In this document: one piece after another, positions 1-64,000 of the stretch
Layout of the letters: every line of letters begins with the position of its first letter
How positions within the stretch are numbered: position 1 is the first letter of the stretch
Assembly (NCBI RefSeq): GCF_900108055.1
Contig: NZ_FNWJ01000002.1
Span: 258,382-322,381 of the forward strand
Reading direction: 5' to 3'
From: Thermoleophilum album
GTDB taxonomy: Bacteria > Actinomycetota > Thermoleophilia > Solirubrobacterales > Thermoleophilaceae
DNA: 64,000 nucleotides
The notes under the pieces: generated by a model
What the model was told of the DNA's origin: nothing
Databases searched by the model: none
The model's input: the letters and a program-made list of their open reading frames with translations, nothing else
Made by a program: the position numbers and the translations under genes

Positions 1-1
1 C

Positions 2-334
2 ATCTGCTCACGCTACGCGCACGTATGGCATGTGATGAACGTCGCCGTCGATCCCGCCTACCAGCGGCGCGGCATCGCCAGCGCTTTGCTCGAGTCGCTG
101 TTCGCCCAGGCGGACCGCCCGGGCGCTGAGTACACGCTCGAGGTGCGGCCCTCGAACACGCCTGCAATCCGGCTCTACGAGCGGTACGGATTCCGGGTCG
201 AGGGCCTCCGAAAGGCCTACTACCACGACAACCGTGAGGACGCTCTGGTGATGTGGCGGCGCATACCGTCGGAACCGGAGGCGCAGATGACCGCTCGCGG
301 GCGCCGCGGCAGCGACGGTGAGGAGCAACGATGA
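2..334 (+). CDS. rimI: Ribosomal protein S18-alanine N-acetyltransferase RimI (5' end cut by window)
   Basis: GNAT-fold acetyltransferase, expected to acetylate the N-terminal alanine of ribosomal protein S18 using acetyl-CoA. The frame is open from the window edge, so the true start lies upstream; 110 residues are visible. The acetyl-CoA-binding motif A is present as VDPAYQRRGIASALL, followed by the typical RimI C-terminal stretch (RPSNTPAIRLYERYGFR). The stop overlaps the tsaD start (ATGA), and rimI-tsaD is a very common bacterial pair, which supports RimI over other GNAT enzymes. An in-frame GTG at 32 falls inside the fold and is not a plausible start. Confidence 0.85.
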   Translation: MCSRYAHVWHVMNVAVDPAYQRRGIASALLESLFAQADRPGAEYTLEVRPSNTPAIRLYERYGFRVEGLRKAYYHDNREDALVMWRRIPSEPEAQMTARGRRGSDGEEQR

Positions 335-1350
335 GTGGACCTGGTGAGCTGATCCTGGGGGTCGAGACCAGCTGCGACGACACGGGCGTCGCGTTGGTAA
401 CGCGCGGCGGTGAGATCCTCGCCAACGTCGTGGCCTCGCAAGGCTTGCTACACGATCGCTACGGGGGAGTGGTTCCGGAAGTCGCCGCGCGTCGGCACCT
501 CGAAGTACTCGACGCGGTCGCAGCCGATGCCTTCGAGCGCGCCGGAGCGGAGCGCGAGGAGGTCGGGCTGGTCGCCGTTACGCAAGGCCCAGGACTGATC
601 GGCGCGCTGTTGGTCGGCCTGTCGTGGGCCAAGGCTTTCGCCGCCGCGCGCGAGCTACCGCTGGCGGCGGTCGATCACCTGCACGGCCACGCGGTGGCAA
701 GCACGCTCGAAGCCGAGCCGATCACGCCCCCTTTCCTGGTGCTCGTAGCCAGCGGCGGACACACCTTCCTCGCGCTTGTCGAGGACCCTGCGGCCTATCG
801 CGTGCTCGGCGAAACCCTCGACGATGCGGCCGGCGAGGCGTTCGACAAGGGCGCTCGTCTGCTCGGCTTGCCGTACCCGGGAGGGCCCGCGCTAGATCGC
901 CTCGCCCGCCAGGGCGACGCCGCTGCCTTCGATTTCCCGCGTGCCCGCCCCGGCCGCCTCGATTTCAGCTTCAGTGGCCTAAAAACGGCGCTCCTTTACA
1001 AGGTCCGCGAGCTCGGCCCGGAGGCTGAGCAGCGGCGAGCGGACCTCGCGGCCTCCTACCAGCGGGCGATCGTCGACGCGTTGCTGGCGCGGCTTCGCGA
1101 CGCGGTCGAAGAGACAGGGATCGAGCGCGTCGCGCTGGGCGGGGGAGTGGCGGCGAACAGCGAGCTCCGCGAGCGGGCACGAGAGCTCGCCGACGAGCTA
1201 GGGGTGCGGCTGTGGATACCGCCGATCGCGCTTTGCACCGACAACGCGGCGATGATCGCGGGGGCCGCGCGCTTCCTCGAACCGCTGGCGTTTCCCGATT
1301 ACTTGGTGCTGGACGCCAAGGCGCGGCTCGAAAGGCAAGTTTTGGCATGA
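331..1350 (+). CDS. tsaD: tRNA N6-adenosine threonylcarbamoyltransferase TsaD
   Basis: Transfers threonylcarbamoyl to A37 of ANN-decoding tRNAs, acting with TsaB and TsaE. At 339 residues it has the family length. The ASKHA-fold phosphate-1 motif GVETSCDDTGVAL is at residues 10-22, the metal-binding HxxxH is His116/His120 (HLHGH), and SGGHT and the late GGGVAANS motif are present. It starts with ATG overlapping the rimI stop and ends in an ATGA overlap with the next gene, so the genes are translationally coupled. Nothing unusual is seen. Confidence 0.96.
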   Translation: MSGPGELILGVETSCDDTGVALVTRGGEILANVVASQGLLHDRYGGVVPEVAARRHLEVLDAVAADAFERAGAEREEVGLVAVTQGPGLIGALLVGLSWAKAFAAARELPLAAVDHLHGHAVASTLEAEPITPPFLVLVASGGHTFLALVEDPAAYRVLGETLDDAAGEAFDKGARLLGLPYPGGPALDRLARQGDAAAFDFPRARPGRLDFSFSGLKTALLYKVRELGPEAEQRRADLAASYQRAIVDALLARLRDAVEETGIERVALGGGVAANSELRERARELADELGVRLWIPPIALCTDNAAMIAGAARFLEPLAFPDYLVLDAKARLERQVLA

Positions 1351-1598
1351 CCGGCGAGGAGCTCGTGTTTGTCGGCAAGGCTGGATGTCACCTGTGTCTT
1401 GAGCGGGCGGAGTGGGTGCGTGCCGCGGCGCGCTCGCGGGGCTTGCGCCTGGTCGAGCTGGACGCTTCGCTGGACCCAGCGCTAGAACGGCTCTACGGGC
1501 GTCGGGTGCCGGTTTTGTTGCACCGCGAGCGGGTGTTGGCAGAGCTCGATTTCGGGCCGGACGAGCTCGCGAGCGCGCTCGATAGATTGATCGCGTGA
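1347..1598 (+). CDS. Glutaredoxin-like (DUF836-type) thiol protein
   Basis: A short 83-residue thioredoxin-fold protein. After one strand (ELVFVGKAG) it has a CHLC redox motif at residues 14-17, then an alpha-beta pattern ending RVPVLLHRERVLAELDFG; the cis-Pro in VPVL is typical of glutaredoxins. The exact substrate cannot be read from sequence. The ATG at 1347 overlaps the tsaD stop and fits the fold; longer upstream extensions of the frame lie inside tsaD. It is coupled by a GTGA overlap to rex, and small glutaredoxin-like genes next to rex are common in Actinobacteria. Confidence 0.8.
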   Translation: MTGEELVFVGKAGCHLCLERAEWVRAAARSRGLRLVELDASLDPALERLYGRRVPVLLHRERVLAELDFGPDELASALDRLIA

Positions 1599-2266
1599 GC
1601 GCGGGCGAATCGACGATGATCGAGCGTGCGGCGCAGGGGTCAAGGGAACGCCTGCCGCTGGGTGTAGCTGCCCGGCTCTCGCGCTACTTGCAGGTCCTCA
1701 CGCAGGCCAAGAAGATGGGTCGCTCGACGATCTCCTCGCAGGAGCTCGCCGAGTACACGCACGTCAATCCCACCCAGATCCGTCGCGACCTTTCGGGCTT
1801 CGGCAAGTTCGGGAAGCGCGGAGTCGGCTACAACGTCGACGCGCTCGTCTCGCAGATCCGCAAAATCCTGCGCACCGCTGGGCGCCGACACAACATTGCG
1901 CTGTTCGGCGCCGGTCGGCTCGGACAGGCGATCGCCGGCTCGGAGATCTTCGCGGACCACGGCTTCCGGGTAGTCGCGGTGTTCGACGTCGATCCCGACA
2001 AGATCGGTATGGAGGTACGCCCGGGGCTGCGCGTTCAGCCCTACGCGGAGATGCGCCGCGTGATCGAAGAAGAGGGGGTCGTGGTCGGTGTACTCGCCGT
2101 GCCCAGCTCGGTGGCTCAGCAGGTTGCGGATGATCTGGTCGCGGCGGGTGTGCGGATCATCTTCAACTACTCCGAGGCGCTGTTACAGGTGCCTCCCGAG
2201 GTGACCGTTCACACCTCGAGCCCAGCGGTCGACCTGCTCTACGCTCTCTACTTCTATTTGACCTGA
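1595..2266 (+). CDS. rex: Redox-sensing transcriptional repressor Rex
   Basis: DNA-binding repressor that senses the NADH/NAD+ ratio and controls respiratory and fermentative genes. The 223 residues show an N-terminal winged helix (about 22-90, with the Rex signature YTHVNPTQIRRDLSGFGKFG) and a Rossmann domain with LFGAGRLGQA near residue 105. The C-terminal domain-swap helix is also recognisable (SPAVDLLYALYFYLT). The start is GTG overlapping the stop of the glutaredoxin-like gene. I found no clear Rex operator (TTGTG-N8-CACAA type) in the window, so its local targets are unknown. Confidence 0.95.
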   Translation: MSAGESTMIERAAQGSRERLPLGVAARLSRYLQVLTQAKKMGRSTISSQELAEYTHVNPTQIRRDLSGFGKFGKRGVGYNVDALVSQIRKILRTAGRRHNIALFGAGRLGQAIAGSEIFADHGFRVVAVFDVDPDKIGMEVRPGLRVQPYAEMRRVIEEEGVVVGVLAVPSSVAQQVADDLVAAGVRIIFNYSEALLQVPPEVTVHTSSPAVDLLYALYFYLT

Positions 2267-2282
2267 GCACGGCCGCTCGACG

Positions 2283-3455
2283 GTGACGGTGACAAACGCC
2301 CCTGAACGTTTCCTCGACATGCGCTACGTGCGGGAGGTCTTCGAGAACTCTCGCGACTTCACCGTCGGCATCGAGGAGGAGTTCCAGATCCTCGATCCCG
2401 TCAGCTACGCGCTCGACCAGCGCTTCGACGAGCTGAAAGCAGCGGCGGCCGCCGACCCGGTGCTCGCGCAGGCGGTTTCGGGCGAGCTGATCCAATCCGA
2501 GATCGAGATCCGCTCAGGGGCTGGCCAGGACTTCGCTGATGCGCTTCGCCGCCAGAAGGAGGCGCGTGCTCGCCTCTTCCGGCTAGCACGGGAGCGCGGG
2601 CTGCTGCTGGCGGCCTGCGGTACCCACCCCTGGAGCCCCTGGCAGGAGCAGCGGATCATCGACACCGAGCACTACCGCCGGGTCTCGGATGGCCTGCGGT
2701 ACGTCGCCTGGCGCAACAACACCTTCGGACTGCACGTTCACGTCGGCATCCGCGGTGCCGATCGTGCGCTCGCGGTGTGCGATCGCTTGCGGCCCGTACT
2801 GCCCGAGCTGCTCGCGCTGTCCGCGAATTCGATCTTCCTGGATGGCCGCGACACTGGCCTGGAAAGCGTGCGTACCCAGATCTTCACGCGCGCCTTTCCG
2901 CGTTGCGGCATCCCCGAGCCGTGGCTCGGGTTCGACGCCTACGCGCGCCACGTCGAGTTCCTCAAGCGCACCAACTCGATCGTCGAGCACACGCAGCTTT
3001 GGTGGAGCGTCCGACCGCACCATGCCTTTGGAACGGTGGAGGTTCGCATCTGCGACGCGCAGTCCGCTGCCGAGGAGTCGAGCGCGCTCGCGGAACTGAT
3101 CGTCGCGTGCGTCGCTCAAGCCGCACGGGAGCACGACCAGGGGGTGCCCTTCGAGCATCCACCAGTGCGTCTAATCGAGGAAAACCTGTGGCGAGCGTTC
3201 CGGTTCGGGCTCAACGGCAAGCTCATCGATCTGCGGCGCGGGGAGGAGTTCCCGGCCGCCGCGGTCGGTGAGCGCTTGCTCGCCTGGACCGAGCCGGCGC
3301 GCGCGGAACTCGGGCTCGACCCGCAACTGCCGTCCCACAACGGCGCGCAGCGGCAGCGGCGGGCGCTCGCCGCGGGTGCCAGCATCGAAGAGATCTTTCG
3401 CGCCGAGGTCGAGCAGACCCAACGCACCTACGCGGCTACGGGGGTGGCAACTTGA
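2283..3455 (+). CDS. Carboxylate-amine ligase of the GCS2/YbdK family
   Basis: ATP-dependent carboxylate-amine ligase related to glutamate-cysteine ligase. The family signature GIEEEFQIL is at residues 29-37, where the glutamates bind metal-ATP; NNTFGLHVHVGI and the late EVRICDAQ are further conserved blocks. The length of 390 matches YbdK-type proteins. It may make gamma-glutamylcysteine or act on another amine; the sequence cannot decide, and no egt or mycothiol genes lie nearby. The start is GTG 2283, with a second in-frame GTG at 2289. It begins 16 bases after rex and ends in a TTGA overlap with the next gene. Confidence 0.85.
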   Translation: MTVTNAPERFLDMRYVREVFENSRDFTVGIEEEFQILDPVSYALDQRFDELKAAAAADPVLAQAVSGELIQSEIEIRSGAGQDFADALRRQKEARARLFRLARERGLLLAACGTHPWSPWQEQRIIDTEHYRRVSDGLRYVAWRNNTFGLHVHVGIRGADRALAVCDRLRPVLPELLALSANSIFLDGRDTGLESVRTQIFTRAFPRCGIPEPWLGFDAYARHVEFLKRTNSIVEHTQLWWSVRPHHAFGTVEVRICDAQSAAEESSALAELIVACVAQAAREHDQGVPFEHPPVRLIEENLWRAFRFGLNGKLIDLRRGEEFPAAAVGERLLAWTEPARAELGLDPQLPSHNGAQRQRRALAAGASIEEIFRAEVEQTQRTYAATGVAT

Positions 3456-3799
3456 GCGACGCCCAGAGCTCCGCCGAGAGCGCCCGGCGCGAGGCGCCGA
3501 GGCCACCGGCTTACGACGAGCTGGTGGTGCAATGCACCACGGCTTTCGTGAACCTCGCGGCCTTGCGTGTCGCTGCTGGCGAGCACCGTGACTTAGGCGA
3601 GGCGCGAAAGGCCATCGATCTTGCGCGCGCCCTCCTCGAGCACTGTCCCGAGCAGGCGGTGCGACCGTTGCGCGACGCGCTCAGCAGTGTTCAGTTGAGC
3701 TACGCACGAGCGGTCACCGAGGGCGGCGCGCAGCACGAAAAGGGGCCGGAGGCAGGACGTGAGCAGGCGCCCGGCGAGGCGACCGGGGGAGACCAGTGA
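3452..3799 (+). CDS. DUF1844-like small protein
   Basis: A 115-residue protein of unknown function. After a polar N-terminus comes a helical core (about 21-95) with the pattern of DUF1844 proteins: FVNLAALRVAAGEH, then DLGEARKAIDLARALLE, then a last helix LRDALSSVQLSYARA. The tail is charged and likely disordered. It starts with TTG overlapping the previous stop and ends in a GTGA overlap with mtnP, so it is a genuine coupled gene. The family assignment rests on pattern memory only. No catalytic motif or membrane segment is visible. Confidence 0.65.
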   Translation: MSDAQSSAESARREAPRPPAYDELVVQCTTAFVNLAALRVAAGEHRDLGEARKAIDLARALLEHCPEQAVRPLRDALSSVQLSYARAVTEGGAQHEKGPEAGREQAPGEATGGDQ

Positions 3800-4626
3800 A
3801 CCGTCTCGAGCTCGAGCGTTGGCGAGCAGCGGAGCCGGTCGGCGTGTTCGGTGGGTCGGGCTTCTACTCGTTTCTCGACGACGTCGAGGAGGTCGTACTC
3901 GACACGCCCTACGGACCGCCCTCCGCCGCCATTCGGGTTGGTGAGATCGACGGGCGGGCAGTCGCCTTTATGCCTCGCCACGGCGATCGCCACACCTTGC
4001 CGCCGCACCGCATCAACTACCGCGCGAACTTGTGGGCGATGCGGGAGCTGGGGGTGAAGCGGATCATCGGGCCCTGCGCCTGTGGATCCCTGCGGCGCGA
4101 GTTGGCACCGGGCACCTTCGTGATCTGCGACCAGTTCGTTGATCGCACGCGCGGGCGCGCCGACACCTTCTATGACGGACCGCGCACGACGCACGTCTCC
4201 GCTGCCGACCCCTACTGCGCCGACCTCTCGCGACTACTCGCCGAATGCGCACGCGAGCTCGAGATACCGGTCGTTGAGGGGGGAACGGTGGTGGTAATCC
4301 AAGGCCCACGATTCTCGACTCGCGCAGAGTCGCGTTGGTTCGCGCGCATGGGCTGGGACGTCGTGAACATGACCCAGTATCCGGAGGTCTGGCTCGCGCG
4401 TGAGCTCGGTATCTGTTACGCGAACGTCTCGCTGGTCACCGACTACGACGTGGGTCTGGAAGACGACCCGGAGGTCGAACCGGTCTCCGCGGACGCCGCT
4501 TTCGAGGTCTTTGCCCGCAACATCGATAGACTGCGCGCGCTCCTGTTCCGGGCGGTTCCGCGCGTCGGGCCGCAGCCGGACGACCCGTGCGCGAGCGCCC
4601 TCGATCGCGCGACCGTCCACGGATAG
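3796..4626 (+). CDS. mtnP: S-methyl-5'-thioadenosine (or thioinosine) phosphorylase
   Basis: Phosphorolysis of methylthioadenosine from polyamine or AHL-type metabolism to methylthioribose-1-phosphate and adenine (methionine salvage). The 276 residues carry the PNP/MTAP signatures: VFGGSGFY (17-24), RHGDRH (61-66) with HRINYRAN, CACGSL near 94, NMTQYPE near 191 and TDYDVG near 215 (base-binding Asp). MTAP versus the thioinosine-specific relative cannot be settled by eye. The GTG start overlaps the previous stop (GTGA). No other methionine-salvage genes are nearby. Confidence 0.88.
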   Translation: MNRLELERWRAAEPVGVFGGSGFYSFLDDVEEVVLDTPYGPPSAAIRVGEIDGRAVAFMPRHGDRHTLPPHRINYRANLWAMRELGVKRIIGPCACGSLRRELAPGTFVICDQFVDRTRGRADTFYDGPRTTHVSAADPYCADLSRLLAECARELEIPVVEGGTVVVIQGPRFSTRAESRWFARMGWDVVNMTQYPEVWLARELGICYANVSLVTDYDVGLEDDPEVEPVSADAAFEVFARNIDRLRALLFRAVPRVGPQPDDPCASALDRATVHG

Positions 4627-4634
4627 GAGCGTCC

Positions 4635-4649
4635 CCGCCGGACCGGCGG
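4635..4649. repeat. Short perfect inverted repeat between mtnP and hppA
   Basis: A 15-base perfect inverted repeat CCGCCGGACCGGCGG in the 60-base gap. It could form a small hairpin acting as a weak terminator or attenuator, but there is no T run, so the function is only inferred. Confidence 0.45.
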
Positions 4650-4686
4650 CACCTGAGAGCCAGTCACACGACGGAGGAGAGCTTCC

Positions 4687-6801
4687 TTGACCGACTTCCT
4701 GAGCGATTACGGAGTGGTCTTTGCGCTGCTGTGCGCGGCAGCGGCGATCGTCTACGGCCTGCTGACGACGCGTTGGCTTTTGGCGCAGCCGGCAGGCAAC
4801 GACCAGATGCGTGCGATCTCCGCCGCCGTGCAGGAGGGTGCGAGCGCCTACCTACGCCGCCAGTACTCGATCATCGGCGCCGTCGGGCTGGTGTTGGCGG
4901 TGCTGCTCGGCGTCGCCCTCGAGGCGCAAGGGGCCAACGGCCTGCAGGTAGCGATCGGCTTCGTGATCGGCGGAACCCTGTCGGGTGCTGCGGGCTTCAT
5001 CGGCATGAACGTGTCGGTGCGGGCGAACGCACGCGTCGCCGAGCAGGCTCGACGCGGCGTCGCCGCCGCGCTCAGCGTCGCCTTCAAGGGCGGCGCGGTG
5101 ACCGGCCTCCTGGTGGCCGGCCTGGCGCTGCTCGGTGTCGCCGGCTACTACGGTGTCCTGCTACTGGCGGGGGTCGACGAGAAGGACGCCGTCGACGCGC
5201 TGGTTGGGCTCGGCTTCGGCGGTTCGCTGATCTCCGTGTTCGCGCGGTTGGGCGGCGGCATCTTCACGAAAGCCGCCGATGTCGGCGCTGACCTTGTCGG
5301 CAAGATCGAGGCCGGTATTCCCGAGGACGACCCGCGTAACCCGGCGGTGATCGCCGACAACGTCGGCGACAACGTCGGCGACTGCGCCGGCATGGCCGCC
5401 GACCTTTTCGAGACCTACGCGGTGACGGCGGTAGCCGTGATGTTGCTCGGCGTGCTGACTTTCTCGCAGACCACCCAAGCGGCGGTGTACCCGCTGGTGG
5501 TCGGTGGCGTCTCCCTGATCGCCTCGATCATCGGCACCTTCGCCGTGCGCACGCGCAACGACAACGTGGAGCGCGCCCTCTACAAGGGGCTGATCACCTC
5601 CGGCGTGCTCTCGGCCGTCGCCTTCCTGCCGGTCAGCCATTGGCTGATGGGCGATCTCTCCTTCCGCCCCGACGCCTCTTCGTTGCTGAAGGGCAGTGGC
5701 GGGGTGCCGACCGCGACCGAGCTCTGGCTGTGCACGTTGATCGGCGTGGCGGTCACCGCCGGGCTGTTCATCATCACCGACTACTACACCTCGACGCGCT
5801 TCCGGCCGGTGCGCACGATCGCGCACGCCTCGCAGACCGGTCACGCCACCAACATCATCCAGGGCCTCGCACAAGGCTTCCAGGCGACTGCGGCGCCAGC
5901 CATCCTGATCGCGGTTGCGATCATTGCTGCCCACGCGCTCGGCGGCCTCTACGGGATCGGCGTGGCGGTGATGGCGCAGCTCTCGCTGACCGGTCTGATC
6001 GTTGCGCTCGACGCCTTCGGACCGATCACCGACAACGCCGGTGGTATCGCCGAGATGGCGGATCTGCCGGACTCGGTTCGTAACGTCACCGACCCGCTCG
6101 ACGCCGTCGGCAATACCACCAAGGCGGTCACCAAGGGCTACGCGATCGGTTCGGCAGTGCTCGCCGCCCTGGTGCTGTTCGCAGCCTTCGTCGAGGAGCT
6201 GAGGACCGAGGCTGCGAAGACACCCGGCGCGGAGCGGATCACGTCGGGCTCCTTCGACATCTCCCAGCCGGAGGTGCTCGTCGGATTGCTGATCGGCGGG
6301 ATGATGGTCTACTTGTTCGCGTCGCTCGCGATCGAGGCGGTCGGCCGCGCGGGCGGCGCCGTTGTCGAAGAGGTGCGCCGACAGTTCCGCGAGAAGCCGG
6401 GAATCATGGACCGCACCGAGAAGCCGGACTACGGTCGGGCGGTCGCGATCGTCACAGCGGCAGCCCAGCGCGAGATGATCCTGCCTGCGCTGATCCCGAT
6501 CCTGGTGCCGCTGGTGGTCGGGCTGCTCTCCTATAAGGCGCTCGGCGGACTACTGATCGGCGTCATCATCGTCGGCTTCTTCGCGGCGGTATCGATGACC
6601 TCTGGCGGTGGCGCCTGGGACAACGCGAAGAAACTGATCGAGGACGGCGAGTTCGGCGGGAAGGGATCGGAGGCGCACGCAGCTTCCGTAACCGGTGACA
6701 CGGTCGGCGACCCCTACAAGGACACCGCCGGTCCGGCGATCAACCCGATGATCAAGGTCGCGAACATCGTGGCGTTGTTGATCATCCCGTTCCTCGTCTG
6801 A
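4687..6801 (+). CDS. hppA: Membrane-bound proton-pumping pyrophosphatase (K+-independent type)
   Basis: Integral membrane pump that couples pyrophosphate hydrolysis to cation export, here most likely H+. The 704 residues contain many hydrophobic segments (about 16 expected for the family). The active-site blocks are [20 protein letters not shown] and DNVGDNVGD near residue 224. The switch motif reads [10 protein letters not shown] (about 475-484), with Lys and Thr where K+-dependent enzymes have Ala, which marks the K+-independent, proton-pumping subgroup. The start is TTG, preceded by a good GGAGGAG Shine-Dalgarno. It ends with the conserved final block [21 protein letters not shown]. Confidence 0.96.
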
Positions 6802-6848
6802 GCGCAAACGCGACATCGGTGGCATCGCAGTAGGGCCCGGTAGGGCGG

Positions 6849-6854
6849 TAGCTT
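6849..6854 (+). promoter_or_regulatory. Probable -10 box for a leaderless mRNA
   Basis: TAGCTT ends 9 bases before the GTG at 6864. A transcript would start at or near the start codon. No convincing -35 or Shine-Dalgarno is seen. Confidence 0.55.
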
Positions 6855-6863
6855 CTCCGGCGG

Positions 6864-8747
6864 GTGGCTCGCTTCCGGCCGCGCGGAGTTGGCCTCGAGC
6901 GGGTGCTCGGCACCGCCGCTCTGTTCAGCACTGCCTACGGCAACGTGGGCAGCTCGATCTACTACGCGCTCGGCCTCGTTGCCGTCTTCGCCCTCGGTCT
7001 GACCCCCGCGGTCTTCGTGATCGCGGGGGTCATCTTCGCGTGCACCGCCGCGACCTATGCGGAGGGCACGACGATGTACCCGGAAGCGGGTGGCTCGTCG
7101 TCTTTTGCGCGCCATGCCTTCAACGAGCTCTGGGCGTTCGTGGCGGCATGGGGCCAAATGCTCAACTACATAATCACGGTCGCGATATCGGCCTTCTTCG
7201 TCCCTCACTACTTAGGGGTCTTCTGGCCTGAGCTAGGGCGCTCCCCGGGCGACATCGTCGGTGGCGTGATCACGATCGCGTTGCTGGTCGCCCTCAACGT
7301 GGTGGGTGTCAAGGAATCCGCCCGACTCAACGTGATCCTCGCGGTCACTGACTTCCTCACGCAGCTCGCGCTGGTCGCGATCGGGCTGGTCCTCGTCTTT
7401 TCGCCGGAGACGCTGGTGCAGAACGTCGATCTCGGTCGCTACCCGACAATCTCCAACTTCCTGATCGCGATCCCCGTGGGGATGGTGGCCTACACGGGCA
7501 TCGAAACGATCTCGAACATGGCCGAGGAGGCCCGCGACTACGGGCGCACGATTCCCCGCGGGATCGCAGCGGTGGTGGCGGCCGTCACGGCGATCTACGC
7601 CTTCCTGCCGGCGGTGGCGCTTTCCGCAATGCCGGTCGAGGAGGGACGCACGGTGCTCGCACTGCCGAAAGAGCAAGGCGGGTTCGCCGACGATCCGGTA
7701 CTTGGCATCGTCGAGAACATGGACCTTGGCGCGTTGCAGCGGCCCGCCGAGATCTACGTCGGCTTGCTCGCCGCCACGATCCTTTTCCTGGCAACCAATG
7801 CGGGCCTCATTGGGGTCTCGCGGCTCACCTACTCGATGGGGCAATACCGCCAGCTCCCCGAGCGCCTACGCGCGCTGCATCCCCGTTTCCGCACGCCCTA
7901 CGTGTCGATCGTCCTGTTCGGCCTCGTCGCTTGCGTCACGCTGCTGCCCGGCGAGGCCGAATTCCTCGGCACGGTGTACGCGTTCGGGGCGATGCTGTCC
8001 TTCACGATCGCGCACGCAGCGGTCGCGACGCTGCGGGTACGCGCGCCGCAGGTCCCGCGGCCTTGGAAAGGACCGGGCAACCTGCGCGTGGCAGGCTACG
8101 AGCTGCCGCTCTACTCGCTGCTGGGCGGCCTGGGCACGGGCATCGCGCTGGTCGTCGTCAGCGCCCTCAACCTCACAACGCTCGCCGTCGGAAGCGCGTG
8201 GTTGCTCATCGGTCTCGCGCTCTACGTCGTTTACCGGCGACGGCAGGGGCTGGGATTGACCGAGACGCGCAAGGTGGTTCTCCCCGAACCGGTCGTGGAG
8301 CGCGAAGTCGAGTACGAGTCGATCCTGGTCGCTTTTGAAGGTCCCAAGCTCGAGCCGGAGGCGATCCGAACCGCCTGCCGGCTGGCGGCCCGGCGCAACC
8401 GTGCGGTGCACGTGCTGGTTCTTATTCCTGTGCCCTACAACCTCCCGCTGGATGCCGAGATGCCGGCAGAAGAGGAGGCGGCTCAAGCGCTCATCGACTC
8501 CGCGCGAGTGATCGGTGGTCGGCGTGTCACCGGTCACTGGGAGAAGGTCAGACCGGGCGGTGCCGGCCGCCGCATCGTCGACGAGGCGCGCGCAATCCGG
8601 GCACGCGCGGTCGTCCTTCCGGTGCCGGCGAAGCGGCCCGGCGGAGGCTTCGGCGGCACCATCGAGACGGTGCTGGAGGAAAGGCCGGGGCGCGTGATTC
8701 TCGTCTCCGCACGGGGCGGCTCGTCGCCGCTACCCAGGGCGGCTTAG
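6864..8747 (+). CDS. APC-superfamily permease with C-terminal universal-stress-protein domain
   Basis: A 627-residue transporter: about 12 hydrophobic segments (roughly 10-455) followed by a cytosolic USP-like domain (about 485-620, starting EYESILVAFEG). The first helix contains YGNVGSSIYYALG, which recalls the YGDIGTSPLY motif of Kup K+ transporters, and the APC+USP layout is that of KimA-type K+ importers. With two TrkA proteins just downstream, potassium is a reasonable substrate guess; a generic amino acid permease is the alternative. The GTG start has a TANNNT box just upstream rather than a ribosome-binding site. A second homologue follows at 9003. Confidence 0.82.
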   Translation: MARFRPRGVGLERVLGTAALFSTAYGNVGSSIYYALGLVAVFALGLTPAVFVIAGVIFACTAATYAEGTTMYPEAGGSSSFARHAFNELWAFVAAWGQMLNYIITVAISAFFVPHYLGVFWPELGRSPGDIVGGVITIALLVALNVVGVKESARLNVILAVTDFLTQLALVAIGLVLVFSPETLVQNVDLGRYPTISNFLIAIPVGMVAYTGIETISNMAEEARDYGRTIPRGIAAVVAAVTAIYAFLPAVALSAMPVEEGRTVLALPKEQGGFADDPVLGIVENMDLGALQRPAEIYVGLLAATILFLATNAGLIGVSRLTYSMGQYRQLPERLRALHPRFRTPYVSIVLFGLVACVTLLPGEAEFLGTVYAFGAMLSFTIAHAAVATLRVRAPQVPRPWKGPGNLRVAGYELPLYSLLGGLGTGIALVVVSALNLTTLAVGSAWLLIGLALYVVYRRRQGLGLTETRKVVLPEPVVEREVEYESILVAFEGPKLEPEAIRTACRLAARRNRAVHVLVLIPVPYNLPLDAEMPAEEEAAQALIDSARVIGGRRVTGHWEKVRPGGAGRRIVDEARAIRARAVVLPVPAKRPGGGFGGTIETVLEERPGRVILVSARGGSSPLPRAA

Positions 8748-8810
8748 GCGAATTGCCGGCGTTCGCGGTTTGCGGCGGGTAGCTGACAGCGGCGCAGCCG
8801 TTTGCGTACG

Positions 8811-8816
8811 TACGAT
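8811..8816 (+). promoter_or_regulatory. Probable -10 box for a leaderless mRNA
   Basis: TACGAT ends 7 bases before the GTG at 8824. The AGGAGG that follows abuts that GTG and is too close to act as its Shine-Dalgarno. Confidence 0.45.
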
Positions 8817-8823
8817 TCAGGAG

Positions 8824-9006
8824 GTGGGTCGTCTCTACATCGCTGCTGCGCGACTGCTCTCAGCGGCGCTACTGGGCATCGGGCTGGCGATGGTGTCGGT
8901 GACCATCGTGGCCGGTGGTGGCCCGCTCGCCCTGGGCGTGTTGGCTGGCGCCGCGCTCTGCATCCTCGGCTCGCTCCGACTGCTAGCTCTGCGTCGCTCC
9001 CGGTGA
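8824..9006 (+). CDS. Small two-helix membrane protein
   Basis: A 60-residue hydrophobic protein with two likely membrane segments (about 4-28 and 31-50) and a basic C-terminus (LRRSR-like). It is not recognised as any family. The GTG at 8824 is preferred because a TANNNT box lies just upstream; an in-frame TTG at 8770 would add 18 residues. Its stop overlaps the start of the second APC permease (GTGA at 9003-9006), so the two are coupled and it may be an accessory subunit of that transporter; this role is inference from position only. Confidence 0.55.
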   Translation: MGRLYIAAARLLSAALLGIGLAMVSVTIVAGGGPLALGVLAGAALCILGSLRLLALRRSR

Positions 9007-11033
9007 AACGCAACGACGACGGGTCAGCAGCGAGGGGTCGGCCACGCGCTGAGCGGCTTCGCCGCGGCGCGGAGACGTTGGAGAGTCTCGAGGGGCGTGT
9101 CGAACAGCTCGAGGCACGGCTGACGCGCGGAATTGGCGAGCCGGCGATCGTCGCGGTCGCCGTGAGCACGGCTTCCGCGTCGGTCTACTTCGCGCTCGGA
9201 TTCGTGGCCCGCGACGCGCTCGGCGTGACCCCCCTCGTGCTGCTCGCCGTGGCGCTCTTTTACCTGGTGACCTCGCTCGTGTATCTGGAGGGCAACGTCC
9301 TCCACCCGGAGCGCGGGGGTGCCTCAACATTCGCACGCTACGCCTTCAACGAGCTGATCAGTTTCGTTGCCGGGTGGGCGATCGTTCTCGATTACGTGCT
9401 GGTGGCGGCGATCTGCGCGGTGGCGGTTCCGCACTACCTCGCGGCGCTCTGGCCGGCCCTCGATGCGCGCGCCTGGGAGATTGCGATCGCCGGGGCTTTG
9501 ATCGCGGCCGCCGCGCTGCGAAACGCGCGGGGGCTGGGTGTGGAGAGGTTGCGGCGCTCGTTCTGGATCGGGCTGCTGAACCTCGCCTTTCTAGTCGTGC
9601 TAGCGGCGCTGGTGGTTGCTCTCGGTCCGCCTCTTGGCGACCCCTTCTCGAACGGTGGCGGCCCCTTCCCGTCCGTATCCGACCTGGCCTTTGCAGCGGC
9701 CGTCGCCACCGTCGCTGCGACCGGTATCGAGGCAGCCTCCGGACTTGCCGAGGAGGTGCGCCTGAGCCGCCGGGCGTTGCGCCGAGTCGTGGGCGCCGGC
9801 TCGTTCTCGGTGGCCGTGCTGCTGGGAGGTGTCTCGATCGTCGCGCTCGCCGCGCTTCCGGTGCGTGGGGGTCAGACACCGCTCGGTGGCGAGTACCTGC
9901 TGACCCCCGTGGTGGGCCTTGCGGAAACGCTCTCGCCGCCCGCCCTCGCTGACGCCGCACGCATCGCAGTGGTCGCGATGGCCACCCTGGTTCTAGGGCG
10001 AGTGGTCACCTCCCAGCTGCTCGGTGTTGCACGGCTGACCTACTCGTTAGCCACCTACCAGCAGGTGCCGAGCGCCCTCGGCCGCCTGCACGAACGGTGG
10101 GCCACTCCGCACCTGGCGATCTCCAGCGCCGCCGTTCTCGCCTTCGCGTTTGTGGCGATCGGCGACGTCGACCTCTTGCTCGGCCTCTACGCGTTTGGCG
10201 CGCTTCTGGCGTTCACGATCGCGCACCTATCGGTCTTGGTGCTGCGCTTCCGGGAGCGCGACCGACGACGCGTCTTCGCGGTCCCCTTGGCGGTGCCGGT
10301 GAGGGGGGTGGGCGTGCCGCTGCCGGCGGTCTTCGGGGCGCTCGCCGGTGCCGCGGGTTGGGTAAGCGTGATCATCCTGCATGCCGGCGCGCGCTGGCTG
10401 GGGCTCGCGTGGATGCTATTCGGGCTGGCCCTGTACGTCGGCTATCGGCGCACCACCGGCAAGCAACTGACGAGGCGCTTCCGGGTACCCGAGGCAGTCC
10501 TGCGCGAGCCTCAGGAGCGCGAGTACCGCAGCATTCTGGTGCCGGTCACCGGCGACCCGATCGACGTCGAGATCGTCTCGACCGCTGGCCGTCTGGCGGC
10601 CGAGGAAGGGGACGAAGCGGAGGGGCCGCCGATGCTCGAAGTGATCTATCCGCTCGAGATGCCGCTCTCGCTACCGCTCGACGCGAGTCTGCCGGAGGAG
10701 CGCTTGGAGCAGGCGCGGCGGGCCCTGCAGCGGGCGAAGGCGGTGGGGGAGGAGTACGAGGGGGTGCACGTGCAAACCGCCATTGTGCGTGCGCGTTCCG
10801 CCGGGCAGGCGATCGTTCAGGAGGCGCGGCGAAGAGGCGTTGAGGCGATCGTGCTGGCCGCCGAAGCGCCCTCGCGGACGCGTGGTGGCGGTGTCCTCGG
10901 AGGTCGAGGGGCGCCGCTCGACCGCGCGCTTGGTGACATCACGCGCTACGTGCTGGACAAGGCGCCGTGCCCGGTGATCCTGACGGCACCACCTGCCGGC
11001 GAGGTCGGCGAGCGCAGCGGCGTGGGTCCCTAG
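9003..11033 (+). CDS. Second APC-superfamily permease with USP domain and N-terminal coiled coil
   Basis: A 676-residue paralogue of the gene at 6864, with the same APC core and a C-terminal USP-like domain (from about 510, EYRSILVPVTGDP, to PCPVILTAPPA). It differs by a charged N-terminal segment with a short coiled coil (ESLEGRVEQLEARL, about 23-36). Helix 1 has lost the YGNVGSS motif of the first copy (here VSTASASVYFALG), so transport substrate or activity may differ, or it may regulate its partner. GTG 9003 is chosen because it overlaps the preceding stop; the frame stays open to about 8802 but that stretch overlaps the small membrane gene. Confidence 0.8.
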   Translation: MKRNDDGSAARGRPRAERLRRGAETLESLEGRVEQLEARLTRGIGEPAIVAVAVSTASASVYFALGFVARDALGVTPLVLLAVALFYLVTSLVYLEGNVLHPERGGASTFARYAFNELISFVAGWAIVLDYVLVAAICAVAVPHYLAALWPALDARAWEIAIAGALIAAAALRNARGLGVERLRRSFWIGLLNLAFLVVLAALVVALGPPLGDPFSNGGGPFPSVSDLAFAAAVATVAATGIEAASGLAEEVRLSRRALRRVVGAGSFSVAVLLGGVSIVALAALPVRGGQTPLGGEYLLTPVVGLAETLSPPALADAARIAVVAMATLVLGRVVTSQLLGVARLTYSLATYQQVPSALGRLHERWATPHLAISSAAVLAFAFVAIGDVDLLLGLYAFGALLAFTIAHLSVLVLRFRERDRRRVFAVPLAVPVRGVGVPLPAVFGALAGAAGWVSVIILHAGARWLGLAWMLFGLALYVGYRRTTGKQLTRRFRVPEAVLREPQEREYRSILVPVTGDPIDVEIVSTAGRLAAEEGDEAEGPPMLEVIYPLEMPLSLPLDASLPEERLEQARRALQRAKAVGEEYEGVHVQTAIVRARSAGQAIVQEARRRGVEAIVLAAEAPSRTRGGGVLGGRGAPLDRALGDITRYVLDKAPCPVILTAPPAGEVGERSGVGP

Positions 11034-11065
11034 CGGTGAGCAGGCCACCGGAGGCGGGCGATGGA

Positions 11066-11071
11066 TAGAGT
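11066..11071 (+). promoter_or_regulatory. Probable -10 box for a leaderless mRNA
   Basis: TAGAGT (within GATAGAGT) ends 9 bases before the ATG at 11081. Confidence 0.55.
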
Positions 11072-11080
11072 GAACCGCAG

Positions 11081-11527
11081 ATGTTCGTGCTAGTGGTCGG
11101 TGCCGGACGGGTCGGTTCGGCGGTCGCCAAGCTGCTCCTCGAGGAGGGGCACGAGGTGTCGGTGCTCGACGAGGACCCAGAGGCGATCCAGCTGCTCAAT
11201 CAGGGCAGCGAGCTCTCCTGGGAAGAGCGTGGAGGGCGCTTCACCGTTGGCACGGCGCTCGAGATCGACGCCTTGATCGAGGCGGGGATCGAGCAAGCCG
11301 ACGCCTTTGTCGCCTCGACCGATGGCGACAACACGAACCTCGTGGTAGCTCAGATCGCGCGCCGGCGCTTCAACATCGAGCGGATGGTGGTCCGCGTGCT
11401 CGATCCGCACCGTGCCAAGTGGTACTCGGAGCAGGGGCTGCAAACCGTTTGTCCGACGCAAACCGCGATCGAACTCATGCACGCGGCGGTCCAGGGCCAG
11501 ATCCGCTTTGAGGGCGTCTCAGGCTGA
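11081..11527 (+). CDS. TrkA-N (RCK-N) potassium uptake regulator, first of a pair
   Basis: Nucleotide-binding regulatory subunit of K+ transport. The 148 residues form a single Rossmann-type RCK-N domain: VVGAGRVGSAVAKLL at about 5-19, an acidic end to strand 2 (SVLDEDPEA) and the later ASTDGDNTN segment. There is no RCK-C domain, unlike the next gene. This arrangement resembles the CeoB-CeoC pair of mycobacteria, which also sits beside an APC-type membrane protein. It starts at an ATG just after a TANNNT box, suggesting a leaderless message, and its stop abuts the next gene. Confidence 0.85.
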   Translation: MFVLVVGAGRVGSAVAKLLLEEGHEVSVLDEDPEAIQLLNQGSELSWEERGGRFTVGTALEIDALIEAGIEQADAFVASTDGDNTNLVVAQIARRRFNIERMVVRVLDPHRAKWYSEQGLQTVCPTQTAIELMHAAVQGQIRFEGVSG

Positions 11528-11539
11528 ATGGGGCGGCGC

Positions 11540-12211
11540 ATGTACGTAATCATCGTCGGGGCCGGCAAGGTTGGGTGGAACCTCGCCCGTGAGCTAATCA
11601 ATAAGGGCCACGAGGTAACCGTTATCGAGTCGAACCTTCGCCGCTACCAGATCGTTGAGGAGGAGCTCGAGCACGCGATCCAGTACGGCGACGGTTCCGA
11701 GCTGTGGGTTCTGGAACGCGCAGGTATCGAGCGCGCCGACCTGGTTATTGCGGTCACCGGCGATGACGAGGACAACATCCTGATTTCCCAGGTCGCGCGC
11801 GAAAAATACGGCGTGCAGCGGATCGTTGCGCGCTGCAACAACCCGCGCAACCTCCAGCACTTCCAGTTGCTTGGGATCAGCCCGGTGGTCTCCGCAACCG
11901 ACCTGATCCTGCGCTTGATCGAGCACGAGGTACCGGAATACGGGCTCGTTCACCTGCTCGACCTACCGGCCGAGCAGCTCGAGATCATCGAGCTCGAAGT
12001 GACACCTGGCTCGGCCGCCGCTGGCCGCCGTGTCGGCGAGCTCGAACTGCCGGACGGCGCACTTGTTACCGCGATCCTGCGCAACGGGAGCGGCTTCGTG
12101 CCCAACGCCGACTCTCTGATCGAGCCCGGTGACGAGGTCCTCGTGGTGCTCGATGTGGGTCTCGAGGAGCAGGTTACGCAACTGTTTCATGCGCGACCGG
12201 AAGCCGCCTAG
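11540..12211 (+). CDS. TrkA protein with RCK-N and RCK-C domains
   Basis: Second K+-transport regulatory protein, 223 residues. The RCK-N domain begins at once with MYVIIVGAGKVGWNLA; GDGSELWVLERAGI and TGDDEDNILISQVAR are typical of TrkA. The C-terminal half (about 135-220, ELEVTPGSAAAGRRVGEL) is an RCK-C domain that usually binds ligand. ATG 11540 places the Rossmann strand right at the N-terminus as in most TrkA proteins; an ATG at 11528 directly after the previous stop would add four residues. It is probably co-transcribed with 11081. Confidence 0.87.
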   Translation: MYVIIVGAGKVGWNLARELINKGHEVTVIESNLRRYQIVEEELEHAIQYGDGSELWVLERAGIERADLVIAVTGDDEDNILISQVAREKYGVQRIVARCNNPRNLQHFQLLGISPVVSATDLILRLIEHEVPEYGLVHLLDLPAEQLEIIELEVTPGSAAAGRRVGELELPDGALVTAILRNGSGFVPNADSLIEPGDEVLVVLDVGLEEQVTQLFHARPEAA

Positions 12212-12264
12212 CGAGGGTCGGTCGCGGCGCCCGGAAAGCCAACGAGGTGCAAGGGGGCTAGCAG

Positions 12265-13515
12265 GTGGCAGCGGTTCGTGAGGTCGACTTCCTTCTGGTT
12301 GGTGGCGGACTTGCCGCCGGTAGCTGTGCAGCAGCGCTGCGCCAACAGGGTGCGGACGGCTCGATCCTGCTGGTGGGGCGCGAGCCGGACCCGCCCTACG
12401 ACCGGCCACCGCTCTCCAAGGAGTATCTGCGGGGCGAGCAAGGCCGCGAGGACGCCTACTGGCGACCTCTCTCATTCTGGGAGGAGAACGATGTCGAGCT
12501 AGCGACACGCACCTCCGTTATGTCGATCGATCTCGGCGCCCGCAGGGCCAAACTCTCGAGCGGCGAGGAGGTCGCGTGGCGGCGAGGAATGTTGTTGGCC
12601 ACCGGCGCCAACGTCCGCCGCCTACGGGTACCCGGCGCCGAGCTGGAAGGAATCCACTACCTACGCACTTTCGGTAACGCCGATGCGATCCGCGCGGACG
12701 TCGAGGCGGCGGAACGCGTGGTCTTGATCGGCGGCAGCTTCATCGCTTGCGAGTGCGCGGCTTCGATCGTTGCGCGCTGGGGCAAGCACTGCGAGCTCTT
12801 GATGCTCGAACAAGAGCCGCTCGAGCGGCAGTTCGGGACGCTCGTGGGCCGCGCATTCGGCCGGGTGCTGCGCGACCACGGCGTCGTTCTGCACCCCGGC
12901 GAGGAGCTCGAGCGCTTCGAGGGTGACGGTCGGGTACGGGCGGTCGTCGCGAAGTCCGGTCTCCGGGTCGAGGCGGACTGCGTGATCGTCGGTGCCGGGG
13001 TGATGCCGGACGTGATGCTCGCGCGCCGTGCAGGCATTGAGTTGGGGGAGACGGGTGGTGTGCGTTGCGACGCGATGCTCCGCACCTCGGCCGACGGGGT
13101 CTTCGCCGCCGGCGACATCGCCGAGTACGAAAGCCCGATCCATGGGCGCGCGATTCGTGTCGAGCACTGGGACGTCGCGCTCAACCACGGGCGCACGGCG
13201 GCGGCCAACATGCTCGGCCGGGAGCGTCCACACGACGTCGTGCCCTACTTCTTCAGCGACCTCGCCGATTGGCTGTCGATCGAGTACGTCGGTCCCGGGG
13301 AGGGCCGGCCGATCGTCCGGGGATCGCTGGAGGAGGCCTCGTTCACGGTTTTCTACGTCGAAGACGGGCGGGTCCGTGCAGCACTCACCGCCGGCGACCG
13401 CGGCCAGGATCTCGAATACGCGCGACGCCTGATCAAGGAGGGTGCGACGGTCGACGAGCGCCTCCTCGCCGACGAGAGCAGCGACCTCGCGTCACTGGTG
13501 CCCGACAGCCGCTAG
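12265..13515 (+). CDS. FAD-dependent ferredoxin-reductase-like oxidoreductase
   Basis: Pyridine nucleotide-disulfide oxidoreductase fold, 416 residues, resembling reductases that pass electrons from NAD(P)H to ferredoxins (rhodocoxin/putidaredoxin reductase group). The FAD motif is LLVGGGLAAGSCAAAL near residue 12, followed by PYDRPPLSKEYL; the NAD(P)H motif is VVLIGGSFIACECA near 155; the second FAD block TSADGVFAAGDIAEY is near 275. A C-terminal reductase domain follows (DLADWLSIEYVG). No ferredoxin or P450 gene is adjacent, so the partner is unknown. The start is GTG 12265, with a purine-rich stretch upstream. Confidence 0.85.
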   Translation: MAAVREVDFLLVGGGLAAGSCAAALRQQGADGSILLVGREPDPPYDRPPLSKEYLRGEQGREDAYWRPLSFWEENDVELATRTSVMSIDLGARRAKLSSGEEVAWRRGMLLATGANVRRLRVPGAELEGIHYLRTFGNADAIRADVEAAERVVLIGGSFIACECAASIVARWGKHCELLMLEQEPLERQFGTLVGRAFGRVLRDHGVVLHPGEELERFEGDGRVRAVVAKSGLRVEADCVIVGAGVMPDVMLARRAGIELGETGGVRCDAMLRTSADGVFAAGDIAEYESPIHGRAIRVEHWDVALNHGRTAAANMLGRERPHDVVPYFFSDLADWLSIEYVGPGEGRPIVRGSLEEASFTVFYVEDGRVRAALTAGDRGQDLEYARRLIKEGATVDERLLADESSDLASLVPDSR

Positions 13516-13535
13516 GGCTAAGGCCGTCGCTGAGG

Positions 13536-13606
13536 CTGGGGAACCAGGATTCGAACCTGGACTAACGGGGCCAGAACCCGTCGTGCTGCCGTTACACCAT
13601 TCCCCA
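13536..13606 (-). tRNA. tRNA-Gln (anticodon CTG)
   Basis: A 71-base cloverleaf on the minus strand. The acceptor stem TGGGGAA pairs with TTCCCCA, the anticodon loop is TTCTGGC giving CTG, and the T arm contains GGTTCGAATCC. The T-A first pair and the overall sequence are typical of bacterial tRNA-Gln reading CAG. CCA is not encoded. Confidence 0.95.
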
Positions 13607-13667
13607 GTGATCGAGAAGCACGCCGCAGCGCGCCGGCGAGCGCCGAGCCGACGCCGCAGCGAACGCG

Positions 13668-15554
13668 TCAGAGTGTAGCCGCGCCGGGTCTGGCTGGCGT
13701 GCCGTCGCTCGGTTGCGAACCGCTCCAGGCCCCCCACAACTCCGCATAGTGGCCGCCGGCGCGGAGCAGCTGCTCGTGACTTCCGCGCTCGACGATCCGG
13801 CCGCGGTCCAGCACAGCAATCTCGTCGGCCTCGGTGACGCCACTGAGGCGGTGCGCGATCACCAGCGTCGCGCGCCCCGCGGCGAGCGCGCGAAGCGCCG
13901 ACTGCACCCGCCGCTCCGTCACCGCGTCGAGACCGGAGCTTGCCTCGTCGAGGATCAGCACGACCGGTTCGACCAGCGCCGCGCGCGCCAACGCCACCAG
14001 TTGACGTTCCCCGCTTGAGAGGCGTTGCCCCGCCTCGCCAACGTCGGTGTCGTAACCGTCCGGCAGCGCGGCGATCGCCTCGTGAACGCCGACCAAGCGT
14101 GCTGCCCGTTCGACCTCCCGGCGCGTGGCGTCGGGGCGGCCGAGCGCGATGTTCTCGCCGACCGTGCCGGGGAACAAAAACTGCTCCTGGGGAACGAGCA
14201 CGACGTGGCGGCGCAGCTCACGCTGCGCGAGCTCGCGCAGGTCGATGCCGTCGAGCGTGACGCGCCCGCGATCGGGGTCGAAGAGCCTGCACGCGAGACG
14301 CGCCACGGTCGACTTGCCGGCACCGGTCGGTCCCACCAGGGCCACAGTGCGGCCGGGCGCCAGCGCGAGGTCCACGCCGCACACCGCCGGTCGAGAATCG
14401 CCGTTCCCGCTGTATGAGAAGGTGACGTCGTCCAGGCGCAGCTCGCCAAGCGCGCGGCGCAGGCGCCGGGGGTTGCTTGGTTCCACGAGGGTCGGTCGAG
14501 TGCGCAGCAGATCGAGGATGCGATCGAGGCCGGCGGCACCGGCCTGGTAGGTGGTGTGCAGCTGCGAGAGCTGCTGGATCGGATCGAAGAAGCTCTGAAG
14601 GTAGAAAACGAAGGAGGCGAGCGTTCCGAGCGAGGTCTCGCCGCCGAGCACTCGCCGTCCGCCGATCACCAGGACCGCGACGGTCGCGAGCCCCGAAACC
14701 AACTCCACGACCGGGAAGTAGGCGGCGTTGAGCTGCACCGTCCGCATGTTCGCGTCGAAGTTGCGCTCGCCCAGGCGGTGAGCGTCGGCGATGTGGCGCT
14801 GCTCTTGTGCGAACGCGCGGATCACGCGGACGGCCGCGAGCGTCTCCTGCAGGTACGCGGTCAGCTCTGCGACGCGGCGGCGCGTCGCGCGAAAGGCGCG
14901 CTGCGCGGTTGCCCGGTACCAGAAGCCGAACAACAGCATCGGCGGTGCGAAAGCGAAGGCAACGAGCGCCAGCTCGGGATCCAGCAGCACCAGCACCACC
15001 GCCAGGCCCGCGAGCGTCAACGACGAGCCAAGCAGGGTGGTGAAGCCGTCGCTGACGAGCTGATCGAGCGCTTGCACGTCGTTGGTCAGCCGCGACATCG
15101 ACACGCCCGAAGGCACGCGCTGGTGATACGCGAGCGGTAGTCCCAGCAGGTGGTCGAAGGCGCGTACCCGGAGGTCACGCAACAGTGCCTGACCGACCGC
15201 GCCGACGAGCAATGTCTGCGCGCGGTTCGCGATCAGCACCACGAGGCCCGCGGCTAAAAAGGCGGCAGCGAGCAGCAGCGCCTCGCTGGGCGGGCGTCGA
15301 GTCGCGATCGCGTCGACCACGCGTCCGGCGAGATACGGAGGTGCTAGCCCCGCTGCCGTGGTCACGACGATCGCTAGGGCCGCGGCCGCCGCCCGCGCGC
15401 GCTGCGCTGCCAGCAGCGCGCACAACGCCCGCAAGCGGGAGTCCGGCAGCTGCTGCCGCTCCCCGGGCGGGGCTTGCGGGCCGCGGCCGCGCGACCCGTC
15501 GGCACCGTTGCCGCGGCCGTGCGACCCGTCCCAAGCCTTGGCGCGGCCGCTCAT
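13668..15554 (-). CDS. ABC exporter half-transporter, canonical catalytic subunit
   Basis: Fused membrane and ATPase protein (628 residues) of the multidrug/lipid exporter class. A low-complexity Gly/Arg N-terminus (about 1-35, with a repeated DGSHGRG/DGSRGRG unit) precedes six membrane helices (about 45-330). The ATPase domain has Walker A GPTGAGKST, signature LSSGERQL, Walker B ending LILDEASS with the catalytic Glu, and the H-loop IAHRLS. It lies 40 bases downstream of a second half-transporter, so the two likely form a heterodimer. The substrate is unknown. Confidence 0.92.
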   Translation of the reverse strand: MSGRAKAWDGSHGRGNGADGSRGRGPQAPPGERQQLPDSRLRALCALLAAQRARAAAAALAIVVTTAAGLAPPYLAGRVVDAIATRRPPSEALLLAAAFLAAGLVVLIANRAQTLLVGAVGQALLRDLRVRAFDHLLGLPLAYHQRVPSGVSMSRLTNDVQALDQLVSDGFTTLLGSSLTLAGLAVVLVLLDPELALVAFAFAPPMLLFGFWYRATAQRAFRATRRRVAELTAYLQETLAAVRVIRAFAQEQRHIADAHRLGERNFDANMRTVQLNAAYFPVVELVSGLATVAVLVIGGRRVLGGETSLGTLASFVFYLQSFFDPIQQLSQLHTTYQAGAAGLDRILDLLRTRPTLVEPSNPRRLRRALGELRLDDVTFSYSGNGDSRPAVCGVDLALAPGRTVALVGPTGAGKSTVARLACRLFDPDRGRVTLDGIDLRELAQRELRRHVVLVPQEQFLFPGTVGENIALGRPDATRREVERAARLVGVHEAIAALPDGYDTDVGEAGQRLSSGERQLVALARAALVEPVVLILDEASSGLDAVTERRVQSALRALAAGRATLVIAHRLSGVTEADEIAVLDRGRIVERGSHEQLLRAGGHYAELWGAWSGSQPSDGTPARPGAATL

Positions 15555-15594
15555 CTGTCGCCGCTCCTCCGGCCGCTATCTGCCCGCTGCGCGC

Positions 15595-17331
15595 TCACGA
15601 AACCGCCGTCCGCGCGACCGAAGCGCCGCTTGTCGACACCAGTTCGGCAAGGCGAGGAGAGCGCGCGAGCAGCTCCGGGAAGGCGCCGCGGGCGCTGACT
15701 CGCCCGTCGCTGATCAGCACGATCTCGTCGGCAAGCTCGAGCAGCGTGGGCCGATGCGAGACGATCAGCATCGTGCGGTCGCCGCTGGTCTCGCGCAATC
15801 GTCGAGCGATGCGCCGCTCGGTCGCCGGATCGACGTGGCTCAGCGCGTCGTCCAGGACCAGCACGCGCGGGGCGGCCAGCAAGGCGCGCGCCAAGGCGAC
15901 CCGCTGGCGCTGACCCCCCGAGAGTCGGTAGCCGCGCTCGCCGAGGCGCGTGTCGAGACCCTCGGGAAGCTGCTCGACAAGTTCGTCGGCGCCGGCCCAC
16001 GCCAGCGCCGCCAGCACCTGTTCGTCGCTGGCGTCCGGCCGCGCGTAGGCGACGTTGGCGCGCAGCGAGTCGGAGAACAGGTGGCCGTCTTCTCCGACCA
16101 GCACGACCGTGCGACGTAGCTCGCGCGTGCTCAGCCGGCGGACGTCAACACCGTCGAGCAGCACGGCCCCGCGCTCGGGGTCGTAGAGGCGTGCCGCCAG
16201 CATCCCGATCGTGCTCTTGCCCGCACCGGTGGGCCCGACGAGAGCGATCGTCGCGCCGGCCTCGACACGCAGGTCGAGACCACGAAGGAGCGGGCGCCCG
16301 CGCTCGTAACCGAACCAAACGCGCTGGAACTCGAGCGCTCCCCGCACCTTGCGCACAGGCACCGGAGAAGTCGGCTCGGGCAACTGCGGCCCCCGATCCA
16401 GGAGCTCGAACACGCGGTTGCCGGCCGCTACCGCCCGTTGCGCCATCCCGAGCACCATCCCGAGCATCCGCAAGGGACCGGCCAGCACCACCGAGTAGCC
16501 GTAGAACGCTACGAACTCGCCGAGCGTGACGGCACCGCTCGGGACCGCTCGGCTCCCCACCAACAGCAAGGTCGCGAGCCCGAGCTGTGGCAGGAACGCG
16601 ATCAGCGGTGAGTAGAAGGCGCGCAGGCGGGTCGACAGCATCGCCTGGTCGTACACGCGCTCCGCCGCGCTTCGGAAGCGTCGGCTACGAACCGCTTCCG
16701 CTGCGTAGACCTTGATCACGCGCACGCCCGAAAGCGACTGTTCGGCTTCGGCAGCGAGCTCGGCCATCCGCTGCTGAACCTCCTGGCTAGCCGGACGGTT
16801 GCGGCGGCCGTAACGCGCAGCGACCAGCACCAGCAGCGGTGCCGGCCACAGAACAGCGGCGGTCAACAAGGGACTTGCCCACAGCATCACGGCGAGTGCC
16901 GCAAGCAGCGTCACGACCGACTGCACTGCGAACACCAGGCCGTAGCCAAGGAAGAAACGGATCGCCTGCAAGTCGACGGTGGCGCGGGAGACCAGTTGTC
17001 CCACCTGCGCGCGGTCGAAGAAGCCGACCTCGAGGCGCTGCAAGTGTTCGTAGAGACGATCGCGCAGGTCGAGCTCGACCCGGAGCGAAACGCGTCCCGC
17101 GACCAAGCGCCTGCTCACGCTCAGGGCGAGCCGTGCGCAAGCGAGCCCTGCGATCGCCAGACCGTAGGTGGTGAGGCGGCCACCGCCGGTGCGGATATCG
17201 TCGACCGCCCGACCGATCAGTGTCGGAATGGCGACCCCCGCGGCGAGCGCGCCGCAGGCGAGCACGACCGATGCGGCGACCGCCAGCCGGTAGGGCCGCA
17301 GAAAGCCGAGCAGTCGCCGAAAAGTGCGCAT
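15595..17331 (-). CDS. ABC exporter half-transporter with degenerate ATPase site
   Basis: Partner of the gene at 13668, 578 residues: six membrane helices (about 10-300), then an ATPase domain with Walker A GPTGAGKST and signature LSGGQRQR. Walker B ends VLDDALS, so the catalytic Glu is replaced by Asp, the hallmark of the degenerate site in heterodimeric exporters such as TM287/288 or BmrCD; the H-loop SHRPT is kept. ATG 17331 is chosen because a TACAGT box lies 7 bases upstream on the minus strand; a TTG at 17370 would add 13 residues. Confidence 0.92.
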   Translation of the reverse strand: MRTFRRLLGFLRPYRLAVAASVVLACGALAAGVAIPTLIGRAVDDIRTGGGRLTTYGLAIAGLACARLALSVSRRLVAGRVSLRVELDLRDRLYEHLQRLEVGFFDRAQVGQLVSRATVDLQAIRFFLGYGLVFAVQSVVTLLAALAVMLWASPLLTAAVLWPAPLLVLVAARYGRRNRPASQEVQQRMAELAAEAEQSLSGVRVIKVYAAEAVRSRRFRSAAERVYDQAMLSTRLRAFYSPLIAFLPQLGLATLLLVGSRAVPSGAVTLGEFVAFYGYSVVLAGPLRMLGMVLGMAQRAVAAGNRVFELLDRGPQLPEPTSPVPVRKVRGALEFQRVWFGYERGRPLLRGLDLRVEAGATIALVGPTGAGKSTIGMLAARLYDPERGAVLLDGVDVRRLSTRELRRTVVLVGEDGHLFSDSLRANVAYARPDASDEQVLAALAWAGADELVEQLPEGLDTRLGERGYRLSGGQRQRVALARALLAAPRVLVLDDALSHVDPATERRIARRLRETSGDRTMLIVSHRPTLLELADEIVLISDGRVSARGAFPELLARSPRLAELVSTSGASVARTAVS

Positions 17332-17338
17332 CCGCTCG

Positions 17339-17344
17339 ACTGTA
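17339..17344 (-). promoter_or_regulatory. Probable -10 box of the ABC exporter operon
   Basis: Reads TACAGT on the minus strand, 7 bases before the ATG at 17331. The gap to the divergent gene at 17401 is only about 70 bases. Confidence 0.5.
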
Positions 17345-17400
17345 CGGGGCGTGCACGCGGAGCTGCCCAACTAGTTTTCACGGCCGTGGGAGGGCGTGTG

Positions 17401-18534
17401 GTGCGTCCAGCGAGCGTGAGGACGCGAGCGCGTCGGTGGCGTCGGCACCCCGCTAGCGCATTGTGCGGGTGGCTGGTGCTGGGCGCGGGGGTGATCGGCG
17501 CGCTGGCGCCGCCGGCCGACGCGCGCGCGGGCGCGCCACCGCTGCGCTTCGGTATTACGCCGTTGGCGCAGGCCGGGCAGATCGGCGACCGCCCAGCGCC
17601 AGCGGTCGGTGAGCGCCTCGAGCGGACGTTCGCGGCGCTCGATCGGCTGCGCCCACCGCGGGCACCGTTCGTCGTGCGCCTCAACCGCTTCTTCTGGTCG
17701 GACGGCGAGCGCGCCTTCACCCGCTACCTCGCGCTCGCCAGGCGGTTCGCCGGCCGCGGCTATCTGGTGGAGCTGCAGGTTCGCTACCGGCCGCCTGTCG
17801 GCCACGAGGGCGATATCGCCGCCTGGGCGCGCCACGTCCGCGAGGTCGTACGTCGCTTCGGACGGATTCGCAACGTGGTGGCGCTGCAGATCGCCAACGA
17901 GGTGAATTTCGACTTCTCGCGCGACTCTTCGGATGGCGCATTCCGCGGGGCCCGTCGTGCGCTCGTGGCCGGCGTGATCGCCGCGCAAAATGAGAAACAG
18001 CGCCTGCGCCTGCGCCGGCTGGAGGTCGGTTTCAACTGGGCTTACCGGCGCGACGAGGCTTACGAGCGGGACTTTTGGCGCGACCTTCGGCGCCTGGGTG
18101 GTCGGCGTTTCCTGCGAGCGGTCGACTGGGTCGGTATCGACGCCTACCCGGGGACCGTGTTGCCTCGCCCGAGCCCCGGTCTCGACGAGGGCCTAGCGTT
18201 GGTCACGGCGGTTCGCGAGCTGCGCGGCTACATGCAGCTTGCGGGTCTCCCGCGAAGCACGCCCGTGCGCATCGAGGAGTGTGGCTGGCCGACCTTCCCG
18301 GGGCGCTCGGAGCGCTATCAAGCGACCGCCTTGGAACGCATGGTCCGCGCCGCCTGGCGAGCGCGGCGCGAGCTCGGGATCACCGACCTGCGCTGGTTCA
18401 ACCTGCGTGACGGTGACAGCTCGTCACCGCTGCCCTTCCAGCACTTCGGGCTGTTGCGCAGCGACTACAGCGCCAAGCCGGCGTTCGCGGTGTTCCGGCA
18501 GTTGCTGCGCACGCTGCTGGCTGCTGGCCGCTAG
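17401..18534 (+). CDS. Secreted glycoside-hydrolase-like protein (clan GH-A fold likely)
   Basis: A 377-residue exported protein. A basic start is followed by a hydrophobic segment (about 18-36) and an Ala-rich cleavage region (PPADARAGA). The body looks like a TIM-barrel glycosidase: ALQIANEVN places a Glu after Asn as in the clan GH-A acid/base, and RIEECGWPT resembles the nucleophile strand of GH17/GH53-like enzymes. The family and substrate cannot be named. Three in-frame GTGs compete (17386, 17398, 17401); the last has GGGAGGG at a good distance. It diverges from the ABC exporter operon. Confidence 0.65.
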   Translation: MRPASVRTRARRWRRHPASALCGWLVLGAGVIGALAPPADARAGAPPLRFGITPLAQAGQIGDRPAPAVGERLERTFAALDRLRPPRAPFVVRLNRFFWSDGERAFTRYLALARRFAGRGYLVELQVRYRPPVGHEGDIAAWARHVREVVRRFGRIRNVVALQIANEVNFDFSRDSSDGAFRGARRALVAGVIAAQNEKQRLRLRRLEVGFNWAYRRDEAYERDFWRDLRRLGGRRFLRAVDWVGIDAYPGTVLPRPSPGLDEGLALVTAVRELRGYMQLAGLPRSTPVRIEECGWPTFPGRSERYQATALERMVRAAWRARRELGITDLRWFNLRDGDSSSPLPFQHFGLLRSDYSAKPAFAVFRQLLRTLLAAGR

Positions 18535-18536
18535 AA

Positions 18537-18567
18537 GCTCGCCGCGGCGAGCGGAAAAAAAATTTTT
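18537..18567 (+). terminator. Hairpin plus T run after the glycosidase-like gene
   Basis: GCTCGC and GCGAGC form a 6-bp stem with a CGCG loop starting three bases after the stop codon, followed by a run of eight A and five T. It is a modest intrinsic terminator candidate. Confidence 0.5.
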
Positions 18568-18678
18568 CGCCGAGGCCGCAAGTTTTCGCCGCCGCCTTCG
18601 TTTCCCCTGACAGAAGCGCCGAAAAAGACTTCCCCAGGGGGCAGGGGAATCGCCGACCGACATGGGAGGCGTCCAGCA
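18568..18678. other. Non-coding stretch with internal pairing; possible small RNA
   Basis: No convincing reading frame. TTCCCCTG (about 18602) can pair with CAGGGGAA (about 18643), and TTTTCGCCG-like words recur in both orientations. It lies between two terminator-like hairpins, so a short non-coding transcript ending at 18717 is possible; no known RNA family is recognised. Confidence 0.3.
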
Positions 18679-18716
18679 CGAGGGCGGTGTTGTGGGGGCA
18701 CCGCCCTCGTCCTTTT
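18679..18716 (+). terminator. Strong intrinsic terminator
   Basis: An 11-bp perfect stem (CGAGGGCGGTG pairing with CACCGCCCTCG), a 9-base loop, and TCCTTTTT directly after it. This is the most classical intrinsic terminator in the window. No annotated gene ends immediately before it; it may terminate the glycosidase-like transcript or an unannotated RNA. Confidence 0.85.
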
Positions 18717-18837
18717 TCGGCGACCTTTCGAGGAAGGGGCGCAGGGCGGGCGGCGGCCTGTGGCTGGTCTAGCAGTAGCTCGAGCCGGCAACGCCGCGGG
18801 CATCGGTGCCGCCGGCTTCGCCCCGCGACTCTGCGGG

Positions 18838-18843
18838 TACGCT
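18838..18843 (+). promoter_or_regulatory. Probable -10 box for a leaderless mRNA
   Basis: TACGCT ends 6 bases before the GTG at 18850. Confidence 0.45.
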
Positions 18844-18849
18844 CGCCTT

Positions 18850-19227
18850 GTGCTGTGGCTGGTCGACGGCATGAACGTCGTGGCAGCAGGTCCCGCCGGA
18901 TGGCAGCGTGATCGCGACCGCGCGATGGCCGAGCTGGTCGGTCGGCTCGAGCGCCTCGTCGCGGCCACTGGCGACGACGTTTGCGTCGTGTTCGAGCGGC
19001 CGCCGCGGCCGCCGCTGCGCTCGCCGCTCGTGGAGATCGTGCACGCGCGGCGAGCTGGACGCGACGCCGGTGACTTTGAGCTCGTTAAGCGCTTGCGGCG
19101 GGAGCGCAGCCCGCAGGGCGTGTGTGTCGTCACCTCCGACGCCTGGCTAGCCGACGCCGCGCGCGCGGTGGGAGCGGTCGTTGTCTCGGCGCAGAGCTTT
19201 CGCCGCAGGCTCGACCAGCTCGTCTGA
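18850..19227 (+). CDS. NYN/YacP-like PIN-fold RNA-binding protein
   Basis: A 125-residue protein of the NYN/YacP type, a PIN-related fold often with ribonuclease activity. It opens with the first acidic motif LWLVDGMNVV, has a second Asp pair at DDVCVVFE and a third acidic position in VCVVTSDAWLADAA. These match the spacing of the catalytic acidic cluster. GTG 18850 puts the first strand at the N-terminus as expected; the frame is open further to GTG 18760 but that region lies over the putative promoter. It seems monocistronic. The target RNA is unknown. Confidence 0.72.
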   Translation: MLWLVDGMNVVAAGPAGWQRDRDRAMAELVGRLERLVAATGDDVCVVFERPPRPPLRSPLVEIVHARRAGRDAGDFELVKRLRRERSPQGVCVVTSDAWLADAARAVGAVVVSAQSFRRRLDQLV

Positions 19228-19317
19228 TACCCGCCGAGCGGCCCCGACTAGCCGAGCTGCCCCACCGCTAGCGGCGCTTCAGTGCGGCGATCGTGAGAGG
19301 ATGGCGAGCTCGGTCCC

Positions 19318-20277
19318 GTGGTCGCGAAGATGCCGAAGCCGCTCATCATTGCTGCGTCAGTGCTCGCATTTGCGCTGACTGCGAGCGCTTTCACTGCCCT
19401 CCCCGCTCCCTCCGAGGGCCGGCGCTACGCCGCGGCTGCTGCGGCGGCGCGCGCGCAACCCGCTCGTTTCACGCCGCCGCCCGCACCCACCGGTCTCGAC
19501 CCCAACCCCTGTATAGATCCGCTGCAGCGCAAGCGGCTGTACTGCCCGGATCTCGTGATGAAGCGACCGTTCGGGTTGTACGTCGACGCTCGCACGCAAC
19601 CGGGGCGCCTGCTACTGCGGGCGGGCAACTCGATCGACAACATCGGTGCCGGGCCCGCTGAGCTGCACGGGGTGCGACGCAAGGCGAGCTGGATGGTCGC
19701 CTGGCAGCGGATCTATCGGCGTGACGGGGGCCGCGTGCGCGTTCGCACGCGCGCCTACCTCTACTTCAAGCGCGCCCACCTCGGCTTGCGCTGGTGGAAG
19801 GTGTGGCGGGCAGCGCGCTTCGAGCTCTGGCGACTCGACCAGCGTGGTAGAGCGACCGTGCGGGTGCGCGTCGGTCCCAAGGTCTCGTACTGCTTTCGCG
19901 ACCTGCGACGCACCAGACCGTGGGTCATGCGCTCGCCCCAAACGCCCGTTTATCCGGCTTGCAGCACCGACCCGCAAGCACAGCGCGTGACGCTCGGGAC
20001 GTCTCCGGGGTGGTCCGACATCTACCCGCCCACTTACCCCGAACAGTGGATCGACGTCACCGGCTTGCACGGCTGCTTCGCCTACGTGCACGTCGCTGAC
20101 CCAGCGAACTCGATCTACGAGTCGAACGAGCGCAACAACCGCGCCGCCGTGGTCGTGCGCCTGCCCTACCGGTCAGGGCCGCAGGGATGCCCGAGGGCCA
20201 AGCTGCCAACACCCGAAGGGCCGTCAGCGCCCGAAGTGCCACCGCTCCCGCCCGATAACGGTGTCGACGCCTACTGA
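19318..20277 (+). CDS. Secreted lysyl-oxidase-like protein lacking the copper histidines
   Basis: A 319-residue exported protein with a signal peptide (hydrophobic about 8-25, Ala-rich cleavage site). The second half follows the lysyl oxidase family: KVSYCFRDL, YPACST, then LGTSPGWSDIYPPTYPEQW, IDVTGLHGCFAYVHV and SIYESNERNNRA. In true lysyl oxidases the copper site lies just before the ARFEL-type strand as several His; here that stretch reads RWWKVWRAARFELW, with no His. It may therefore be a non-catalytic binding protein. Start GTG 19318; ATG 19330 is an equally good alternative. A Pro-rich tail ends the protein. Confidence 0.65.
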   Translation: MVAKMPKPLIIAASVLAFALTASAFTALPAPSEGRRYAAAAAAARAQPARFTPPPAPTGLDPNPCIDPLQRKRLYCPDLVMKRPFGLYVDARTQPGRLLLRAGNSIDNIGAGPAELHGVRRKASWMVAWQRIYRRDGGRVRVRTRAYLYFKRAHLGLRWWKVWRAARFELWRLDQRGRATVRVRVGPKVSYCFRDLRRTRPWVMRSPQTPVYPACSTDPQAQRVTLGTSPGWSDIYPPTYPEQWIDVTGLHGCFAYVHVADPANSIYESNERNNRAAVVVRLPYRSGPQGCPRAKLPTPEGPSAPEVPPLPPDNGVDAY

Positions 20278-20324
20278 CCGCGCGTCGAAGCGGTGGAACA
20301 GCGGCGAAGAGTGGGGGAGGGGAG

Positions 20325-20397
20325 TAGCTCCGGCAGGATTCGAACCTGCGACCTCTCCATTATGAGTGGAGCGCTCTAACCGCTGAGCTACGGAGCC
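20325..20397 (-). tRNA. tRNA with CAT anticodon (elongator Met most likely)
   Basis: A 73-base cloverleaf on the minus strand: acceptor GGCTCCG with CGGAGCT (first pair G-U), anticodon loop CTCATAA, T arm GCAGGTTCGAATCCTGC. A G-U first pair and A discriminator occur in elongator tRNA-Met; a lysidine-modified tRNA-Ile2 also has CAT and cannot be excluded by eye. It is not initiator tRNA, since the three G-C pairs closing the anticodon stem are absent. Confidence 0.93.
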
Positions 20398-20420
20398 GCG
20401 CGACCCCCAAGATTAGCCCC

Positions 20421-21302
20421 GTGTTGCTCGCCGTACCGAACGTCAGCGAAGGGCGCGATCGCCGCCTGCTCGGCGAACTAGCCGGTGCTTTCGAGCCGTG
20501 GCTGCTGCTTGACCTCCACGCCGATCCCGACCACAACCGGTCGGTGCTCTCGCTTGCCTCCCAAAAGGCCGATCAGCCGGCGGTAGAAGGGCTGCTTGCA
20601 GGCGTTCGCCGCTGTCTCGCCGCGATCGACCTGGCCAGCCACGAGGGCGTCCATCCGCGGGTTGGTGCGGTCGATGTCTTGCCGATCGTTTATCCCCGCG
20701 AGCAAGAGCGCTCGCGCGCGATCGCCCTGGCCCTGACCGTGGCGGCGCGGATCGGCGACGAGTTGACGCTGCCGGTGTTCCTGTACGGGGAGCTCGCCAC
20801 CGATCCCGCTCACCGCGAACGCGCTGAACTGCGACGCGGCGGTCCCGAAGAACTCGGCAGGCGACTCGCCAGCGGCGAGCTGCGACCGGATTTCGGACCC
20901 GCCGTTCTCGACCCTCGTGCCGGCGCCTTGCTCGTCACCGCGCGCCCGCCGCTGGTGGCCTTCAACGTAGAGCTGCGCGATGGTGATCTCGCGCTGGCGC
21001 GCCGCGTGGCTGCCGAGCTGCGCGAGTCGGCAGGGGGACCGAGCGGTCTGCGAGCGATCGGCGTACCGTTGCCGTCGCGCGGCACCGTGCAGGTGTCGTT
21101 CAACGTGCACGACCCGCTGCGCGTGCCGCTCGCTGAGATCGTTGCCCTGGTGCGCCAGCGCGCCCCGGTCGCCAGCGCGGAGATCGTCGGTCTCGTTCCG
21201 GCGGCAGCGCTCGAAGGTTTCCCCGAGGACGTCCCGCTGCGTGACTTCGACCGCGACCGGCAGGTGCTCGAGCGAGCCCTCGCGCGGTTGCGCAAGAGCT
21301 GA
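20421..21302 (+). CDS. ftcD: Glutamate formimidoyltransferase (single-domain FtcD)
   Basis: Transfers the formimino group of formiminoglutamate to tetrahydrofolate in histidine breakdown. The 293 residues cover only the transferase part: LLAVPNVSEGRD at the N-terminus, HADPDHNRSVLSL (active-site His near 37), HPRVGAVDVLPIV, and the C-terminal SFNVHDPLRVPL. The cyclodeaminase domain of the mammalian enzyme is absent, as usual in bacteria. The GTG start lies right behind GATTAG, again with almost no leader. No hut genes are nearby, so the physiological role is inferred from family only. Confidence 0.88.
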   Translation: MLLAVPNVSEGRDRRLLGELAGAFEPWLLLDLHADPDHNRSVLSLASQKADQPAVEGLLAGVRRCLAAIDLASHEGVHPRVGAVDVLPIVYPREQERSRAIALALTVAARIGDELTLPVFLYGELATDPAHRERAELRRGGPEELGRRLASGELRPDFGPAVLDPRAGALLVTARPPLVAFNVELRDGDLALARRVAAELRESAGGPSGLRAIGVPLPSRGTVQVSFNVHDPLRVPLAEIVALVRQRAPVASAEIVGLVPAAALEGFPEDVPLRDFDRDRQVLERALARLRKS

Positions 21303-21341
21303 GGTCGCAAAGTTCGCTCCGGCCCGCGGCGGGGGCCGCGA

Positions 21342-21347
21342 TACGCT
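21342..21347 (+). promoter_or_regulatory. Probable -10 box for a leaderless mRNA
   Basis: TACGCT (in GATACGCT) ends 10 bases before the ATG at 21358. Confidence 0.5.
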
Positions 21348-21357
21348 GCCGCCCGGA

Positions 21358-21726
21358 ATGGGCGAGACGCGCAGACGGCGACGACGTAAACACCGTGGTA
21401 CACCCGCCGGCACGGTCGAACGCAAGCGCGGCCAGCCGGCGGCCCGGCAGCGCACGCGGGGGCCCGGATACCGCCATCCGACCGACCGTCTCCTGCAGCC
21501 GCCCAGCTGGCGTCAATCGGCGACGCGCGCAGCGATCGCGGCCGTGATCGTCGCCGTCGTCTTCGTGGTGATCGGACGTCCACCGCTGGTCGCGGCAGGG
21601 CTCGCGGCTTTCATGTTCCTGATCTACGTGCCCCTGGGGTACGCCACCGATCGGGCGCTTTGGCGCTGGCGCGCGCGGCGGCTGGGAGCTGCCCGCCGCG
21701 GGCGCGATGGCCGCGGGAAGGGCTAG
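21358..21726 (+). CDS. Small basic membrane protein
   Basis: A 122-residue protein of unknown function. The first 60 residues are very Arg/Lys-rich (it opens MGETRRRRRRKHRG) and probably cytosolic and disordered. Two hydrophobic segments follow (about 63-80 and 82-100), then a second basic tail. Such a charge pattern suggests binding of nucleic acid or membrane lipid, but no family is recognised. ATG 21358 is preferred because of the TANNNT box; the frame extends upstream within ftcD. Its TAG stop forms part of the -10 box of the next gene. Confidence 0.6.
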   Translation: MGETRRRRRRKHRGTPAGTVERKRGQPAARQRTRGPGYRHPTDRLLQPPSWRQSATRAAIAAVIVAVVFVVIGRPPLVAAGLAAFMFLIYVPLGYATDRALWRWRARRLGAARRGRDGRGKG

Positions 21727-21729
21727 GCT
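21724..21729 (+). promoter_or_regulatory. Probable -10 box overlapping the previous stop codon
   Basis: TAGGCT ends 7 bases before the GTG at 21737; its TAG is the stop codon of the upstream gene. Confidence 0.5.
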
Positions 21730-21736
21730 CGCGGGC

Positions 21737-22381
21737 GTGGACGTACGCTGCTTCACTGTCGGCCCAGTCGCCGAGAACTGCTACCTGGTGCGTGAGAGCA
21801 GCGCGCCGGGGGCCCGCGCGTTGCTGGTGGACCCGGGCGATGAGCCTGATCGCCTCGCGCAAGCGATCGACAGCTTGCAGGCGCGCGTCGAGGCGATCCT
21901 CATCACGCACTGCCACTTCGACCACATCGGCGCCGTCGCCCCGATGGCGCGCAAGACTGGTGCGCCGGTGTGGGTTCCGGCCGGCGAGCAGCACGTGCTT
22001 GCGGACATCAACAGCTACGTTCCTTGGCCCGGGTTTGGCCCGTTCGAGAGCTGGCAGGCTGAGCACACAGTGGTGGGGGGAGAGAGGCTCGAGCTTGCGG
22101 GGCTCACGATCGAGGTGATCGCGACCCCTGGCCACAGCCCTGCGCACGTGAGCTACTGGATCGCCGACGAGCTCGCGCTCTTTTCGGGCGACGTGTTGTT
22201 CCGCGGGTCGGTCGGTCGCACCGACCTGCCCGGCGCCGACTGGAACACGCTGCTCGCGAGCATCCGCGCGTTGCTGGATCGTCTGCCCGGGGAGACGGTC
22301 GTCTACCCCGGGCACATGGGAATCACCACGCTCGAGCGGGAACGGCTGACGAACCCGTTCCTCGCCGAGATCGCGCGCTGA
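21737..22381 (+). CDS. Metallo-beta-lactamase-fold hydrolase (glyoxalase II-like)
   Basis: A 214-residue hydrolase with a binuclear metal site. The signature THCHFDHIGA (HxHxDH) is near residue 57, the third metal His is in ATPGHSPAHVSY near 135, the bridging Asp is in FSGDVLFRGSVGRTDLPG near 158, and the last His is in VYPGHMG near 193. The layout is that of glyoxalase II-like thioesterases. GTG 21737 gives the usual N-terminus (VRCFTVGPVAENCYLV); an ATG at 21707 overlaps the previous gene. hisS follows within two bases, a linkage seen in many genomes. Confidence 0.85.
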   Translation: MDVRCFTVGPVAENCYLVRESSAPGARALLVDPGDEPDRLAQAIDSLQARVEAILITHCHFDHIGAVAPMARKTGAPVWVPAGEQHVLADINSYVPWPGFGPFESWQAEHTVVGGERLELAGLTIEVIATPGHSPAHVSYWIADELALFSGDVLFRGSVGRTDLPGADWNTLLASIRALLDRLPGETVVYPGHMGITTLERERLTNPFLAEIAR

Positions 22382-22382
22382 C

Positions 22383-23654
22383 GTGCCGGGCGAGCGGCCA
22401 CGGGCCCCGCGTGGGACCTTCGACGTCTTGCCCCCAGAGAGTGAGCGCCGCGAGCGCCTGCGCGCGCTCTGCGCGGAAGTGCTGGCGGGAGCCGGCTACC
22501 GCTACGTCGAGACGCCGGTGATCGAGCACACGGAACTGTTCGTCCGCGGCGTGGGGGAGGCGACCGACATCGTCCGCAAGGAGATGTTCACGTTCGCCGA
22601 CAAGGGTGGCCGCTCCCTTACCCTCCGTCCCGAAAACACCGCGGGCATCTGCCGAGCCTATGTCGAACACGGCATGCACAAATGGCCGCAGCCGGTTCGT
22701 CTCTGGTACTGGGGCCCCTTCTTCCGCCACGAAGCACCGCAAGCGGGCCGCTACCGGCAGTTCACGCAGGTCGGCGCGGAAGCGCTGGGATCCGACGATC
22801 CGGCGCTCGACGCGGAACTGATCCTGCTGCTGCGGGAGATTCTCGAACGCGCCGGCGCACGGCACCTGCGACTGCGGCTCGCGAGCCTTGGCAGCCCCGC
22901 TACGCGGGCCGTCTACGCCGAGGAGCTGCGCCAGTACTTGAAGCAGCGCGAGCAGCTGCTGGCCCCAGAGGTGCGCGAACGGATCGACAAGAACCCGCTG
23001 CGCGCCTTCGATTCCGATCACCCGAGCACGCGGGCGGTGATGGCTCAGGCGCCGCGGCTGCTCGACCGGCTGGACGCCGATGATCGCGAGCACTTCGCCT
23101 GCGTGCGGGCACTACTCGATGCCGTCGGCGTCGAGTACGAGGTCGATCCGACGCTCGTGCGCGGGCTCGACTATTACACGCGCACCGTGTTCGAGTTCGA
23201 GTCACAAGCGCTCGGCGCGCAGCGAGGGGTCGGCGGCGGCGGCCGCTACGACCGCTTGATCGAGGAGCTCGGGGGGCCGCCCACCGCCGCCTGCGGCTGG
23301 GCGGCTGGGGTCGAGCGGATCCTGCTGGCGGCCGGCGATCAGCCGGCGAGCGAAAGCCATGTGGACGTTCTGGTCGCAACGGTCGACGCGGCGCGGGCGG
23401 CGCGCGCCCTGACGCTGGCGCGCGAGCTGCGCTCGCTGGGCCTACGTGTCGAGCTCGGCGATTCACGGCGAGCGTTGCGCCGGCAGTTGCGTCACGCTGA
23501 CCGCCTCGGTGCGCGAGCGGCGGTAATCGTTGGTGACGACCTCCAGCTCAAACGCCTCGCCGATGGCAGCCAGGTGGCGATCGGCGGGGCCGCGGAGGTC
23601 GTCGAGATCCTGCGAACGCAGGACCCGTCGCAGGTCGGTCAGGAGGCGTCGTGA
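22383..23654 (+). CDS. hisS: Histidyl-tRNA synthetase
   Basis: Class II synthetase charging tRNA-His, 423 residues, the usual length. Motifs: RGTFDVLPPES at the N-terminus, motif 1 region with YVETPVIEHTELFVRG, motif 2 LRPENTAGICRAYVEH, the His-binding LVRGLDYYTRTVFEF and motif 3 GGGGRYDRLIEELGG. A C-terminal anticodon-binding domain follows from about 330. The GTG start lies one base after the preceding stop, and a GTGA overlap couples it to aspS. Nothing unusual is seen. Confidence 0.97.
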   Translation: MPGERPRAPRGTFDVLPPESERRERLRALCAEVLAGAGYRYVETPVIEHTELFVRGVGEATDIVRKEMFTFADKGGRSLTLRPENTAGICRAYVEHGMHKWPQPVRLWYWGPFFRHEAPQAGRYRQFTQVGAEALGSDDPALDAELILLLREILERAGARHLRLRLASLGSPATRAVYAEELRQYLKQREQLLAPEVRERIDKNPLRAFDSDHPSTRAVMAQAPRLLDRLDADDREHFACVRALLDAVGVEYEVDPTLVRGLDYYTRTVFEFESQALGAQRGVGGGGRYDRLIEELGGPPTAACGWAAGVERILLAAGDQPASESHVDVLVATVDAARAARALTLARELRSLGLRVELGDSRRALRRQLRHADRLGARAAVIVGDDLQLKRLADGSQVAIGGAAEVVEILRTQDPSQVGQEAS

Positions 23655-25447
23655 CCGAGCCGCGCGGGAACCGCTTCCGCGACTGCTGGGCGGGCGAGCT
23701 GCGCCGTGCCGACGCGGGACGGACGGTGCGGCTCGCGGGCTGGGTCCATCGCCGCCGTGATCACGGCGGGGTGGTGTTCTGCGATCTCCGCGACCGCAGC
23801 GGGATCGTTCAGCTGGTCTTTCGTCCCGAGGAAGCGCCGGACGTGCACGAGGCCGCACGCCGGCTGCGGGCGGAGGATGTGATCACGGTCCGCGGGTCCG
23901 TCGTCGAACGCACCCCCGAGACCGTGAATCCCGATCTCGCGACCGGAGAGATCGAGGTAGTCGTCGAGCAGCTCGAGCGCCTAGCGGCGTCCGAGACACC
24001 ACCCTTTCCGATCGACGAGCCGCGCCAGCTTGGCGAGGAGACGCGGTTGCGGTACCGCTTCCTCGACCTGCGTCGCGACGCGATGCGTGAGGCACTGCTG
24101 CTGCGCGACCGGGTTTACCGCGAAATCCGTGACCAACTTGCCGAGGACGGTTTCGTCGAGGTCGAGACGCCACTCCTGACCCGCTCGACTCCAGAGGGGG
24201 CGCGCGACTTCTTGGTGCCCGCGCGCCTGCGACCCGGCACCTTCTACGCGCTGCCCCAATCGCCGCAGCTCTTCAAGCAGCTGCTGATGATCGCCGGCTA
24301 CGAGCGCTACTTCCAAATCGCCCGCTGCTTCCGGGACGAGGACCTGCGCGCCGACCGTCAGCCGGAGTTCACGCAGCTCGACATCGAGATGTCGTTCGTG
24401 GACGAGGACGACGTGATCGAGCTCTGCGATCGCTTGATCGCTCGCCTGCTCGCGCTCGGCGGGATCGAAGTGCAATTGCCAATCGAGCGGGTGCGCTACG
24501 ACGACCTGCTGCTGCGCTACGGATCGGATCGCGCCGACCGCCGGATCGGTCGCGAGATTCACGACCTCAGCGACGTCTTCCGGTCCAGCGGCTTCAGGGT
24601 GTTCGCCGAGACGCTCGCCAAGGGCGGCTGCGTGCGTGGTTTCGCCTGCAGCGGAGAGTTCCCGCGACGTCGCTTCGACGAGCTGACAGAGCGCGCGCGC
24701 GAGCTGGGGGCCGCCGGCCTCGTTTGGGGACAGGTCGAGGAGGGCGGCACCTGGCGCTCACCGGTCGCGAAGTTCCTGACCGCAGAAGAGATGCGCACGG
24801 CCGTTGAAAAACTGGGGGCGCGGGTCGGTGACGCCTTGTTGCTGGTGGCCGACGCTCCCGCCCGCGCCGCTGCGGTACTCGGGACGTTGCGGGTCGAGGC
24901 GGCGCCGGTCGAGCCGCAGGGTCACGACGTCTACTGGGTGGTTGATTTCCCGATGTTCGAGTGGAACGAGGAGGAGCAGCGGCTCGATCCGCTGCACCAT
25001 CCCTTCACCGCGCCGACCGGCGATCTGGCTGGCGATCCGACGAGCTGGCGAAGCCGCGCCTACGACCTCGTGGTCGACGGTTGGGAGCTCGGGGGCGGTT
25101 CGATCCGCATCAGCGATTACGATCTCCAGCTACGAGTGTTGGCGGCGCTCGGGATCGACCAGCGAGAGGCCCACGAGAAGTTCGGCTTTTTGCTCGAAGC
25201 GCTGCGTTACGGAGCGCCGCCGCACGGCGGCATCGCCTTCGGCCTTGACCGACTCGTCGCCCTACTCGCGGGTCGCGATTCGATCCGCGATGTGATCGCC
25301 TTCCCCAAATCCGCGAGCGGCGCAGATCCCTTGACCGGTGCGCCAGCACCGGTCTCGCCGCGACAGCTCGAAGAGCTGGGTATCCGCCTGGCGCCGGGCG
25401 TCGCCGCTGCTGACGAGCGATTTGCGGTGCGCGAGCGCCGCTGCTAG
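23651..25447 (+). CDS. aspS: Aspartyl-tRNA synthetase, probably non-discriminating
   Basis: Bacterial-type class II synthetase, 598 residues: OB-fold anticodon domain (1-110), catalytic core with DLRRDAMREALLLRD and FRDEDLRADRQPEFTQLD, the bacterial GAD insertion (about 290-420), and motif 3 GIAFGLDRLVALLAG. The anticodon domain reads HRRRDHGGVVF; a His at this place is found in non-discriminating enzymes (for example from Pseudomonas) that also charge tRNA-Asn, which a GatCAB amidotransferase then repairs. GTG overlaps the hisS stop. The non-discriminating call is inference; no gat genes are in the window. Confidence 0.95.
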   Translation: MTEPRGNRFRDCWAGELRRADAGRTVRLAGWVHRRRDHGGVVFCDLRDRSGIVQLVFRPEEAPDVHEAARRLRAEDVITVRGSVVERTPETVNPDLATGEIEVVVEQLERLAASETPPFPIDEPRQLGEETRLRYRFLDLRRDAMREALLLRDRVYREIRDQLAEDGFVEVETPLLTRSTPEGARDFLVPARLRPGTFYALPQSPQLFKQLLMIAGYERYFQIARCFRDEDLRADRQPEFTQLDIEMSFVDEDDVIELCDRLIARLLALGGIEVQLPIERVRYDDLLLRYGSDRADRRIGREIHDLSDVFRSSGFRVFAETLAKGGCVRGFACSGEFPRRRFDELTERARELGAAGLVWGQVEEGGTWRSPVAKFLTAEEMRTAVEKLGARVGDALLLVADAPARAAAVLGTLRVEAAPVEPQGHDVYWVVDFPMFEWNEEEQRLDPLHHPFTAPTGDLAGDPTSWRSRAYDLVVDGWELGGGSIRISDYDLQLRVLAALGIDQREAHEKFGFLLEALRYGAPPHGGIAFGLDRLVALLAGRDSIRDVIAFPKSASGADPLTGAPAPVSPRQLEELGIRLAPGVAAADERFAVRERRC

Positions 25448-25740
25448 CCTCGGCCGCGCCCGAGCCTGTACGCCAGCCGGTTTTCGTTAGCGCGGTTGAG
25501 CCAACACCACGGGTCGTCAGGGAGTCGGCTCGCCGACGCCAGGCTCAGTGAGCCCAGCAGCCGAGGCGGCGACTCCCGATCGTGTCGATCAAGGCCCAAC
25601 ACCCGCACCGGCAGCGGCAGGCTGGGGCGTTTTGTGCAGTGGGCTGACGCTGATCTGTGCCGGGACGGGACCGTGACTTGTGCGGAAGCGATCGCAATGG
25701 GGCGCAAATCCGGGGGTTTCGCCGACTCTTCGGCGCGGCC
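25448..25740. other. Gene-poor gap before mnmA
   Basis: Short frames exist on both strands, but none has a convincing start, domain or coding character. The only structure I can support is the hairpin at 25520-25577. Confidence 0.5.
25520..25577. ncRNA. Possible structured RNA element (multi-helix hairpin)
   Basis: GGGAGTCG (25520-25527) pairs perfectly with CGACTCCC (25570-25577). Inside, CGCC (25531-25534) pairs with GGCG (25565-25568), and GGCTC/GAGCC (25542-25554) closes an AGT loop. Three stacked helices in a non-coding gap suggest a structured RNA or leader; no known family is recognised and there is no T run. Confidence 0.35.
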
Positions 25741-25746
25741 TAACCT
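25741..25746 (+). promoter_or_regulatory. Probable -10 box of the IscU-MnmA gene
   Basis: TAACCT ends 8 bases before the GTG at 25755, supporting that start over the upstream GTG at 25680. Confidence 0.5.
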
Positions 25747-25754
25747 TGACGACG

Positions 25755-27239
25755 GTGTCCGCCGATCGAGCCGCTCCCGCGCGCGCCTCTAGCCCGCAGG
25801 CGCGCGAACAGTTCGAGCAACTCCTGACTGCGTGCAGGGGCGATGGCGCGCTGGTCGAGTGGCCGCACGCGGGCATCGCGGGCGGAGCGCCGTGCGGGGA
25901 TCTCGTGCGAATCGCGGTTCGCTGCGCCGGCGAGACGGTCGAGGAGGTCGGGTTCACGGCCAGCGGTTGCGGGGCCGCTCGAGCGTGCGCTGCCGCCACC
26001 GTCGAACTCGCCGAGGGGCGTCCGTTGCTCGAGGTCGCGAAGCTCGGGGCTAGTGACATCGCGGCGTACGTCGGGGGTCTCAGCCCCGGCAAGTGGCACG
26101 GTGCTGCGCTTGCCGCCGATGCCTTGCACCGGGCGCTCGGCATGGCGTTGGCGGCCGGCGCGGTCGCGCACCCGCAGCGCAGCGGGCGGGTGGTGGTCGC
26201 CTTCTCCGGCGGTGTCGACAGCACCGTCGCCGCCTACTTGGCAGCGCAGAGCGGAAAAGAGGTGGTGGCGGTGACGCTCGAATTGTGGGCCGACCCGGCC
26301 ACCGACCCGGAGCGCAGCTGCTGCTCGCCCCGCGCCGTGCTGCGCGCACGAGGCCTTGCGCACACGCTCGGGCTACCACACTTCACGCTCGACCTGCGGC
26401 AGCGCTTCAGCGCGCAAGTGGTGTCCCCGTTCTTGCGTCTCCACGACGCCGGTCGCACGCCCAACCCGTGCGTCGTCTGCAACGGGCAGGTGCGTTTCGA
26501 TGCCCTGATCGCGGCGACTCACGCGCTCGGCGCGGAGCGACTGCTGACCGGTCACTACGCGCGCCTCGCCGACGATGGCGAAGGGCTCTTGTTGCGTCGC
26601 GCCAGCGATCCCTGCAAGGACCAGTCGTACATGCTGGCGCGGCTCGAGCCCGCGCTTCTCGAGCGGCTCGAGTTCCCGCTCGGGAGTCTCGAGAAAACGC
26701 AGGTGCGGGAGATCGCGCGCGCCGCTGCGCTACCGGTGGCAGAGCGACCGGAGAGCCAGGACCTCTGCTTCGTAGCCGGGCTCGGCACGCGCTCCTTTCT
26801 GCGTCGCCACGCCGCCAGCAGCTTGCGTCGCGGAAAGTTCGTTACGCGCGACGGGCGTGAGGTTGGCGAACACGACGGTCACCAGCTTTACACCGTGGGG
26901 CAGCGGCGAGGGCTCGGCGTGGCGATGGGGTACCCCGCCTACGTCGTAGCCAAGGACCCACAGCGCAACCGCGTGGTTCTCGGCACCCGCGATGAGCTTT
27001 GGGCGCGCCGCGTCTATCTCGACCGTGATCTGATCCTCCACCGCGCCCCCCAGCGGGTGCGGGCAGTGCAGTTGCGCTACCGGCAGCGCCCCCTGCCCTG
27101 TGTGCTCGTCGAAGACGAGGATCGGGCTTGGCTGGAGCTCGCCCAGCCAGCGCTCGCCCCCGCCCCCGGTCAGACGGCGTGCTTGCTTGACGGTGAGCTG
27201 GTCGTCGGCGCCGCGACGATTGCCGGCTGGGAGAAGTGA
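25755..27239 (+). CDS. mnmA: IscU/NifU-like scaffold domain fused to tRNA 2-thiouridylase MnmA
   Basis: A 494-residue fusion. Residues about 15-135 form an IscU/NifU-N domain: APCGD with Cys47, SGCGAARAC with Cys72, and the end motif LSPGKWHGAALA, where the third cluster Cys of IscU (HC) is replaced by Gly116. From about 145 follows MnmA, which thiolates U34 of tRNA-Lys/Glu/Gln: PP-loop SGGVDS (151-156), NPCVVCN near 238 (CxxC) and ESQDLCF near 338. The CxxC+C set matches the MnmA group proposed to use a 4Fe-4S cluster. The fusion suggests direct supply of cluster or sulfur. Start GTG 25755 by the TAACCT box. It ends in a GTGA overlap with 27236. Confidence 0.88.
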   Translation: MSADRAAPARASSPQAREQFEQLLTACRGDGALVEWPHAGIAGGAPCGDLVRIAVRCAGETVEEVGFTASGCGAARACAAATVELAEGRPLLEVAKLGASDIAAYVGGLSPGKWHGAALAADALHRALGMALAAGAVAHPQRSGRVVVAFSGGVDSTVAAYLAAQSGKEVVAVTLELWADPATDPERSCCSPRAVLRARGLAHTLGLPHFTLDLRQRFSAQVVSPFLRLHDAGRTPNPCVVCNGQVRFDALIAATHALGAERLLTGHYARLADDGEGLLLRRASDPCKDQSYMLARLEPALLERLEFPLGSLEKTQVREIARAAALPVAERPESQDLCFVAGLGTRSFLRRHAASSLRRGKFVTRDGREVGEHDGHQLYTVGQRRGLGVAMGYPAYVVAKDPQRNRVVLGTRDELWARRVYLDRDLILHRAPQRVRAVQLRYRQRPLPCVLVEDEDRAWLELAQPALAPAPGQTACLLDGELVVGAATIAGWEK

Positions 27240-27709
27240 TCTTGGTCGGGGCAGCTTCCGTGCGTACCGGCAGTGCTGGTGGTCGCGAGCGCGTGCAGCT
27301 GGTTGCCGCTTTTGCCCGCCAAGACGACCCGATGCTGCGGATGCTCGTCGGCGCGATAGCCGCTCGAGCGGACCTCACACTGGCCGCTATCGACGACCTT
27401 CAGCTTGCGCTGGAGACGGTGCTGGCGACGGTCGACGACAGCGCACAGCTGGAGCTCGACTTCGTGCTCGACGGCGAACGGCTGAGCGTACGCGTCGCGC
27501 CCTTGCCAGCCCGTATCGAACCGCTTTTGGCTGGTGACGCCGCAACAACGCCGGGTCTCGGCGAGGACCGTGCGCCGGGCGCCGAGGATCGTCCCTACGT
27601 GCCCTCGCTCGCCGAGGTGCTCACGACGCTCGCCGACGGCTGTCGTGTGGAGCGCGCACGTGAGGGTCTCGCAGTTACGCTGGAGAAGCGGCGGCTGAGG
27701 GGCGGCTAG
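27236..27709 (+). CDS. RsbW-like ATPase-fold protein with degenerate motifs (putative anti-sigma)
   Basis: A 157-residue protein. Residues about 14-85 follow the start of the RsbW/SpoIIAB fold (VQLVAAFARQDDPMLRMLVGA, then DDLQLALETVLATV, the position of the N-box helix). The metal-binding Asn of the N-box and the glycine-rich ATP lids are not visible, so kinase activity is doubtful. It lies two bases before a SigB/SigF-type sigma factor, the usual place for its anti-sigma factor, which is the main reason for the call. It starts with GTG overlapping the mnmA stop. The C-terminal part has no recognised motif. Confidence 0.55.
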   Translation: MILVGAASVRTGSAGGRERVQLVAAFARQDDPMLRMLVGAIAARADLTLAAIDDLQLALETVLATVDDSAQLELDFVLDGERLSVRVAPLPARIEPLLAGDAATTPGLGEDRAPGAEDRPYVPSLAEVLTTLADGCRVERAREGLAVTLEKRRLRGG

Positions 27710-27711
27710 GG

Positions 27712-28440
27712 ATGGCAGCGGGGGCTCCAGACCTCGAGCTCCTGCGGCGTTACCACGAGCGCGGCGATCGCCGAGCGCGCGAGGAGTTGATCCGCCGGCA
27801 CCTGCCGCTGGTACGGGCCCTCGCACGACGCTACGCAGGGCGCGGGGAGCCGGTCGAAGACATCGAGCAGGTCGGCGCGATTGGGCTTATCAAGGCGATT
27901 GACCGCTTCGAGTTGTCGCGCGGCGTCTCGCTCGCGACGTTCGCGACCCCGACTGTCCTGGGCGAGATCCGGCGCCACTTCCGCGATCGCGGCTGGGCGG
28001 TGCGGGTACCGCGCGCTCTCCAGGAGCTGCATGCCGCAGTGACTGCCGCGGTTGATCGGCTTGGTGCTCGCTTAGGTCGCTCGCCGAGCGTGCTTGAGCT
28101 CGCTCGCGAGGTCGGCGCGACCGTCGAGGAGGTGATCGAGGCGCTGGAGCTCGGCTCCGCCTACGCACCGGCGTCGCTCGACCAAGGAAGCGAAGAACAG
28201 GAGACCGACGCGCTGGAGATGCTCGGTCACGACGAGCCTGGCTACGCGCGTTCGGAGATGCGGGCGACGATCGAGCCGGCACTGCGCCGCCTGCCGCGTC
28301 GCGAGCGTGACATCCTGCGGATGCGCTTCGGCCTCGGCCTCTCGCAGGCCGAGATCGCGCGTCATGTAGGACTTTCCCAGATGCACGTCTCGCGGTTGAT
28401 AAGGCGCGCCCTGGCGGCGATGCGCGAGGAGATCGGCTGA
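27712..28440 (+). CDS. RNA polymerase sigma factor, SigB/SigF/SigG type
   Basis: Group 3 sigma factor, 242 residues, usually directing general stress or developmental genes. Region 2 reads HLPLVRALARRYAGRGEPVEDIEQVGAIGLIKAIDRFE split across regions 2.1-2.2, with LATFATPTVLGEIRRHFRD for promoter melting and -10 binding. Region 3 follows near 100-160, and region 4 has the helix-turn-helix LSQAEIARHVGLSQMHVS near residue 212. It starts at ATG two bases after the RsbW-like gene, so the pair is probably one regulatory unit. Confidence 0.93.
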   Translation: MAAGAPDLELLRRYHERGDRRAREELIRRHLPLVRALARRYAGRGEPVEDIEQVGAIGLIKAIDRFELSRGVSLATFATPTVLGEIRRHFRDRGWAVRVPRALQELHAAVTAAVDRLGARLGRSPSVLELAREVGATVEEVIEALELGSAYAPASLDQGSEEQETDALEMLGHDEPGYARSEMRATIEPALRRLPRRERDILRMRFGLGLSQAEIARHVGLSQMHVSRLIRRALAAMREEIG

Positions 28441-28441
28441 G

Positions 28442-30013
28442 GTGGAGCCGGCACGCCGCCGCGCTGGTTGCGCGGCGCTGCTCATCGCCACGCTGCTCGT
28501 CGGCGGTTGCGGCGACGGCGAGCGCCGGGTCGGCTCCGCCCTCAGTGGCGGTTCGGCGGAGGTTGCGCTGTCGGCCCCGGTGCGCGAGTTCGACCCCGCG
28601 CGTCTGCGCTCGAGAACTCTCCTAGAGCTGGCCGCCGCCGCTTACGCGCCGCTCTATCGACGCGTCGACGGGGACGGCGGGGTGCAGCTCGAGCCCGTGC
28701 TGGCGCGCTCGCTGCCAAAGACCAGCGACGATCGACGCACGCTGGTGATCGAGCTGAGGCCCGGCCTGCGCTTTGCCGACGGTCGACCGCTACGGGCGCG
28801 CGACGCGGCCGCAACGATCGAGCGGTTGGTGCGCTTCGGCGGCGAACGTGCGCGGGCATTCTCGGCGATCGACGGCTGGGGCGCCTTCGCGCGCGGTAAA
28901 GTCCGTCGCCTGCGCGGCGTAAGTGCCCGCGGGCTGCGTCTGCAATTGAGGCTGCGTCACCCCGACGTGACGCTGCCTTGGGTACTAGCTGAGCCGTGGT
29001 CCGGGATCGTCCCGGCCGCTACCGACGCCCGCGGCTCGCGCACGCAGCCGCCGTCGGCGAGTGGCCTCTACGCCGCGTTCCTGCGCCGGCAGCGTGGTGG
29101 ATCGCTGGTTTTGGTGCGGCGGCGCCGGCTTCAGCTCAAGCCGCTAGGACCGGGATACCTCGACCGTATCGAGGCGTCGGCGGTATCCGGCGACGCCCTG
29201 AACTTGGCGTTGCGGGATCGCGTCGACGTGGTCGAGCGGCGAGCGGACCGCGAGCGCATACCGATCCTCAGGTCCACCTACGCGGACCGCTATCGGGACG
29301 TGCCGACGCGGGCCGTCGCTTACCTGTTCCTGAACCCGCGGTTGTGGCCGTTCGGCGACCGCCGGGTGCGGCGAGCTGTAGCGCTCGCTCTCGATTACGC
29401 CAAGATCCGGCGGCTCGCGCTCGGTTTCCTGGACGGCTCTTGCGATCCGCTGCCAGAGGGAGTGCTGGGGCATCGCGGCGATGGCTTCTGCGCCCGGGGT
29501 GCCCGGGGCGGCGCGCCGCGCCCCGACGACGCTCAGCGGATACTGGCCGATGCCGGCGTGCTCGGTGCGCCGGTGACGGTCTGGGCGGAGCGCTCCGCGG
29601 TCACTTTCGCCGTCGCCCGTGAATATGCGCGCACGCTCAACGAGCTCGGTTTCCGCGTGCGGCTGCGGTTGCTCGGGGCGGCCTCCTTCCGGCGCGCACT
29701 GCCGCGGCTTTGGACGCGCGCGCAGACCGGGCTAGCGGTGGTCGATCCGCAGCTTGTGCACCCGTACGCGTACCTCGCGCAATTACGCCTGCTCGATCCG
29801 GTGGCGCGTCGTGAGCTCGCTGTGCTGAGGCGCCAAGCCGACGATGCCGAGCCCTGGCAGGGGCTGTTCGACCGCGTGCTCGGTGAGGGATGGGTGGTGC
29901 CGCTGGGGACGCTCCGCTCACCGCTCCTTCTTTCGCGCCGCATCGACGTCGACGCTTGCCTTCGCGTCGACCCGCTCGACGGGCTCGACTATGCCCGTCT
30001 CTGTTTGCGCTAG
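28442..30013 (+). CDS. Peptide/solute-binding lipoprotein (SBP family 5)
   Basis: Extracellular solute-binding protein of an ABC importer, 523 residues. The N-terminus is a lipoprotein signal: basic MEPARRRAG, hydrophobic stretch, lipobox LVGGC with Cys23. The family-5 pattern is seen in LELAAAAYAPLYR, LVIELRPGLRFADGRPL, a mid-region AYLFLNPRLWPFGDRRVRRA and LAQLRLLD near the end. It differs from most relatives in having no permease or ATPase genes beside it, so the substrate (oligopeptide, nickel or other) is unknown. GTG 28442 follows the sigma gene by one base. It overlaps the convergent HD-GYP gene by 4 bases. Confidence 0.82.
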   Translation: MEPARRRAGCAALLIATLLVGGCGDGERRVGSALSGGSAEVALSAPVREFDPARLRSRTLLELAAAAYAPLYRRVDGDGGVQLEPVLARSLPKTSDDRRTLVIELRPGLRFADGRPLRARDAAATIERLVRFGGERARAFSAIDGWGAFARGKVRRLRGVSARGLRLQLRLRHPDVTLPWVLAEPWSGIVPAATDARGSRTQPPSASGLYAAFLRRQRGGSLVLVRRRRLQLKPLGPGYLDRIEASAVSGDALNLALRDRVDVVERRADRERIPILRSTYADRYRDVPTRAVAYLFLNPRLWPFGDRRVRRAVALALDYAKIRRLALGFLDGSCDPLPEGVLGHRGDGFCARGARGGAPRPDDAQRILADAGVLGAPVTVWAERSAVTFAVAREYARTLNELGFRVRLRLLGAASFRRALPRLWTRAQTGLAVVDPQLVHPYAYLAQLRLLDPVARRELAVLRRQADDAEPWQGLFDRVLGEGWVVPLGTLRSPLLLSRRIDVDACLRVDPLDGLDYARLCLR

Positions 30014-30819
30014 TGCGGCTCAGCGAGATCGCTTCGACGCCTTCGCTGGCGCCGCACGATGGCGGTCAGTGCGTCGACGACCTGCGGATCGAACTGCGTG
30101 CCGGCGCTGCGGTGCAGCTCGGCGAGCGCCAGCGCCTCCGGCCAGGGGCGACGGTAGGCGCGCCGACTGGTCATCGCGTCGTAGGCGTCGCAGACGAAGA
30201 CGATGCGCGCCTCGATCGGGATCTCCTCGCCAGCGAGGCCGAGCGGGTAGCCGCGACCGTCGAAACGCTCGTGGCTGGCGCGCACGATCGCCGCGATCTC
30301 GGCGAGCTCGGGGTCGGTGCCGACGATGATCGCCGCGCCGCTCAGGGTGTGGCGCTTGACGAGCTCGAACTCGCGAGGGGTCAACGGTCCTGGTTTGTCG
30401 AGGATCTCCGTCGGCACGACGATCTTGCCGACGTCGTGGAGCAGCGCCGCCAACGCGACCCGTTCGCGCACCGCCTCCGGGAGTCCGCACTCCTCGGCCA
30501 CCGCACAGGCAATTTCCACGACCGACGTCGAGTGCTCGGCGGTGTAGGCGTGTTCGTCCTCGAGCAGCGCCGCAAGCATGCGGGCGTTCCGCCAGGCTCG
30601 CTCGTCAAGCCTGTGGCCGGGTGAGCTGGTAACGCGCCGCGGCGGCGGCGCGTCCTTATCGGCGAGGGACCGCGTGTTCGCAGAGGGGCGCGAGTGCCTC
30701 GCGTTTCTACTACCGGCGGCGATCTCTCGCAGCCGGGCCAGCAGGCGGTGGTAGCTGCCGCGTCTCGCCTGCGCGGCGCAGATCACTTCGGTTGCGGCGA
30801 CGCCTTGCGCAGAGGTCAT
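30010..30819 (-). CDS. HD-GYP domain protein, putative c-di-GMP phosphodiesterase
   Basis: A 269-residue protein. A poorly conserved N-terminus (1-85) leads into an HD-GYP domain: HSTSVVEIACAVA, the HD pair in ALLHDVGKIVVP, the later metal His in VKRHTLSGA, HERFDGRGYPLGL (the GYP motif) and VCDAYDAMTSRRAYR. All core metal ligands seem present, so c-di-GMP hydrolysis is likely. There is no sensor domain or membrane segment. ATG 30819 is chosen because the long frame upstream runs antisense through alaS. It is divergent from alaS and convergent with the lipoprotein gene. Confidence 0.82.
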   Translation of the reverse strand: MTSAQGVAATEVICAAQARRGSYHRLLARLREIAAGSRNARHSRPSANTRSLADKDAPPPRRVTSSPGHRLDERAWRNARMLAALLEDEHAYTAEHSTSVVEIACAVAEECGLPEAVRERVALAALLHDVGKIVVPTEILDKPGPLTPREFELVKRHTLSGAAIIVGTDPELAEIAAIVRASHERFDGRGYPLGLAGEEIPIEARIVFVCDAYDAMTSRRAYRRPWPEALALAELHRSAGTQFDPQVVDALTAIVRRQRRRRSDLAEPH

Positions 30820-30929
30820 GTCGGCAATCGTCCGCGGCCGCGCCGCCGGCGACCAAGGTTGCGCAAAAAGGCTGCAGTTTCGAGCCGAAAAATGGGCGCC
30901 TGCGCGGCAGTTTTCGTTGCGACCACGCT

Positions 30930-30935
30930 TAGACT
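30930..30935 (+). promoter_or_regulatory. Probable -10 box of alaS
   Basis: TAGACT ends 7 bases before the alaS ATG at 30943, implying a leaderless alaS message. Confidence 0.55.
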
Positions 30936-30942
30936 GCGGGCG

Positions 30943-33564
30943 ATGCGCGCCGAGCAGATCCGCGAGACCTTCCTCGAGTTCTTCGAGCGGCGCGGGCATC
31001 GGCGACTCGAGTCCGCCTCGCTGGTGCCCTCCGTTTACGACCCCTCGGTCCTTCTGACGACCGCCGGTATGCAGCCGCTGAAGCCGTACTTCCGGGGCGA
31101 GGAGGAGCCCCCGGCGCGCCGTCTCACCTCGTGTCAGCGCTGCTTCCGCACGACCGACATCGACAACGTTGGGCGCACCGCGCGCCACCTGACGTTCTTC
31201 GAGATGCTCGGCAACTTCTCGATCGGCGACTACTTCAAGCGCGAGGCGATCGAGTACGCGTACGAGCTTTCGACCGAGGGTTTCGGATTCGATCCGGAGC
31301 GCATCTGGATCACCGTCTTCGGGGGCGATCCCGCCCTTGGGTTGGGTCCCGACGAGGAGGCGATCGAGTACTGGCGGGGGGTTGGGATTCCCGAGGACCG
31401 GATCGTTCGCCTCGGCCGTGACGACAACTTCTGGCAGGCGGGACCGACCGGACCCTGCGGACCCTGCTCCGAGCTCTACTACGACCGCGGGCCGCAGTAC
31501 GGCGCCGACTCCGAGCGGCCGGGCGACGACACCGACCGCTTTTTGGAGTTCTGGAACCTCGTCTTCATGCAGTACGAGCTGCATCCCGGCGATCGGCTGA
31601 GCGAGCTACCGCAGCGCAACATCGACACCGGTGCCGGTCTCGAGCGGCTGGCGGCGCTGTTGCAAGGGGTTCCGTCGGTCTTCGAAAGCGACCTCTTCCG
31701 GCCACTTGTCGAGCTCGGCGAGGAGCTATCCGGGCGTCGGTACGGGGAGGATTTCAGGGTTACGCGGGCCCTGCGCATAATCGCCGACCATGGCCGCGGC
31801 GCCACCTTCCTGCTCGCCGACGGCGTCGTGCCGTCGAACGAGGAGCGCGGCTATGTGCTGCGCCGGATCATGCGCCGGACGGTGCTGCAGGGGCGCGTGC
31901 TGGGGATCGATCGGCCACTGCTCGAGCCGCTCTACGAGCGCGTGATCGAGACGATGAGTGGCGCCTGGCCCTACCTGCGCGACGAGCGTTCGACGATTCT
32001 GCGCTGGGCGCGCACCGAAGAGCAGAACTTCGCCCGCACGATCGAGCAGGGCCGCGACCTGCTCGAGGAGCTGATCGCGCGCGCGAAGCGCGAGGGTGCG
32101 AGCGAGATCGACCCCGAAGACGCTTTTCGCTTGCACGACACCTTCGGCTTTCCGTTTGAGCTGACGCGCGAGCTGTTGGCCGAGGAGGGGTTGAGCGTCG
32201 ACGAGCAAGCCGTCAAACGCCTAATGGAGCGTGCCCGCGAAGTCGCGCGGCGCGGCGCGAGCAAGGCCGGTACGGCGGCGGAGCGTCGGGAGCGGGCCGC
32301 CGAGTTGGCGCGTGCCAGCGGCGCGGCGAGCCGCTTCGTCGGTTACGAGCGTCTGGCGACCGACACCAAGGTCTTGGGGAGCGCCGACCACGACGGCCAG
32401 CTGCTGGTCAAACTCGCCGAAAGCCCCTTTTACCCCGAGGGTGGCGGCCAGGTTTCGGACACCGGGCTGCTGGAGGGTGAATGGGGGAGAGCGCGCGTGC
32501 TCGACGCGATCCGCCTGCCCGACGATCAGGTGCTGGTCTGCGAACTGCTCGAGGGGAAGCCACCGAGCGTCGGGGCGGAGGTGCACGCGCAAGTCGACGA
32601 GGAGCGCCGGCGGCGCACGATGCGTAACCACACGGCGACCCACCTGCTGCACGCCGCCCTCCGCCGGCAGCTCGGAAGCCACGTTCGTCAGGCTGGCTCG
32701 TACGTCGGTCCCGACAAGCTGCGCTTCGACTTCACCCACGGCAAGCGTCTGGGGCGGGACGAGGCGGAGGAGATCCAGGGACTCGTGAACGCCTGGGTCG
32801 AGCAGCGCCTGCCCGTTCGCGCCTTCGAGACGACGCGTGAGGAGGCGAACCGGCTCGGCGCGATCGCGCTGTTCGGCGAGAAGTACGGCGATTGGGTGCG
32901 CGTCGTCGAGATCGACGACGTCTCGCGCGAACTGTGCGGGGGTACGCACGTCGCGTCGAGTGCCGAGATCGGTCTTTTCGAGATCGAGGCTGAGACCTCG
33001 AGTGCCAGCAACGTACGACGGATCGAGGCGGTCACGGGTCCCGCGGCGGCCGCCCTGTTCGCGCGACGGAGCGCGACGCTGGCGCGACTTAGCGAGCTGT
33101 TGCGGGTGCCCGAGCAGGAGCTTGTCTCGGCAGTCGAACGGCTGCAACGAGAGCTCAAGGAAGCCCGCAAGCGTGCGCAGTCGGGCGACGGAAGGGCCCA
33201 AGCCGAACGCATCGTGGCGTCGGCCCAACGGCGCGACGGCACCGCTGTCGTCGTCGAGGCGGTAGAGGGCCTAGAGCCACGTGCACTCGTCGACCTCGCC
33301 GACGCCGTGCGTCAAAAGCTGGGGAGGGCGGTGGTGCTACTCGCGACCACGGTCGAGGGGCGGGCCCATCTGGTCGCGAGCGTCGCTCCGGAGCTGGTCG
33401 ACGTAGGCCTGCGTGCCGATCAGCTGGTGCGCGAGGCAGCCGCGGCGATCGGCGGCGGCGGTGGCGGTCGACCGACAATGGCACAAGCTGGTGCCAGAGA
33501 CGCGGCCCGTCTTGCCGAGGCGCTCGAACAAGGACGTGCCGTGATCGAGCGCGCGCTGAGCTGA
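30943..33564 (+). CDS. alaS: Alanyl-tRNA synthetase
   Basis: Class II synthetase with editing domain, 873 residues, the normal length. The catalytic core begins MRAEQIRETFLEFF; LTSCQRCFRTTDIDNVG and FFEMLGNFSIGDYF are the adenylation motifs. The editing site is NHTATHLLHAALR near 564, and its last metal ligands are in CGGTHVASSAEIG near 666. The C-Ala domain ends the protein with a Gly-rich turn (IGGGGGGRPTMAQAG). ATG 30943 is chosen over upstream in-frame starts because the fold begins there. ruvX starts immediately after the stop. Confidence 0.97.
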   Translation: MRAEQIRETFLEFFERRGHRRLESASLVPSVYDPSVLLTTAGMQPLKPYFRGEEEPPARRLTSCQRCFRTTDIDNVGRTARHLTFFEMLGNFSIGDYFKREAIEYAYELSTEGFGFDPERIWITVFGGDPALGLGPDEEAIEYWRGVGIPEDRIVRLGRDDNFWQAGPTGPCGPCSELYYDRGPQYGADSERPGDDTDRFLEFWNLVFMQYELHPGDRLSELPQRNIDTGAGLERLAALLQGVPSVFESDLFRPLVELGEELSGRRYGEDFRVTRALRIIADHGRGATFLLADGVVPSNEERGYVLRRIMRRTVLQGRVLGIDRPLLEPLYERVIETMSGAWPYLRDERSTILRWARTEEQNFARTIEQGRDLLEELIARAKREGASEIDPEDAFRLHDTFGFPFELTRELLAEEGLSVDEQAVKRLMERAREVARRGASKAGTAAERRERAAELARASGAASRFVGYERLATDTKVLGSADHDGQLLVKLAESPFYPEGGGQVSDTGLLEGEWGRARVLDAIRLPDDQVLVCELLEGKPPSVGAEVHAQVDEERRRRTMRNHTATHLLHAALRRQLGSHVRQAGSYVGPDKLRFDFTHGKRLGRDEAEEIQGLVNAWVEQRLPVRAFETTREEANRLGAIALFGEKYGDWVRVVEIDDVSRELCGGTHVASSAEIGLFEIEAETSSASNVRRIEAVTGPAAAALFARRSATLARLSELLRVPEQELVSAVERLQRELKEARKRAQSGDGRAQAERIVASAQRRDGTAVVVEAVEGLEPRALVDLADAVRQKLGRAVVLLATTVEGRAHLVASVAPELVDVGLRADQLVREAAAAIGGGGGGRPTMAQAGARDAARLAEALEQGRAVIERALS

Positions 33565-33957
33565 GTGGTGCGCGTGCTAGCGATCGATCCCGGCGAGGTG
33601 CGTTGTGGTCTCGCGATCTCGGACCCGTCGGGCACGCTTGCTCAGCCGCTCGCGGCGATACCAGCGCGTCCGCTAGCGGCGGCGCTCGCGACGATTGCCA
33701 GGATCGTCGCGGAGCGCGACGTCGGCAAAGTGGTCGTCGGTCTGCCCTTGACTCCCTCCGGTGAGCGGGGCGAGCAAGCCAGTCGAGCAGCCGCTTTTGC
33801 CCGCCAGTTGGCGTCGGTAGTTGCGGTTCCGGTGGAGCTCTACGACGAACGTCTGACGACTCGTATCGCCGAGCGCCGAGGGGGGCGAGCACCCACTGAT
33901 GCGCGGGCTGCGGCGGTGCTGCTGGACGACTGGCTGGCGCGGGAGCAGCGGGGTTGA
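33565..33957 (+). CDS. ruvX: RuvX/YqgF Holliday junction resolvase-like nuclease
   Basis: RNase H-fold protein of 130 residues, the family size. It opens with the first catalytic Asp in VLAIDPGEVRCGLAISD (Asp8), has the second acidic site in VELYDERLTT near 92 and the last in AAAVLLDDWLA near 120. In E. coli the orthologue takes part in 16S rRNA 5' processing; resolvase activity is also reported in the family. GTG follows the alaS stop without a gap, and alaS-ruvX-mltG is a frequent actinobacterial order. Confidence 0.9.
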   Translation: MVRVLAIDPGEVRCGLAISDPSGTLAQPLAAIPARPLAAALATIARIVAERDVGKVVVGLPLTPSGERGEQASRAAAFARQLASVVAVPVELYDERLTTRIAERRGGRAPTDARAAAVLLDDWLAREQRG

Positions 33958-35003
33958 GCGTGCGAACAGGCCGCAGGCGTGCCGCCGCCGTGGCGGCACT
34001 GACACTGGCGGGTGTAGTCGCCGCTTGGTTCGCGTTCTCCTTGTGGCAGCCGTTCCACGGTCGCGGGCACGGGACGGTGGCGGTCACGATCCCGCGCGGC
34101 GCGACCCTCGGGGAGGTGGCGGCGCTGCTCGAGCGTCGCGGGGTTGTCGCTGACGCCGGCTTCTTCGAGCTGCGCGCCCGGCTCGCCGGTCTCGGCAGCC
34201 GGATCGAGGCCGGCACCTATCGGCTGCGCCGCGACATGAGTTACGGAGCGGCCATCGCGGTGCTCTCTAAGGGAGCGGCGGAGCACGTCCTGCGCATCAC
34301 CATCCCCGAGGGCCTCTCGCGCCGCGAGATCGCCCGGCTGGTGCAGGGCCGGCTGCGCGGCGACTACCTCGCCGCGAGCCGGGCATCGCCGCTGCTTGAC
34401 CCCCGTAGCTACGGCGCCCCAGCGGGTGCTGGCCTCGAGGGTTTTCTATACCCGGCGACCTACGACTTGCGACCAGGCGCTTCCGCCGAGGAGCTCGTGG
34501 CACGTCAGTTGCGCGCCTTCGAACGCGCCTTCGCCGGCATCGACCTCTCTTACGCGCGTTCCAAGAACCTCACTCCGTACGACGTCTTGATCATCGCGTC
34601 GATGGTCGAGCGCGAGGCGCGACTCGCCCGCGAACGCCCACTCATCGCTTCCGTCATCTACAACCGGCTGCGCGCCGGCATGCCGCTCGGCATCGACGCC
34701 ACCCTGCGCTACGCACTCGACAACTGGACGCGGCCGCTGCGTCTCAGCGAGCTGCGCTCGCCGAGCCCCTACAACACGCGCCTACGCGTCGGTCTGCCGC
34801 CCGGGCCGATCGGCAACCCCGGTCTCGCGTCCTTGCGGGCGGCGGCAAACCCAGCGCGCACCTCCTTCCTCTACTACGTCGTAAAGCCAGGAAGCTGTGG
34901 CGAGCACGCGTTCTCCGCTGACGCCCGCCAATTCGCCCGTGACGTGGCCCGCTACCAGCGCGCGCGTGAGCGCGCGGGCGGCCGCTCGCCGACTACTTGC
35001 TGA
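33954..35003 (+). CDS. mltG: Endolytic murein transglycosylase MltG
   Basis: Inner-membrane lytic transglycosylase that cuts nascent glycan strands and ends their elongation. The 349 residues show one membrane segment (about 9-28), a LysM-like domain (VTIPRGATLGEVAALLERRGV) and the YceG catalytic domain with LEGFLYPATYDL, IIASMVEREARL (catalytic Glu near 222) and IYNRLRAGMPLGIDATLRYAL. It starts with TTG overlapping the ruvX stop. Unlike mycobacterial versions there is no long cytosolic tail. Confidence 0.92.
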   Translation: MSVRTGRRRAAAVAALTLAGVVAAWFAFSLWQPFHGRGHGTVAVTIPRGATLGEVAALLERRGVVADAGFFELRARLAGLGSRIEAGTYRLRRDMSYGAAIAVLSKGAAEHVLRITIPEGLSRREIARLVQGRLRGDYLAASRASPLLDPRSYGAPAGAGLEGFLYPATYDLRPGASAEELVARQLRAFERAFAGIDLSYARSKNLTPYDVLIIASMVEREARLARERPLIASVIYNRLRAGMPLGIDATLRYALDNWTRPLRLSELRSPSPYNTRLRVGLPPGPIGNPGLASLRAAANPARTSFLYYVVKPGSCGEHAFSADARQFARDVARYQRARERAGGRSPTTC

Positions 35004-35009
35004 GGGGCG

Positions 35010-35849
35010 ATGCAGGGCGCGCGACGAGCCGCCAGGCTACTCGCGGTCGCCGGCTGGCCGATCGCGCACAGCCGCTCTCCGCAGATGATGCAAGCAGCGC
35101 TGGCTGACGTCGGACTGCGCGACTGGCGGTATCTGCGGCTGCCAATCCCCCCGGGGGAGTTCGAGGGGGTGGTACGGGCCCTTCGGGACCTGGGTTACGT
35201 GGGACTGAACGTGACCATTCCTCACAAGCTCGCGGCGGCACGACTCGCCGACGAACGTTCGGAGGCGGTCGCCGTGACCGGTGCCGCCAACACCCTGCAC
35301 TTCCGTGACGGCCGAGTGTTTGCCGAGAACACCGACGTGGCTGGCCTGCTCGACGCCCTGCCGATCTCTCCGCGCGGACTCGCCGCGGTGGTGCTCGGCG
35401 CCGGCGGGGCCGGTCGCGCCGCGGCCTACGCCTTGCGCAGCGCAGGCGCAGCACAGGTTCGGGTGTGGAACCGAACTCCCGAGCGGGCCCGCGAGCTCGC
35501 ACAGGCGCTGGCGATCGAGGCCGTTACGGATCCACTCGATCGACCCACCGACCTGCTCGTCAACGCCACGTCCGTGGGGCTCGATCCGAACCTGCCGATG
35601 CAGGAGGCGCTCGCGATGCTCGGGCTCGCGGGGCGCGAACCGCCGCCGTTGGTGGTCGACCTCGTCTACGGCGCCCAGCCGACCCCGCTGGAGCGTTGGG
35701 CGCGCCGGCGAGAAGTGCGCTTCGTAGGCGGGCTCGAGGTGCTGGTCCGCCAGGGCGCCCGCAGCTTCGAGATCTGGACCGGGCGCGTGCCCTCGCTTGC
35801 CGTGATGCGAGCAGCGGTGGGCGCCGCGCAGGTGGATCGTCGGGACTAA
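35010..35849 (+). CDS. aroE: Shikimate dehydrogenase
   Basis: NADPH-dependent reduction of 3-dehydroshikimate, step four of chorismate synthesis. The 279 residues carry the substrate site GWPIAHSRSPQMMQ, the catalytic Lys in NVTIPHKLAA near 72 and Asp in ENTDVAGL near 109. The Rossmann motif is VLGAGGAGRAAAYAL near 130, followed by NRTPERA, which fits NADP preference. It sits six bases after mltG, apart from the aroC-aroKB-aroQ cluster at 49.6 kb. No anomalies are seen. Confidence 0.94.
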   Translation: MQGARRAARLLAVAGWPIAHSRSPQMMQAALADVGLRDWRYLRLPIPPGEFEGVVRALRDLGYVGLNVTIPHKLAAARLADERSEAVAVTGAANTLHFRDGRVFAENTDVAGLLDALPISPRGLAAVVLGAGGAGRAAAYALRSAGAAQVRVWNRTPERARELAQALAIEAVTDPLDRPTDLLVNATSVGLDPNLPMQEALAMLGLAGREPPPLVVDLVYGAQPTPLERWARRREVRFVGGLEVLVRQGARSFEIWTGRVPSLAVMRAAVGAAQVDRRD

Positions 35850-35881
35850 GACGATCGCCCGCTCTTGCCGATAGCGACCAC

Positions 35882-36481
35882 ATGGCGATTTCGCGTCCCC
35901 TCGTCCTGGCCCTGCTCGCGTCGGTACTGACGGCAGCCACCTACCTGGTGGCGGTCAACGGTCGTTCAGAGGAGAGTTCGACCCCGGTGGCGACTCCGGC
36001 GCCGCCGAGGGCGGAGGCGAACACGCCGAAGCTACCGGCGAAGAGGCGCGTGAGCGCGCAGCGCGGTGCCGTTGCCGCCAAGCCGACCGTTCGAAAGCCG
36101 GTTGTGCGACGTCCCGCCAAGCCCGCGCCCGCAGCGCGTCCCCGTGCCGCCGCACGTCCGCGCGCCGCCGCGGGCGTACCGAGGGGGCTCGTGCGGGCAC
36201 TCGAGCAGGGGCGCACGGTCGTGCTCTTCTTCTACGAGCCGGGCGGTATCGAGGACGCGCAGGTCGCCGCCGCGGTGCGCGCGGTCGAACGCCGTGGGCT
36301 CGCCCGCGTGTTCCGTGATCGCGCAAGCGATGTCGATCGCTACACGCCGCTGCTCGGCAAACTCGAGTTGGCGCAGGTGCCGGCGGTCGTGATCGTCGAT
36401 CGCGCGCGTAAGGCACACGTTGTCGAGGGCTTCGTGGACGAGCCGACCCTCGTGCAGGAGGTCAGGGACGCTCGGCGATGA
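35882..36481 (+). CDS. Membrane-anchored thioredoxin-fold-like protein upstream of pilB
   Basis: A 199-residue protein. An N-terminal membrane anchor (about 6-23) is followed by an Ala/Pro/Arg-rich linker to about 100 with AKPAPAARPRAAARPRAAA-type repeats. The C-terminal domain (105-199) has a thioredoxin-like pattern: GRTVVLFFYEPGGIEDAQVAA, a central FRDRASDVDRYTPLLGKL and cis-Pro QVPAVVIVDRARKAHVVEGF. The CxxC is absent (PGGI at that position), so redox activity is unlikely. Its stop overlaps the pilB start (ATGA), tying it to pilus assembly. It may be a structural partner or chaperone; the function is unknown. Confidence 0.6.
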   Translation: MAISRPLVLALLASVLTAATYLVAVNGRSEESSTPVATPAPPRAEANTPKLPAKRRVSAQRGAVAAKPTVRKPVVRRPAKPAPAARPRAAARPRAAAGVPRGLVRALEQGRTVVLFFYEPGGIEDAQVAAAVRAVERRGLARVFRDRASDVDRYTPLLGKLELAQVPAVVIVDRARKAHVVEGFVDEPTLVQEVRDARR

Positions 36482-38319
36482 GCGACGCCAGGGGCCAACC
36501 GCAGACGCGGACGGTCTCGGCCCCGGGAAACGCCAAGCAGACGGCTGATTCCGAGGACGAGGCCGCCGTCGCCACCAAGCAAGCCGCTGGCCGTCAGAGC
36601 GGCCGGGCCAACGGCAACGGCAAAGCAGCGGGTGGCAGCAACGGGGCGCGCGGACCGGTCAAGGGGCGCTTCGTCTCCGACGTCATAGTCGAGCTCGGCT
36701 TCGTCTCGCGGGCGATCGTCGACGCCGCAGTCGAGCAGGCGCGCGCCGAGGGCACGACCCCCGAAGAGCTGCTGATCCAGCAGGGCGCGCTCACGCCCGA
36801 CCAACTTGCGCGGGCGATCGCGGCCCGCTACGAGCTCGAGTACTTCGACCTCCAGGAGCGCAAGCCCGACCCCAACGCGCTCAACCTGATCCGACCGGAG
36901 GACGCCAAACGCTTCCAGGCAGTGCCGGTCGGCTTCGAAGGGGACGACGTCGTGACGGTGGCGATGGCCAACCCGCGCGACATCGTCACGCTCGACGACC
37001 TCAAGCTGCTGATCCGTCGCGACGTCAAGCCGGTCGTCGCCTCGCGCGACGACATCCAGGCGCTGATCAAAAAGATGTCGTCGACGGTCGAGCTCGGAAC
37101 CGAGCAGGCCGAGGAGGAGGCGGAAGAGCTCGAGGAAGCGTTCGGCGAGCTGCGCGAAACGGCCGCTGACTCGCCGGTCGTTCGGCTCGTCAACCAGATC
37201 CTTCAGCAGGCGATCGAGGAGGGCGCCTCCGACATCCACTTCGAGCCCGAAGAGAGCGAGCTCAAGGTGCGCTTTCGCGTGGATGGCGTGCTGCGCGAGG
37301 TGAGCACGATCCAGCGCAAGTTCGTCGCCAGCGCGATCTCGCGGATCAAGATCATGGCGAACCTCGACATCGCCGAGAAGCGCGTACCCCAAGACGGCCG
37401 CGTCTCGCTGAACGTCGACGGCCACGAGATCGACGTGCGCGTGGTGACGATGCCCTCGGTCCGCGGCGAGGGCGTCGTGATGCGCATTCTCGACAAGGAG
37501 AAGGCGCTGATCGGCCTCGACAAGCTCGGTATGAGCCCGCGCAACCGCCAGCGCTTTGAGGAGTCCTTCAAGCGGCCGCACGGGGCGGTCCTGGTGACCG
37601 GGCCGACCGGCTCGGGTAAGTCCACGACGCTTTATGCAGCGCTCAACGAGCTGAACTCGCCGGACCGCAAGATCATCACCATCGAGGATCCCGTCGAGTA
37701 TCAGCTGCCGGGGGTCAATCAGCTGCAGGTGAACCTGAAGGCGGGTCTCACCTTCGCCACCGGTCTGCGCGCGATGCTGCGCGCCGACCCGGACGTGATC
37801 ATGGTCGGCGAGATCCGCGACGCCGAGACCGCGCAGATCGCGATCGAATCGGCGTTGACCGGCCACCTGGTGCTCTCCACCCTGCACACCAACGACGCGC
37901 CCTCGGCGATCACTCGTCTCACCGAGATGGGCATCGAGCCGTTTTTGACCGCGTCGGCCGTCGTTTGCGTTGTTGCGCAGCGTCTCGTGCGGATGCTCTG
38001 CGTGCACTGCAAGGAGCGCACGATCCTCACCGTCGACGCGCTGCGGGCGGCTGGCTACCACGCGGCGTTCGACATCGAGGCGTACGAGCCCGTCGGCTGC
38101 AAGCAGTGCGGCGGCAGCGGCTACAAGGGACGTACCGGCGTCCACGAAGTGATGTTGATGAGCGATGAGATCCGCGAACTGACGGTCGAGCGAGCCTCGG
38201 CGGATCAAATCCGCAAGGTGGCCATCGAGCAGGGCATGAGGCCTCTCCGTGACGACGGCTTCGAAAAGGTGAAGCAGGGCATCACGTCGATCGCCGAGGT
38301 CGCCCGCGTAGCGGCCTGA
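36478..38319 (+). CDS. pilB: Type IV pilus assembly ATPase PilB
   Basis: Hexameric extension motor of the type IV pilus, 613 residues. A low-complexity lead (1-60) precedes an MshEN-like domain (about 62-200; FVSDVIVELGFVSRAIVDAA), a fold that can bind c-di-GMP. The ATPase core has Walker A GPTGSGKST near 375, an Asp box, Walker B ADPDVIMVGEIRD and the His box LVLSTLHTNDA. The tetracysteine zinc site of PilB is complete: CVHC near 508 and CKQCGGSGYKGRTG near 541. It is translationally coupled to the thioredoxin-like gene and followed by pilT and pilC. Confidence 0.95.
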   Translation: MSDARGQPQTRTVSAPGNAKQTADSEDEAAVATKQAAGRQSGRANGNGKAAGGSNGARGPVKGRFVSDVIVELGFVSRAIVDAAVEQARAEGTTPEELLIQQGALTPDQLARAIAARYELEYFDLQERKPDPNALNLIRPEDAKRFQAVPVGFEGDDVVTVAMANPRDIVTLDDLKLLIRRDVKPVVASRDDIQALIKKMSSTVELGTEQAEEEAEELEEAFGELRETAADSPVVRLVNQILQQAIEEGASDIHFEPEESELKVRFRVDGVLREVSTIQRKFVASAISRIKIMANLDIAEKRVPQDGRVSLNVDGHEIDVRVVTMPSVRGEGVVMRILDKEKALIGLDKLGMSPRNRQRFEESFKRPHGAVLVTGPTGSGKSTTLYAALNELNSPDRKIITIEDPVEYQLPGVNQLQVNLKAGLTFATGLRAMLRADPDVIMVGEIRDAETAQIAIESALTGHLVLSTLHTNDAPSAITRLTEMGIEPFLTASAVVCVVAQRLVRMLCVHCKERTILTVDALRAAGYHAAFDIEAYEPVGCKQCGGSGYKGRTGVHEVMLMSDEIRELTVERASADQIRKVAIEQGMRPLRDDGFEKVKQGITSIAEVARVAA

Positions 38320-38438
38320 ATGTCGACGACTTCAGCGGCCGCACGTAGTTGCCGATAGGTGCAGGTGACGCCTGCATCCCCGCTCCCTCTCCGCGTGAGC
38401 GCTCAGGTGCCGGGCGTTGCCGTCCGATAGGAGACCCG

Positions 38439-39512
38439 ATGGAGCTCGATTTCGCCGAAGTCGTACTGCAGGTAGTCGAGAAGAACGCTTCGGACCTGCA
38501 CCTAACCGCTGGCGTGCCGCCGATGGTGCGGGTGCACGGGCGGCTCGAACCCCTCGACTTTCCGGTGCTGACGCCGCAGCTAGTGCGCGAGATCGTTTAT
38601 TCGATCCTCACCAACGATCAACGCCAGCGCCTCGAGACCGACTGGCAGATCGACTTCGCGTACTCCGTCCCGGGCGTCGCGCGCTTCCGCGTCAACGTCT
38701 ACTTCCAGCGCTCGGCGCTGAGCGCCGCCTTCCGCTTGATTCCGCGCGACATGCCGAAGCTCTCGGAGCTTGGGCTGCCACCGGTGCTGGAGGAGTTCAC
38801 GCGCAAGCCGCGTGGCTTTGTGCTTGTTACCGGCCCCACCGGCTCCGGTAAGTCGACGACGCTCGCAGCCATGCTCGACCTGATCAACGAGCGACGTCAC
38901 GAACACATCTTGACGATCGAAGACCCGATCGAGTTCCTTCACCGTCACAAGAAGTGCATCGTCAACCAGCGCGAGATCGGCAGCGACGCCAAAAGCTTCG
39001 CCGACGGTCTCAAGGCGGCGCTGCGTCAAGACCCCGATGTGATCCTGGTCGGCGAGATGCGTGACCTCGAAACGATCGCGACGGCACTGACCGCCGCCGA
39101 AACCGGGCACCTCGTCTTCGCGACGCTGCACACCCAAGACACCGCCCAAACCGTCGACCGCATCGTCGACGTCTTCCCACCGAACCAGCAGCAGCAGGTG
39201 CGCGTGCAGCTCTCGGTGGCGCTGCAGGGGATCGTCACGCAGCAGTTGTTACCGCGAGCCGACGGTCGTGGACGGGTCGTAGCTGCCGAGGTGCTGGTGC
39301 CAACCCCGGCGGTTCGCAACCTGATCCGCGAGGGCAAGACGCACCAGATCTACTCGGCGTTGCAGACCGGCGGTCAGTACGGCATGCAGACTATGGACGC
39401 CGCGCTTGCCGACCTCGCGCGGCGCGGCCTGATAACTCGCGAGTTGGCCGAGGCGAGGGCCGGCTCACCGGAGGAACTGCGGCGTTTGATGGGCACCGTG
39501 CGGGTCGCGTGA
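38439..39512 (+). CDS. pilT: Type IV pilus retraction ATPase PilT
   Basis: Retraction motor for twitching motility, 357 residues. Features: ASDLHLTAGVPPMVRVHG at the N-terminus, Walker A GPTGSGKSTT near 132, Asp box EDPIEF, Walker B DPDVILVGEMRDLET, His box HLVFATLHTQDTAQT, and a C-terminal region (VAAEVLVPTPAVRNLIREGK) with the QTGGQYGMQTMD element. There is no zinc tetracysteine, separating it from PilB. ATG 38439 has AGGAG at good distance; the frame runs upstream to 38349 without a plausible start. The 119-base gap after pilB shows no clear signal. Confidence 0.95.
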   Translation: MELDFAEVVLQVVEKNASDLHLTAGVPPMVRVHGRLEPLDFPVLTPQLVREIVYSILTNDQRQRLETDWQIDFAYSVPGVARFRVNVYFQRSALSAAFRLIPRDMPKLSELGLPPVLEEFTRKPRGFVLVTGPTGSGKSTTLAAMLDLINERRHEHILTIEDPIEFLHRHKKCIVNQREIGSDAKSFADGLKAALRQDPDVILVGEMRDLETIATALTAAETGHLVFATLHTQDTAQTVDRIVDVFPPNQQQQVRVQLSVALQGIVTQQLLPRADGRGRVVAAEVLVPTPAVRNLIREGKTHQIYSALQTGGQYGMQTMDAALADLARRGLITRELAEARAGSPEELRRLMGTVRVA

Positions 39513-39547
39513 GCGAGCTTCCTTCGAGCATCAGGGAGGGCTAGCGG

Positions 39548-40762
39548 ATGGCCACCTACGCGTTTAGAGCGGTCGATCGCGCGGGCGTTCCGACGCGCGG
39601 GGAGATCGAGGCCGAATCGAAGCAAGCGGTTACCGCGCAGCTTCGCCAGCGCGGGCTGATCGTCCTCGACGTTGAGGAGCAGGCGCCGCCGAACGCCGGC
39701 GACATCCTCGCCCGCTTCAAGCGGGTCAAACCCGACGCGCTGGTGATCGCGACGCGGCAGCTAGCGACGATGGTCTCGTCGGGTATGACGCTGTTGCGGG
39801 CGCTCTACGTGATCGAGGAGCAGACCCAGAACGAGAAGCTCAAGGAGACCTTCACTGCCGTGCGCAAGGACGTGGAGGCCGGCCTTTCGTTCTCCAAGGC
39901 GCTGTCCAAGCACCCGGACGTCTTCAACGATCTCTACGTCGCGATGGTCCAGGCCGGCGAGTCCGGCGGCATCCTCGAACAGACTTTGCAGCGCGTTGCC
40001 AACCAGCTCGAGAAGGACGCCGCGCTGCGCCGCATGATCAAGGCGGCGATGGTCTATCCGGCGCTCGTCATCTCCTTCTCGTTCCTCGTGCTGATCGCGC
40101 TGGTGGCGTTCCTGGTGCCGGTCTTCGAGAAGATCTTCAAGGACTTCGGGGGCGACCTACCGACGATCACCAAGTTCACCGTCGCCCTCTCCCACCTGAT
40201 CACCGACCGCTGGTACCTGATGATCGCGGTGGGGGTCGCGCTGACGGTTGGCTTCCGTCGCTGGAAGCGCACTGAGTGGGGGCGCATGCAGTGGGACACG
40301 ATCAAGCTGAAGGTGCCGATGAAGATCGGTGGGATCGTGCAGAAGGTCGCGCTCGCCCGCTTTTCGCGCACCTTCGCCGGCCTCGTGTCGGCCGGTGTGC
40401 CGATGCTCGAGGCAATCGAGATCACTGGCCGCACCGCCGGCAATAAGGTGATCGAGAAAGCGATGCAGGAGGTGCGCGACTCGGTCTCGCGCGGCGGCAC
40501 GATCTCGGCACCGATGGCCAAGGCGCCCAACGTCTTCCCGGCGATGGTGGTGCAGATGATCGGGGTTGGCGAAGAGACCGGCGCGCTCGAGACGATGCTC
40601 GGCAAAGTCGCCGACTTCTACGAAGAGCAAGTCGAGGCGGCGGTCAAGGCGCTGACCTCGATTCTCGAGCCGGTAATGATCGTTCTGGTCGGCGCGATCG
40701 TCGGCTTCATCGTGATCTCGATGTACATGCCGATGTTCCGCGTCTACGATCAGATCAAGTAG
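39548..40762 (+). CDS. pilC: Type IV pilus inner-membrane platform protein PilC
   Basis: Polytopic platform protein on which PilB/PilT act, 404 residues. Two repeated T2SF/GspF domains (about 70-193 and 273-395) each contain MVSSGMTLLRALYVIEEQT-like or LVSAGVPMLEAIEITGRT helices; three to four membrane segments are visible (about 172-195, 220-240, 375-398). The start ATG has AGGGAGG upstream. It completes the pilB-pilT-pilC unit; the next gene in the same direction is the riboswitch-controlled thiC. Confidence 0.94.
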   Translation: MATYAFRAVDRAGVPTRGEIEAESKQAVTAQLRQRGLIVLDVEEQAPPNAGDILARFKRVKPDALVIATRQLATMVSSGMTLLRALYVIEEQTQNEKLKETFTAVRKDVEAGLSFSKALSKHPDVFNDLYVAMVQAGESGGILEQTLQRVANQLEKDAALRRMIKAAMVYPALVISFSFLVLIALVAFLVPVFEKIFKDFGGDLPTITKFTVALSHLITDRWYLMIAVGVALTVGFRRWKRTEWGRMQWDTIKLKVPMKIGGIVQKVALARFSRTFAGLVSAGVPMLEAIEITGRTAGNKVIEKAMQEVRDSVSRGGTISAPMAKAPNVFPAMVVQMIGVGEETGALETMLGKVADFYEEQVEAAVKALTSILEPVMIVLVGAIVGFIVISMYMPMFRVYDQIK

Positions 40763-40782
40763 TAGCCGGCGGACCGAAACGG

Positions 40783-40874
40783 CTACCGGGGAGTCCCTGC
40801 GCGAGGGGCTGAGAGGGCGCTTCCTAGCGCCGACCCGCGGAACCTGATCTGGGTAATGCCAGCGAAGGGAGGAC
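40783..40874 (+). promoter_or_regulatory. TPP riboswitch (THI element) upstream of thiC
   Basis: The conserved thiamine-box cores are present in order: GGGGCTGAGAG near 40805, and CCTGATCTGGGTAATGCCAG near 40843, ending AGCGAAGGGAGG just before the thiC start at 40879. The last segment contains a purine-rich ribosome-binding site, so TPP binding would probably block translation of thiC. A 7-bp stem (GTAGCCG/CGGCTAC, 40762-40786) lies just upstream or forms part of P1. Confidence 0.95.
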
Positions 40875-40878
40875 AACC

Positions 40879-42255
40879 GTGCAGCACCGCAGCTCTTTCC
40901 CGGCCGACGCCGACTGCCGCACCCAGCTAGCGCTAGCTAAGCGTGGGGTCGTCTCACCGGAGATGCGGCGAGCCGCCGAGCGTGAGGGGCTCGATCCCGA
41001 GCTCGTGCGTGCCGAGGTGGCGGCTGGCCGGATGATCGTCCCGGCGAACGTCAACCATCGAGCGCTCGATCCGATCGCGATCGGGCTGCAGGCGCGCGTC
41101 AAGATCAACGCCAATATCGGGCGCTCCCAGGTCACGTCATCGATCGCCGAGGAGCTGCGCAAGCTGGAGCTGTGCGCCCGCTTCGGTGCCGACACGGTGA
41201 TGGACCTCTCGACCGGCAAGGAGATCGTCGAGACGCGCCAGGCGATCATCGAGGCGGCCGAGATGCCGCTCGGCACCGTCCCGATCTACGAGGCGGTGGA
41301 GCGGGTCAAGCGGATCGAGGACCTGACACCCGAACTGCTGCTCGAGGTGATCGAAGAGCAGGCCGAGCAGGGCGTCGACTACATGACGATCCACGCCGGT
41401 GTCCTGCTCGAGCACCTGCCACTGGTGCAGCACCGCGTGTGTGGGATCGTCTCCCGCGGCGGCGGTCTCCTGGCGCGCTGGATGGTTCACCATCGCCGCG
41501 AGAATCCCCTCTACGAGCATTTCGACAGAGTGCTCGCGATCTGTCGCCGTCATGACGTCACGATCTCCCTTGGTGACGGTCTGCGACCGGGGGCGATCGC
41601 CGACGCCTGTGATGCGGCCCAGTACGCCGAGCTCGACACCCTCGGCGAACTGGTGCGCCGCTGCCGGGAGCGCGACGTTCAGGTGATGGTGGAGGGGCCG
41701 GGCCACATCCCGCTCCACCGTCTGCAGGAGAACGTGGAGCGCCAGCAGCGGGTCTGCGACGGCGCGCCCTTCTACACGCTCGGCCCGCTCGTCACCGACG
41801 TCGCGCCCGGCTACGACCACATCACCTCAGCGATCGGTGCGGCGGTGGTGGGATGGCACGGGACCTCGCTGCTCTGCTACGTGACGCCCAAGGAGCACCT
41901 GGGGTTGCCCAACGAAGAGGACGTACGGCAGGGGCTCGTCGCCTACCGGATCGCCGCTCACGCGGCCGACCTGGCGCGTGGCAACCGTGCTGCCTACCGC
42001 TGGGATCGCGCGATCTCCGAGGCGCGCTTCGCCTTCGACTGGCGGCGCCAGTTCGAGCTCGCAATCGACCCAGAAACAGCGCAAGCGATGCACGACGAGA
42101 CGCTTCCCGACGACTACTTCAAGTCAGCGGAGTTCTGCTCGATGTGCGGCCCCAAGTACTGCCCTATGCACAACTTCCGCAACGTCGACTGGGAGGAGCT
42201 ACGCCGCACGGTCGCGGCGCGCCGCGCCCAGCGAGCCGGTGCTGCAGCCGTGTGA
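40879..42255 (+). CDS. thiC: Phosphomethylpyrimidine synthase ThiC
   Basis: Radical SAM enzyme converting aminoimidazole ribotide to HMP-phosphate for thiamine. At 458 residues it lacks the N-terminal extension of the 630-residue E. coli form. Core motifs: [37 protein letters not shown], and [11 protein letters not shown]. The atypical cluster-binding site near the C-terminus is [11 protein letters not shown] (CxxCxxxxC). The start is GTG 40879 with GGGAGG upstream. Its leader holds a TPP riboswitch, so it should be repressed by thiamine pyrophosphate. No other thi genes are nearby. Confidence 0.96.
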
Positions 42256-42270
42256 CGGGCGCTGGGCGCG

Positions 42271-42276
42271 TACCCT
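42271..42276 (+). promoter_or_regulatory. Probable -10 box for a leaderless mRNA
   Basis: TACCCT ends 9 bases before the ATG at 42286. Confidence 0.55.
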
Positions 42277-42285
42277 TCGGGGTGC

Positions 42286-42702
42286 ATGCGCCACCAGCTG
42301 CGTCCGCTGTTCGACCGCGTCGTAATCAAGGAGCTCGAACCCGACCGGGTGCGCCGCTCGGGCCTCATCGTCCCGCCCGGCACCGACGAGCCGCCGCCCC
42401 AGCACGGGATCGTGCTGGCGGTCGGTCCGGGCCTCGATTGGTGGGCTCACGTGGGCGTGCGGATGCCGGTCAAGCCGGGCGATCACGTGGTCTTCCCGGC
42501 CTCCGCGGGCGTCTGGGTGGAGGTCGATGAGGAGCGTCTTTTGGTCTGCCGTGTTGGGGAACTGTTGGGGGTGCTCGAGCAGGTCAGCGACTGTTACTAC
42601 TGCTCGGAGCGTCCGATCGCTGAGGGCGACAGCTGCCCGGTCTGCGGCCGCGAGGGCCCGGCCGTGCCGCACGCTGCAGAGGGCGAAGAAGCGGGCCCTT
42701 AG
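42286..42702 (+). CDS. GroES/Cpn10-like protein with C-terminal zinc ribbon
   Basis: A 138-residue protein with two parts. Residues 1-100 follow the co-chaperonin fold: LRPLFDRVVIKELEPD, a mobile-loop-like RRSGLIVPPGTDE (23-35), GIVLAVGPG and VKPGDHVVFPASAG. Residues 101-122 form a zinc ribbon: Cys103/Cys106 (CYYC) and Cys117/Cys120 (CPVC). True GroES is about 95-100 residues and has no such finger. No groEL is adjacent. The role is unknown; it may cap a chaperonin or use the fold for another purpose. It starts right after a TANNNT box and is probably monocistronic. Confidence 0.75.
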   Translation: MRHQLRPLFDRVVIKELEPDRVRRSGLIVPPGTDEPPPQHGIVLAVGPGLDWWAHVGVRMPVKPGDHVVFPASAGVWVEVDEERLLVCRVGELLGVLEQVSDCYYCSERPIAEGDSCPVCGREGPAVPHAAEGEEAGP

Positions 42703-42716
42703 CGCCATATGGCGCT
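42701..42716. repeat. Perfect 16-base palindrome upstream of the pilin gene
   Basis: AGCGCCATATGGCGCT overlaps the stop codon of the GroES-like gene. It could be an operator or a small terminator hairpin. About 40 bases further on, CTTTAG and CTAAAG form a second inverted pair, in a leader of about 190 bases before the pilin. Confidence 0.5.
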
Positions 42717-42892
42717 CTCCGCCCGTGCGCCTAGAACGTTCGTCGGATCTGTCGCTTTAGGGCGTCGCTGTCTCTAAAGGCGGGCGGCTGTGCCGCCGAT
42801 GCCGGTCGCGTGACCGAGCGCTCGCGGCGCAGGGAAGCGCGCCATCGCTCGGCACCCAGACCTACCAACCCACGCAGGAGGTAAGCAGGAGC

Positions 42893-43327
42893 ATGTTGCG
42901 GAAGGTCCGCGAGCGGTTGAGCGGCGAGCGGGGTTTCACCCTGATCGAGCTGCTCGTCGTGATTCTGATTATCGGCATTCTGGCTGCGATCGCGCTGCCG
43001 GCGTTCTTGGGGCAGCGTCAGAAGGGTCAGGATGCGTCGGCGAAGTCGAATGTGCGGAACTTGGTTTCGCACATGGAGTCGTGCTTCGTCACGAACGAGA
43101 CGTACGCGGGGTGCGACGGCAACAACCCCGACATCCAGAATTCGGGCATCAAGATCGGTAACGGCCCGGGTCAGGTCGAGATCATCAACCCGACGGCGAC
43201 CGGTTACACGCTGACGGGTTACTCGAAGTCGGGGAACACGTTCACCTACGTGAAGAACGGTTCGAACGTGACGAAGAACTGCCAGCAGCGCGGCGAGGGT
43301 GGCTGCCCGTCCGACGGTCAGTGGTAG
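42893..43327 (+). CDS. pilA: Type IV major pilin (class III signal peptide)
   Basis: Prepilin of 144 residues. A 14-residue basic leader ends in Gly (SGERG), followed by mature FTLIELLVVILIIGILAAIALPAFLG split as the classic N-terminal helix with Glu5. The globular part (60-144) carries four Cys (SCF, GCDG, NCQQ, GCPS) that could form disulfides. A strong AGGAGG Shine-Dalgarno and a terminator directly downstream suggest abundant single-gene expression. Codons end in T or G more often than in neighbouring genes (for example TCG, AAT, TTG, GGT runs). PilD, its processing peptidase, is the next gene. Confidence 0.95.
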   Translation: MLRKVRERLSGERGFTLIELLVVILIIGILAAIALPAFLGQRQKGQDASAKSNVRNLVSHMESCFVTNETYAGCDGNNPDIQNSGIKIGNGPGQVEIINPTATGYTLTGYSKSGNTFTYVKNGSNVTKNCQQRGEGGCPSDGQW

Positions 43328-43357
43328 TAGTCGCGGTCGCCTAGACCACGCTGCGAG

Positions 43358-43389
43358 CGGGGCGGGCCGAAAGGCCCGCCCCGGTCTTT
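43358..43389 (+). terminator. Intrinsic terminator after the pilin gene
   Basis: An 11-bp stem closed by a GAAA tetraloop (GGGGCGGGCC/GGCCCGCCCC core) followed by GTCTTTG. It separates pilin transcription from pilD. Confidence 0.8.
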
Positions 43390-43433
43390 GTCGAAGGGAT
43401 ACTGCGAGCGCGAGTGCGACCCCAGCGGTAAAC

Positions 43434-44201
43434 GTGAACCTCTCGATGCAAGCAGCGATACTCCTCGCGTTCCCCCTCGGTGCGGCGGTGGGGAGCTTTC
43501 TCAACGTCGTAGTGCACCGCCTGCCGCGCGGCGAGTCGGTGGTCCGGCCTCGCTCTCGCTGCCCCTCGTGCGAGACACCGATCGCGCCGCTCGACAACGT
43601 CCCAATCGTCTCGTACCTGCTGCTCGGTGGGCGCTGCCGGTCGTGTGGTGCGGCAATCTCTTTGCGTTACCCGCTGGTCGAGCTCACCACCGCGGTCCTC
43701 TTCTCGGGGCTCGTGGCGGCGCGCTGGCCGGACCCGCGACTGGCCCTGTGGTTGCCGTTCGCAGGTCTGCTGGTGGCCGCCGCGGCGATCGACCTCGAGC
43801 ACCGCATCATTCCCAACAAGCTGTTGCTCGCCGGCACCGCGTACGCGGTTGCGGCGGCGCCCATCGTGGCCCGCACGCACCTCGTTGAACTGCTCTTGGC
43901 CGGAGCGGGATCGTTCGTCGCTTTTCTGTTGATCGCGCTCGCGTACCCCGCAGGGATCGGCATGGGGGACGTCAAGCTCGCCGGCGTGATGGGGCTCTAC
44001 CTCGGCATCGGCGTGATACCGGCGCTGTTCGTGGCCTTCCTCGCCGGTGCGCTCGTCGGGGTGGCGCTGATCGCCCGCGAGGGCCGCGGTGCGCGCAAGC
44101 GCGGCGTGCCGTTCGGTCCGTTCCTCGCGCTCGGCGGGGTGGTCGGGATCGTCGCGGGTCCCGAGCTGGTGGATCTCTACCGCCAAACCTTCCTCGTCTG
44201 A
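43434..44201 (+). CDS. pilD: Prepilin leader peptidase/N-methyltransferase PilD
   Basis: Polytopic aspartyl protease that removes prepilin leaders and methylates the new N-terminus; 255 residues, about seven membrane segments. The N-terminal domain has GSFLNVVVHRLPRGE and two CxxC pairs (CPSC near 44, CRSC near 68) as in bifunctional enzymes. The catalytic Asp residues are in AAAIDLEHRIIPN near 121 and GIGMGDVKLAG near 182 (GxGD motif). GTG 43434 is chosen; ATG 43446 would shorten it by four residues. Confidence 0.94.
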   Translation: MNLSMQAAILLAFPLGAAVGSFLNVVVHRLPRGESVVRPRSRCPSCETPIAPLDNVPIVSYLLLGGRCRSCGAAISLRYPLVELTTAVLFSGLVAARWPDPRLALWLPFAGLLVAAAAIDLEHRIIPNKLLLAGTAYAVAAAPIVARTHLVELLLAGAGSFVAFLLIALAYPAGIGMGDVKLAGVMGLYLGIGVIPALFVAFLAGALVGVALIAREGRGARKRGVPFGPFLALGGVVGIVAGPELVDLYRQTFLV

Positions 44202-44367
44202 TCGCGCCGCGCCCCCCGGGCGCGCGGTCGGCAGTACCGGCGAGCGGTCAGCGCGGATATTGCAAGCGATCGACCAAGCGTCGAGGTGATTCAAGCGTCG
44301 CCGGCGGTTGCCGATACGGGGAAGGACTCTCCCTTCTCTCCCCTCAGCGAAACAGTTCCTCTGCCGA

Positions 44368-45309
44368 ATGTCTCCATCCCTGTTTCGGAAGCCTTCGTCC
44401 CGCGGGAGCGTCGGGCTCGACATCGACGGTCGTTACCTCGCGGCTTGCGAGATCGCTGGCGGGCGAATCGTGCGGGTCGCATCGCACGACCTGCCGGAAG
44501 GTCTCGTGGTTGACGGCGAGGTGCGGGACAAGGAAGGTCTCGCCGCCGCCTTGCGCGAGTTCGTGCGGACCACCGAGCTCGCGCGCGATGTCTGGCTCGG
44601 TGTTGCCAACCAGCAGATCGTCGTGCGGTTGATCGAGCTGCCACCGATCGAGGACGACGAGGAGCGTGAAGCGGCAATCCGCTTCCAGGCCTCGGAGGCG
44701 ATCGCGATGCCGCTGGAAGAAGCGATTCTCGACCACCAGGTGATCGACAACCGGGTCGACGACACCGGTGCCGAGCGCATGCGGGTGGTGGTGGTCGCCG
44801 CCAGGCGCTCGATGGTGGAGGAGTTCGTTGGGGCCGTGAAGGGCGCGGGCCTGCGCCCGCGCGGGCTTGACCTCGACGCGTTCGCGCTGGTGCGCGTCTT
44901 GGCCCGCGCTAACGGCGCCGGTACCGAGACTGGTACCGGTGGCGCCCGCGTCTACTGTCACCTTGGCGGCGTCACCAACCTCGCGATCGCGGCGGGCTCC
45001 GCGTGTCTGTTCACGCGCACGATCACGAGCGCCTGGGACGAAGACGGAAGTGCCGATCGTCTTGCCGATGAGATCCGCTTGTCGATCGACTACTACCTGG
45101 CGCAGCCCGACTCGCCGCCGGTCGAGGAGGTCGTATTGTCCGGTCCGGGCTCGCGCGACGACGGCCTCGTCGACGACCTGGCGGCGCACCTCGCCCTACC
45201 GGTGGCGGTCGCCGAGCCGCTGCCGGGGCTCGACCCCGACGGCCGGGCGGCCCACGATCCGGCGCGCTTCACGGTCGCTGCCGGACTCGCTCTTGGAGGT
45301 CAGTCGTGA
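44368..45309 (+). CDS. pilM: Type IV pilus assembly protein PilM
   Basis: Actin-like cytosolic protein that links PilB to the membrane proteins PilN/PilO; 313 residues. It opens with the ASKHA nucleotide-binding strand SVGLDIDGRYLAACEI, continues with LGVANQQIVVRLIELP and AIRFQASEAI (the PilM signature region), and ends with SGPGSRDDGLVDDLA and HDPARFTVAAGLAL. ATG 44368 is preferred; an upstream in-frame start at 44308 adds 20 residues without conservation. It starts the pilM-N-O-P-like operon, with a GTGA overlap to pilN. The 166-base gap after pilD holds a GC-rich inverted repeat without a T run. Confidence 0.88.
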   Translation: MSPSLFRKPSSRGSVGLDIDGRYLAACEIAGGRIVRVASHDLPEGLVVDGEVRDKEGLAAALREFVRTTELARDVWLGVANQQIVVRLIELPPIEDDEEREAAIRFQASEAIAMPLEEAILDHQVIDNRVDDTGAERMRVVVVAARRSMVEEFVGAVKGAGLRPRGLDLDAFALVRVLARANGAGTETGTGGARVYCHLGGVTNLAIAAGSACLFTRTITSAWDEDGSADRLADEIRLSIDYYLAQPDSPPVEEVVLSGPGSRDDGLVDDLAAHLALPVAVAEPLPGLDPDGRAAHDPARFTVAAGLALGGQS

Positions 45310-46016
45310 GGCCGGTCAACCTGCTTCCCGACAAACGCCGGCGCGCTCGCAAGGGCGACGGTCGTCGCGCCCAGATGGTGGTCGCTGCGCTCGCCCTGTT
45401 GGTCTTGATGGTGGCTGTCTACACGCTCGCCGCGCGCCAGGTGAACGAGCGCAGGGCGAAGGCTGAGCAGGTGCGCCAAGAGGCGCAGCAGCTGCAAGCG
45501 CAGCAAGCGCAGCTCGGTGCCTTCGGTCAGTTCGCGCGCTTGCGCCAGGCGCGCGAACAAGCGGTCAAGCAGCTGGCTCAGCAGCGCTTCGACTGGGAGC
45601 GCTTCCTGCGCGAGGTGTCGCTGGTGATGCCCGCCAGCGGGTGGTTGACCGAGGCTCAGGCGTCGGTCACCGGACTCTCCTCGTCGACCGCCAGCCCGGG
45701 CGGCTCGGGCGGCGCGAGCGGGGCGGCCACCCCCGCCGGGCAAGCGAGCAGCGGTCCCGAGGCGAACCTTTCCGGCTGCCTGCGCACTCAGAGCGACGTA
45801 GCGCGCCTGATGGTGCGGCTGCGACAGCTCCACCGCGTCAAGGACGTGGAGCTCACCTCGTCGGAGCAGGAGAACCCGGACGAAGCGCCGAGCAGCCAGA
45901 GCTGCGGCCGCTTCTACAAGTTCCAGGTACGCCTGCTTTTCGACCCGGCGCCCGCGGCCGTCGAGGCGCCCCAAGGCAGCAGCAAAGTCCCGGCGAAGCT
46001 CGGAGGCGGGTCGTGA
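45306..46016 (+). CDS. pilN: Type IV pilus assembly protein PilN
   Basis: Bitopic inner-membrane alignment protein, 236 residues. The short cytosolic N-terminus contains the PilM-binding motif VNLLPDKRR (residues 3-11), then one membrane helix (about 22-42) and an extracytoplasmic coiled coil (about 45-100, Gln/Ala-rich). A Ser/Gly/Ala-rich insertion (about 125-155) precedes a ferredoxin-like domain. It has a GGAGG ribosome-binding site in the pilM end, starts with a GTGA overlap, and is coupled to pilO in the same way. Confidence 0.85.
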   Translation: MRPVNLLPDKRRRARKGDGRRAQMVVAALALLVLMVAVYTLAARQVNERRAKAEQVRQEAQQLQAQQAQLGAFGQFARLRQAREQAVKQLAQQRFDWERFLREVSLVMPASGWLTEAQASVTGLSSSTASPGGSGGASGAATPAGQASSGPEANLSGCLRTQSDVARLMVRLRQLHRVKDVELTSSEQENPDEAPSSQSCGRFYKFQVRLLFDPAPAAVEAPQGSSKVPAKLGGGS

Positions 46017-46984
46017 CCCTCACAGACCGCGATCGCAAGATTCTGCTCTACGTGGTGCCGCTACTGCTGGTGGTCGTTTACTGGTTCTTCCTGCTCGGCC
46101 CGAAGCGTGAAGAAGCGGCCAAGGCCGGCGACGAGCTGCAGCAGCAGGAACAAGCACGCGACCAGGCGCGCCAAACGCTCGCTCAGCTACAGGCGAGCCG
46201 CGCGAACTTCGATCGCGACTACGCGACCGTAGTGAAGCTCGGTAAAGCGATCCCGCCGCAGCTCGACATGGCGACGGTGCTGGTCCAGCTCGACGCCGCG
46301 GCGCGTGGGACGGGGATTCGCTTCAGCAAGATCGAGGTCGGACAGCGCCAGAGCGCGCAGGCGGCGAGCGCCACCGCAGGTGGTGGTGGCGGCGGGTCCA
46401 GCTCTCAACCCCCGGTGGCGGCTGGTGGTCAACAGGCGCAGAGCGGGCCAGGGAAGGCAACCGAAGCGGCCAACAACGCAGCCCAAACCAGCGCGCAGCG
46501 CAACCAGGCGGCCGAGCAGTCGGGAGTCAATCCGCAGGACACGCAGACTTCGGTTTCGAGCGGCAAAGGGCTGCCGATTGGCGGAGGCCAGGCCGGCGGC
46601 GCCGCCACTGCGGGCGGCGCGATGCCCGCGCCAGCGTCCGGAGCGCTCGATTCGGTACCGCTAACGCTGCGGTTCAACGGTTCCTTCATGCGCCTTGCCG
46701 ACTTCTTCCATCGCCTCAAGCGGTTTGTGCGCGTGGCTGGCGACCGCTTGCTGGTGCGGGGTCGTCTGTTGACCGTCGAGTCCCTGCACTTCACGAGCGA
46801 CAGCGAGCACTTCCCGCGCATCGACGCCGAGCTCGTGGCGACCGTCTACCTCGCCCCGCGCTCGGAGGGGGCGACTGGCGGTGCGACCCCCCAAGGCCCG
46901 GCTCCCACTACGAACGCGTCAAACCAGGCGGCGAGTGGGGCGCAGAACGCGTCGCCCGCGCCCGCCGCTACGGCCGCCCGGTGA
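46013..46984 (+). CDS. pilO: Type IV pilus assembly protein PilO
   Basis: Partner of PilN, 323 residues: short N-terminus, one membrane helix (about 10-27), coiled coil (30-68), then the PilO fold around VVKLGKAIPPQLDMATVLVQLDAAARGTGIRFSKIE taken in parts. A long Gly/Ser/Gln-rich linker (about 118-205) is unusual for the family. The domain resumes at PLTLRFNGSFMRLADFFHRL and ends in a Thr/Ala-rich tail. GTG overlaps the pilN stop with GGAGG at good distance. Confidence 0.85.
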   Translation: MTLTDRDRKILLYVVPLLLVVVYWFFLLGPKREEAAKAGDELQQQEQARDQARQTLAQLQASRANFDRDYATVVKLGKAIPPQLDMATVLVQLDAAARGTGIRFSKIEVGQRQSAQAASATAGGGGGGSSSQPPVAAGGQQAQSGPGKATEAANNAAQTSAQRNQAAEQSGVNPQDTQTSVSSGKGLPIGGGQAGGAATAGGAMPAPASGALDSVPLTLRFNGSFMRLADFFHRLKRFVRVAGDRLLVRGRLLTVESLHFTSDSEHFPRIDAELVATVYLAPRSEGATGGATPQGPAPTTNASNQAASGAQNASPAPAATAAR

Positions 46985-47982
46985 AAGCCATGAAGGAACA
47001 GCTCCTCGACATCTGGGAAGAGTTGCGCGAGCGGCGTCTGCTGCCAATCGCCGTGCTGCTGTGCGTCGCGCTGATCGCAATTCCCGTGCTGCTGGCCGGG
47101 GGTGGCGGCGGTAGTAGCGCGCCCACCGTCGCGCCGGTGCAACCGCCGACGCGCAGCGAGCTCGCGCGCCTTCAGGTTCAGCCCGCCGAGAACGACGTGC
47201 GAGGGTCGCGTCTCGACTCGTTCCGTGCCCGCGACCCCTTCCGCCCGCCGAAGGGTGTGCGTTTGCAGACGCAAGGCGGCGCCAGCGGTAGTGGCTCGCT
47301 GCCGACGCTGGCTGGCTCGAGCGGCGGCGCAAGCCAGGGCGGCAGCGGTGGCGGTAGGGCCGGCGGCGGTGCCGGCGCGGGCGGCGGTGCGCCGAGCGGC
47401 GGTTCCACACCGGCGCCGTCGGGCGGGCCGACGACGTCCGTACGCCGCACCACGACTAGTTACCGCTACGTGGTTGACCTGACCTTCGGCAAGGTCGGCA
47501 GCGAACGACGCTTCCGCGGCCAAGACAAGCTGGCGATGTTGCCCAGCGAGTCGGCGCCGCTGCTGATCCTGCTGGGCGTCGAGGGTGACGGCGACAACGC
47601 CGTTTTCCTGGTCGACGCCTCGCTCAAGAAGACGTCGGGCGAGGGCAGCTGCAAGCCCGCGAAGGATGACTGTGCGGTGCTCACGCTCGGTCCCGGCAAC
47701 GAGCACCGCCTGCGCGACGAGCAGGGCAACGACTACCTGCTGCGGATCGACGCGATCCGTCGCGTGAAGGTCAAGCCCGCGTCGGCCAAGTCGGCTAATG
47801 CGCAGGCGGACAGCGCGGCGCCGGCCCGAGCCGCCAGCGCTGGCCTGAGCAGCGAGGGCGCCGGCGCGGACGCGGCGCCGCCGGTCGAATTCAGGCGCTT
47901 CGAGCTGCCGGTGTTGTCGGATCTCTTCACGGTCGTGACCACCGAGACCCGCCACAGCGGCGCGAGCAAGCGAGGAGAGTGA
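46981..47982 (+). CDS. PilP-like pilus accessory protein
   Basis: A 333-residue bitopic protein following pilO with a GTGA overlap. One membrane helix lies at about 20-38, then a Pro-rich part with the PilP/GspC-like motif SFRARDPFRPP near 80. A Gly-rich linker with many GGS repeats (about 95-155) leads to a compact beta domain (about 160-260; YRYVVDLTFGKVG, APLLILLGVEG) containing a Cys pair (SCKPAKDDC). The rest is Ala-rich. Position and the RDPF motif suggest PilP function, but PilP is normally shorter and a lipoprotein. No secretin gene is present in the window. Confidence 0.6.
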   Translation: MKAMKEQLLDIWEELRERRLLPIAVLLCVALIAIPVLLAGGGGGSSAPTVAPVQPPTRSELARLQVQPAENDVRGSRLDSFRARDPFRPPKGVRLQTQGGASGSGSLPTLAGSSGGASQGGSGGGRAGGGAGAGGGAPSGGSTPAPSGGPTTSVRRTTTSYRYVVDLTFGKVGSERRFRGQDKLAMLPSESAPLLILLGVEGDGDNAVFLVDASLKKTSGEGSCKPAKDDCAVLTLGPGNEHRLRDEQGNDYLLRIDAIRRVKVKPASAKSANAQADSAAPARAASAGLSSEGAGADAAPPVEFRRFELPVLSDLFTVVTTETRHSGASKRGE

Positions 47983-47987
47983 TCGAA

Positions 47988-49472
47988 ATGCGCGCACGCA
48001 AGCTGCTTCGGTTGGCCTTGATCCCGGCAAGCCTGCTGGCGATCGCCGCTCCGGCACAAGCCGCCCGAAAGCCCGTCGTTACGAGCGTCTCGCCGATGCG
48101 CGTGACGGTTGGCGGAACGATCACGATCAAGGGCCGGAATTTCAGTGCGCGCGCCAGCCGCAACACCGTGATTCTCCGCGGTTCGGGTGGCAAAACGGCG
48201 TTTCTCAAACCGCGCAGCGCTTCGTCGCGCAAGCTGGTGGTGGTCGTGCCGCGGCGGGTCGCCGAACTGCTCGCCGTGGCGAACGGTCAACCGCGGGCGA
48301 CGCGCATGAGCCTGCGCATTGCCGTTTCCCGGAGCTTCTCGAAGTGGACGCCGCGACGGCTCTCGCCAGTGGTCGCGCCGGCCAGCTCGGGCGGATCGGG
48401 AGGCGGCGGCACCAGCGGTGGAAGCGCAGGCGGAGCGGGTGGCGGCACCGCGCAAACTGCCTCCTGCTCGGGCGATGCCGACGGCGATCTGCTGGACGCC
48501 GCGCTCGAGGCCCAACTGAAGACCGATCCGTGCGTCGCCGACACCGACCGTGACGGCATCTCCGACGGCTACGAGTACAAGTCGGCCGTCGACCTCAACA
48601 ACGACGATTACCAAAGCCCCAACGCGTCGTTGCCATACCCGGGTAAGAGGCCGTACCCGAATCCGCTCGACCCGACCGACGCCAACGTCGATCACGACGG
48701 CGACGGCCTGACCCTCGCCGAGGAGTTCGGGGCTTGGAACTACACGATCGCCAACGGCTCGCCACGCACGCTCTTCCCGCTGAGCTACTCCGCTGGCGAG
48801 AAGTACTCGATCCTCAGCGCAAACGATCCGCGCAGCCCCGGGCTGCCGGCCGCGGGCTACGGCAAGTGGTCGGAGTTCCTCGCCTGGGCGAGCTCCGCGG
48901 GCTACCGCAACGTCACCACGCCCGACGGCACCTTCCCGCTCCTCGACCTCAACCACAACGGCACCGAGAGCGTCGCCGAGCAACAGATGTACGACCTCGA
49001 CGGCAACGGCTGGCTGTCGGACGAGGAGCGTGACGAGGACGCCGACGGCCTCACCAACTTCGACGAGACCCACGGGCGCATGCTGGTCGAGTACTGGAAG
49101 GCCTGTTACGCGTCCGAGCGTCCGTATTACCTGGCGTACTCGGGAACCGACTTCCTGAACCCCGACGGCGACGGTGACGGCGTGCGCGACGGGGCGGACG
49201 ACCAGGATCACGACGACGTCCCCAACCTCCAGGAACTCAGCCGCATCGGGGCGTCGGGAATCGACGACCGCAAGAACGGCAAGAACTGCGTGCCGGCCGA
49301 CGGTTTGCCAACACCGCCGGCCACCCATCACGCCGCGACTTACGGGCGAGTGAACCCCTTCAACCCCTGCCTCCCGTTCACGGGCGCGCGGACCTGCAAC
49401 ACGCATCCGGGCGTCGGGCAAGACGTCTGGGCGCCGTTCGACGACTCGCCCAACTGGTATTCGCTCCAGTAG
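47988..49472 (+). CDS. Secreted TIG-domain protein with calcium-binding (thrombospondin-3-like) repeats
   Basis: A 494-residue exported protein closing the pilM-N-O-P operon. Signal peptide about 1-26 (ending APAQA), then an IPT/TIG beta domain (VTSVSPMRVTVGGTITIKGRNF in parts, about 30-115). A Gly/Ser linker follows, then repeated acidic loops of the DxDxDG type: SGDADGDLLD, DTDRDGISDGYE, DHDGDGLTLAEE, DLDGNGWLSDEE, DEDADGLTNFDE and DGDGDGVRDGADD. Several Cys near the end could form disulfides. It is probably a surface or pilus-associated calcium-binding adhesin, by position. ATG 47988 has GAGGAG upstream; GTG 47979 is the alternative. Confidence 0.75.
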   Translation: MRARKLLRLALIPASLLAIAAPAQAARKPVVTSVSPMRVTVGGTITIKGRNFSARASRNTVILRGSGGKTAFLKPRSASSRKLVVVVPRRVAELLAVANGQPRATRMSLRIAVSRSFSKWTPRRLSPVVAPASSGGSGGGGTSGGSAGGAGGGTAQTASCSGDADGDLLDAALEAQLKTDPCVADTDRDGISDGYEYKSAVDLNNDDYQSPNASLPYPGKRPYPNPLDPTDANVDHDGDGLTLAEEFGAWNYTIANGSPRTLFPLSYSAGEKYSILSANDPRSPGLPAAGYGKWSEFLAWASSAGYRNVTTPDGTFPLLDLNHNGTESVAEQQMYDLDGNGWLSDEERDEDADGLTNFDETHGRMLVEYWKACYASERPYYLAYSGTDFLNPDGDGDGVRDGADDQDHDDVPNLQELSRIGASGIDDRKNGKNCVPADGLPTPPATHHAATYGRVNPFNPCLPFTGARTCNTHPGVGQDVWAPFDDSPNWYSLQ

Positions 49473-49481
49473 TCGCCCAAC

Positions 49482-49520
49482 GGCGGCTGGGCGCCCCGCC
49501 GTGCGGGGCGCCCAGCCGCC
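49482..49520 (+). terminator. Terminator-like hairpin closing the pilus operon
   Basis: An 18-bp perfect stem (starting GGCGGCTGGG, ending CCCAGCCGCC) with a three-base CGT loop, ten bases after the stop. There is no T run, as in many high-GC terminators. Confidence 0.75.
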
Positions 49521-49604
49521 CCCCTGCCACCGCCGGCGGTCGCGTCCGGTCTGGCGAGCTCGCGTCGACAGGTCGATCGAGGCGTGAGCGCGGCGTCCCG
49601 CGAG

Positions 49605-49610
49605 TAGGGT
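49605..49610 (+). promoter_or_regulatory. Probable -10 box of the aroC operon
   Basis: TAGGGT ends 9 bases before the aroC ATG at 49620. Confidence 0.55.
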
Positions 49611-49619
49611 TCTGCAGCG

Positions 49620-50783
49620 ATGGCGATCCGTTTCGTCACCGCTGGCGAGTCGCACGGTCCGGGGCTGACGGCGATCCTCGAGGGCATCCCCGCTGGGCTC
49701 GAGTTGCGTCGTGAGGAGATCGATCGAGACCTAGCGCGCCGGCAGCTCGGCCATGGCCGCGGCGGTCGGATGAAGATCGAGCGGGATCAGGTACGCGTGA
49801 GCGCCGGTCTGCGTCACGGACGGACGCTCGGCAGCCCGCTCGCCCTTCACGTCGACAACCTGGATTACCGCAACTGGGAGGAGCGGATGAATCCCTGGCC
49901 GGTCGAGACAGCGGTCGAGGAGGTGCACCTCCCACGTCCGGGGCATGCCGACCTCCCGGGTCTTTTGAAGTACGGCCACAGCGACGTGCGCAACGTGCTC
50001 GAGCGGGCGAGCGCACGTGAGACAGCGGCGCGCGTGGCGGTCGGTGCTGTCTGCCGAGCCTTGCTCCGGGAGCTTGGTGTTGAGGTGCGCAGCCACGTCG
50101 TGCAGATCGGCTCGGTTCGCGCCGCCGTCCCCGAGGAGCTGGCGGTCGAAGACTTCGAGGGCGTCGACGAGTCGCCGGTGCGCTGCCTTGACGAGGAAGC
50201 TGGCGCGGCGATGGTGGCGGAGATCGACCGCGCCCGCAAGGCCAACGAATCGCTCGGCGGCGTCTTCGAGGTACGCGCTTGGGGACTCGTGCCAGGCCTC
50301 GGCTCCCACGTCTCCTGGGACAGCCGCCTCGACGGTCGGCTGGCGCAAGCGATCATGTCGATCCAGGCGATGAAGGGCGTCGCGATCGGGGATGCCTTCG
50401 ATGTGGCCGGACGCGTCGGCTCACAGGCGCACGACGAGATCTTCTGGTCGCAGGAGCGCGGGTACTGGCGGGCTACGAACCGCGCGGGCGGTCTCGAGGG
50501 CGGAATGACGAACGGCGAGCCCCTGATCGTGCGTGGCGCGATGAAGCCCTTGCCGACACTCACGCGGCCGCTGCGCTCAGTCGATGTGGTCACCAAGGAG
50601 CCAGCGCAAGCGCTGCGTGAACGCACCGACTCTTGCACCGTGCCGGCTGCCGGTGTGGTTGGCGAGGCGATGGTCGCTGTGGTGCTCGCCGACGCGTACC
50701 TCGAGAAGTTCGGCGGCGACCACCTCGACGATCTGCGCGGCGCGCTCGAGGCCTACAAGAAGCGGATCGGATGGAGGCGATAG
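49620..50783 (+). CDS. aroC: Chorismate synthase
   Basis: FMN-dependent last step of chorismate synthesis, 387 residues. The three family signatures are visible: GESHGPGLTAILEGIPAG (8-25), GHADLPGLLKYGHSDVRNVLERASARET in parts near 107-135, and RVGSQAHDEIFW near 263; the C-terminal RTDSCTVPAAGVVGEAM is typical. It starts at ATG right behind a TANNNT box, probably leaderless, and overlaps the next gene by 13 bases. It opens the aroC-aroKB-aroQ cluster. Confidence 0.96.
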   Translation: MAIRFVTAGESHGPGLTAILEGIPAGLELRREEIDRDLARRQLGHGRGGRMKIERDQVRVSAGLRHGRTLGSPLALHVDNLDYRNWEERMNPWPVETAVEEVHLPRPGHADLPGLLKYGHSDVRNVLERASARETAARVAVGAVCRALLRELGVEVRSHVVQIGSVRAAVPEELAVEDFEGVDESPVRCLDEEAGAAMVAEIDRARKANESLGGVFEVRAWGLVPGLGSHVSWDSRLDGRLAQAIMSIQAMKGVAIGDAFDVAGRVGSQAHDEIFWSQERGYWRATNRAGGLEGGMTNGEPLIVRGAMKPLPTLTRPLRSVDVVTKEPAQALRERTDSCTVPAAGVVGEAMVAVVLADAYLEKFGGDHLDDLRGALEAYKKRIGWRR

Positions 50784-52375
50784 GGGCGGAGGGCGCCGCG
50801 CTCGAGGCAGCCCAGCCCGCGGGCGGGAGCGCTCGCGGGCAGGAGCTCGCCTTCCGCGGCGCGCTGGTGCTAGTCGGCTTCATGGGCGCCGGTAAAACGA
50901 CCGCCGCGCGGGTAGCGGCGGCAGCGCTCGGAGCGCGGGCGATCGACACCGATCACGAGATCGAGCGCGAGCTCGGGGAGTCGATCGCGAGCTTCTTTGA
51001 CCGAGAAGGAGAGGCGGCGTTCAGGGCGCTCGAGGAGCGTGTCGTGTTGCGGGTACTCGACAGCGAGGATGCGCGCGTAATCGCCCTCGGCGGCGGGGCG
51101 CTCGGCTCCGAACGGGTGCGGGAGGCGCTCGCGAGACACACGGTCGTCTACCTCGAGGTCGATCCGGCCGAGGCCTGGCGGCGAGCGTCGGGCGGCGCAC
51201 GGCCCCTCGCCCGCGATCGCGCCCGCTTCGAGCAGCTCGAGCGCGAGCGCCGGCCGCTTTACGAGCGCGTCGCCGATGCGATCTTCCCCGCCTACTGCGG
51301 CCGCGACGCTGTGCGGCGGGCGCTGCCCGCGCTTTCGGCGCTGCGCGAAGCACCGAGCGGCACGCGTCTGGTTTGGGCCGAGGCAGCGTCCGGCGCCCAT
51401 CCGGTTTTCTTCGGCCGTGGTCTGCTTGCCCAAGGCTTCTTCTATCCGCAGGACGGGCGCCGCTTCGTCGTAAGCGACGAGCAGGTGGCGCGGCTCCATC
51501 GCGCGCCGGGCGCCACCGCCACGATCACGGTGCCAGCGGGCGAGGCCAGCAAGACGCTCGCAAGCGCCGAGCGAGTGCTGCGCGAGCTAGCGCGCAGCGG
51601 CTGCGAGCGCCGCGACCTGGTGGTAGCGCTCGGTGGCGGCGTGGTCGGCGATCTCGCTGGGTTTTGCGCTGCCGTCTACCAACGCGGCGTTCGCTGGGTA
51701 GGCGTGCCGAGTACCTTGGTCGCTCAAGTCGACTCCGCGTACGGCGGCAAGACGGGCGTGGACCTGCCCGAGGGCAAGAACTACGTAGGCGCTTATCACC
51801 TGCCCGCAGCCGTGCTCTGCGATCCCGATCTGTTGGCGACGCTACCTCCGGAGGAGATCGCGGCGGGCTACGCCGAGGTGGTCAAGACGGCGCTGATCGC
51901 CGGCGGCCAATTGTGGGCGCGGGTGCGGGCCGGTGTCGAGCCGACCGACCCGCAGGTAATCCTGGGGTGCCTGCGCACAAAGCTGGCGGTGGTCGCTGCC
52001 GACGAGCGCGACGCTGGGCGCCGGCAGGTCCTCAATCTCGGCCACACGATCGGGCACGCGATCGAGGCCGCTACCGACTACCGCCGCTACCGTCACGGCG
52101 AGGCGGTCGCCGTGGGTTTGCTTTGCGCTCTTCGACTGTCCGGCCGGGAGAACCTGCGTCAGGAGGTTGCCGAGCTTTTGCGTGCGCGCGGCTTACCCAT
52201 CACGTACAGCGGCGCCGACCCGGAGCGCGTCGTCGAGCTGGTCGAGCGCGACAAGAAACGGACGGGTGGACGCGTGCCGTTCGTGCTGCTCGAGGAGCCG
52301 GGGCGCGTGACGCCCGGTCACGAGCTACCGCGCTCCGAAGTGTTGGCGGCGGTCAAGGAGGTCTACGCGCCGTGA
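50771..52375 (+). CDS. Bifunctional shikimate kinase / 3-dehydroquinate synthase (AroK-AroB fusion)
   Basis: A 534-residue fusion of two chorismate-pathway enzymes. Residues about 30-190 are shikimate kinase: Walker A GFMGAGKTT near 36, substrate residues in AIDTDHEIE and REGEAAFR, and ALGGGAL. Residues about 200-530 are dehydroquinate synthase: NAD site GGGVVGDLAGF, PSTLVAQVDSAYGGKTGVD, and the metal ligands in NLGHTIGHAIE and RHGEAVAVG. The steps are not consecutive (dehydroquinate synthase is step two, kinase step five). Such fusions are known in some bacteria. ATG 50771 overlaps the aroC end; aroQ follows with a GTGA overlap. Confidence 0.93.
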   Translation: MEAIGAEGAALEAAQPAGGSARGQELAFRGALVLVGFMGAGKTTAARVAAAALGARAIDTDHEIERELGESIASFFDREGEAAFRALEERVVLRVLDSEDARVIALGGGALGSERVREALARHTVVYLEVDPAEAWRRASGGARPLARDRARFEQLERERRPLYERVADAIFPAYCGRDAVRRALPALSALREAPSGTRLVWAEAASGAHPVFFGRGLLAQGFFYPQDGRRFVVSDEQVARLHRAPGATATITVPAGEASKTLASAERVLRELARSGCERRDLVVALGGGVVGDLAGFCAAVYQRGVRWVGVPSTLVAQVDSAYGGKTGVDLPEGKNYVGAYHLPAAVLCDPDLLATLPPEEIAAGYAEVVKTALIAGGQLWARVRAGVEPTDPQVILGCLRTKLAVVAADERDAGRRQVLNLGHTIGHAIEAATDYRRYRHGEAVAVGLLCALRLSGRENLRQEVAELLRARGLPITYSGADPERVVELVERDKKRTGGRVPFVLLEEPGRVTPGHELPRSEVLAAVKEVYAP

Positions 52376-52827
52376 GTCCGGCACGTGCGCGAGTAGCGGT
52401 GATGCACGGCGTCAACTTCGACGTCCTCGAGCGCCGCTCGCCGGAGCACTATGGCGGCATCACGCTGACCGACCTCGAGGTGCGGATCAAGCTGTTCGGG
52501 CGTGAGCTCGGCTTCGAGACGATCTTCTCGCAGACGAACCACGAGGGGGAATTCTGCGAGCAGCTCCACCGCGTCGCCGACAACGCCGACGCGCTGATCC
52601 TCAACCCTGGTGCCTGGACGCACTACTCGTACGCGATCCGCGACGCCCTCGAGGTGGCAGGGGTGCCGGCGGTGGAGGTGCACCTGTCGGCCGTCGACGA
52701 ACGCGAGGAGTGGCGGCGCCGCTCGGTGATCCGTGACCTCTGCATCGCGACCGTGCAGGGCAAAGGCGTCGAGGGCTACCGCGAGGCGCTCGAGATCATC
52801 GCCCGCGCGCTCGGGTTCGAGCGTTGA
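52372..52827 (+). CDS. aroQ: Type II 3-dehydroquinate dehydratase, divergent
   Basis: Dodecameric dehydratase, step three of the chorismate pathway; 151 residues, the family size. Catalytic positions are kept: Arg and Tyr in LERRSPEHYGG, Asn and His in ILNPGAWTHYSYAIRDAL, and His in EVHLS. Departures from the usual sequence are HGVNFDVL for GPNLNLL, Ser for the Glu after the active Arg, and HLSA for HLSN. It is therefore probably active but divergent. The start is GTG overlapping the aroKB stop, and it ends in a TTGA overlap with the next gene. Confidence 0.85.
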   Translation: MSPARARVAVMHGVNFDVLERRSPEHYGGITLTDLEVRIKLFGRELGFETIFSQTNHEGEFCEQLHRVADNADALILNPGAWTHYSYAIRDALEVAGVPAVEVHLSAVDEREEWRRRSVIRDLCIATVQGKGVEGYREALEIIARALGFER

Positions 52828-53927
52828 GCGCGACGACTGGCAAGCAGAGCGCCGAGCAGCGGTTCGCGCAGCGCGTCGAAGGGGCGCTGGCGGCGATCGC
52901 CGAGCGCCAGCTCGACACGTTGCTGGTCACGAACCTCGTCGACGTGCGCTACCTATCGAACTTCAGCGGCACCAACGGCGCGCTCGTGCTGGGAGCCGAG
53001 GAGCGGGTGTTCATCACCGACTTCCGGTACACGGAACAGGCGCGCGCGGAGCTGCGGGGCGGCTTCGAAATCGTCGAGGAGTCGACCGACATGATGCGGG
53101 CGATCGCCAGGCATCTGCGGGGGCGCGCAGGTTTCGACGAGGCGCACCTCACTGTGCGTGCGCACCGCCGGCTCGCCGAGGCGGTCGGCGAGCAGATCGA
53201 GCTGGTGCCCGTGAGCGGCGTGGTCGCGGCCTTGCGGAGGGTGAAGGACGAGGCCGAGGTGGCAGCGATTGCGGCGGCTGCAGAGCTCGCCGACGAGGCC
53301 CTGCGACGCCTATTACAGCAGCCGGTCGTCGGGCGTAGCGAGCGGGAGTTGGCGTGGGCGCTCGAGCGCGAGATGCGGGAGCTGGGGGCGGAGGGTGTGG
53401 CTTTTCCACCGATCGTCGCGTCCGGTCCGCACTCGGCGCTGCCGCACGCGCGTCCCCGCGAGGTGCCGGTCGAACGGGGCAGCCTGCTGCTCTTCGATTG
53501 GGGCGCTCGAGTCGACGGCTATTGCTCGGACTGCACGCGCACTTTCGCGGTCGGCGCGGTGGGGGAGGAGGAGGTCGAGATCTACGAGCTCGTGTTGCGC
53601 GCGCAACGGGCGGCGCTCGAGCAGGCGCGAGCGGGAACTGGCTGTGCCGAGCTCGACGGTGTGGCGCGGGCGGTGATCGAGGAGGCGGGACACGGCGAGC
53701 GCTTCGGGCACGGTCTCGGTCACGGAGTTGGTCTCGAGGTGCACGAGGAGCCGCGGGTCGCGCGCTCCGGGGAGGGCAAGCTGACGGCGGGAGAGGTCGT
53801 GACGATCGAGCCGGGTGTGTACCTGCCCGGGCGCTTCGGTGTGCGCATCGAGGACCTGGTCGTGATCGGCGAGCAGGGGCCTCGCGTGCTCAGCGGTATC
53901 GACAAGGAGCTGCAGACGATCGAGTAA
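52824..53927 (+). CDS. M24-family Xaa-Pro aminopeptidase/dipeptidase
   Basis: Metallopeptidase with pita-bread fold, 367 residues. A creatinase-like N-terminal domain (1-130; LLVTNLVDVRYLSNFSG) precedes the catalytic domain. The five dimetal ligands are visible: Asp in LLFDWGARVDGYCSDCTRTF (two), His in GHGLGHGVGLEVHE, Glu in VVTIEPGVYLPG and Glu in GVRIEDLVVI. It is placed between aroQ and (often) efp in many Gram-positive genomes; here efp is 8 kb away. The start is TTG overlapping the aroQ stop. Confidence 0.9.
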   Translation: MSATTGKQSAEQRFAQRVEGALAAIAERQLDTLLVTNLVDVRYLSNFSGTNGALVLGAEERVFITDFRYTEQARAELRGGFEIVEESTDMMRAIARHLRGRAGFDEAHLTVRAHRRLAEAVGEQIELVPVSGVVAALRRVKDEAEVAAIAAAAELADEALRRLLQQPVVGRSERELAWALEREMRELGAEGVAFPPIVASGPHSALPHARPREVPVERGSLLLFDWGARVDGYCSDCTRTFAVGAVGEEEVEIYELVLRAQRAALEQARAGTGCAELDGVARAVIEEAGHGERFGHGLGHGVGLEVHEEPRVARSGEGKLTAGEVVTIEPGVYLPGRFGVRIEDLVVIGEQGPRVLSGIDKELQTIE

Positions 53928-53929
53928 TT

Positions 53930-53965
53930 GCGGCGCGCCAAGTTCCCGCGGCGCGCCGAGTTCCG
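53930..53965. repeat. Two tandem 18-base repeats before the imuB promoter
   Basis: GCGGCGCGCCAAGTTCCC and GCGGCGCGCCGAGTTCCG lie back to back between the peptidase stop and the LexA box. They differ at two positions. Each contains the GGCGCGCC palindrome. They may be paired protein-binding sites. Confidence 0.6.
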
Positions 53966-53978
53966 TCCGGAGCGCAGG

Positions 53979-53992
53979 CGAACATATGTTCG
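53979..53992. promoter_or_regulatory. LexA/SOS box
   Basis: CGAACATATGTTCG is a perfect 14-base palindrome identical to the Gram-positive LexA consensus (CGAAC-N4-GTTCG). It overlaps the start region of imuB, so LexA binding would block that promoter until DNA damage. Confidence 0.92.
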
Positions 53993-53994
53993 CC

Positions 53995-55314
53995 ATGGAC
54001 GGTTTCGAGCAGCGGCGACTAATCGTCTGCGTGCTGGTTCCCGATTTCGAGCTAGCGGCCTTGGTGGGTGGGCGCGAACGGTTGCTCGAAGGGCCGCTCG
54101 CAGTCGCGCCCTCCGATCCCTCGCGTCAGGGTGTGGGTGCGGTCTCGCCACCCGCTCGTGCTCGTGGCGTCAAGCCGGGAACGAAGCTTGTCGAGGCGCT
54201 TGCGCGGTGTCCGGAATTGCGCCTCGTGCCGCCCGACCCGGAGCGGGTGGGGGCCCTCTGGGGAGCGTCGCTCGACACGCTCGAGCGACTCGGTGCGCAA
54301 GTCGAGTCGGACCTCCCAGGGCTCGCTTTCTTCGCGGCTGACGGGCTGCTTTGCCTCCACGACGGTCGCTTGGAGCGGCTACTCGCGACCGTGCGCAAGG
54401 AGCTGAGAGGCACGGTCGGCGACGTCGGTACGGTGCGTTTCGGAGTTGCACCGGCGCGCTTCGTTGCCTGGACCGCGGCGATGCTTGCGCCGGCGCGTCG
54501 CGACCGTGAGCGCCGCGAGCTGATCGCCGGCAAGCTTTTGGGAACGGCGGCGGCTGGCGCGGTCGGTGCGTCGCCACTCCCGGCGACGTTGGTCGTGCCA
54601 CCCGCATCGTGCGCCCGCTTCTTGGCTTCACAGCCGGTCAGCCTGCTCGCGCTGCGCCCCGAGTTGCAGACGACGGCTGCGCTCCTTGAACAGCTCGGTA
54701 TCGCGACGCTCGGGGACCTCGCTGCCCTGCCTCGCGCCGCGCTCGCCGAGCGGTTTGGGCCGGAAGGGCTGCTCGCCTACGAGCTCGCTCGGGGGCGCGA
54801 CACGGCGCTCCTGCCTCGCCGACCCCCCGAGCGGATCGCCGAGTCGCTCGAGCTGCCGGAGCCGGGCTGTCGTTTTCAGCTGGAGCGAGCGCTGACGATG
54901 CTCGTCGAACGCATCCTGGCGCGCGGTGAGCGGCGGGGTCGGAGCCTGCGCGTGCTGGTGCTCTCAGCGCTGCTTACTTCGGGCGGAAGTTGGCGTGTGC
55001 GGATCGTGCCACGCCGCCCGACTGCCGACAGCGAGCTCTTGTGCACACTGCTCGCTCAAAGCTTGGAATCGCTGCCGTCGCCGGCCGAGCGTCTGACTCT
55101 CGCGGTCGAGGAGTTCGGGCCATCGAACCCCGAGCAGCCGGCGATCAGCGGCTTGCACAACCACCAGGAAGACCGCCGTAGACGCTTGGCGGAGGCGGTT
55201 CGGCAAGTCCGGCAAGCGCTCGGTCCGGAAGCTTTGCTGCGGGTATTCGAAGCCGATCCCGATGCGCGTGTGCCGGAACGGCGAGCGCTGCTCGTCCCTT
55301 ATCCCGAGCGATGA
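53995..55314 (+). CDS. imuB: ImuB-like catalytically inactive Y-family polymerase homologue
   Basis: Adapter of the SOS mutasome that brings DnaE2 to the sliding clamp; 439 residues. The Y-family fold can be followed (LIVCVLVPDFELAALVGG at the start, RFGVAPARFVAWTAAMLA, LEQLGIATLGDLAALPRAALAERFG for the thumb HhH). The catalytic acidic residues of active relatives are missing: VPDF for DMDAFF and ADGLLCLHDG for the SIDE motif. ATG 53995 lies behind the LexA box; ATG 53986 inside the box is an alternative. No imuA is seen. The next two genes overlap it. Confidence 0.88.
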   Translation: MDGFEQRRLIVCVLVPDFELAALVGGRERLLEGPLAVAPSDPSRQGVGAVSPPARARGVKPGTKLVEALARCPELRLVPPDPERVGALWGASLDTLERLGAQVESDLPGLAFFAADGLLCLHDGRLERLLATVRKELRGTVGDVGTVRFGVAPARFVAWTAAMLAPARRDRERRELIAGKLLGTAAAGAVGASPLPATLVVPPASCARFLASQPVSLLALRPELQTTAALLEQLGIATLGDLAALPRAALAERFGPEGLLAYELARGRDTALLPRRPPERIAESLELPEPGCRFQLERALTMLVERILARGERRGRSLRVLVLSALLTSGGSWRVRIVPRRPTADSELLCTLLAQSLESLPSPAERLTLAVEEFGPSNPEQPAISGLHNHQEDRRRRLAEAVRQVRQALGPEALLRVFEADPDARVPERRALLVPYPER

Positions 55315-55568
55315 GAGAAAAGCCGAAAAGTCGGGTACGGCGTTTGGCGGAACCGAAACCGCTGCCGGGGGTGCGGCTAGGAGTCGATGGTCGCCCGCGG
55401 ATGGTTGCCGGCGAAGCAGTTCAGTCGGTGCTCGAGGAGTGGCTCGTCGAAGATCGCTGGTGGACGGGCAAGCCGCTTCGTCGCCGCTACTTCGAGTTGG
55501 TGTTGAGAGATGGCCGCAACCTCGTTTGCTTCGAGGAGCACGGTCGCTGGTTCGCACAGCGGGCATGA
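55311..55568 (+). CDS. DUF6504-like small protein of the SOS mutasome cassette
   Basis: An 85-residue protein between imuB and dnaE2, overlapping both by 4 bases (ATGA each). A basic start (MREKPKSRVRRL) leads to a small beta-rich domain: GVRLGVDGRPRMVAGEAVQSV, then EEWLVEDRWWTGKPLRRRYFELVL and FEEHGRWFAQRA. The RWW...RRYF pattern fits DUF6504 proteins found beside imuB and dnaE2 in Actinobacteria. The function is unknown; the tight coupling argues for a part in translesion synthesis. Confidence 0.75.
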   Translation: MREKPKSRVRRLAEPKPLPGVRLGVDGRPRMVAGEAVQSVLEEWLVEDRWWTGKPLRRRYFELVLRDGRNLVCFEEHGRWFAQRA

Positions 55569-58500
55569 GCGGCGGCGCTCACAGCCGAGCGGAGTCGGTG
55601 TCTCGAGGGTGGCTGCCGTCGCCCAAGCAAGTCGTCCGCTACGCCGAGCTGCATTGCCATAGCGCGTACTCGTTTCGCGATGGCGCCTCGCTGCCGAGCG
55701 AGCTGGCAGCGGCTGCTGCCGAGCACGGCTACGAAGCGCTGGCGGTCTGCGACCACGACGGCATCTATGGCGTTCTCGAAGCGGCTTTCGCGCTCCGCGG
55801 CGTCGGCATCAAGCCGATCGCTGGCGCCGAGTTGACACTCACCGACGGCCATCACGTGACGCTGCTGTGCCGAGATCGACGCGGCTGGTCGAACCTCTGT
55901 CGGCTCGTGACCCTTGCCCACGAGCGCACCAGGCGTTGGTCGCGCTGCGGCGAGAGACCGTGGCGCGCGCGTCTCGGCCGGTCCCGTCCACCGCTCGATC
56001 CGGCGGACGGCGAGCCGGCGGTAACGCTCGAGGAGGTCGAGCGTCACGCCGAGGGGCTCATCTGTTTGAGCGGCTGCGCCCGCTCCGGCGCGGTCGCCGG
56101 GCGCATCGAACGCGGTGATCTGGCGACCGCCCGTGCGGTCGCCGAACGGCTACTGGCGGCGTTCGGGCGCGAGGGCTTTTGGATCGAGCTGCAACGGCCG
56201 CTTTGGCGGCACGATCGCCGCCGCAATCGGCTGCTCGCGGAACTCGCCGGGCAGCTGCGCGTGCGCACGGTTGCGACCGGCAATGTGCACGCCCACTCGT
56301 CGCGTCGTGCGCGTCTCCAGGACGCACTGGTGGCGGTGCGGTTGCGGCGCGCGCTCGACGAGTGCGAGCCCGAGCGACGTGGAAACCACGCCCACGTGGT
56401 GGTTCCCCCGAGCGAGCTCGCACGTCGTTTCAAAGATCACTCGCGGGCGCTGGCGGAGAGCGTCGAGTTGGCCGAACGGATCGCTTTCGACCCGACCCGT
56501 GATCTCGGCTACTCCTATCCGGGCAGCGACGATCCCGATGCCTGCACTCGTCTCGCCGAGCTCTGCTGGTCGCGCTTCGAGCGTCGCTATCCGCCCGGTC
56601 ATCGCCACCGCCGGGAAGCACAGCAGCGGCTCGCAGAGGAGCTGCGCGTAATCGCTCGGCTCGGTCTCTGCGGGTTCTTCCTGTTGCACAACGAGATACT
56701 CGAGCTGGCCCGCGAGGTAGCGCTAGAGCTACGCGGTCGCGAGGGTGCTAGGTCGCTGCTTGCGCCCGGTCGCGGCCGCGGCTCGAGCGTGTCCTCGATC
56801 GTCTGCTACCTGACCGGCTTATCGCACATCGATCCGGTCGCCAACGGTTTGGTGCTGGGACGCTTCCTGAACGAGCAACTGACGCGTCTGCCAGACATCG
56901 ACCTCGACTTTCCGCGCGATCTCCGCGATCTTCTGATCGAGCGCGTACACCGTCGCTACGGCTCCGAGCGAGCGGCGCTGGTCTGCTCGTTTCCGACCTA
57001 CCAAGTGCGCTCAGCGGTGCGCGACCTCGGCCTTGCCTTGGGTCTACCGCGAGCTGATCTCGAGCGCCTCGCACGGGCGCTCGAGCCGTGGCGTGAGCGC
57101 AACCGCATCGCCGCCGACGTCGAGGAGTTGCTCGGCGAGCGGGCGCGTCAGCCGCGCTGGCGAGCGTTGGTCGAGCTGGTAGAGGAGGCTCACGGGCTTC
57201 CCCGACACGTCGCCCAGCACCCAGGCGGCATGGTGATCGCGACGCGCCCCTTGACCGATCTGTGCGCTCTCCAACCGGCGGCGATGCAGGGGCGCTGGAT
57301 GGTCCAGTGGGATAAGGACTCTTGCGCCGACGCTGGTTTTTTGAAGATCGACCTGCTCGGTCTCGGCATGCTCTCGGCGGTCGAGCGCTGTGTCGCCGAG
57401 ATCGAACGGGTGCGCGGAGAGCGGATCGACCTCTCTCGCATCCCTTACGACGATGCTCCCACTTGGCGCTCGATCCAGCGCGCCGAGACGGTCGGTGTGT
57501 TCCAGATCGAGAGTCGCGCGCAGATGCAGATGCTGCGCCGCACACGGCCGCAGTCGCTGGCCGACCTGACCGTTCAGGTGGCACTGGTTCGTCCCGGCCC
57601 GATCCAGGGTGGTGCCGTCCACCCCTACCTCCAACGCCGCGAGCGTCTGCGCACCGACCCTCGGTATCGACCGCGTTACGAACATCCGGCGCTCGAGCAA
57701 GCACTCGGCGACACGCTTGGCGCAATCGTCTTTCAAGACCAGGTGCTCGAGGTCGCGCGTCTGCTCGCTGGTTTTACGCACTCCGAGGCCGAAGGTTTGC
57801 GGCGCTCGATGAGCCGTCGTCGATCGCGTGCGGCGCTCGACCTTTATCGCCGCCGCTTCGTCGATGCGGCGCTTGCCCGTGGTGTCTCTCGCGAGCTCGC
57901 GGAGCGGGTGTGGCGACAGATCGTCGGCTTCTCCGGCTACGGGTTCCCGAAGGCCCATGCCGCGGCCTTCGCTTTGCTCGCCTACCAGTCGGCGTGGTTG
58001 CGTGTCCACTATGCGCCCGAGTTCCTCTGTGCCCTCCTCAACGAACAACCGATGGGTTTCTATCCGCCCGACTCGCTGGTGCGCGAGGCGCGCCGGCGGG
58101 GGGTCGTGGTAAGGGGACCGTGCGTGCTACGCAGCGACCTTCGTTGCAAGGTCGAGCCAGCAGCTACCAGCGATTCGGCTGCCGCTTCCGAGAGGCTGGC
58201 GGTGAGGATCGGGCTCGGTTATATCGCTGGTGTCCCGCTGGCCGAGCTCGAGGCACTGGTGGCGGAGCGCGAGGCCGGCGGTCCTTACCGCTCACTTGCT
58301 GATCTCGCTGCCCGTTGCAGGTGTTCGCGGCAGACGCTTGAGCTTCTCGCGCTCGCCGGCGCCTGCGATGCGCTGCTCCCGGATGTTGCTCCCGCTGAGC
58401 GCCGTCGCCGCGCGCTTTGGGAGCTGGGGGTTGCGGCTGACTCGGGCGTGTCCCGTGGCCACGCGTCGCGCGGCCACGGGACACGCATTTCACGACGTCA

Positions 58501-59068
58501 ATCGACGATTGGCAGGCAGCCGGCGCTGCCGCTGGAGGGGCTTGCGGCGCCTCGGCTTCCGGATCTCGAGCGATGGCAGGAGATGCTCGCCGACTACCGA
58601 ACTCTCGGCCTTTCTTTGGCCGCCCACCCGCTCGCGTTGATGCGCGAGGGGCTGCCCGCAGGGGTGCTCTCGAGCCAAGAGCTCGAAGAGCAACCAGAAG
58701 GAGCGGTAGTGCGCTGTGCCGGGCTCGTAGTGATACGTCAGAGGCCAGCCACGGCTCGCGGCGTCACCTTCGTGCTGCTCGAGGACGAACACGGCACGAT
58801 CAATCTGGTCGTGCCGCCCCCGCTCTACCAACGAAGGCGACTGATCGTGCGCTGCGAACCGCTCTTGCTGGCCATCGGGCGGGTCGAACACCGCACCGGC
58901 ACGACCCACGTGGTCTGCGACGACGTCGAACGGCTGGTGCTGGAACCGCCGACACCGCGCCGCGCTCGCCTGCTCGAACCGGCGCGCGCATGGTCCGGGG
59001 CACCGCCGCGCGACAGCGACCTGCCGGCCGCTGCTTCCCGTCACGCGGCCCGCGCTAGCTGGCGTTGA
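55565..59068 (+). CDS. dnaE2: Error-prone DNA polymerase DnaE2 (ImuC)
   Basis: C-family polymerase for damage-induced mutagenesis, 1167 residues. Domains: PHP (about 25-290; ELHCHSAYSFRDG, VCDHDGIYG), polymerase core with PDIDLDFPRD near 443 holding catalytic Asp residues, GRGRGSSVSSIVCYLTG, FQIESRAQMQMLRR and SGYGFPKAHAAAFALLAYQS, an HhH region near 910-950, and an OB fold (from about 1040). Between HhH and OB a perfect inverted repeat encodes an odd SRGHASRGHGTR stretch. ATG 55565 overlaps the preceding stop; longer starts lie inside imuB. It is expected to be SOS-induced with imuB. Confidence 0.95.
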   Translation: MSGGAHSRAESVSRGWLPSPKQVVRYAELHCHSAYSFRDGASLPSELAAAAAEHGYEALAVCDHDGIYGVLEAAFALRGVGIKPIAGAELTLTDGHHVTLLCRDRRGWSNLCRLVTLAHERTRRWSRCGERPWRARLGRSRPPLDPADGEPAVTLEEVERHAEGLICLSGCARSGAVAGRIERGDLATARAVAERLLAAFGREGFWIELQRPLWRHDRRRNRLLAELAGQLRVRTVATGNVHAHSSRRARLQDALVAVRLRRALDECEPERRGNHAHVVVPPSELARRFKDHSRALAESVELAERIAFDPTRDLGYSYPGSDDPDACTRLAELCWSRFERRYPPGHRHRREAQQRLAEELRVIARLGLCGFFLLHNEILELAREVALELRGREGARSLLAPGRGRGSSVSSIVCYLTGLSHIDPVANGLVLGRFLNEQLTRLPDIDLDFPRDLRDLLIERVHRRYGSERAALVCSFPTYQVRSAVRDLGLALGLPRADLERLARALEPWRERNRIAADVEELLGERARQPRWRALVELVEEAHGLPRHVAQHPGGMVIATRPLTDLCALQPAAMQGRWMVQWDKDSCADAGFLKIDLLGLGMLSAVERCVAEIERVRGERIDLSRIPYDDAPTWRSIQRAETVGVFQIESRAQMQMLRRTRPQSLADLTVQVALVRPGPIQGGAVHPYLQRRERLRTDPRYRPRYEHPALEQALGDTLGAIVFQDQVLEVARLLAGFTHSEAEGLRRSMSRRRSRAALDLYRRRFVDAALARGVSRELAERVWRQIVGFSGYGFPKAHAAAFALLAYQSAWLRVHYAPEFLCALLNEQPMGFYPPDSLVREARRRGVVVRGPCVLRSDLRCKVEPAATSDSAAASERLAVRIGLGYIAGVPLAELEALVAEREAGGPYRSLADLAARCRCSRQTLELLALAGACDALLPDVAPAERRRRALWELGVAADSGVSRGHASRGHGTRISRRQSTIGRQPALPLEGLAAPRLPDLERWQEMLADYRTLGLSLAAHPLALMREGLPAGVLSSQELEEQPEGAVVRCAGLVVIRQRPATARGVTFVLLEDEHGTINLVVPPPLYQRRRLIVRCEPLLLAIGRVEHRTGTTHVVCDDVERLVLEPPTPRRARLLEPARAWSGAPPRDSDLPAAASRHAARASWR
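58446..58486. repeat. Perfect 15-bp inverted repeat inside dnaE2
   Basis: GCGTGTCCCGTGGCC (58446-58460) and GGCCACGGGACACGC (58472-58486) flank an 11-base spacer. It is in frame and encodes about 14 residues in a linker of DnaE2. It looks like a small palindromic element inserted in a tolerant site. Confidence 0.85.
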
Positions 59069-59111
59069 GCACCCACTCGCCTCGCGTCGTCGGCACCGCT
59101 CCCCGCGCCGG

Positions 59112-59117
59112 TAGCTT
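59112..59117 (+). promoter_or_regulatory. Probable -10 box for a leaderless mRNA
   Basis: TAGCTT ends 8 bases before the ATG at 59126. Confidence 0.55.
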
Positions 59118-59125
59118 CCCGAACG

Positions 59126-60064
59126 ATGAGCGGCCGGATCCTTGTAGGCACCTCCAGCTGGGCGGACCCGGGCTTCGTCGCCGAGTGGTACCCGCCGGGT
59201 CTGCCGGCTCGTGATCGCTTGCGCTGGTACGCCGAGCGCTTTCCGGCGGTGGAGGTCAACTCGACCTTCTATGCCCTTCCCACTCGCGCGGTGGTGCGCC
59301 GATGGGCAGAGGAGACGCCGCACAGCTTCATCTTCGACGTCAAGGCGCACCGCGTGCTCTCCCGTCACGCTGCACCGCTCGCCTCGCTGCCGCGCGATCT
59401 GCGGCCCCTGGCGAGGACCAACGAGCGCGGTCGGGTCCTGCTCACACCGGAGCTCGAGGCAGCGCTCGCCTCGCGCCTCGTCGACGTCGTTCGCCCGCTT
59501 GCCGAGGCCGCGAAGCTGGGCGCCTTGCTGGTGCAGCTGACGCCTGCCTTCGATCCGGATCGCTTCGCTCTCGAAGAGCTCGATCGCCTGGTCTATGCGC
59601 TGCAGCCGCAGCGGGTTGCGATCGAGTTACGAAACCGCAAGTGGGTGACCGACGACCGCTTGGCGGAGACGCTTGCGTGGTTCCGGGAGCGAGACGTCAC
59701 GTTCGTCTGCGTGGACGCCCCTCCGGGCGACCACCTCACGATCATGCCGCCGCTCGACGTGGTCACCAGCGGCCGCCTCGCCTACCTGCGCGCGCACGGC
59801 CGCAACACCCACGGCTACTTGACCGGCCGCACCGTCGCGGAGCGCTTCGGCTGGCGCTACTCCGACGAGGAGCTGGCGGAGATCGCTGAGCGCGCCAGAC
59901 GCTTGGCTACGCGCGCCGACGAAGTGCACGTGATGTTCAACAACAATCGCGGCGACGATGCGCCGACCGCCGCCACGCGCTTGTTGGCGCTGCTCGGCCA
60001 GCAGCCCGCCGCGCCACGACAACCGCAGCTGCCTTCGGCGGAGGGCCCAGGCGGCGGTGCCTAA
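59126..60064 (+). CDS. DUF72 family protein (YecE-like)
   Basis: TIM-barrel protein of unknown biochemical function, 312 residues. It opens with the family signature GTSSWADPGFVAEWYPPG, then YAERFPAVEVNSTFYALPT, FDVKAHRVLSRH, a central VQLTPAFDPD and VAIELRNRKWV. The C-terminus has YLRAHGRNTHGYL and VHVMFNNNRGDDAPTAATRL, also typical. It seems to be a single-gene unit behind a TANNNT box. Confidence 0.9.
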   Translation: MSGRILVGTSSWADPGFVAEWYPPGLPARDRLRWYAERFPAVEVNSTFYALPTRAVVRRWAEETPHSFIFDVKAHRVLSRHAAPLASLPRDLRPLARTNERGRVLLTPELEAALASRLVDVVRPLAEAAKLGALLVQLTPAFDPDRFALEELDRLVYALQPQRVAIELRNRKWVTDDRLAETLAWFRERDVTFVCVDAPPGDHLTIMPPLDVVTSGRLAYLRAHGRNTHGYLTGRTVAERFGWRYSDEELAEIAERARRLATRADEVHVMFNNNRGDDAPTAATRLLALLGQQPAAPRQPQLPSAEGPGGGA

Positions 60065-60391
60065 GCGCCTCCCAAGGGGCCCCTCGACAGCCCGGTTCAG
60101 ACGCGCGCGAAGCGGAAGCGGCGGGTCCCTGCCGTCGCCGTTCCGGCCGGCAGCAAACGGACGCGCCGGGCGCGTGGACGTCGCCCCTCGGGCGAGGAGG
60201 CGAGGGTCGCGAGCGGCGTTTCGCTAAGGACGATTGACGTGGTTTCACTGATCGGACGCTGCATGTCGATGATGATCGGCCGCGACCTTGTGCTTCCGTC
60301 TGTGCGACGGGACGAAAATCGGGCCCGCACCTTCCGACATCGCGTAACACGCGGGGGCTCTGCGCAGCGGCGCGCCGCGACTCGCGCGGCT
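60065..60391. other. Gap between DUF72 gene and anti-sigma gene
   Basis: It contains one possible short minus-strand gene (60097-60264). The rest shows no convincing coding or RNA structure. Confidence 0.4.
60097..60264 (-). CDS. Possible small basic protein
   Basis: A 55-residue frame starting ATG 60264 on the minus strand. It opens MQRPISETTSIVLSETPLATLAS and ends in an Arg-rich half (GRRPRARRVRLLPAG, then RRFRFARV). No Shine-Dalgarno is clear and no family is recognised. It lies downstream of the anti-sigma gene on the same strand (128 bases apart) and could belong to its transcript. It may be only a chance frame. Confidence 0.3.
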   Translation of the reverse strand: MQRPISETTSIVLSETPLATLASSPEGRRPRARRVRLLPAGTATAGTRRFRFARV

Positions 60392-60871
60392 TCAGGCCCT
60401 GCGCAGCTCGAACCACACGCGCGTGCGGCCGTCCTCGCGCGTGACGCCCCAACGGTCGGCCAAGCGATCAACCAGGAACAGGCCCCACCCCGAAGCCTGG
60501 TCGTCATCGGCGCCGCGCGGTACGTGCTCGAAGCCGGGGCCCTCGTCGGCGATCTCGATCAGCACCTTGCTCCTGCCGACCGCCGCCTTCATCCCGATCG
60601 TCGCCGACCGTGCATGCTTGACGCTGTTCGAGATCAGCTCGGTAACGAGCAGGCGAGCGGTCTCCAAAAGTGGTTGATCGAGATCACCGCGCAGCTGCCA
60701 GAGGGCCCGTCTTGCCTGCGAGGCTGCCTTGGGACCGCCGGGCAGCTGGATCGAAAGGACATCTTCTACGTGGCGCTTACGTCGGGGGGCGTTGGCTGCC
60801 GGAACCGCACGGGTCGGGGTTTCTTCCAGGCGGCGCGACCCTAACGCCGAGGCCGTTGCTCGTCTGCCCAT
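60392..60871 (-). CDS. Anti-sigma-type serine kinase/ATPase (RsbW-like)
   Basis: A 159-residue HATPase protein of the RsbW/SpoIIAB class, which binds SigB/SigF-type sigma factors or phosphorylates anti-anti-sigma factors. All ATP-binding motifs are present: N-box ELISNSVKHA near 83, G1 IADEGPGFEH near 112, G2 GWGLFLVDRLADRWG near 130. The first 35 residues are poorly conserved; ATG 60871 is chosen among several starts. No sigma or STAS gene is adjacent, so its partner may be the sigma factor at 27712 or one elsewhere. Its promoter region faces the MBL gene at 61062. Confidence 0.82.
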   Translation of the reverse strand: MGRRATASALGSRRLEETPTRAVPAANAPRRKRHVEDVLSIQLPGGPKAASQARRALWQLRGDLDQPLLETARLLVTELISNSVKHARSATIGMKAAVGRSKVLIEIADEGPGFEHVPRGADDDQASGWGLFLVDRLADRWGVTREDGRTRVWFELRRA

Positions 60872-60975
60872 CGGTCGGTTCGCTCTCCCTCGTGCTCTCT
60901 GATGACCGACCCCGGGGAACCACGTCAAGGGGGTGGGGCTCCGGGGCATCTTGGCGCTACAGCTACATAATCTGT

Positions 60976-60988
60976 ACCCGTAACGGGT
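60976..60988. repeat. Inverted repeat in the divergent promoter region
   Basis: ACCCGT-A-ACGGGT lies between the divergent anti-sigma and MBL genes, next to an AT-rich CATAATCTG stretch. It is a possible operator for either gene. Confidence 0.4.
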
Positions 60989-61061
60989 GGGGACTGCAAC
61001 ATCTTGCACGAAGTCCTTCACTCGTGCGCCGGTAGCGCGAGCGAGGCGCGATCATTGGAGC

Positions 61062-61850
61062 GTGTCGGAGACCGGGGGAGTCGATCGCGCAGGGCGCGCC
61101 CCGGCGGGCTCGCCAGCGGTCACCGCTGACGAGCGCTGGCCGCCGGGGGTCGCGCGCGTGCTCGCGCCGAACCCCTCGCCGCTCACGCTCGAGGGCACGA
61201 ACACGTACCTGGTCGAGGGATGGGTGGTCGATCCCGGTCCTAACGACGATCAGCACCTCGCGCGTGTGGTCGCGCGCGCGGGCTCTCGTGCCCGCGGCAT
61301 CGTGTTGACACACTCGCACCCCGATCACGCCGACGCCGCCGAACCGCTGGCGGCAGCGCTCGGCGGGGTCCCGGTTGTCGCTCCGAGGGAGGGCGAGCAG
61401 GTAGGACCGTTCGTCGCCGTGGCAACACCGGGGCACGCCCTCGACCATGTTTGCCTGTTCTGGCAGGACGTCTGCTTCTGCGGCGACCTCGTAGCCGGCC
61501 GTGGTTCGGTGCTCATCCCCCCTGAGCGGGGCGCCCTGATCGCCTACCTACGCTCACTAGAGCGGGTGCGGTCGCTCGAGCCACGTGTTCTCTGCCCCGG
61601 TCACGGACCGCCGATTTGGAACCCGTCGCGCAAGCTCGACGAATACATTGCGCACCGTCTGAAGCGCGAAGAGATGCTGCTCGCGGCGCTGGCCGAGGGG
61701 CTGCGGGAAAAGCCAGCGTTGCTTGACCGCGCTTGGTTCGACGTACCACCCCAGCTGCGGCCGGTAGCGGAGTTGAACCTCCGCGCTCACCTCTGGAAGC
61801 TCGCCGAAGAGGGGCGCCTGCCGGCCGACGTCGATCCGGCCGACTATTGA
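61062..61850 (+). CDS. Metallo-beta-lactamase-fold hydrolase (LACTB2-like)
   Basis: A 262-residue hydrolase. NPSPLTLEGTNTYLVEG near 37-53 is typical of the LACTB2/RNase-Z-like MBL group. Metal motifs: THSHPDHADA (HxHxDH) near 86, ATPGHALDHVC near 125, the bridging Asp in CGDLVAGRGSVLIPP near 147 and LCPGHGPPI near 180. A C-terminal helical region with winged-helix character follows (RREEMLLAALAEG-like, 205-262), also seen in LACTB2. GTG 61062 is chosen; the frame is open to 60987. It may act on nucleic acid or thioesters. Confidence 0.82.
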   Translation: MSETGGVDRAGRAPAGSPAVTADERWPPGVARVLAPNPSPLTLEGTNTYLVEGWVVDPGPNDDQHLARVVARAGSRARGIVLTHSHPDHADAAEPLAAALGGVPVVAPREGEQVGPFVAVATPGHALDHVCLFWQDVCFCGDLVAGRGSVLIPPERGALIAYLRSLERVRSLEPRVLCPGHGPPIWNPSRKLDEYIAHRLKREEMLLAALAEGLREKPALLDRAWFDVPPQLRPVAELNLRAHLWKLAEEGRLPADVDPADY

Positions 61851-61888
61851 GTCGCGAGCCGGGGTGACCGTCAGACAGCCGATCGGGC

Positions 61889-61894
61889 TAGCCT
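61889..61894 (+). promoter_or_regulatory. Probable -10 box of efp
   Basis: TAGCCT would place the transcript start near 61901, giving a leader of about 48 bases before the ATG at 61950. Confidence 0.45.
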
Positions 61895-61903
61895 TCCTGC
61901 GCC

Positions 61904-61940
61904 CGAGGCGACCGTTCGGTTGACGAACCGAAGCGCCTCG
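61904..61940 (+). promoter_or_regulatory. Long hairpin in the efp leader
   Basis: CGAGGCG (61904-61910) pairs with CGCCTCG (61934-61940), and inside TTCGGTT (61915-61921) pairs with AACCGAA (61926-61932) around a GACG loop. It fills the predicted leader and ends ten bases before the ATG, so it could affect efp translation. Confidence 0.55.
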
Positions 61941-61949
61941 CCCAGCGCT

Positions 61950-62513
61950 ATGCAGGTCAGCACCAACAACTTTCGAAACGGCATCCACATCGAAGTCGAG
62001 GGGACCGTCTACCGCCTCCTCGAGTTCCAGCACGTAAAGCCCGGTAAGGGCGGTGCCTTCGTGCGCACCAAGCTGCGACGGCTGGACGACGGAGCAGTGC
62101 TCGAGCGGACGTTTCGCGCCGGCGAACGCTTCCGCCAGGTGCACACCGAGACGCGCCGCATGCAGTTCCTCTACAGCGACGGCAGCGAAGCGCACTTCAT
62201 GGACACCGAGACCTTCGATCAGATCGCGATTCCCGAGGAGCAGGTAGCGGAGGCCTTGCGCTGGATCGCGCCCAATCAGGAGGTCGACGTGCTCTCGGTC
62301 GACGGCAAGCCGACGGAGGTGGTGCTTCCGAGCGCGGTCGAACTGACCGTCACCGAGGCCGAGCCGGGCGTGCGCGGCGACACCGTCTCCGGTGGGGGCG
62401 AGAAGCCCGCCACGCTCGAGTCAGGAGCGACGATCCGCGTGCCCCTGTTCGTCAACGTCGGCGACCGCGTGCGGGTCGATCCGCGCAGCGGCACCTATAT
62501 CTCGCGCGCGTAG
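61950..62513 (+). CDS. efp: Translation elongation factor P
   Basis: Ribosome factor that relieves stalling at proline runs, 187 residues, exactly the family size. Three beta domains: KOW-like domain I opening MQVSTNNFRNGIHIEVEG, with the modifiable loop VKPGKGGAF (Lys near 32); domain II near 66-125 with FLYSDGSEAHFMDTETFDQ; domain III with the signature ATIRVPLFVNVGDRVRVD. ATG 61950 matches the usual N-terminus; TTG 61920 would start inside the leader hairpin. nusB follows after three bases. Confidence 0.96.
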   Translation: MQVSTNNFRNGIHIEVEGTVYRLLEFQHVKPGKGGAFVRTKLRRLDDGAVLERTFRAGERFRQVHTETRRMQFLYSDGSEAHFMDTETFDQIAIPEEQVAEALRWIAPNQEVDVLSVDGKPTEVVLPSAVELTVTEAEPGVRGDTVSGGGEKPATLESGATIRVPLFVNVGDRVRVDPRSGTYISRA

Positions 62514-62516
62514 CGA

Positions 62517-62909
62517 ATGCGCCGCTCCGAGCAGCGGCGCGCCGCGGTCGTCGCTCTGTACCAGCACGACGTCACCGGTCGCCCGCTAAGCGAGCTGCTC
62601 GGTAGCGACGCTCCGCCGTTCACCAAGGAACTCGTCGAGGGTGTCGAGCGACATCGCCAAGAGATCGATTCGTTGATCGAGCAGTACGCGGAGGGCTGGT
62701 CGCTGGAGCGCATCGCCCCGCTCGAACGCAACATCATGCGAGTCGCTTTGCACGAGATCCTGCACCGCCCGGACGTGCCCCTGGAGGTCGCGATCGACGA
62801 GGCGGTAGAGCAAGCGAAGCAGTTCTGCGCGGCCGACGCGCCGCGCTTCGTCAACGGCGTGCTGGCCGCCGTCGCGCGTGCCAAGGGCTTGGTCCGGGAC
62901 TCCGGATAA
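62517..62909 (+). CDS. nusB: Transcription antitermination factor NusB
   Basis: RNA-binding partner of NusE in rRNA antitermination, 130 residues. The helical fold is recognised from RRSEQRRAAVVALYQHDVTG at the N-terminus, the central WSLERIAPLERNIMRVALHEI and the C-terminal PLEVAIDEAVEQAKQF with FVNGVLAAVAR. ATG 62517 lies three bases after the efp stop; efp-nusB is a common Gram-positive pair. Nothing unusual is seen. Confidence 0.95.
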   Translation: MRRSEQRRAAVVALYQHDVTGRPLSELLGSDAPPFTKELVEGVERHRQEIDSLIEQYAEGWSLERIAPLERNIMRVALHEILHRPDVPLEVAIDEAVEQAKQFCAADAPRFVNGVLAAVARAKGLVRDSG

Positions 62910-62925
62910 GCCGCCCACGCGCCCC

Positions 62926-62955
62926 GTGAGCCACGCTCCGTGTGAGCCACGCTCC
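62926..62955. repeat. Direct repeat after nusB
   Basis: GTGAGCCACGCTCC occurs twice with a 16-base period (62926 and 62942). No function is evident. Confidence 0.6.
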
Positions 62956-63046
62956 CTGATGACGCCCTCCCGGTAAGCGGCCCATTGCTTGAGTCGCGAG
63001 CAGTAGGGAGCGACCGGCGCTGGGTCGCTCGCGCCGAACGCTCGGT

Positions 63047-63052
63047 TATCGT
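63047..63052 (+). promoter_or_regulatory. Probable -10 box for a leaderless mRNA
   Basis: TATCGT ends 7 bases before the GTG at 63060. Confidence 0.45.
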
Positions 63053-63059
63053 CGCCGCC

Positions 63060-63296
63060 GTGGACGATCGCGATGGTCTGGGCGGCCGCGGGCCGCACGA
63101 GAAGGCTGCAGAGCCGAGCGTGGAGGTGCTGGCCGAGCGCGTCGAGGAGCTGGCGCGTCGGATCGCCGCCGACGGCGTCGACCCGGCGGCTGCCGAGGCG
63201 CTCGCCAACGAGGCCCGGATGCTTGCCGACGAGCTCTCGGCGAGCGTCGAGGCGCTCGCTCGCGACCGTTCGGATCGTCAACAGAGTCTCCTCTGA
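63060..63296 (+). CDS. Small coiled-coil protein, possibly exonuclease VII small subunit
   Basis: A 78-residue acidic, helical protein. After a polar start come two amphipathic helices: SVEVLAERVEELARRIA and DPAAAEALANEARMLADELSASVEALA. Length, helix pattern and position just before a prenyl synthase resemble XseB, which often precedes ispA, but the XseB consensus (G-x-L-x-L-E-E-A) is weak and no xseA is seen in the window. It could equally be an unrelated coiled-coil protein. GTG 63060 sits behind a TANNNT box. Confidence 0.45.
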   Translation: MDDRDGLGGRGPHEKAAEPSVEVLAERVEELARRIAADGVDPAAAEALANEARMLADELSASVEALARDRSDRQQSLL

Positions 63297-63347
63297 TTGG
63301 GACCGATCCGCCGCGCGCCGCGTGGCCCACTGGCCCGCCGACACCAT

Positions 63348-63353
63348 TACTCT
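63348..63353 (+). promoter_or_regulatory. Probable -10 box for a leaderless mRNA
   Basis: TACTCT ends 6 bases before the GTG at 63360. Confidence 0.5.
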
Positions 63354-63359
63354 CGGCTC

Positions 63360-64000
63360 GTGCGCCTAGCGGCGGATCCCGAGACCCTCTACCCGGTCGC
63401 GCTGCAGCGGCGGGTCGAGCGTTACTTGAGTGAAGAGCTGCCGTTCGCCGCGGTCGCCGGAACCGAACGCTTGGTGGAGGCGATGCGCTACTCGTTGCTT
63501 GCACCGGCCAAGCGCGTGCGGCCGGTGTTGGCGCTCGCCACCGCGGGAGCCCTGGGGCACGACCCGGATGAGGTGCTGCCCCTCGCCGCGGCGATCGAGA
63601 TGATCCACACCTACTCGCTGATCCACGATGACCTGCCGGCGATGGATGACGATGATCTGCGCCGTGGGCAGCCAACCTGCCACGTCGCCTACGGAGAGGA
63701 CGTCGCGATCCTCGCCGGCGACTGTCTCTTCGCGGAGGCCGTGGCACTCGTACTGCGCGAGCAGATCGGCCCACCGCAGCGCGTGCTCGCGGCGCTGCGC
63801 GAGCTGATCGAGGCGACCGGGCTCGCGGGCATGGTCGGCGGCCAGTTCCTCGATGTCAGCGGCGCCGCCGAGTCCGGGGAGATCGAGCGCCTCGCGCGCA
63901 TGCACAGCCTCAAGACCGGTGCGCTGATCGCCGCTTCGGTTGGTTCCGTATTGACGTTGGTCGGCCAGGATGGACCTGCCACAATGCCTTATCGGGCCTT
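63360..64000 (+). CDS. Polyprenyl diphosphate synthase (IspA/farnesyl or geranylgeranyl type), cut by window end
   Basis: Trans-isoprenyl diphosphate synthase condensing IPP with allylic diphosphates. About 213 residues are visible; the frame runs off the right edge. Substrate-binding KRVRPVLALA lies near 50, and the first Asp-rich motif is complete as HDDLPAMDDDDLRRG near 89-103, whose DDxxxxD form is typical of bacterial FPP/GGPP synthases. GQFLDVSG and LKTGALIAAS follow. The second Asp-rich motif is beyond the window. The position after an XseB-like gene fits ispA; chain length cannot be read. GTG 63360 has no upstream ribosome-binding site. Confidence 0.9.
   Translation, partial: MRLAADPETLYPVALQRRVERYLSEELPFAAVAGTERLVEAMRYSLLAPAKRVRPVLALATAGALGHDPDEVLPLAAAIEMIHTYSLIHDDLPAMDDDDLRRGQPTCHVAYGEDVAILAGDCLFAEAVALVLREQIGPPQRVLAALRELIEATGLAGMVGGQFLDVSGAAESGEIERLARMHSLKTGALIAASVGSVLTLVGQDGPATMPYRA

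What the first reader, a model, noticed from the sequence alone, without database searches (positions are those of the whole stretch)
25755..27239. IscU/NifU-like scaffold fused to a CxxC+C-type tRNA thiolase MnmA, with one cluster Cys lost
One frame carries an IscU-N domain (Cys47, Cys72) and a full MnmA (SGGVDS, NPCVVCN, ESQDLCF). The third IscU Cys is Gly116 (KWHG), so the scaffold cannot hold a cluster by the normal three-Cys set. MnmA proteins with a CxxC plus a distant Cys have been proposed to use a 4Fe-4S cluster. The fusion suggests a self-contained route bringing a cluster or sulfur to the thiolase, perhaps with a ligand borrowed from MnmA.
Basis: partly seen in the sequence, partly recalled or inferred. 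Interest (0 to 1): 0.75.

Follow-up and report, generated by a model that had tools for sequence, protein, structure and literature searches.

The report
tRNA thiolase with remodelled IscU domain
A tRNA-modifying enzyme in this bacterial lineage carries, fused to its front end, a former iron-sulfur assembly protein that has lost its sulfur-accepting cysteine but has kept, without exception in 126 genomes, a complete four-residue metal site, so it looks repurposed as a metal-gated sulfur-delivery or docking module rather than broken.

Summary
Confirmed: window 25755-27239 is one intact gene for an IscU/NifU-like domain fused to a full C-type MnmA (CC-CxxC-C), and the third cluster Cys is Gly116. 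It is not an artefact. The fusion recurs across Thermoleophilia, in Rubrobacter and in four further Actinomycetota families; Clostridia and two other Actinomycetota families keep the apparent ancestral operon nifS-nifU-mnmA as separate genes. The Cys loss is not decay. In five families of the class (101 genomes) only 5 of 112 domain columns are invariant, and four are Cys37, Asp39, Cys63 and His105 (E. coli numbering; window C47, D49, C72, H115). That is the tetrahedral Fe/Zn site published for free ISCU; the missing residue is ISCU's persulfide acceptor. Among 145 fused domains with the Cys-Asp-Cys core, every one keeps exactly one of His105 (126) or Cys106 (19). Elsewhere the site decays, Cys1 often going last. 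Best reading: a former scaffold turned into a mononuclear-metal (Zn or Fe) module that docks a cysteine desulfurase and passes persulfide, probably via Cys47, to MnmA. No ligand need be borrowed from MnmA. Function is inferred. New variant of a known kind; interest 0.55.

The parts
25755..27239 (+). fused iscU~mnmA gene (a start at GTG 25680 is possible)
   Evidence: homologues begin at the equivalent of 'REQFEQLL'
25800..26165 (+). IscU/NifU_N-like domain (residues ~16-137), modelled with an IscU fold
   Evidence: PF01592 59.5 bits; AlphaFold2 pLDDT 80-97 by 10-residue block over residues 11-140; A. fulgidus IscU Z 20.3, 1.8 A
25893..25901 (+). Cys47-Gly48-Asp49 (IscU Cys37, Asp39): metal ligands; Cys47 is the proposed persulfide carrier
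   Evidence: Cys37 and Asp39 101/101 in f1-f5, 25/25 in f23
25968..25970 (+). Cys72 (IscU Cys63): metal ligand
   Evidence: 101/101 in f1-f5, 25/25 in f23
26097..26102 (+). His115-Gly116 (IscU His105 kept, Cys106 lost)
   Evidence: His 126/126, Cys 0/126 in the CDCH class
26178..27236 (+). MnmA (tRNA 2-thiouridine(34) synthase) domain, C-type
   Evidence: NF001138 338 bits; MnmA/TrmU 2hma Z 40.4
26319..26324 (+). CC motif Cys189-Cys190
26469..26480 (+). CxxC motif Cys239-V-V-Cys242
   Evidence: invariant in every MnmA of the set
26766..26768 (+). distal Cys338 of ESQDLCF
   Evidence: invariant in every MnmA of the set

Best explanation
The N-terminal domain is a former IscU/NifU scaffold, inherited from a nifS-nifU-mnmA operon by gene fusion (supported by synteny and sequence; whether it happened once or more often is open). 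In the window's lineage it has given up the cluster-building Cys106 and kept an intact mononuclear metal site Cys-Asp-Cys-His (shown by conservation; the metal, Zn2+ or Fe2+, is inferred from ISCU and SufU work). Inferred mechanism: the metal-loaded domain docks a cysteine desulfurase. That is NifS where it is encoded next door; here probably SufS, the only desulfurase that passes its curated cut-off in this genome. On docking, Cys47 is displaced from the metal by a desulfurase residue, as Cys40 of Zn-SufU is by SufS His354, and takes the persulfide. The tethered domain then hands sulfur to the CxxC+C centre of MnmA (or to a [4Fe-4S] cluster bound there), which thiolates U34. It would do inside one chain what the Tus relay does in E. 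coli. Steps shown: fusion, conserved site, loss of Cys106, predicted folds, presence of SufS, no TusA found. Steps inferred: metal identity, docking partner, persulfide on Cys47, transfer to MnmA.
For: Only 5 of 112 domain columns are invariant in 101 relatives and four are C37, D39, C63, H105 (mean top-residue frequency 0.60). All 145 domains with an intact C-D-C core keep exactly one of H105/C106, while 32 of 36 with a broken core keep neither (not corrected for shared ancestry). These are the ligands of free ISCU2 (Cys69, Asp71, Cys95, His137), and Cys138 (= C106) is the persulfide acceptor (PMC11021402). In Zn-SufU, Cys40 (= C37) takes persulfide after SufS His354 displaces it from Zn (PMC10216065); the window genome's SufS carries the residues listed there (His352, His354, Asp355, Arg368, Gly370, His371, by spacing from the catalytic Cys in the sequence). 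Cys1 is the last ligand left in f9 and f12 (12/12). nifS lies directly upstream of the fusion in f10, f11, f23 and of separate nifU-mnmA in Clostridia, f29, f51. SufS is the only desulfurase over its cut-off; no TusA hit. AlphaFold2 pLDDT 92, pTM 0.90.
Against: No biochemistry. In NFS1-ISCU2 the persulfide goes to the third Cys, absent here, and Cys69 was not required for it. The fold is nearer IscU (Z ~20) than SufU (Z ~14), so the SufU analogy for Cys1 is by residue and not by closest fold. Families that have lost the site altogether (f7, most of f16) live with MnmA, so sulfur can reach MnmA without it. The residue pattern rests on few independent changes on the tree. The tools gave no inter-domain geometry.
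Confidence: 0.5

Rival explanations
1. The domain still works as an iron-sulfur scaffold or chaperone: it holds a transient cluster with Cys-Asp-Cys-His and delivers it to the CxxC+C site of MnmA.
For: C-type MnmA of Thermus is reported to depend on an Fe-S cluster (Shigi 2020, cited in PMC11784392), and the five MnmA Cys are kept in nearly all members. IscU fold. A [2Fe-2S] form of M. tuberculosis SufU is in the PDB (9dcl).
Against: The Cys needed to receive persulfide for [2Fe-2S] synthesis is missing in 126 of 126 CDCH members. Nearly all fused genomes examined keep a separate scaffold or SufU gene.
Confidence: 0.17
2. The domain is a desulfurase-docking or regulatory adapter: the metal site only controls binding, and sulfur passes from desulfurase straight to MnmA, without a persulfide on Cys47.
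For: ISCU and SufU engage desulfurases through this metal site. Asp and His are as invariant as the two Cys. B. subtilis needs no intermediate persulfide carrier.
Against: In f9 and f12 Cys1 is kept while Asp, Cys2 and His are lost, which fits a thiol function better than metal docking alone.
Confidence: 0.22
3. The domain is a degenerating relic that now only stabilises MnmA.
For: Clear decay in some families: f9/f12 one ligand left, f16/f34 irregular, f7 a remnant with the metal loops excised (hhalign probability 96.7).
Against: In the window's own order and in f5 the four ligands are among only five invariant columns in 101 genomes; a decaying site would be expected to lose ligands first.
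Confidence: 0.09
4. Assembly error or frameshift joined two genes.
For: None found.
Against: The same in-frame fusion recurs in well over a hundred genome assemblies, some of them single-contig.
Confidence: 0.01

Closest known systems
MnmA / TrmU, C-type (CC-CxxC-C; Thermus type)
   Same: Full PP-loop enzyme with all five Cys; fold match to 2hma and 2deu at Z ~40
   Different: Carries a fused N-terminal IscU-like domain
IscU / NifU_N scaffold (ISCU2)
   Same: Fold and the ligands Cys37, Asp39, Cys63, His105
   Different: Lacks Cys106, the persulfide acceptor; reads LSPGK where IscU has LPPVK; fused to its presumed client
SufU, Zn-dependent sulfur transfer protein
   Same: Cys-Gly-Asp ... Cys core; a mononuclear metal and a Cys1 persulfide are the proposed mode of action
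   Different: Window protein has His where SufU has its last Cys; scores below the SufU model cut-off (26 of 92.5 bits). The other fused class (f8, f10, f11, f55, f73) has the SufU-like Cys-Asp-Cys-Cys set
nifS-nifU-mnmA operons of Clostridia
   Same: Same three functions side by side
   Different: nifU and mnmA are separate genes and NifU has both His105 and Cys106

Membership tests
MnmA (tRNA 2-thiouridine(34) synthase) | Curated model above cut-off | tested here: met
   NF001138 337.8 vs 284; TIGR00420 281.9 vs 237
MnmA (tRNA 2-thiouridine(34) synthase) | PP-loop SGGVDS and catalytic Cys | tested here: met
   S151-S156, C239/C242, C338
C-type MnmA | CC-CxxC-C cysteine set | tested here: met
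   C189, C190, C239, C242, C338, kept in all fused families but parts of f16
C-type MnmA | Binds [4Fe-4S] | not testable with these tools
   literature on Thermus only
IscU / NifU_N scaffold | PF01592 above cut-off | tested here: met
   59.5 vs 22 bits
IscU / NifU_N scaffold | IscU fold | tested here: met
   predicted model, Z 20.3 to 4eb5_C, 1.8 A over 126 residues
IscU / NifU_N scaffold | Three cluster cysteines | tested here: not met
   C47 and C72 present; third is Gly116; 0/126 in the CDCH class
IscU / NifU_N scaffold | Equivalog models (iscU, NifU_clost, NifU) above cut-off | tested here: not met
   41.7 of 192.4, 55.1 of 187.9, 46.8 of 273.3 bits for the whole protein
IscU / NifU_N scaffold | Assembles and transfers clusters | not testable with these tools
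   needs protein
SufU | TIGR01994 above cut-off | tested here: not met
   26.3 of 92.5 bits
SufU | Cys-Asp-Cys-Cys zinc set | tested here: not met
   Cys-Asp-Cys-His in the window; Cys-Asp-Cys-Cys in 19 other fused proteins
SufU | Cys1 accepts persulfide from SufS | not testable with these tools
   proposed here by analogy

The most novel reading that the evidence does not exclude
A fused thiolase family in which an iron-sulfur scaffold has been converted into a mononuclear-metal persulfide receiver: the fourth ligand settled in separate lineages on either His or Cys (never both), giving MnmA a built-in desulfurase port that replaces the Tus relay.
Probability: 0.45. Interest if true: 0.72.

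Novelty: new variant of a known kind. Interest (0 to 1): 0.55.

Why it matters
How MnmA obtains sulfur, and whether it truly needs a cluster, is disputed (PMC11784392). A natural fusion that ties an IscU-derived metal-site domain to MnmA, with matched natural variants (Cys-Asp-Cys-His, Cys-Asp-Cys-Cys, Cys1 only, site deleted), makes the question testable with single-residue changes and domain swaps in one chain. It also offers a natural separation of two jobs of the IscU site: metal binding kept, sulfur acceptance by the third Cys lost.

Tried and rejected
Displaced third Cys: rejected for f1-f5, where no other Cys column is conserved across the set. Lineage-specific Cys do occur in the following helix, however: C66 in 25/25 of f23, C74 in 29/29 of f5. 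Clostridial in-frame fusion: rejected; the long tblastn matches run across a stop, and nifU and mnmA are separate genes there. Link between the His class and absence of nifS: rejected, because f23 has His and an adjacent nifS. Single-sequence AlphaFold model: useless, pLDDT 36 (one job spent by mistake). Papers describing the fusion: none found with MnmA+NifU or TrmU+NifU; the library lacks most subscription papers, and I have an unverified recollection that a curated Rubrobacter entry is named a bifunctional NifU/MnmA, so the architecture itself may be on record. Shigi 2020 and Zhou 2021 not held.

Full report
OBSERVATION. The frame at 25680/25755-27239 (+) is open throughout and carries a NifU_N domain and a complete MnmA. 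Counting from GTG 25755 (the start that best matches relatives), the IscU positions are Cys47, Asp49, Cys72, His115 and Gly116. Gly116 falls exactly on the third Cys of IscU. MnmA has SGGVDS, the CC pair C189/C190, NPCVVCN (C239/C242) and C338, i.e. the C-type CC-CxxC-C set (class definition in PMC11784392). The window genome has one full MnmA. It also has a separate SufU in a cluster with sufC, a Rieske-like ferredoxin, sufB and sufD. SufS is the only desulfurase above its curated cut-off. A TusA search found nothing, although the same search rings in 11 of 14 control genomes.

DISTRIBUTION. The query matches 242 of 249 genomes of its class. A family search in 54 representatives shows NifU_N in the same long frame as MnmA in families coded f1-f5 and f8-f12, and only separate NifU_N genes in f6 and f7 (f12 below the Pfam cut-off). 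Contig lengths tie f3 to Patulibacter medicamentivorans and one f5 genome to a Miltoncostaeaceae record, so the window belongs to Thermoleophilia, in the order of Patulibacter. Outside the class, in-frame fusions occur in a family that includes Rubrobacter (f23) and in f16, f34, f55 and f73 of the same phylum. Clostridia and families f29 and f51 have nifU and mnmA as separate neighbours. A nifS gene lies directly upstream in f10, f11, f23, f29, f51 and those Clostridia; none was found in the available upstream sequence in f1-f5, f7-f9, f12, f16, f55 or f73. The simplest reading is an ancestral nifS-nifU-mnmA operon, fusion of nifU to mnmA, then loss of the neighbouring nifS in some lines. On the MnmA tree the fused proteins form two clusters, with one unfused, long-branched row (f51) beside the larger one, so one fusion with a fission, or two fusions, both remain possible.

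THE SITE IS REMODELLED, NOT BROKEN. In E. coli IscU numbering, the 101 proteins of f1-f5 all have C37, D39, C63 and H105, and none has C106 (68 Ala, 31 Gly, 2 Val). The rest of the domain is variable: over 112 columns the mean top-residue frequency is 0.60 and only five columns are invariant, four of them those ligands. f23 shows the same set in 25 of 25 analysable proteins. f10, f11, four of seven f8, all five f55 and one f73 protein have the alternative: C37, D39, C63, C106 and no His at 105. Over all 145 domains with an intact Cys-Asp-Cys core, 126 have only H105, 19 only C106, none both, none neither; of 36 with a broken core 32 have neither. These are not 145 independent events: the tree needs four changes for each class, so the Fisher value is descriptive only. 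By contrast the unfused NifU of the Clostridial operons has both residues. Decay does occur elsewhere: f9 and f12 keep only Cys1, f16 and f34 are irregular, and f7 proteins keep a remnant without the metal-binding segments; Gaiella records L105 and L148 likewise match only from the end of the domain.

STRUCTURE. With 18 sequences (the window and loci) AlphaFold2 gives pLDDT 92 and pTM 0.90 for the whole chain. VIA-align matches residues 142-494 to TrmU/MnmA at Z ~40 and residues ~16-136 to IscU at Z ~17-20, SufU at Z ~14. Coordinates and inter-domain error were not available, so I make no claim about geometry.

MECHANISM. Published work on ISCU2 shows that the free protein binds Fe2+/Zn2+ tetrahedrally through Cys69, Asp71, Cys95 and His137, and that Cys138 is the persulfide acceptor for [2Fe-2S] synthesis (PMC11021402). 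These correspond to C37, D39, C63, H105 and C106. The window clade has therefore kept precisely the mononuclear site and dropped precisely the acceptor. The alternative fused class has the set of SufU, where Cys40 (= C37) leaves Zn when SufS His354 takes its place and then receives persulfide (PMC10216065). Counting from the catalytic Cys, the window genome's SufS has the corresponding His352, His354, Asp355, Arg368, Gly370 and His371 (sequence). I infer that the fused domain is a metal-gated port for a desulfurase and that Cys47 carries the sulfur. Cys1 being the residue that survives longest in f9/f12 favours this. The main objections are that ISCU2 uses its third Cys and not its first, and that some lineages do without the site.

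VERDICT. The architecture is widespread in part of Actinomycetota; I found no paper that describes it, within the limits of the library. I file it as a new variant of a known kind (C-type MnmA with an IscU-derived domain), not as a member of the IscU scaffold family, because the three-Cys criterion was tested and not met.

Noticed in passing
window 27236-28440: The stop codon of the fused gene overlaps the GTG start of a 157-aa ORF without Pfam match, followed at once by a sigma factor with regions 2, 3 and 4; it looks like a coupled mnmA / possible anti-sigma / sigma unit.
   Followed up: partly
L062-L069, L240, L241 (family f7); L105, L148 (Gaiella-type records): MnmA with a short N-terminal remnant of the IscU domain from which the Cys2 and Cys3/His segments are deleted (hhalign 96.7%): a natural deletion series of the scaffold.
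   Followed up: partly
L242-L266 (f23); f5 loci such as L042-L048: Lineage-specific invariant extra Cys in the helix after Cys2: position 66 in 25/25 of f23, position 74 in 29/29 of f5; possible extra thiol near the site.
   Followed up: no
L272-L280 (f16): About half of these MnmA proteins have lost the CC motif while keeping CxxC and the distal Cys.
   Followed up: no
G267 (f29; L288), G418 (f51; L290): In the operon-type genomes the nifU next to mnmA is the only NifU_N gene, so it presumably also serves general cluster assembly; most fused genomes examined have a second scaffold gene.
   Followed up: partly
window 30010-31584 (-), 28442-30013 (+): HD-domain (HD_5) protein and a family 5 solute-binding protein flank the region before alaS; ordinary.
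   Followed up: no
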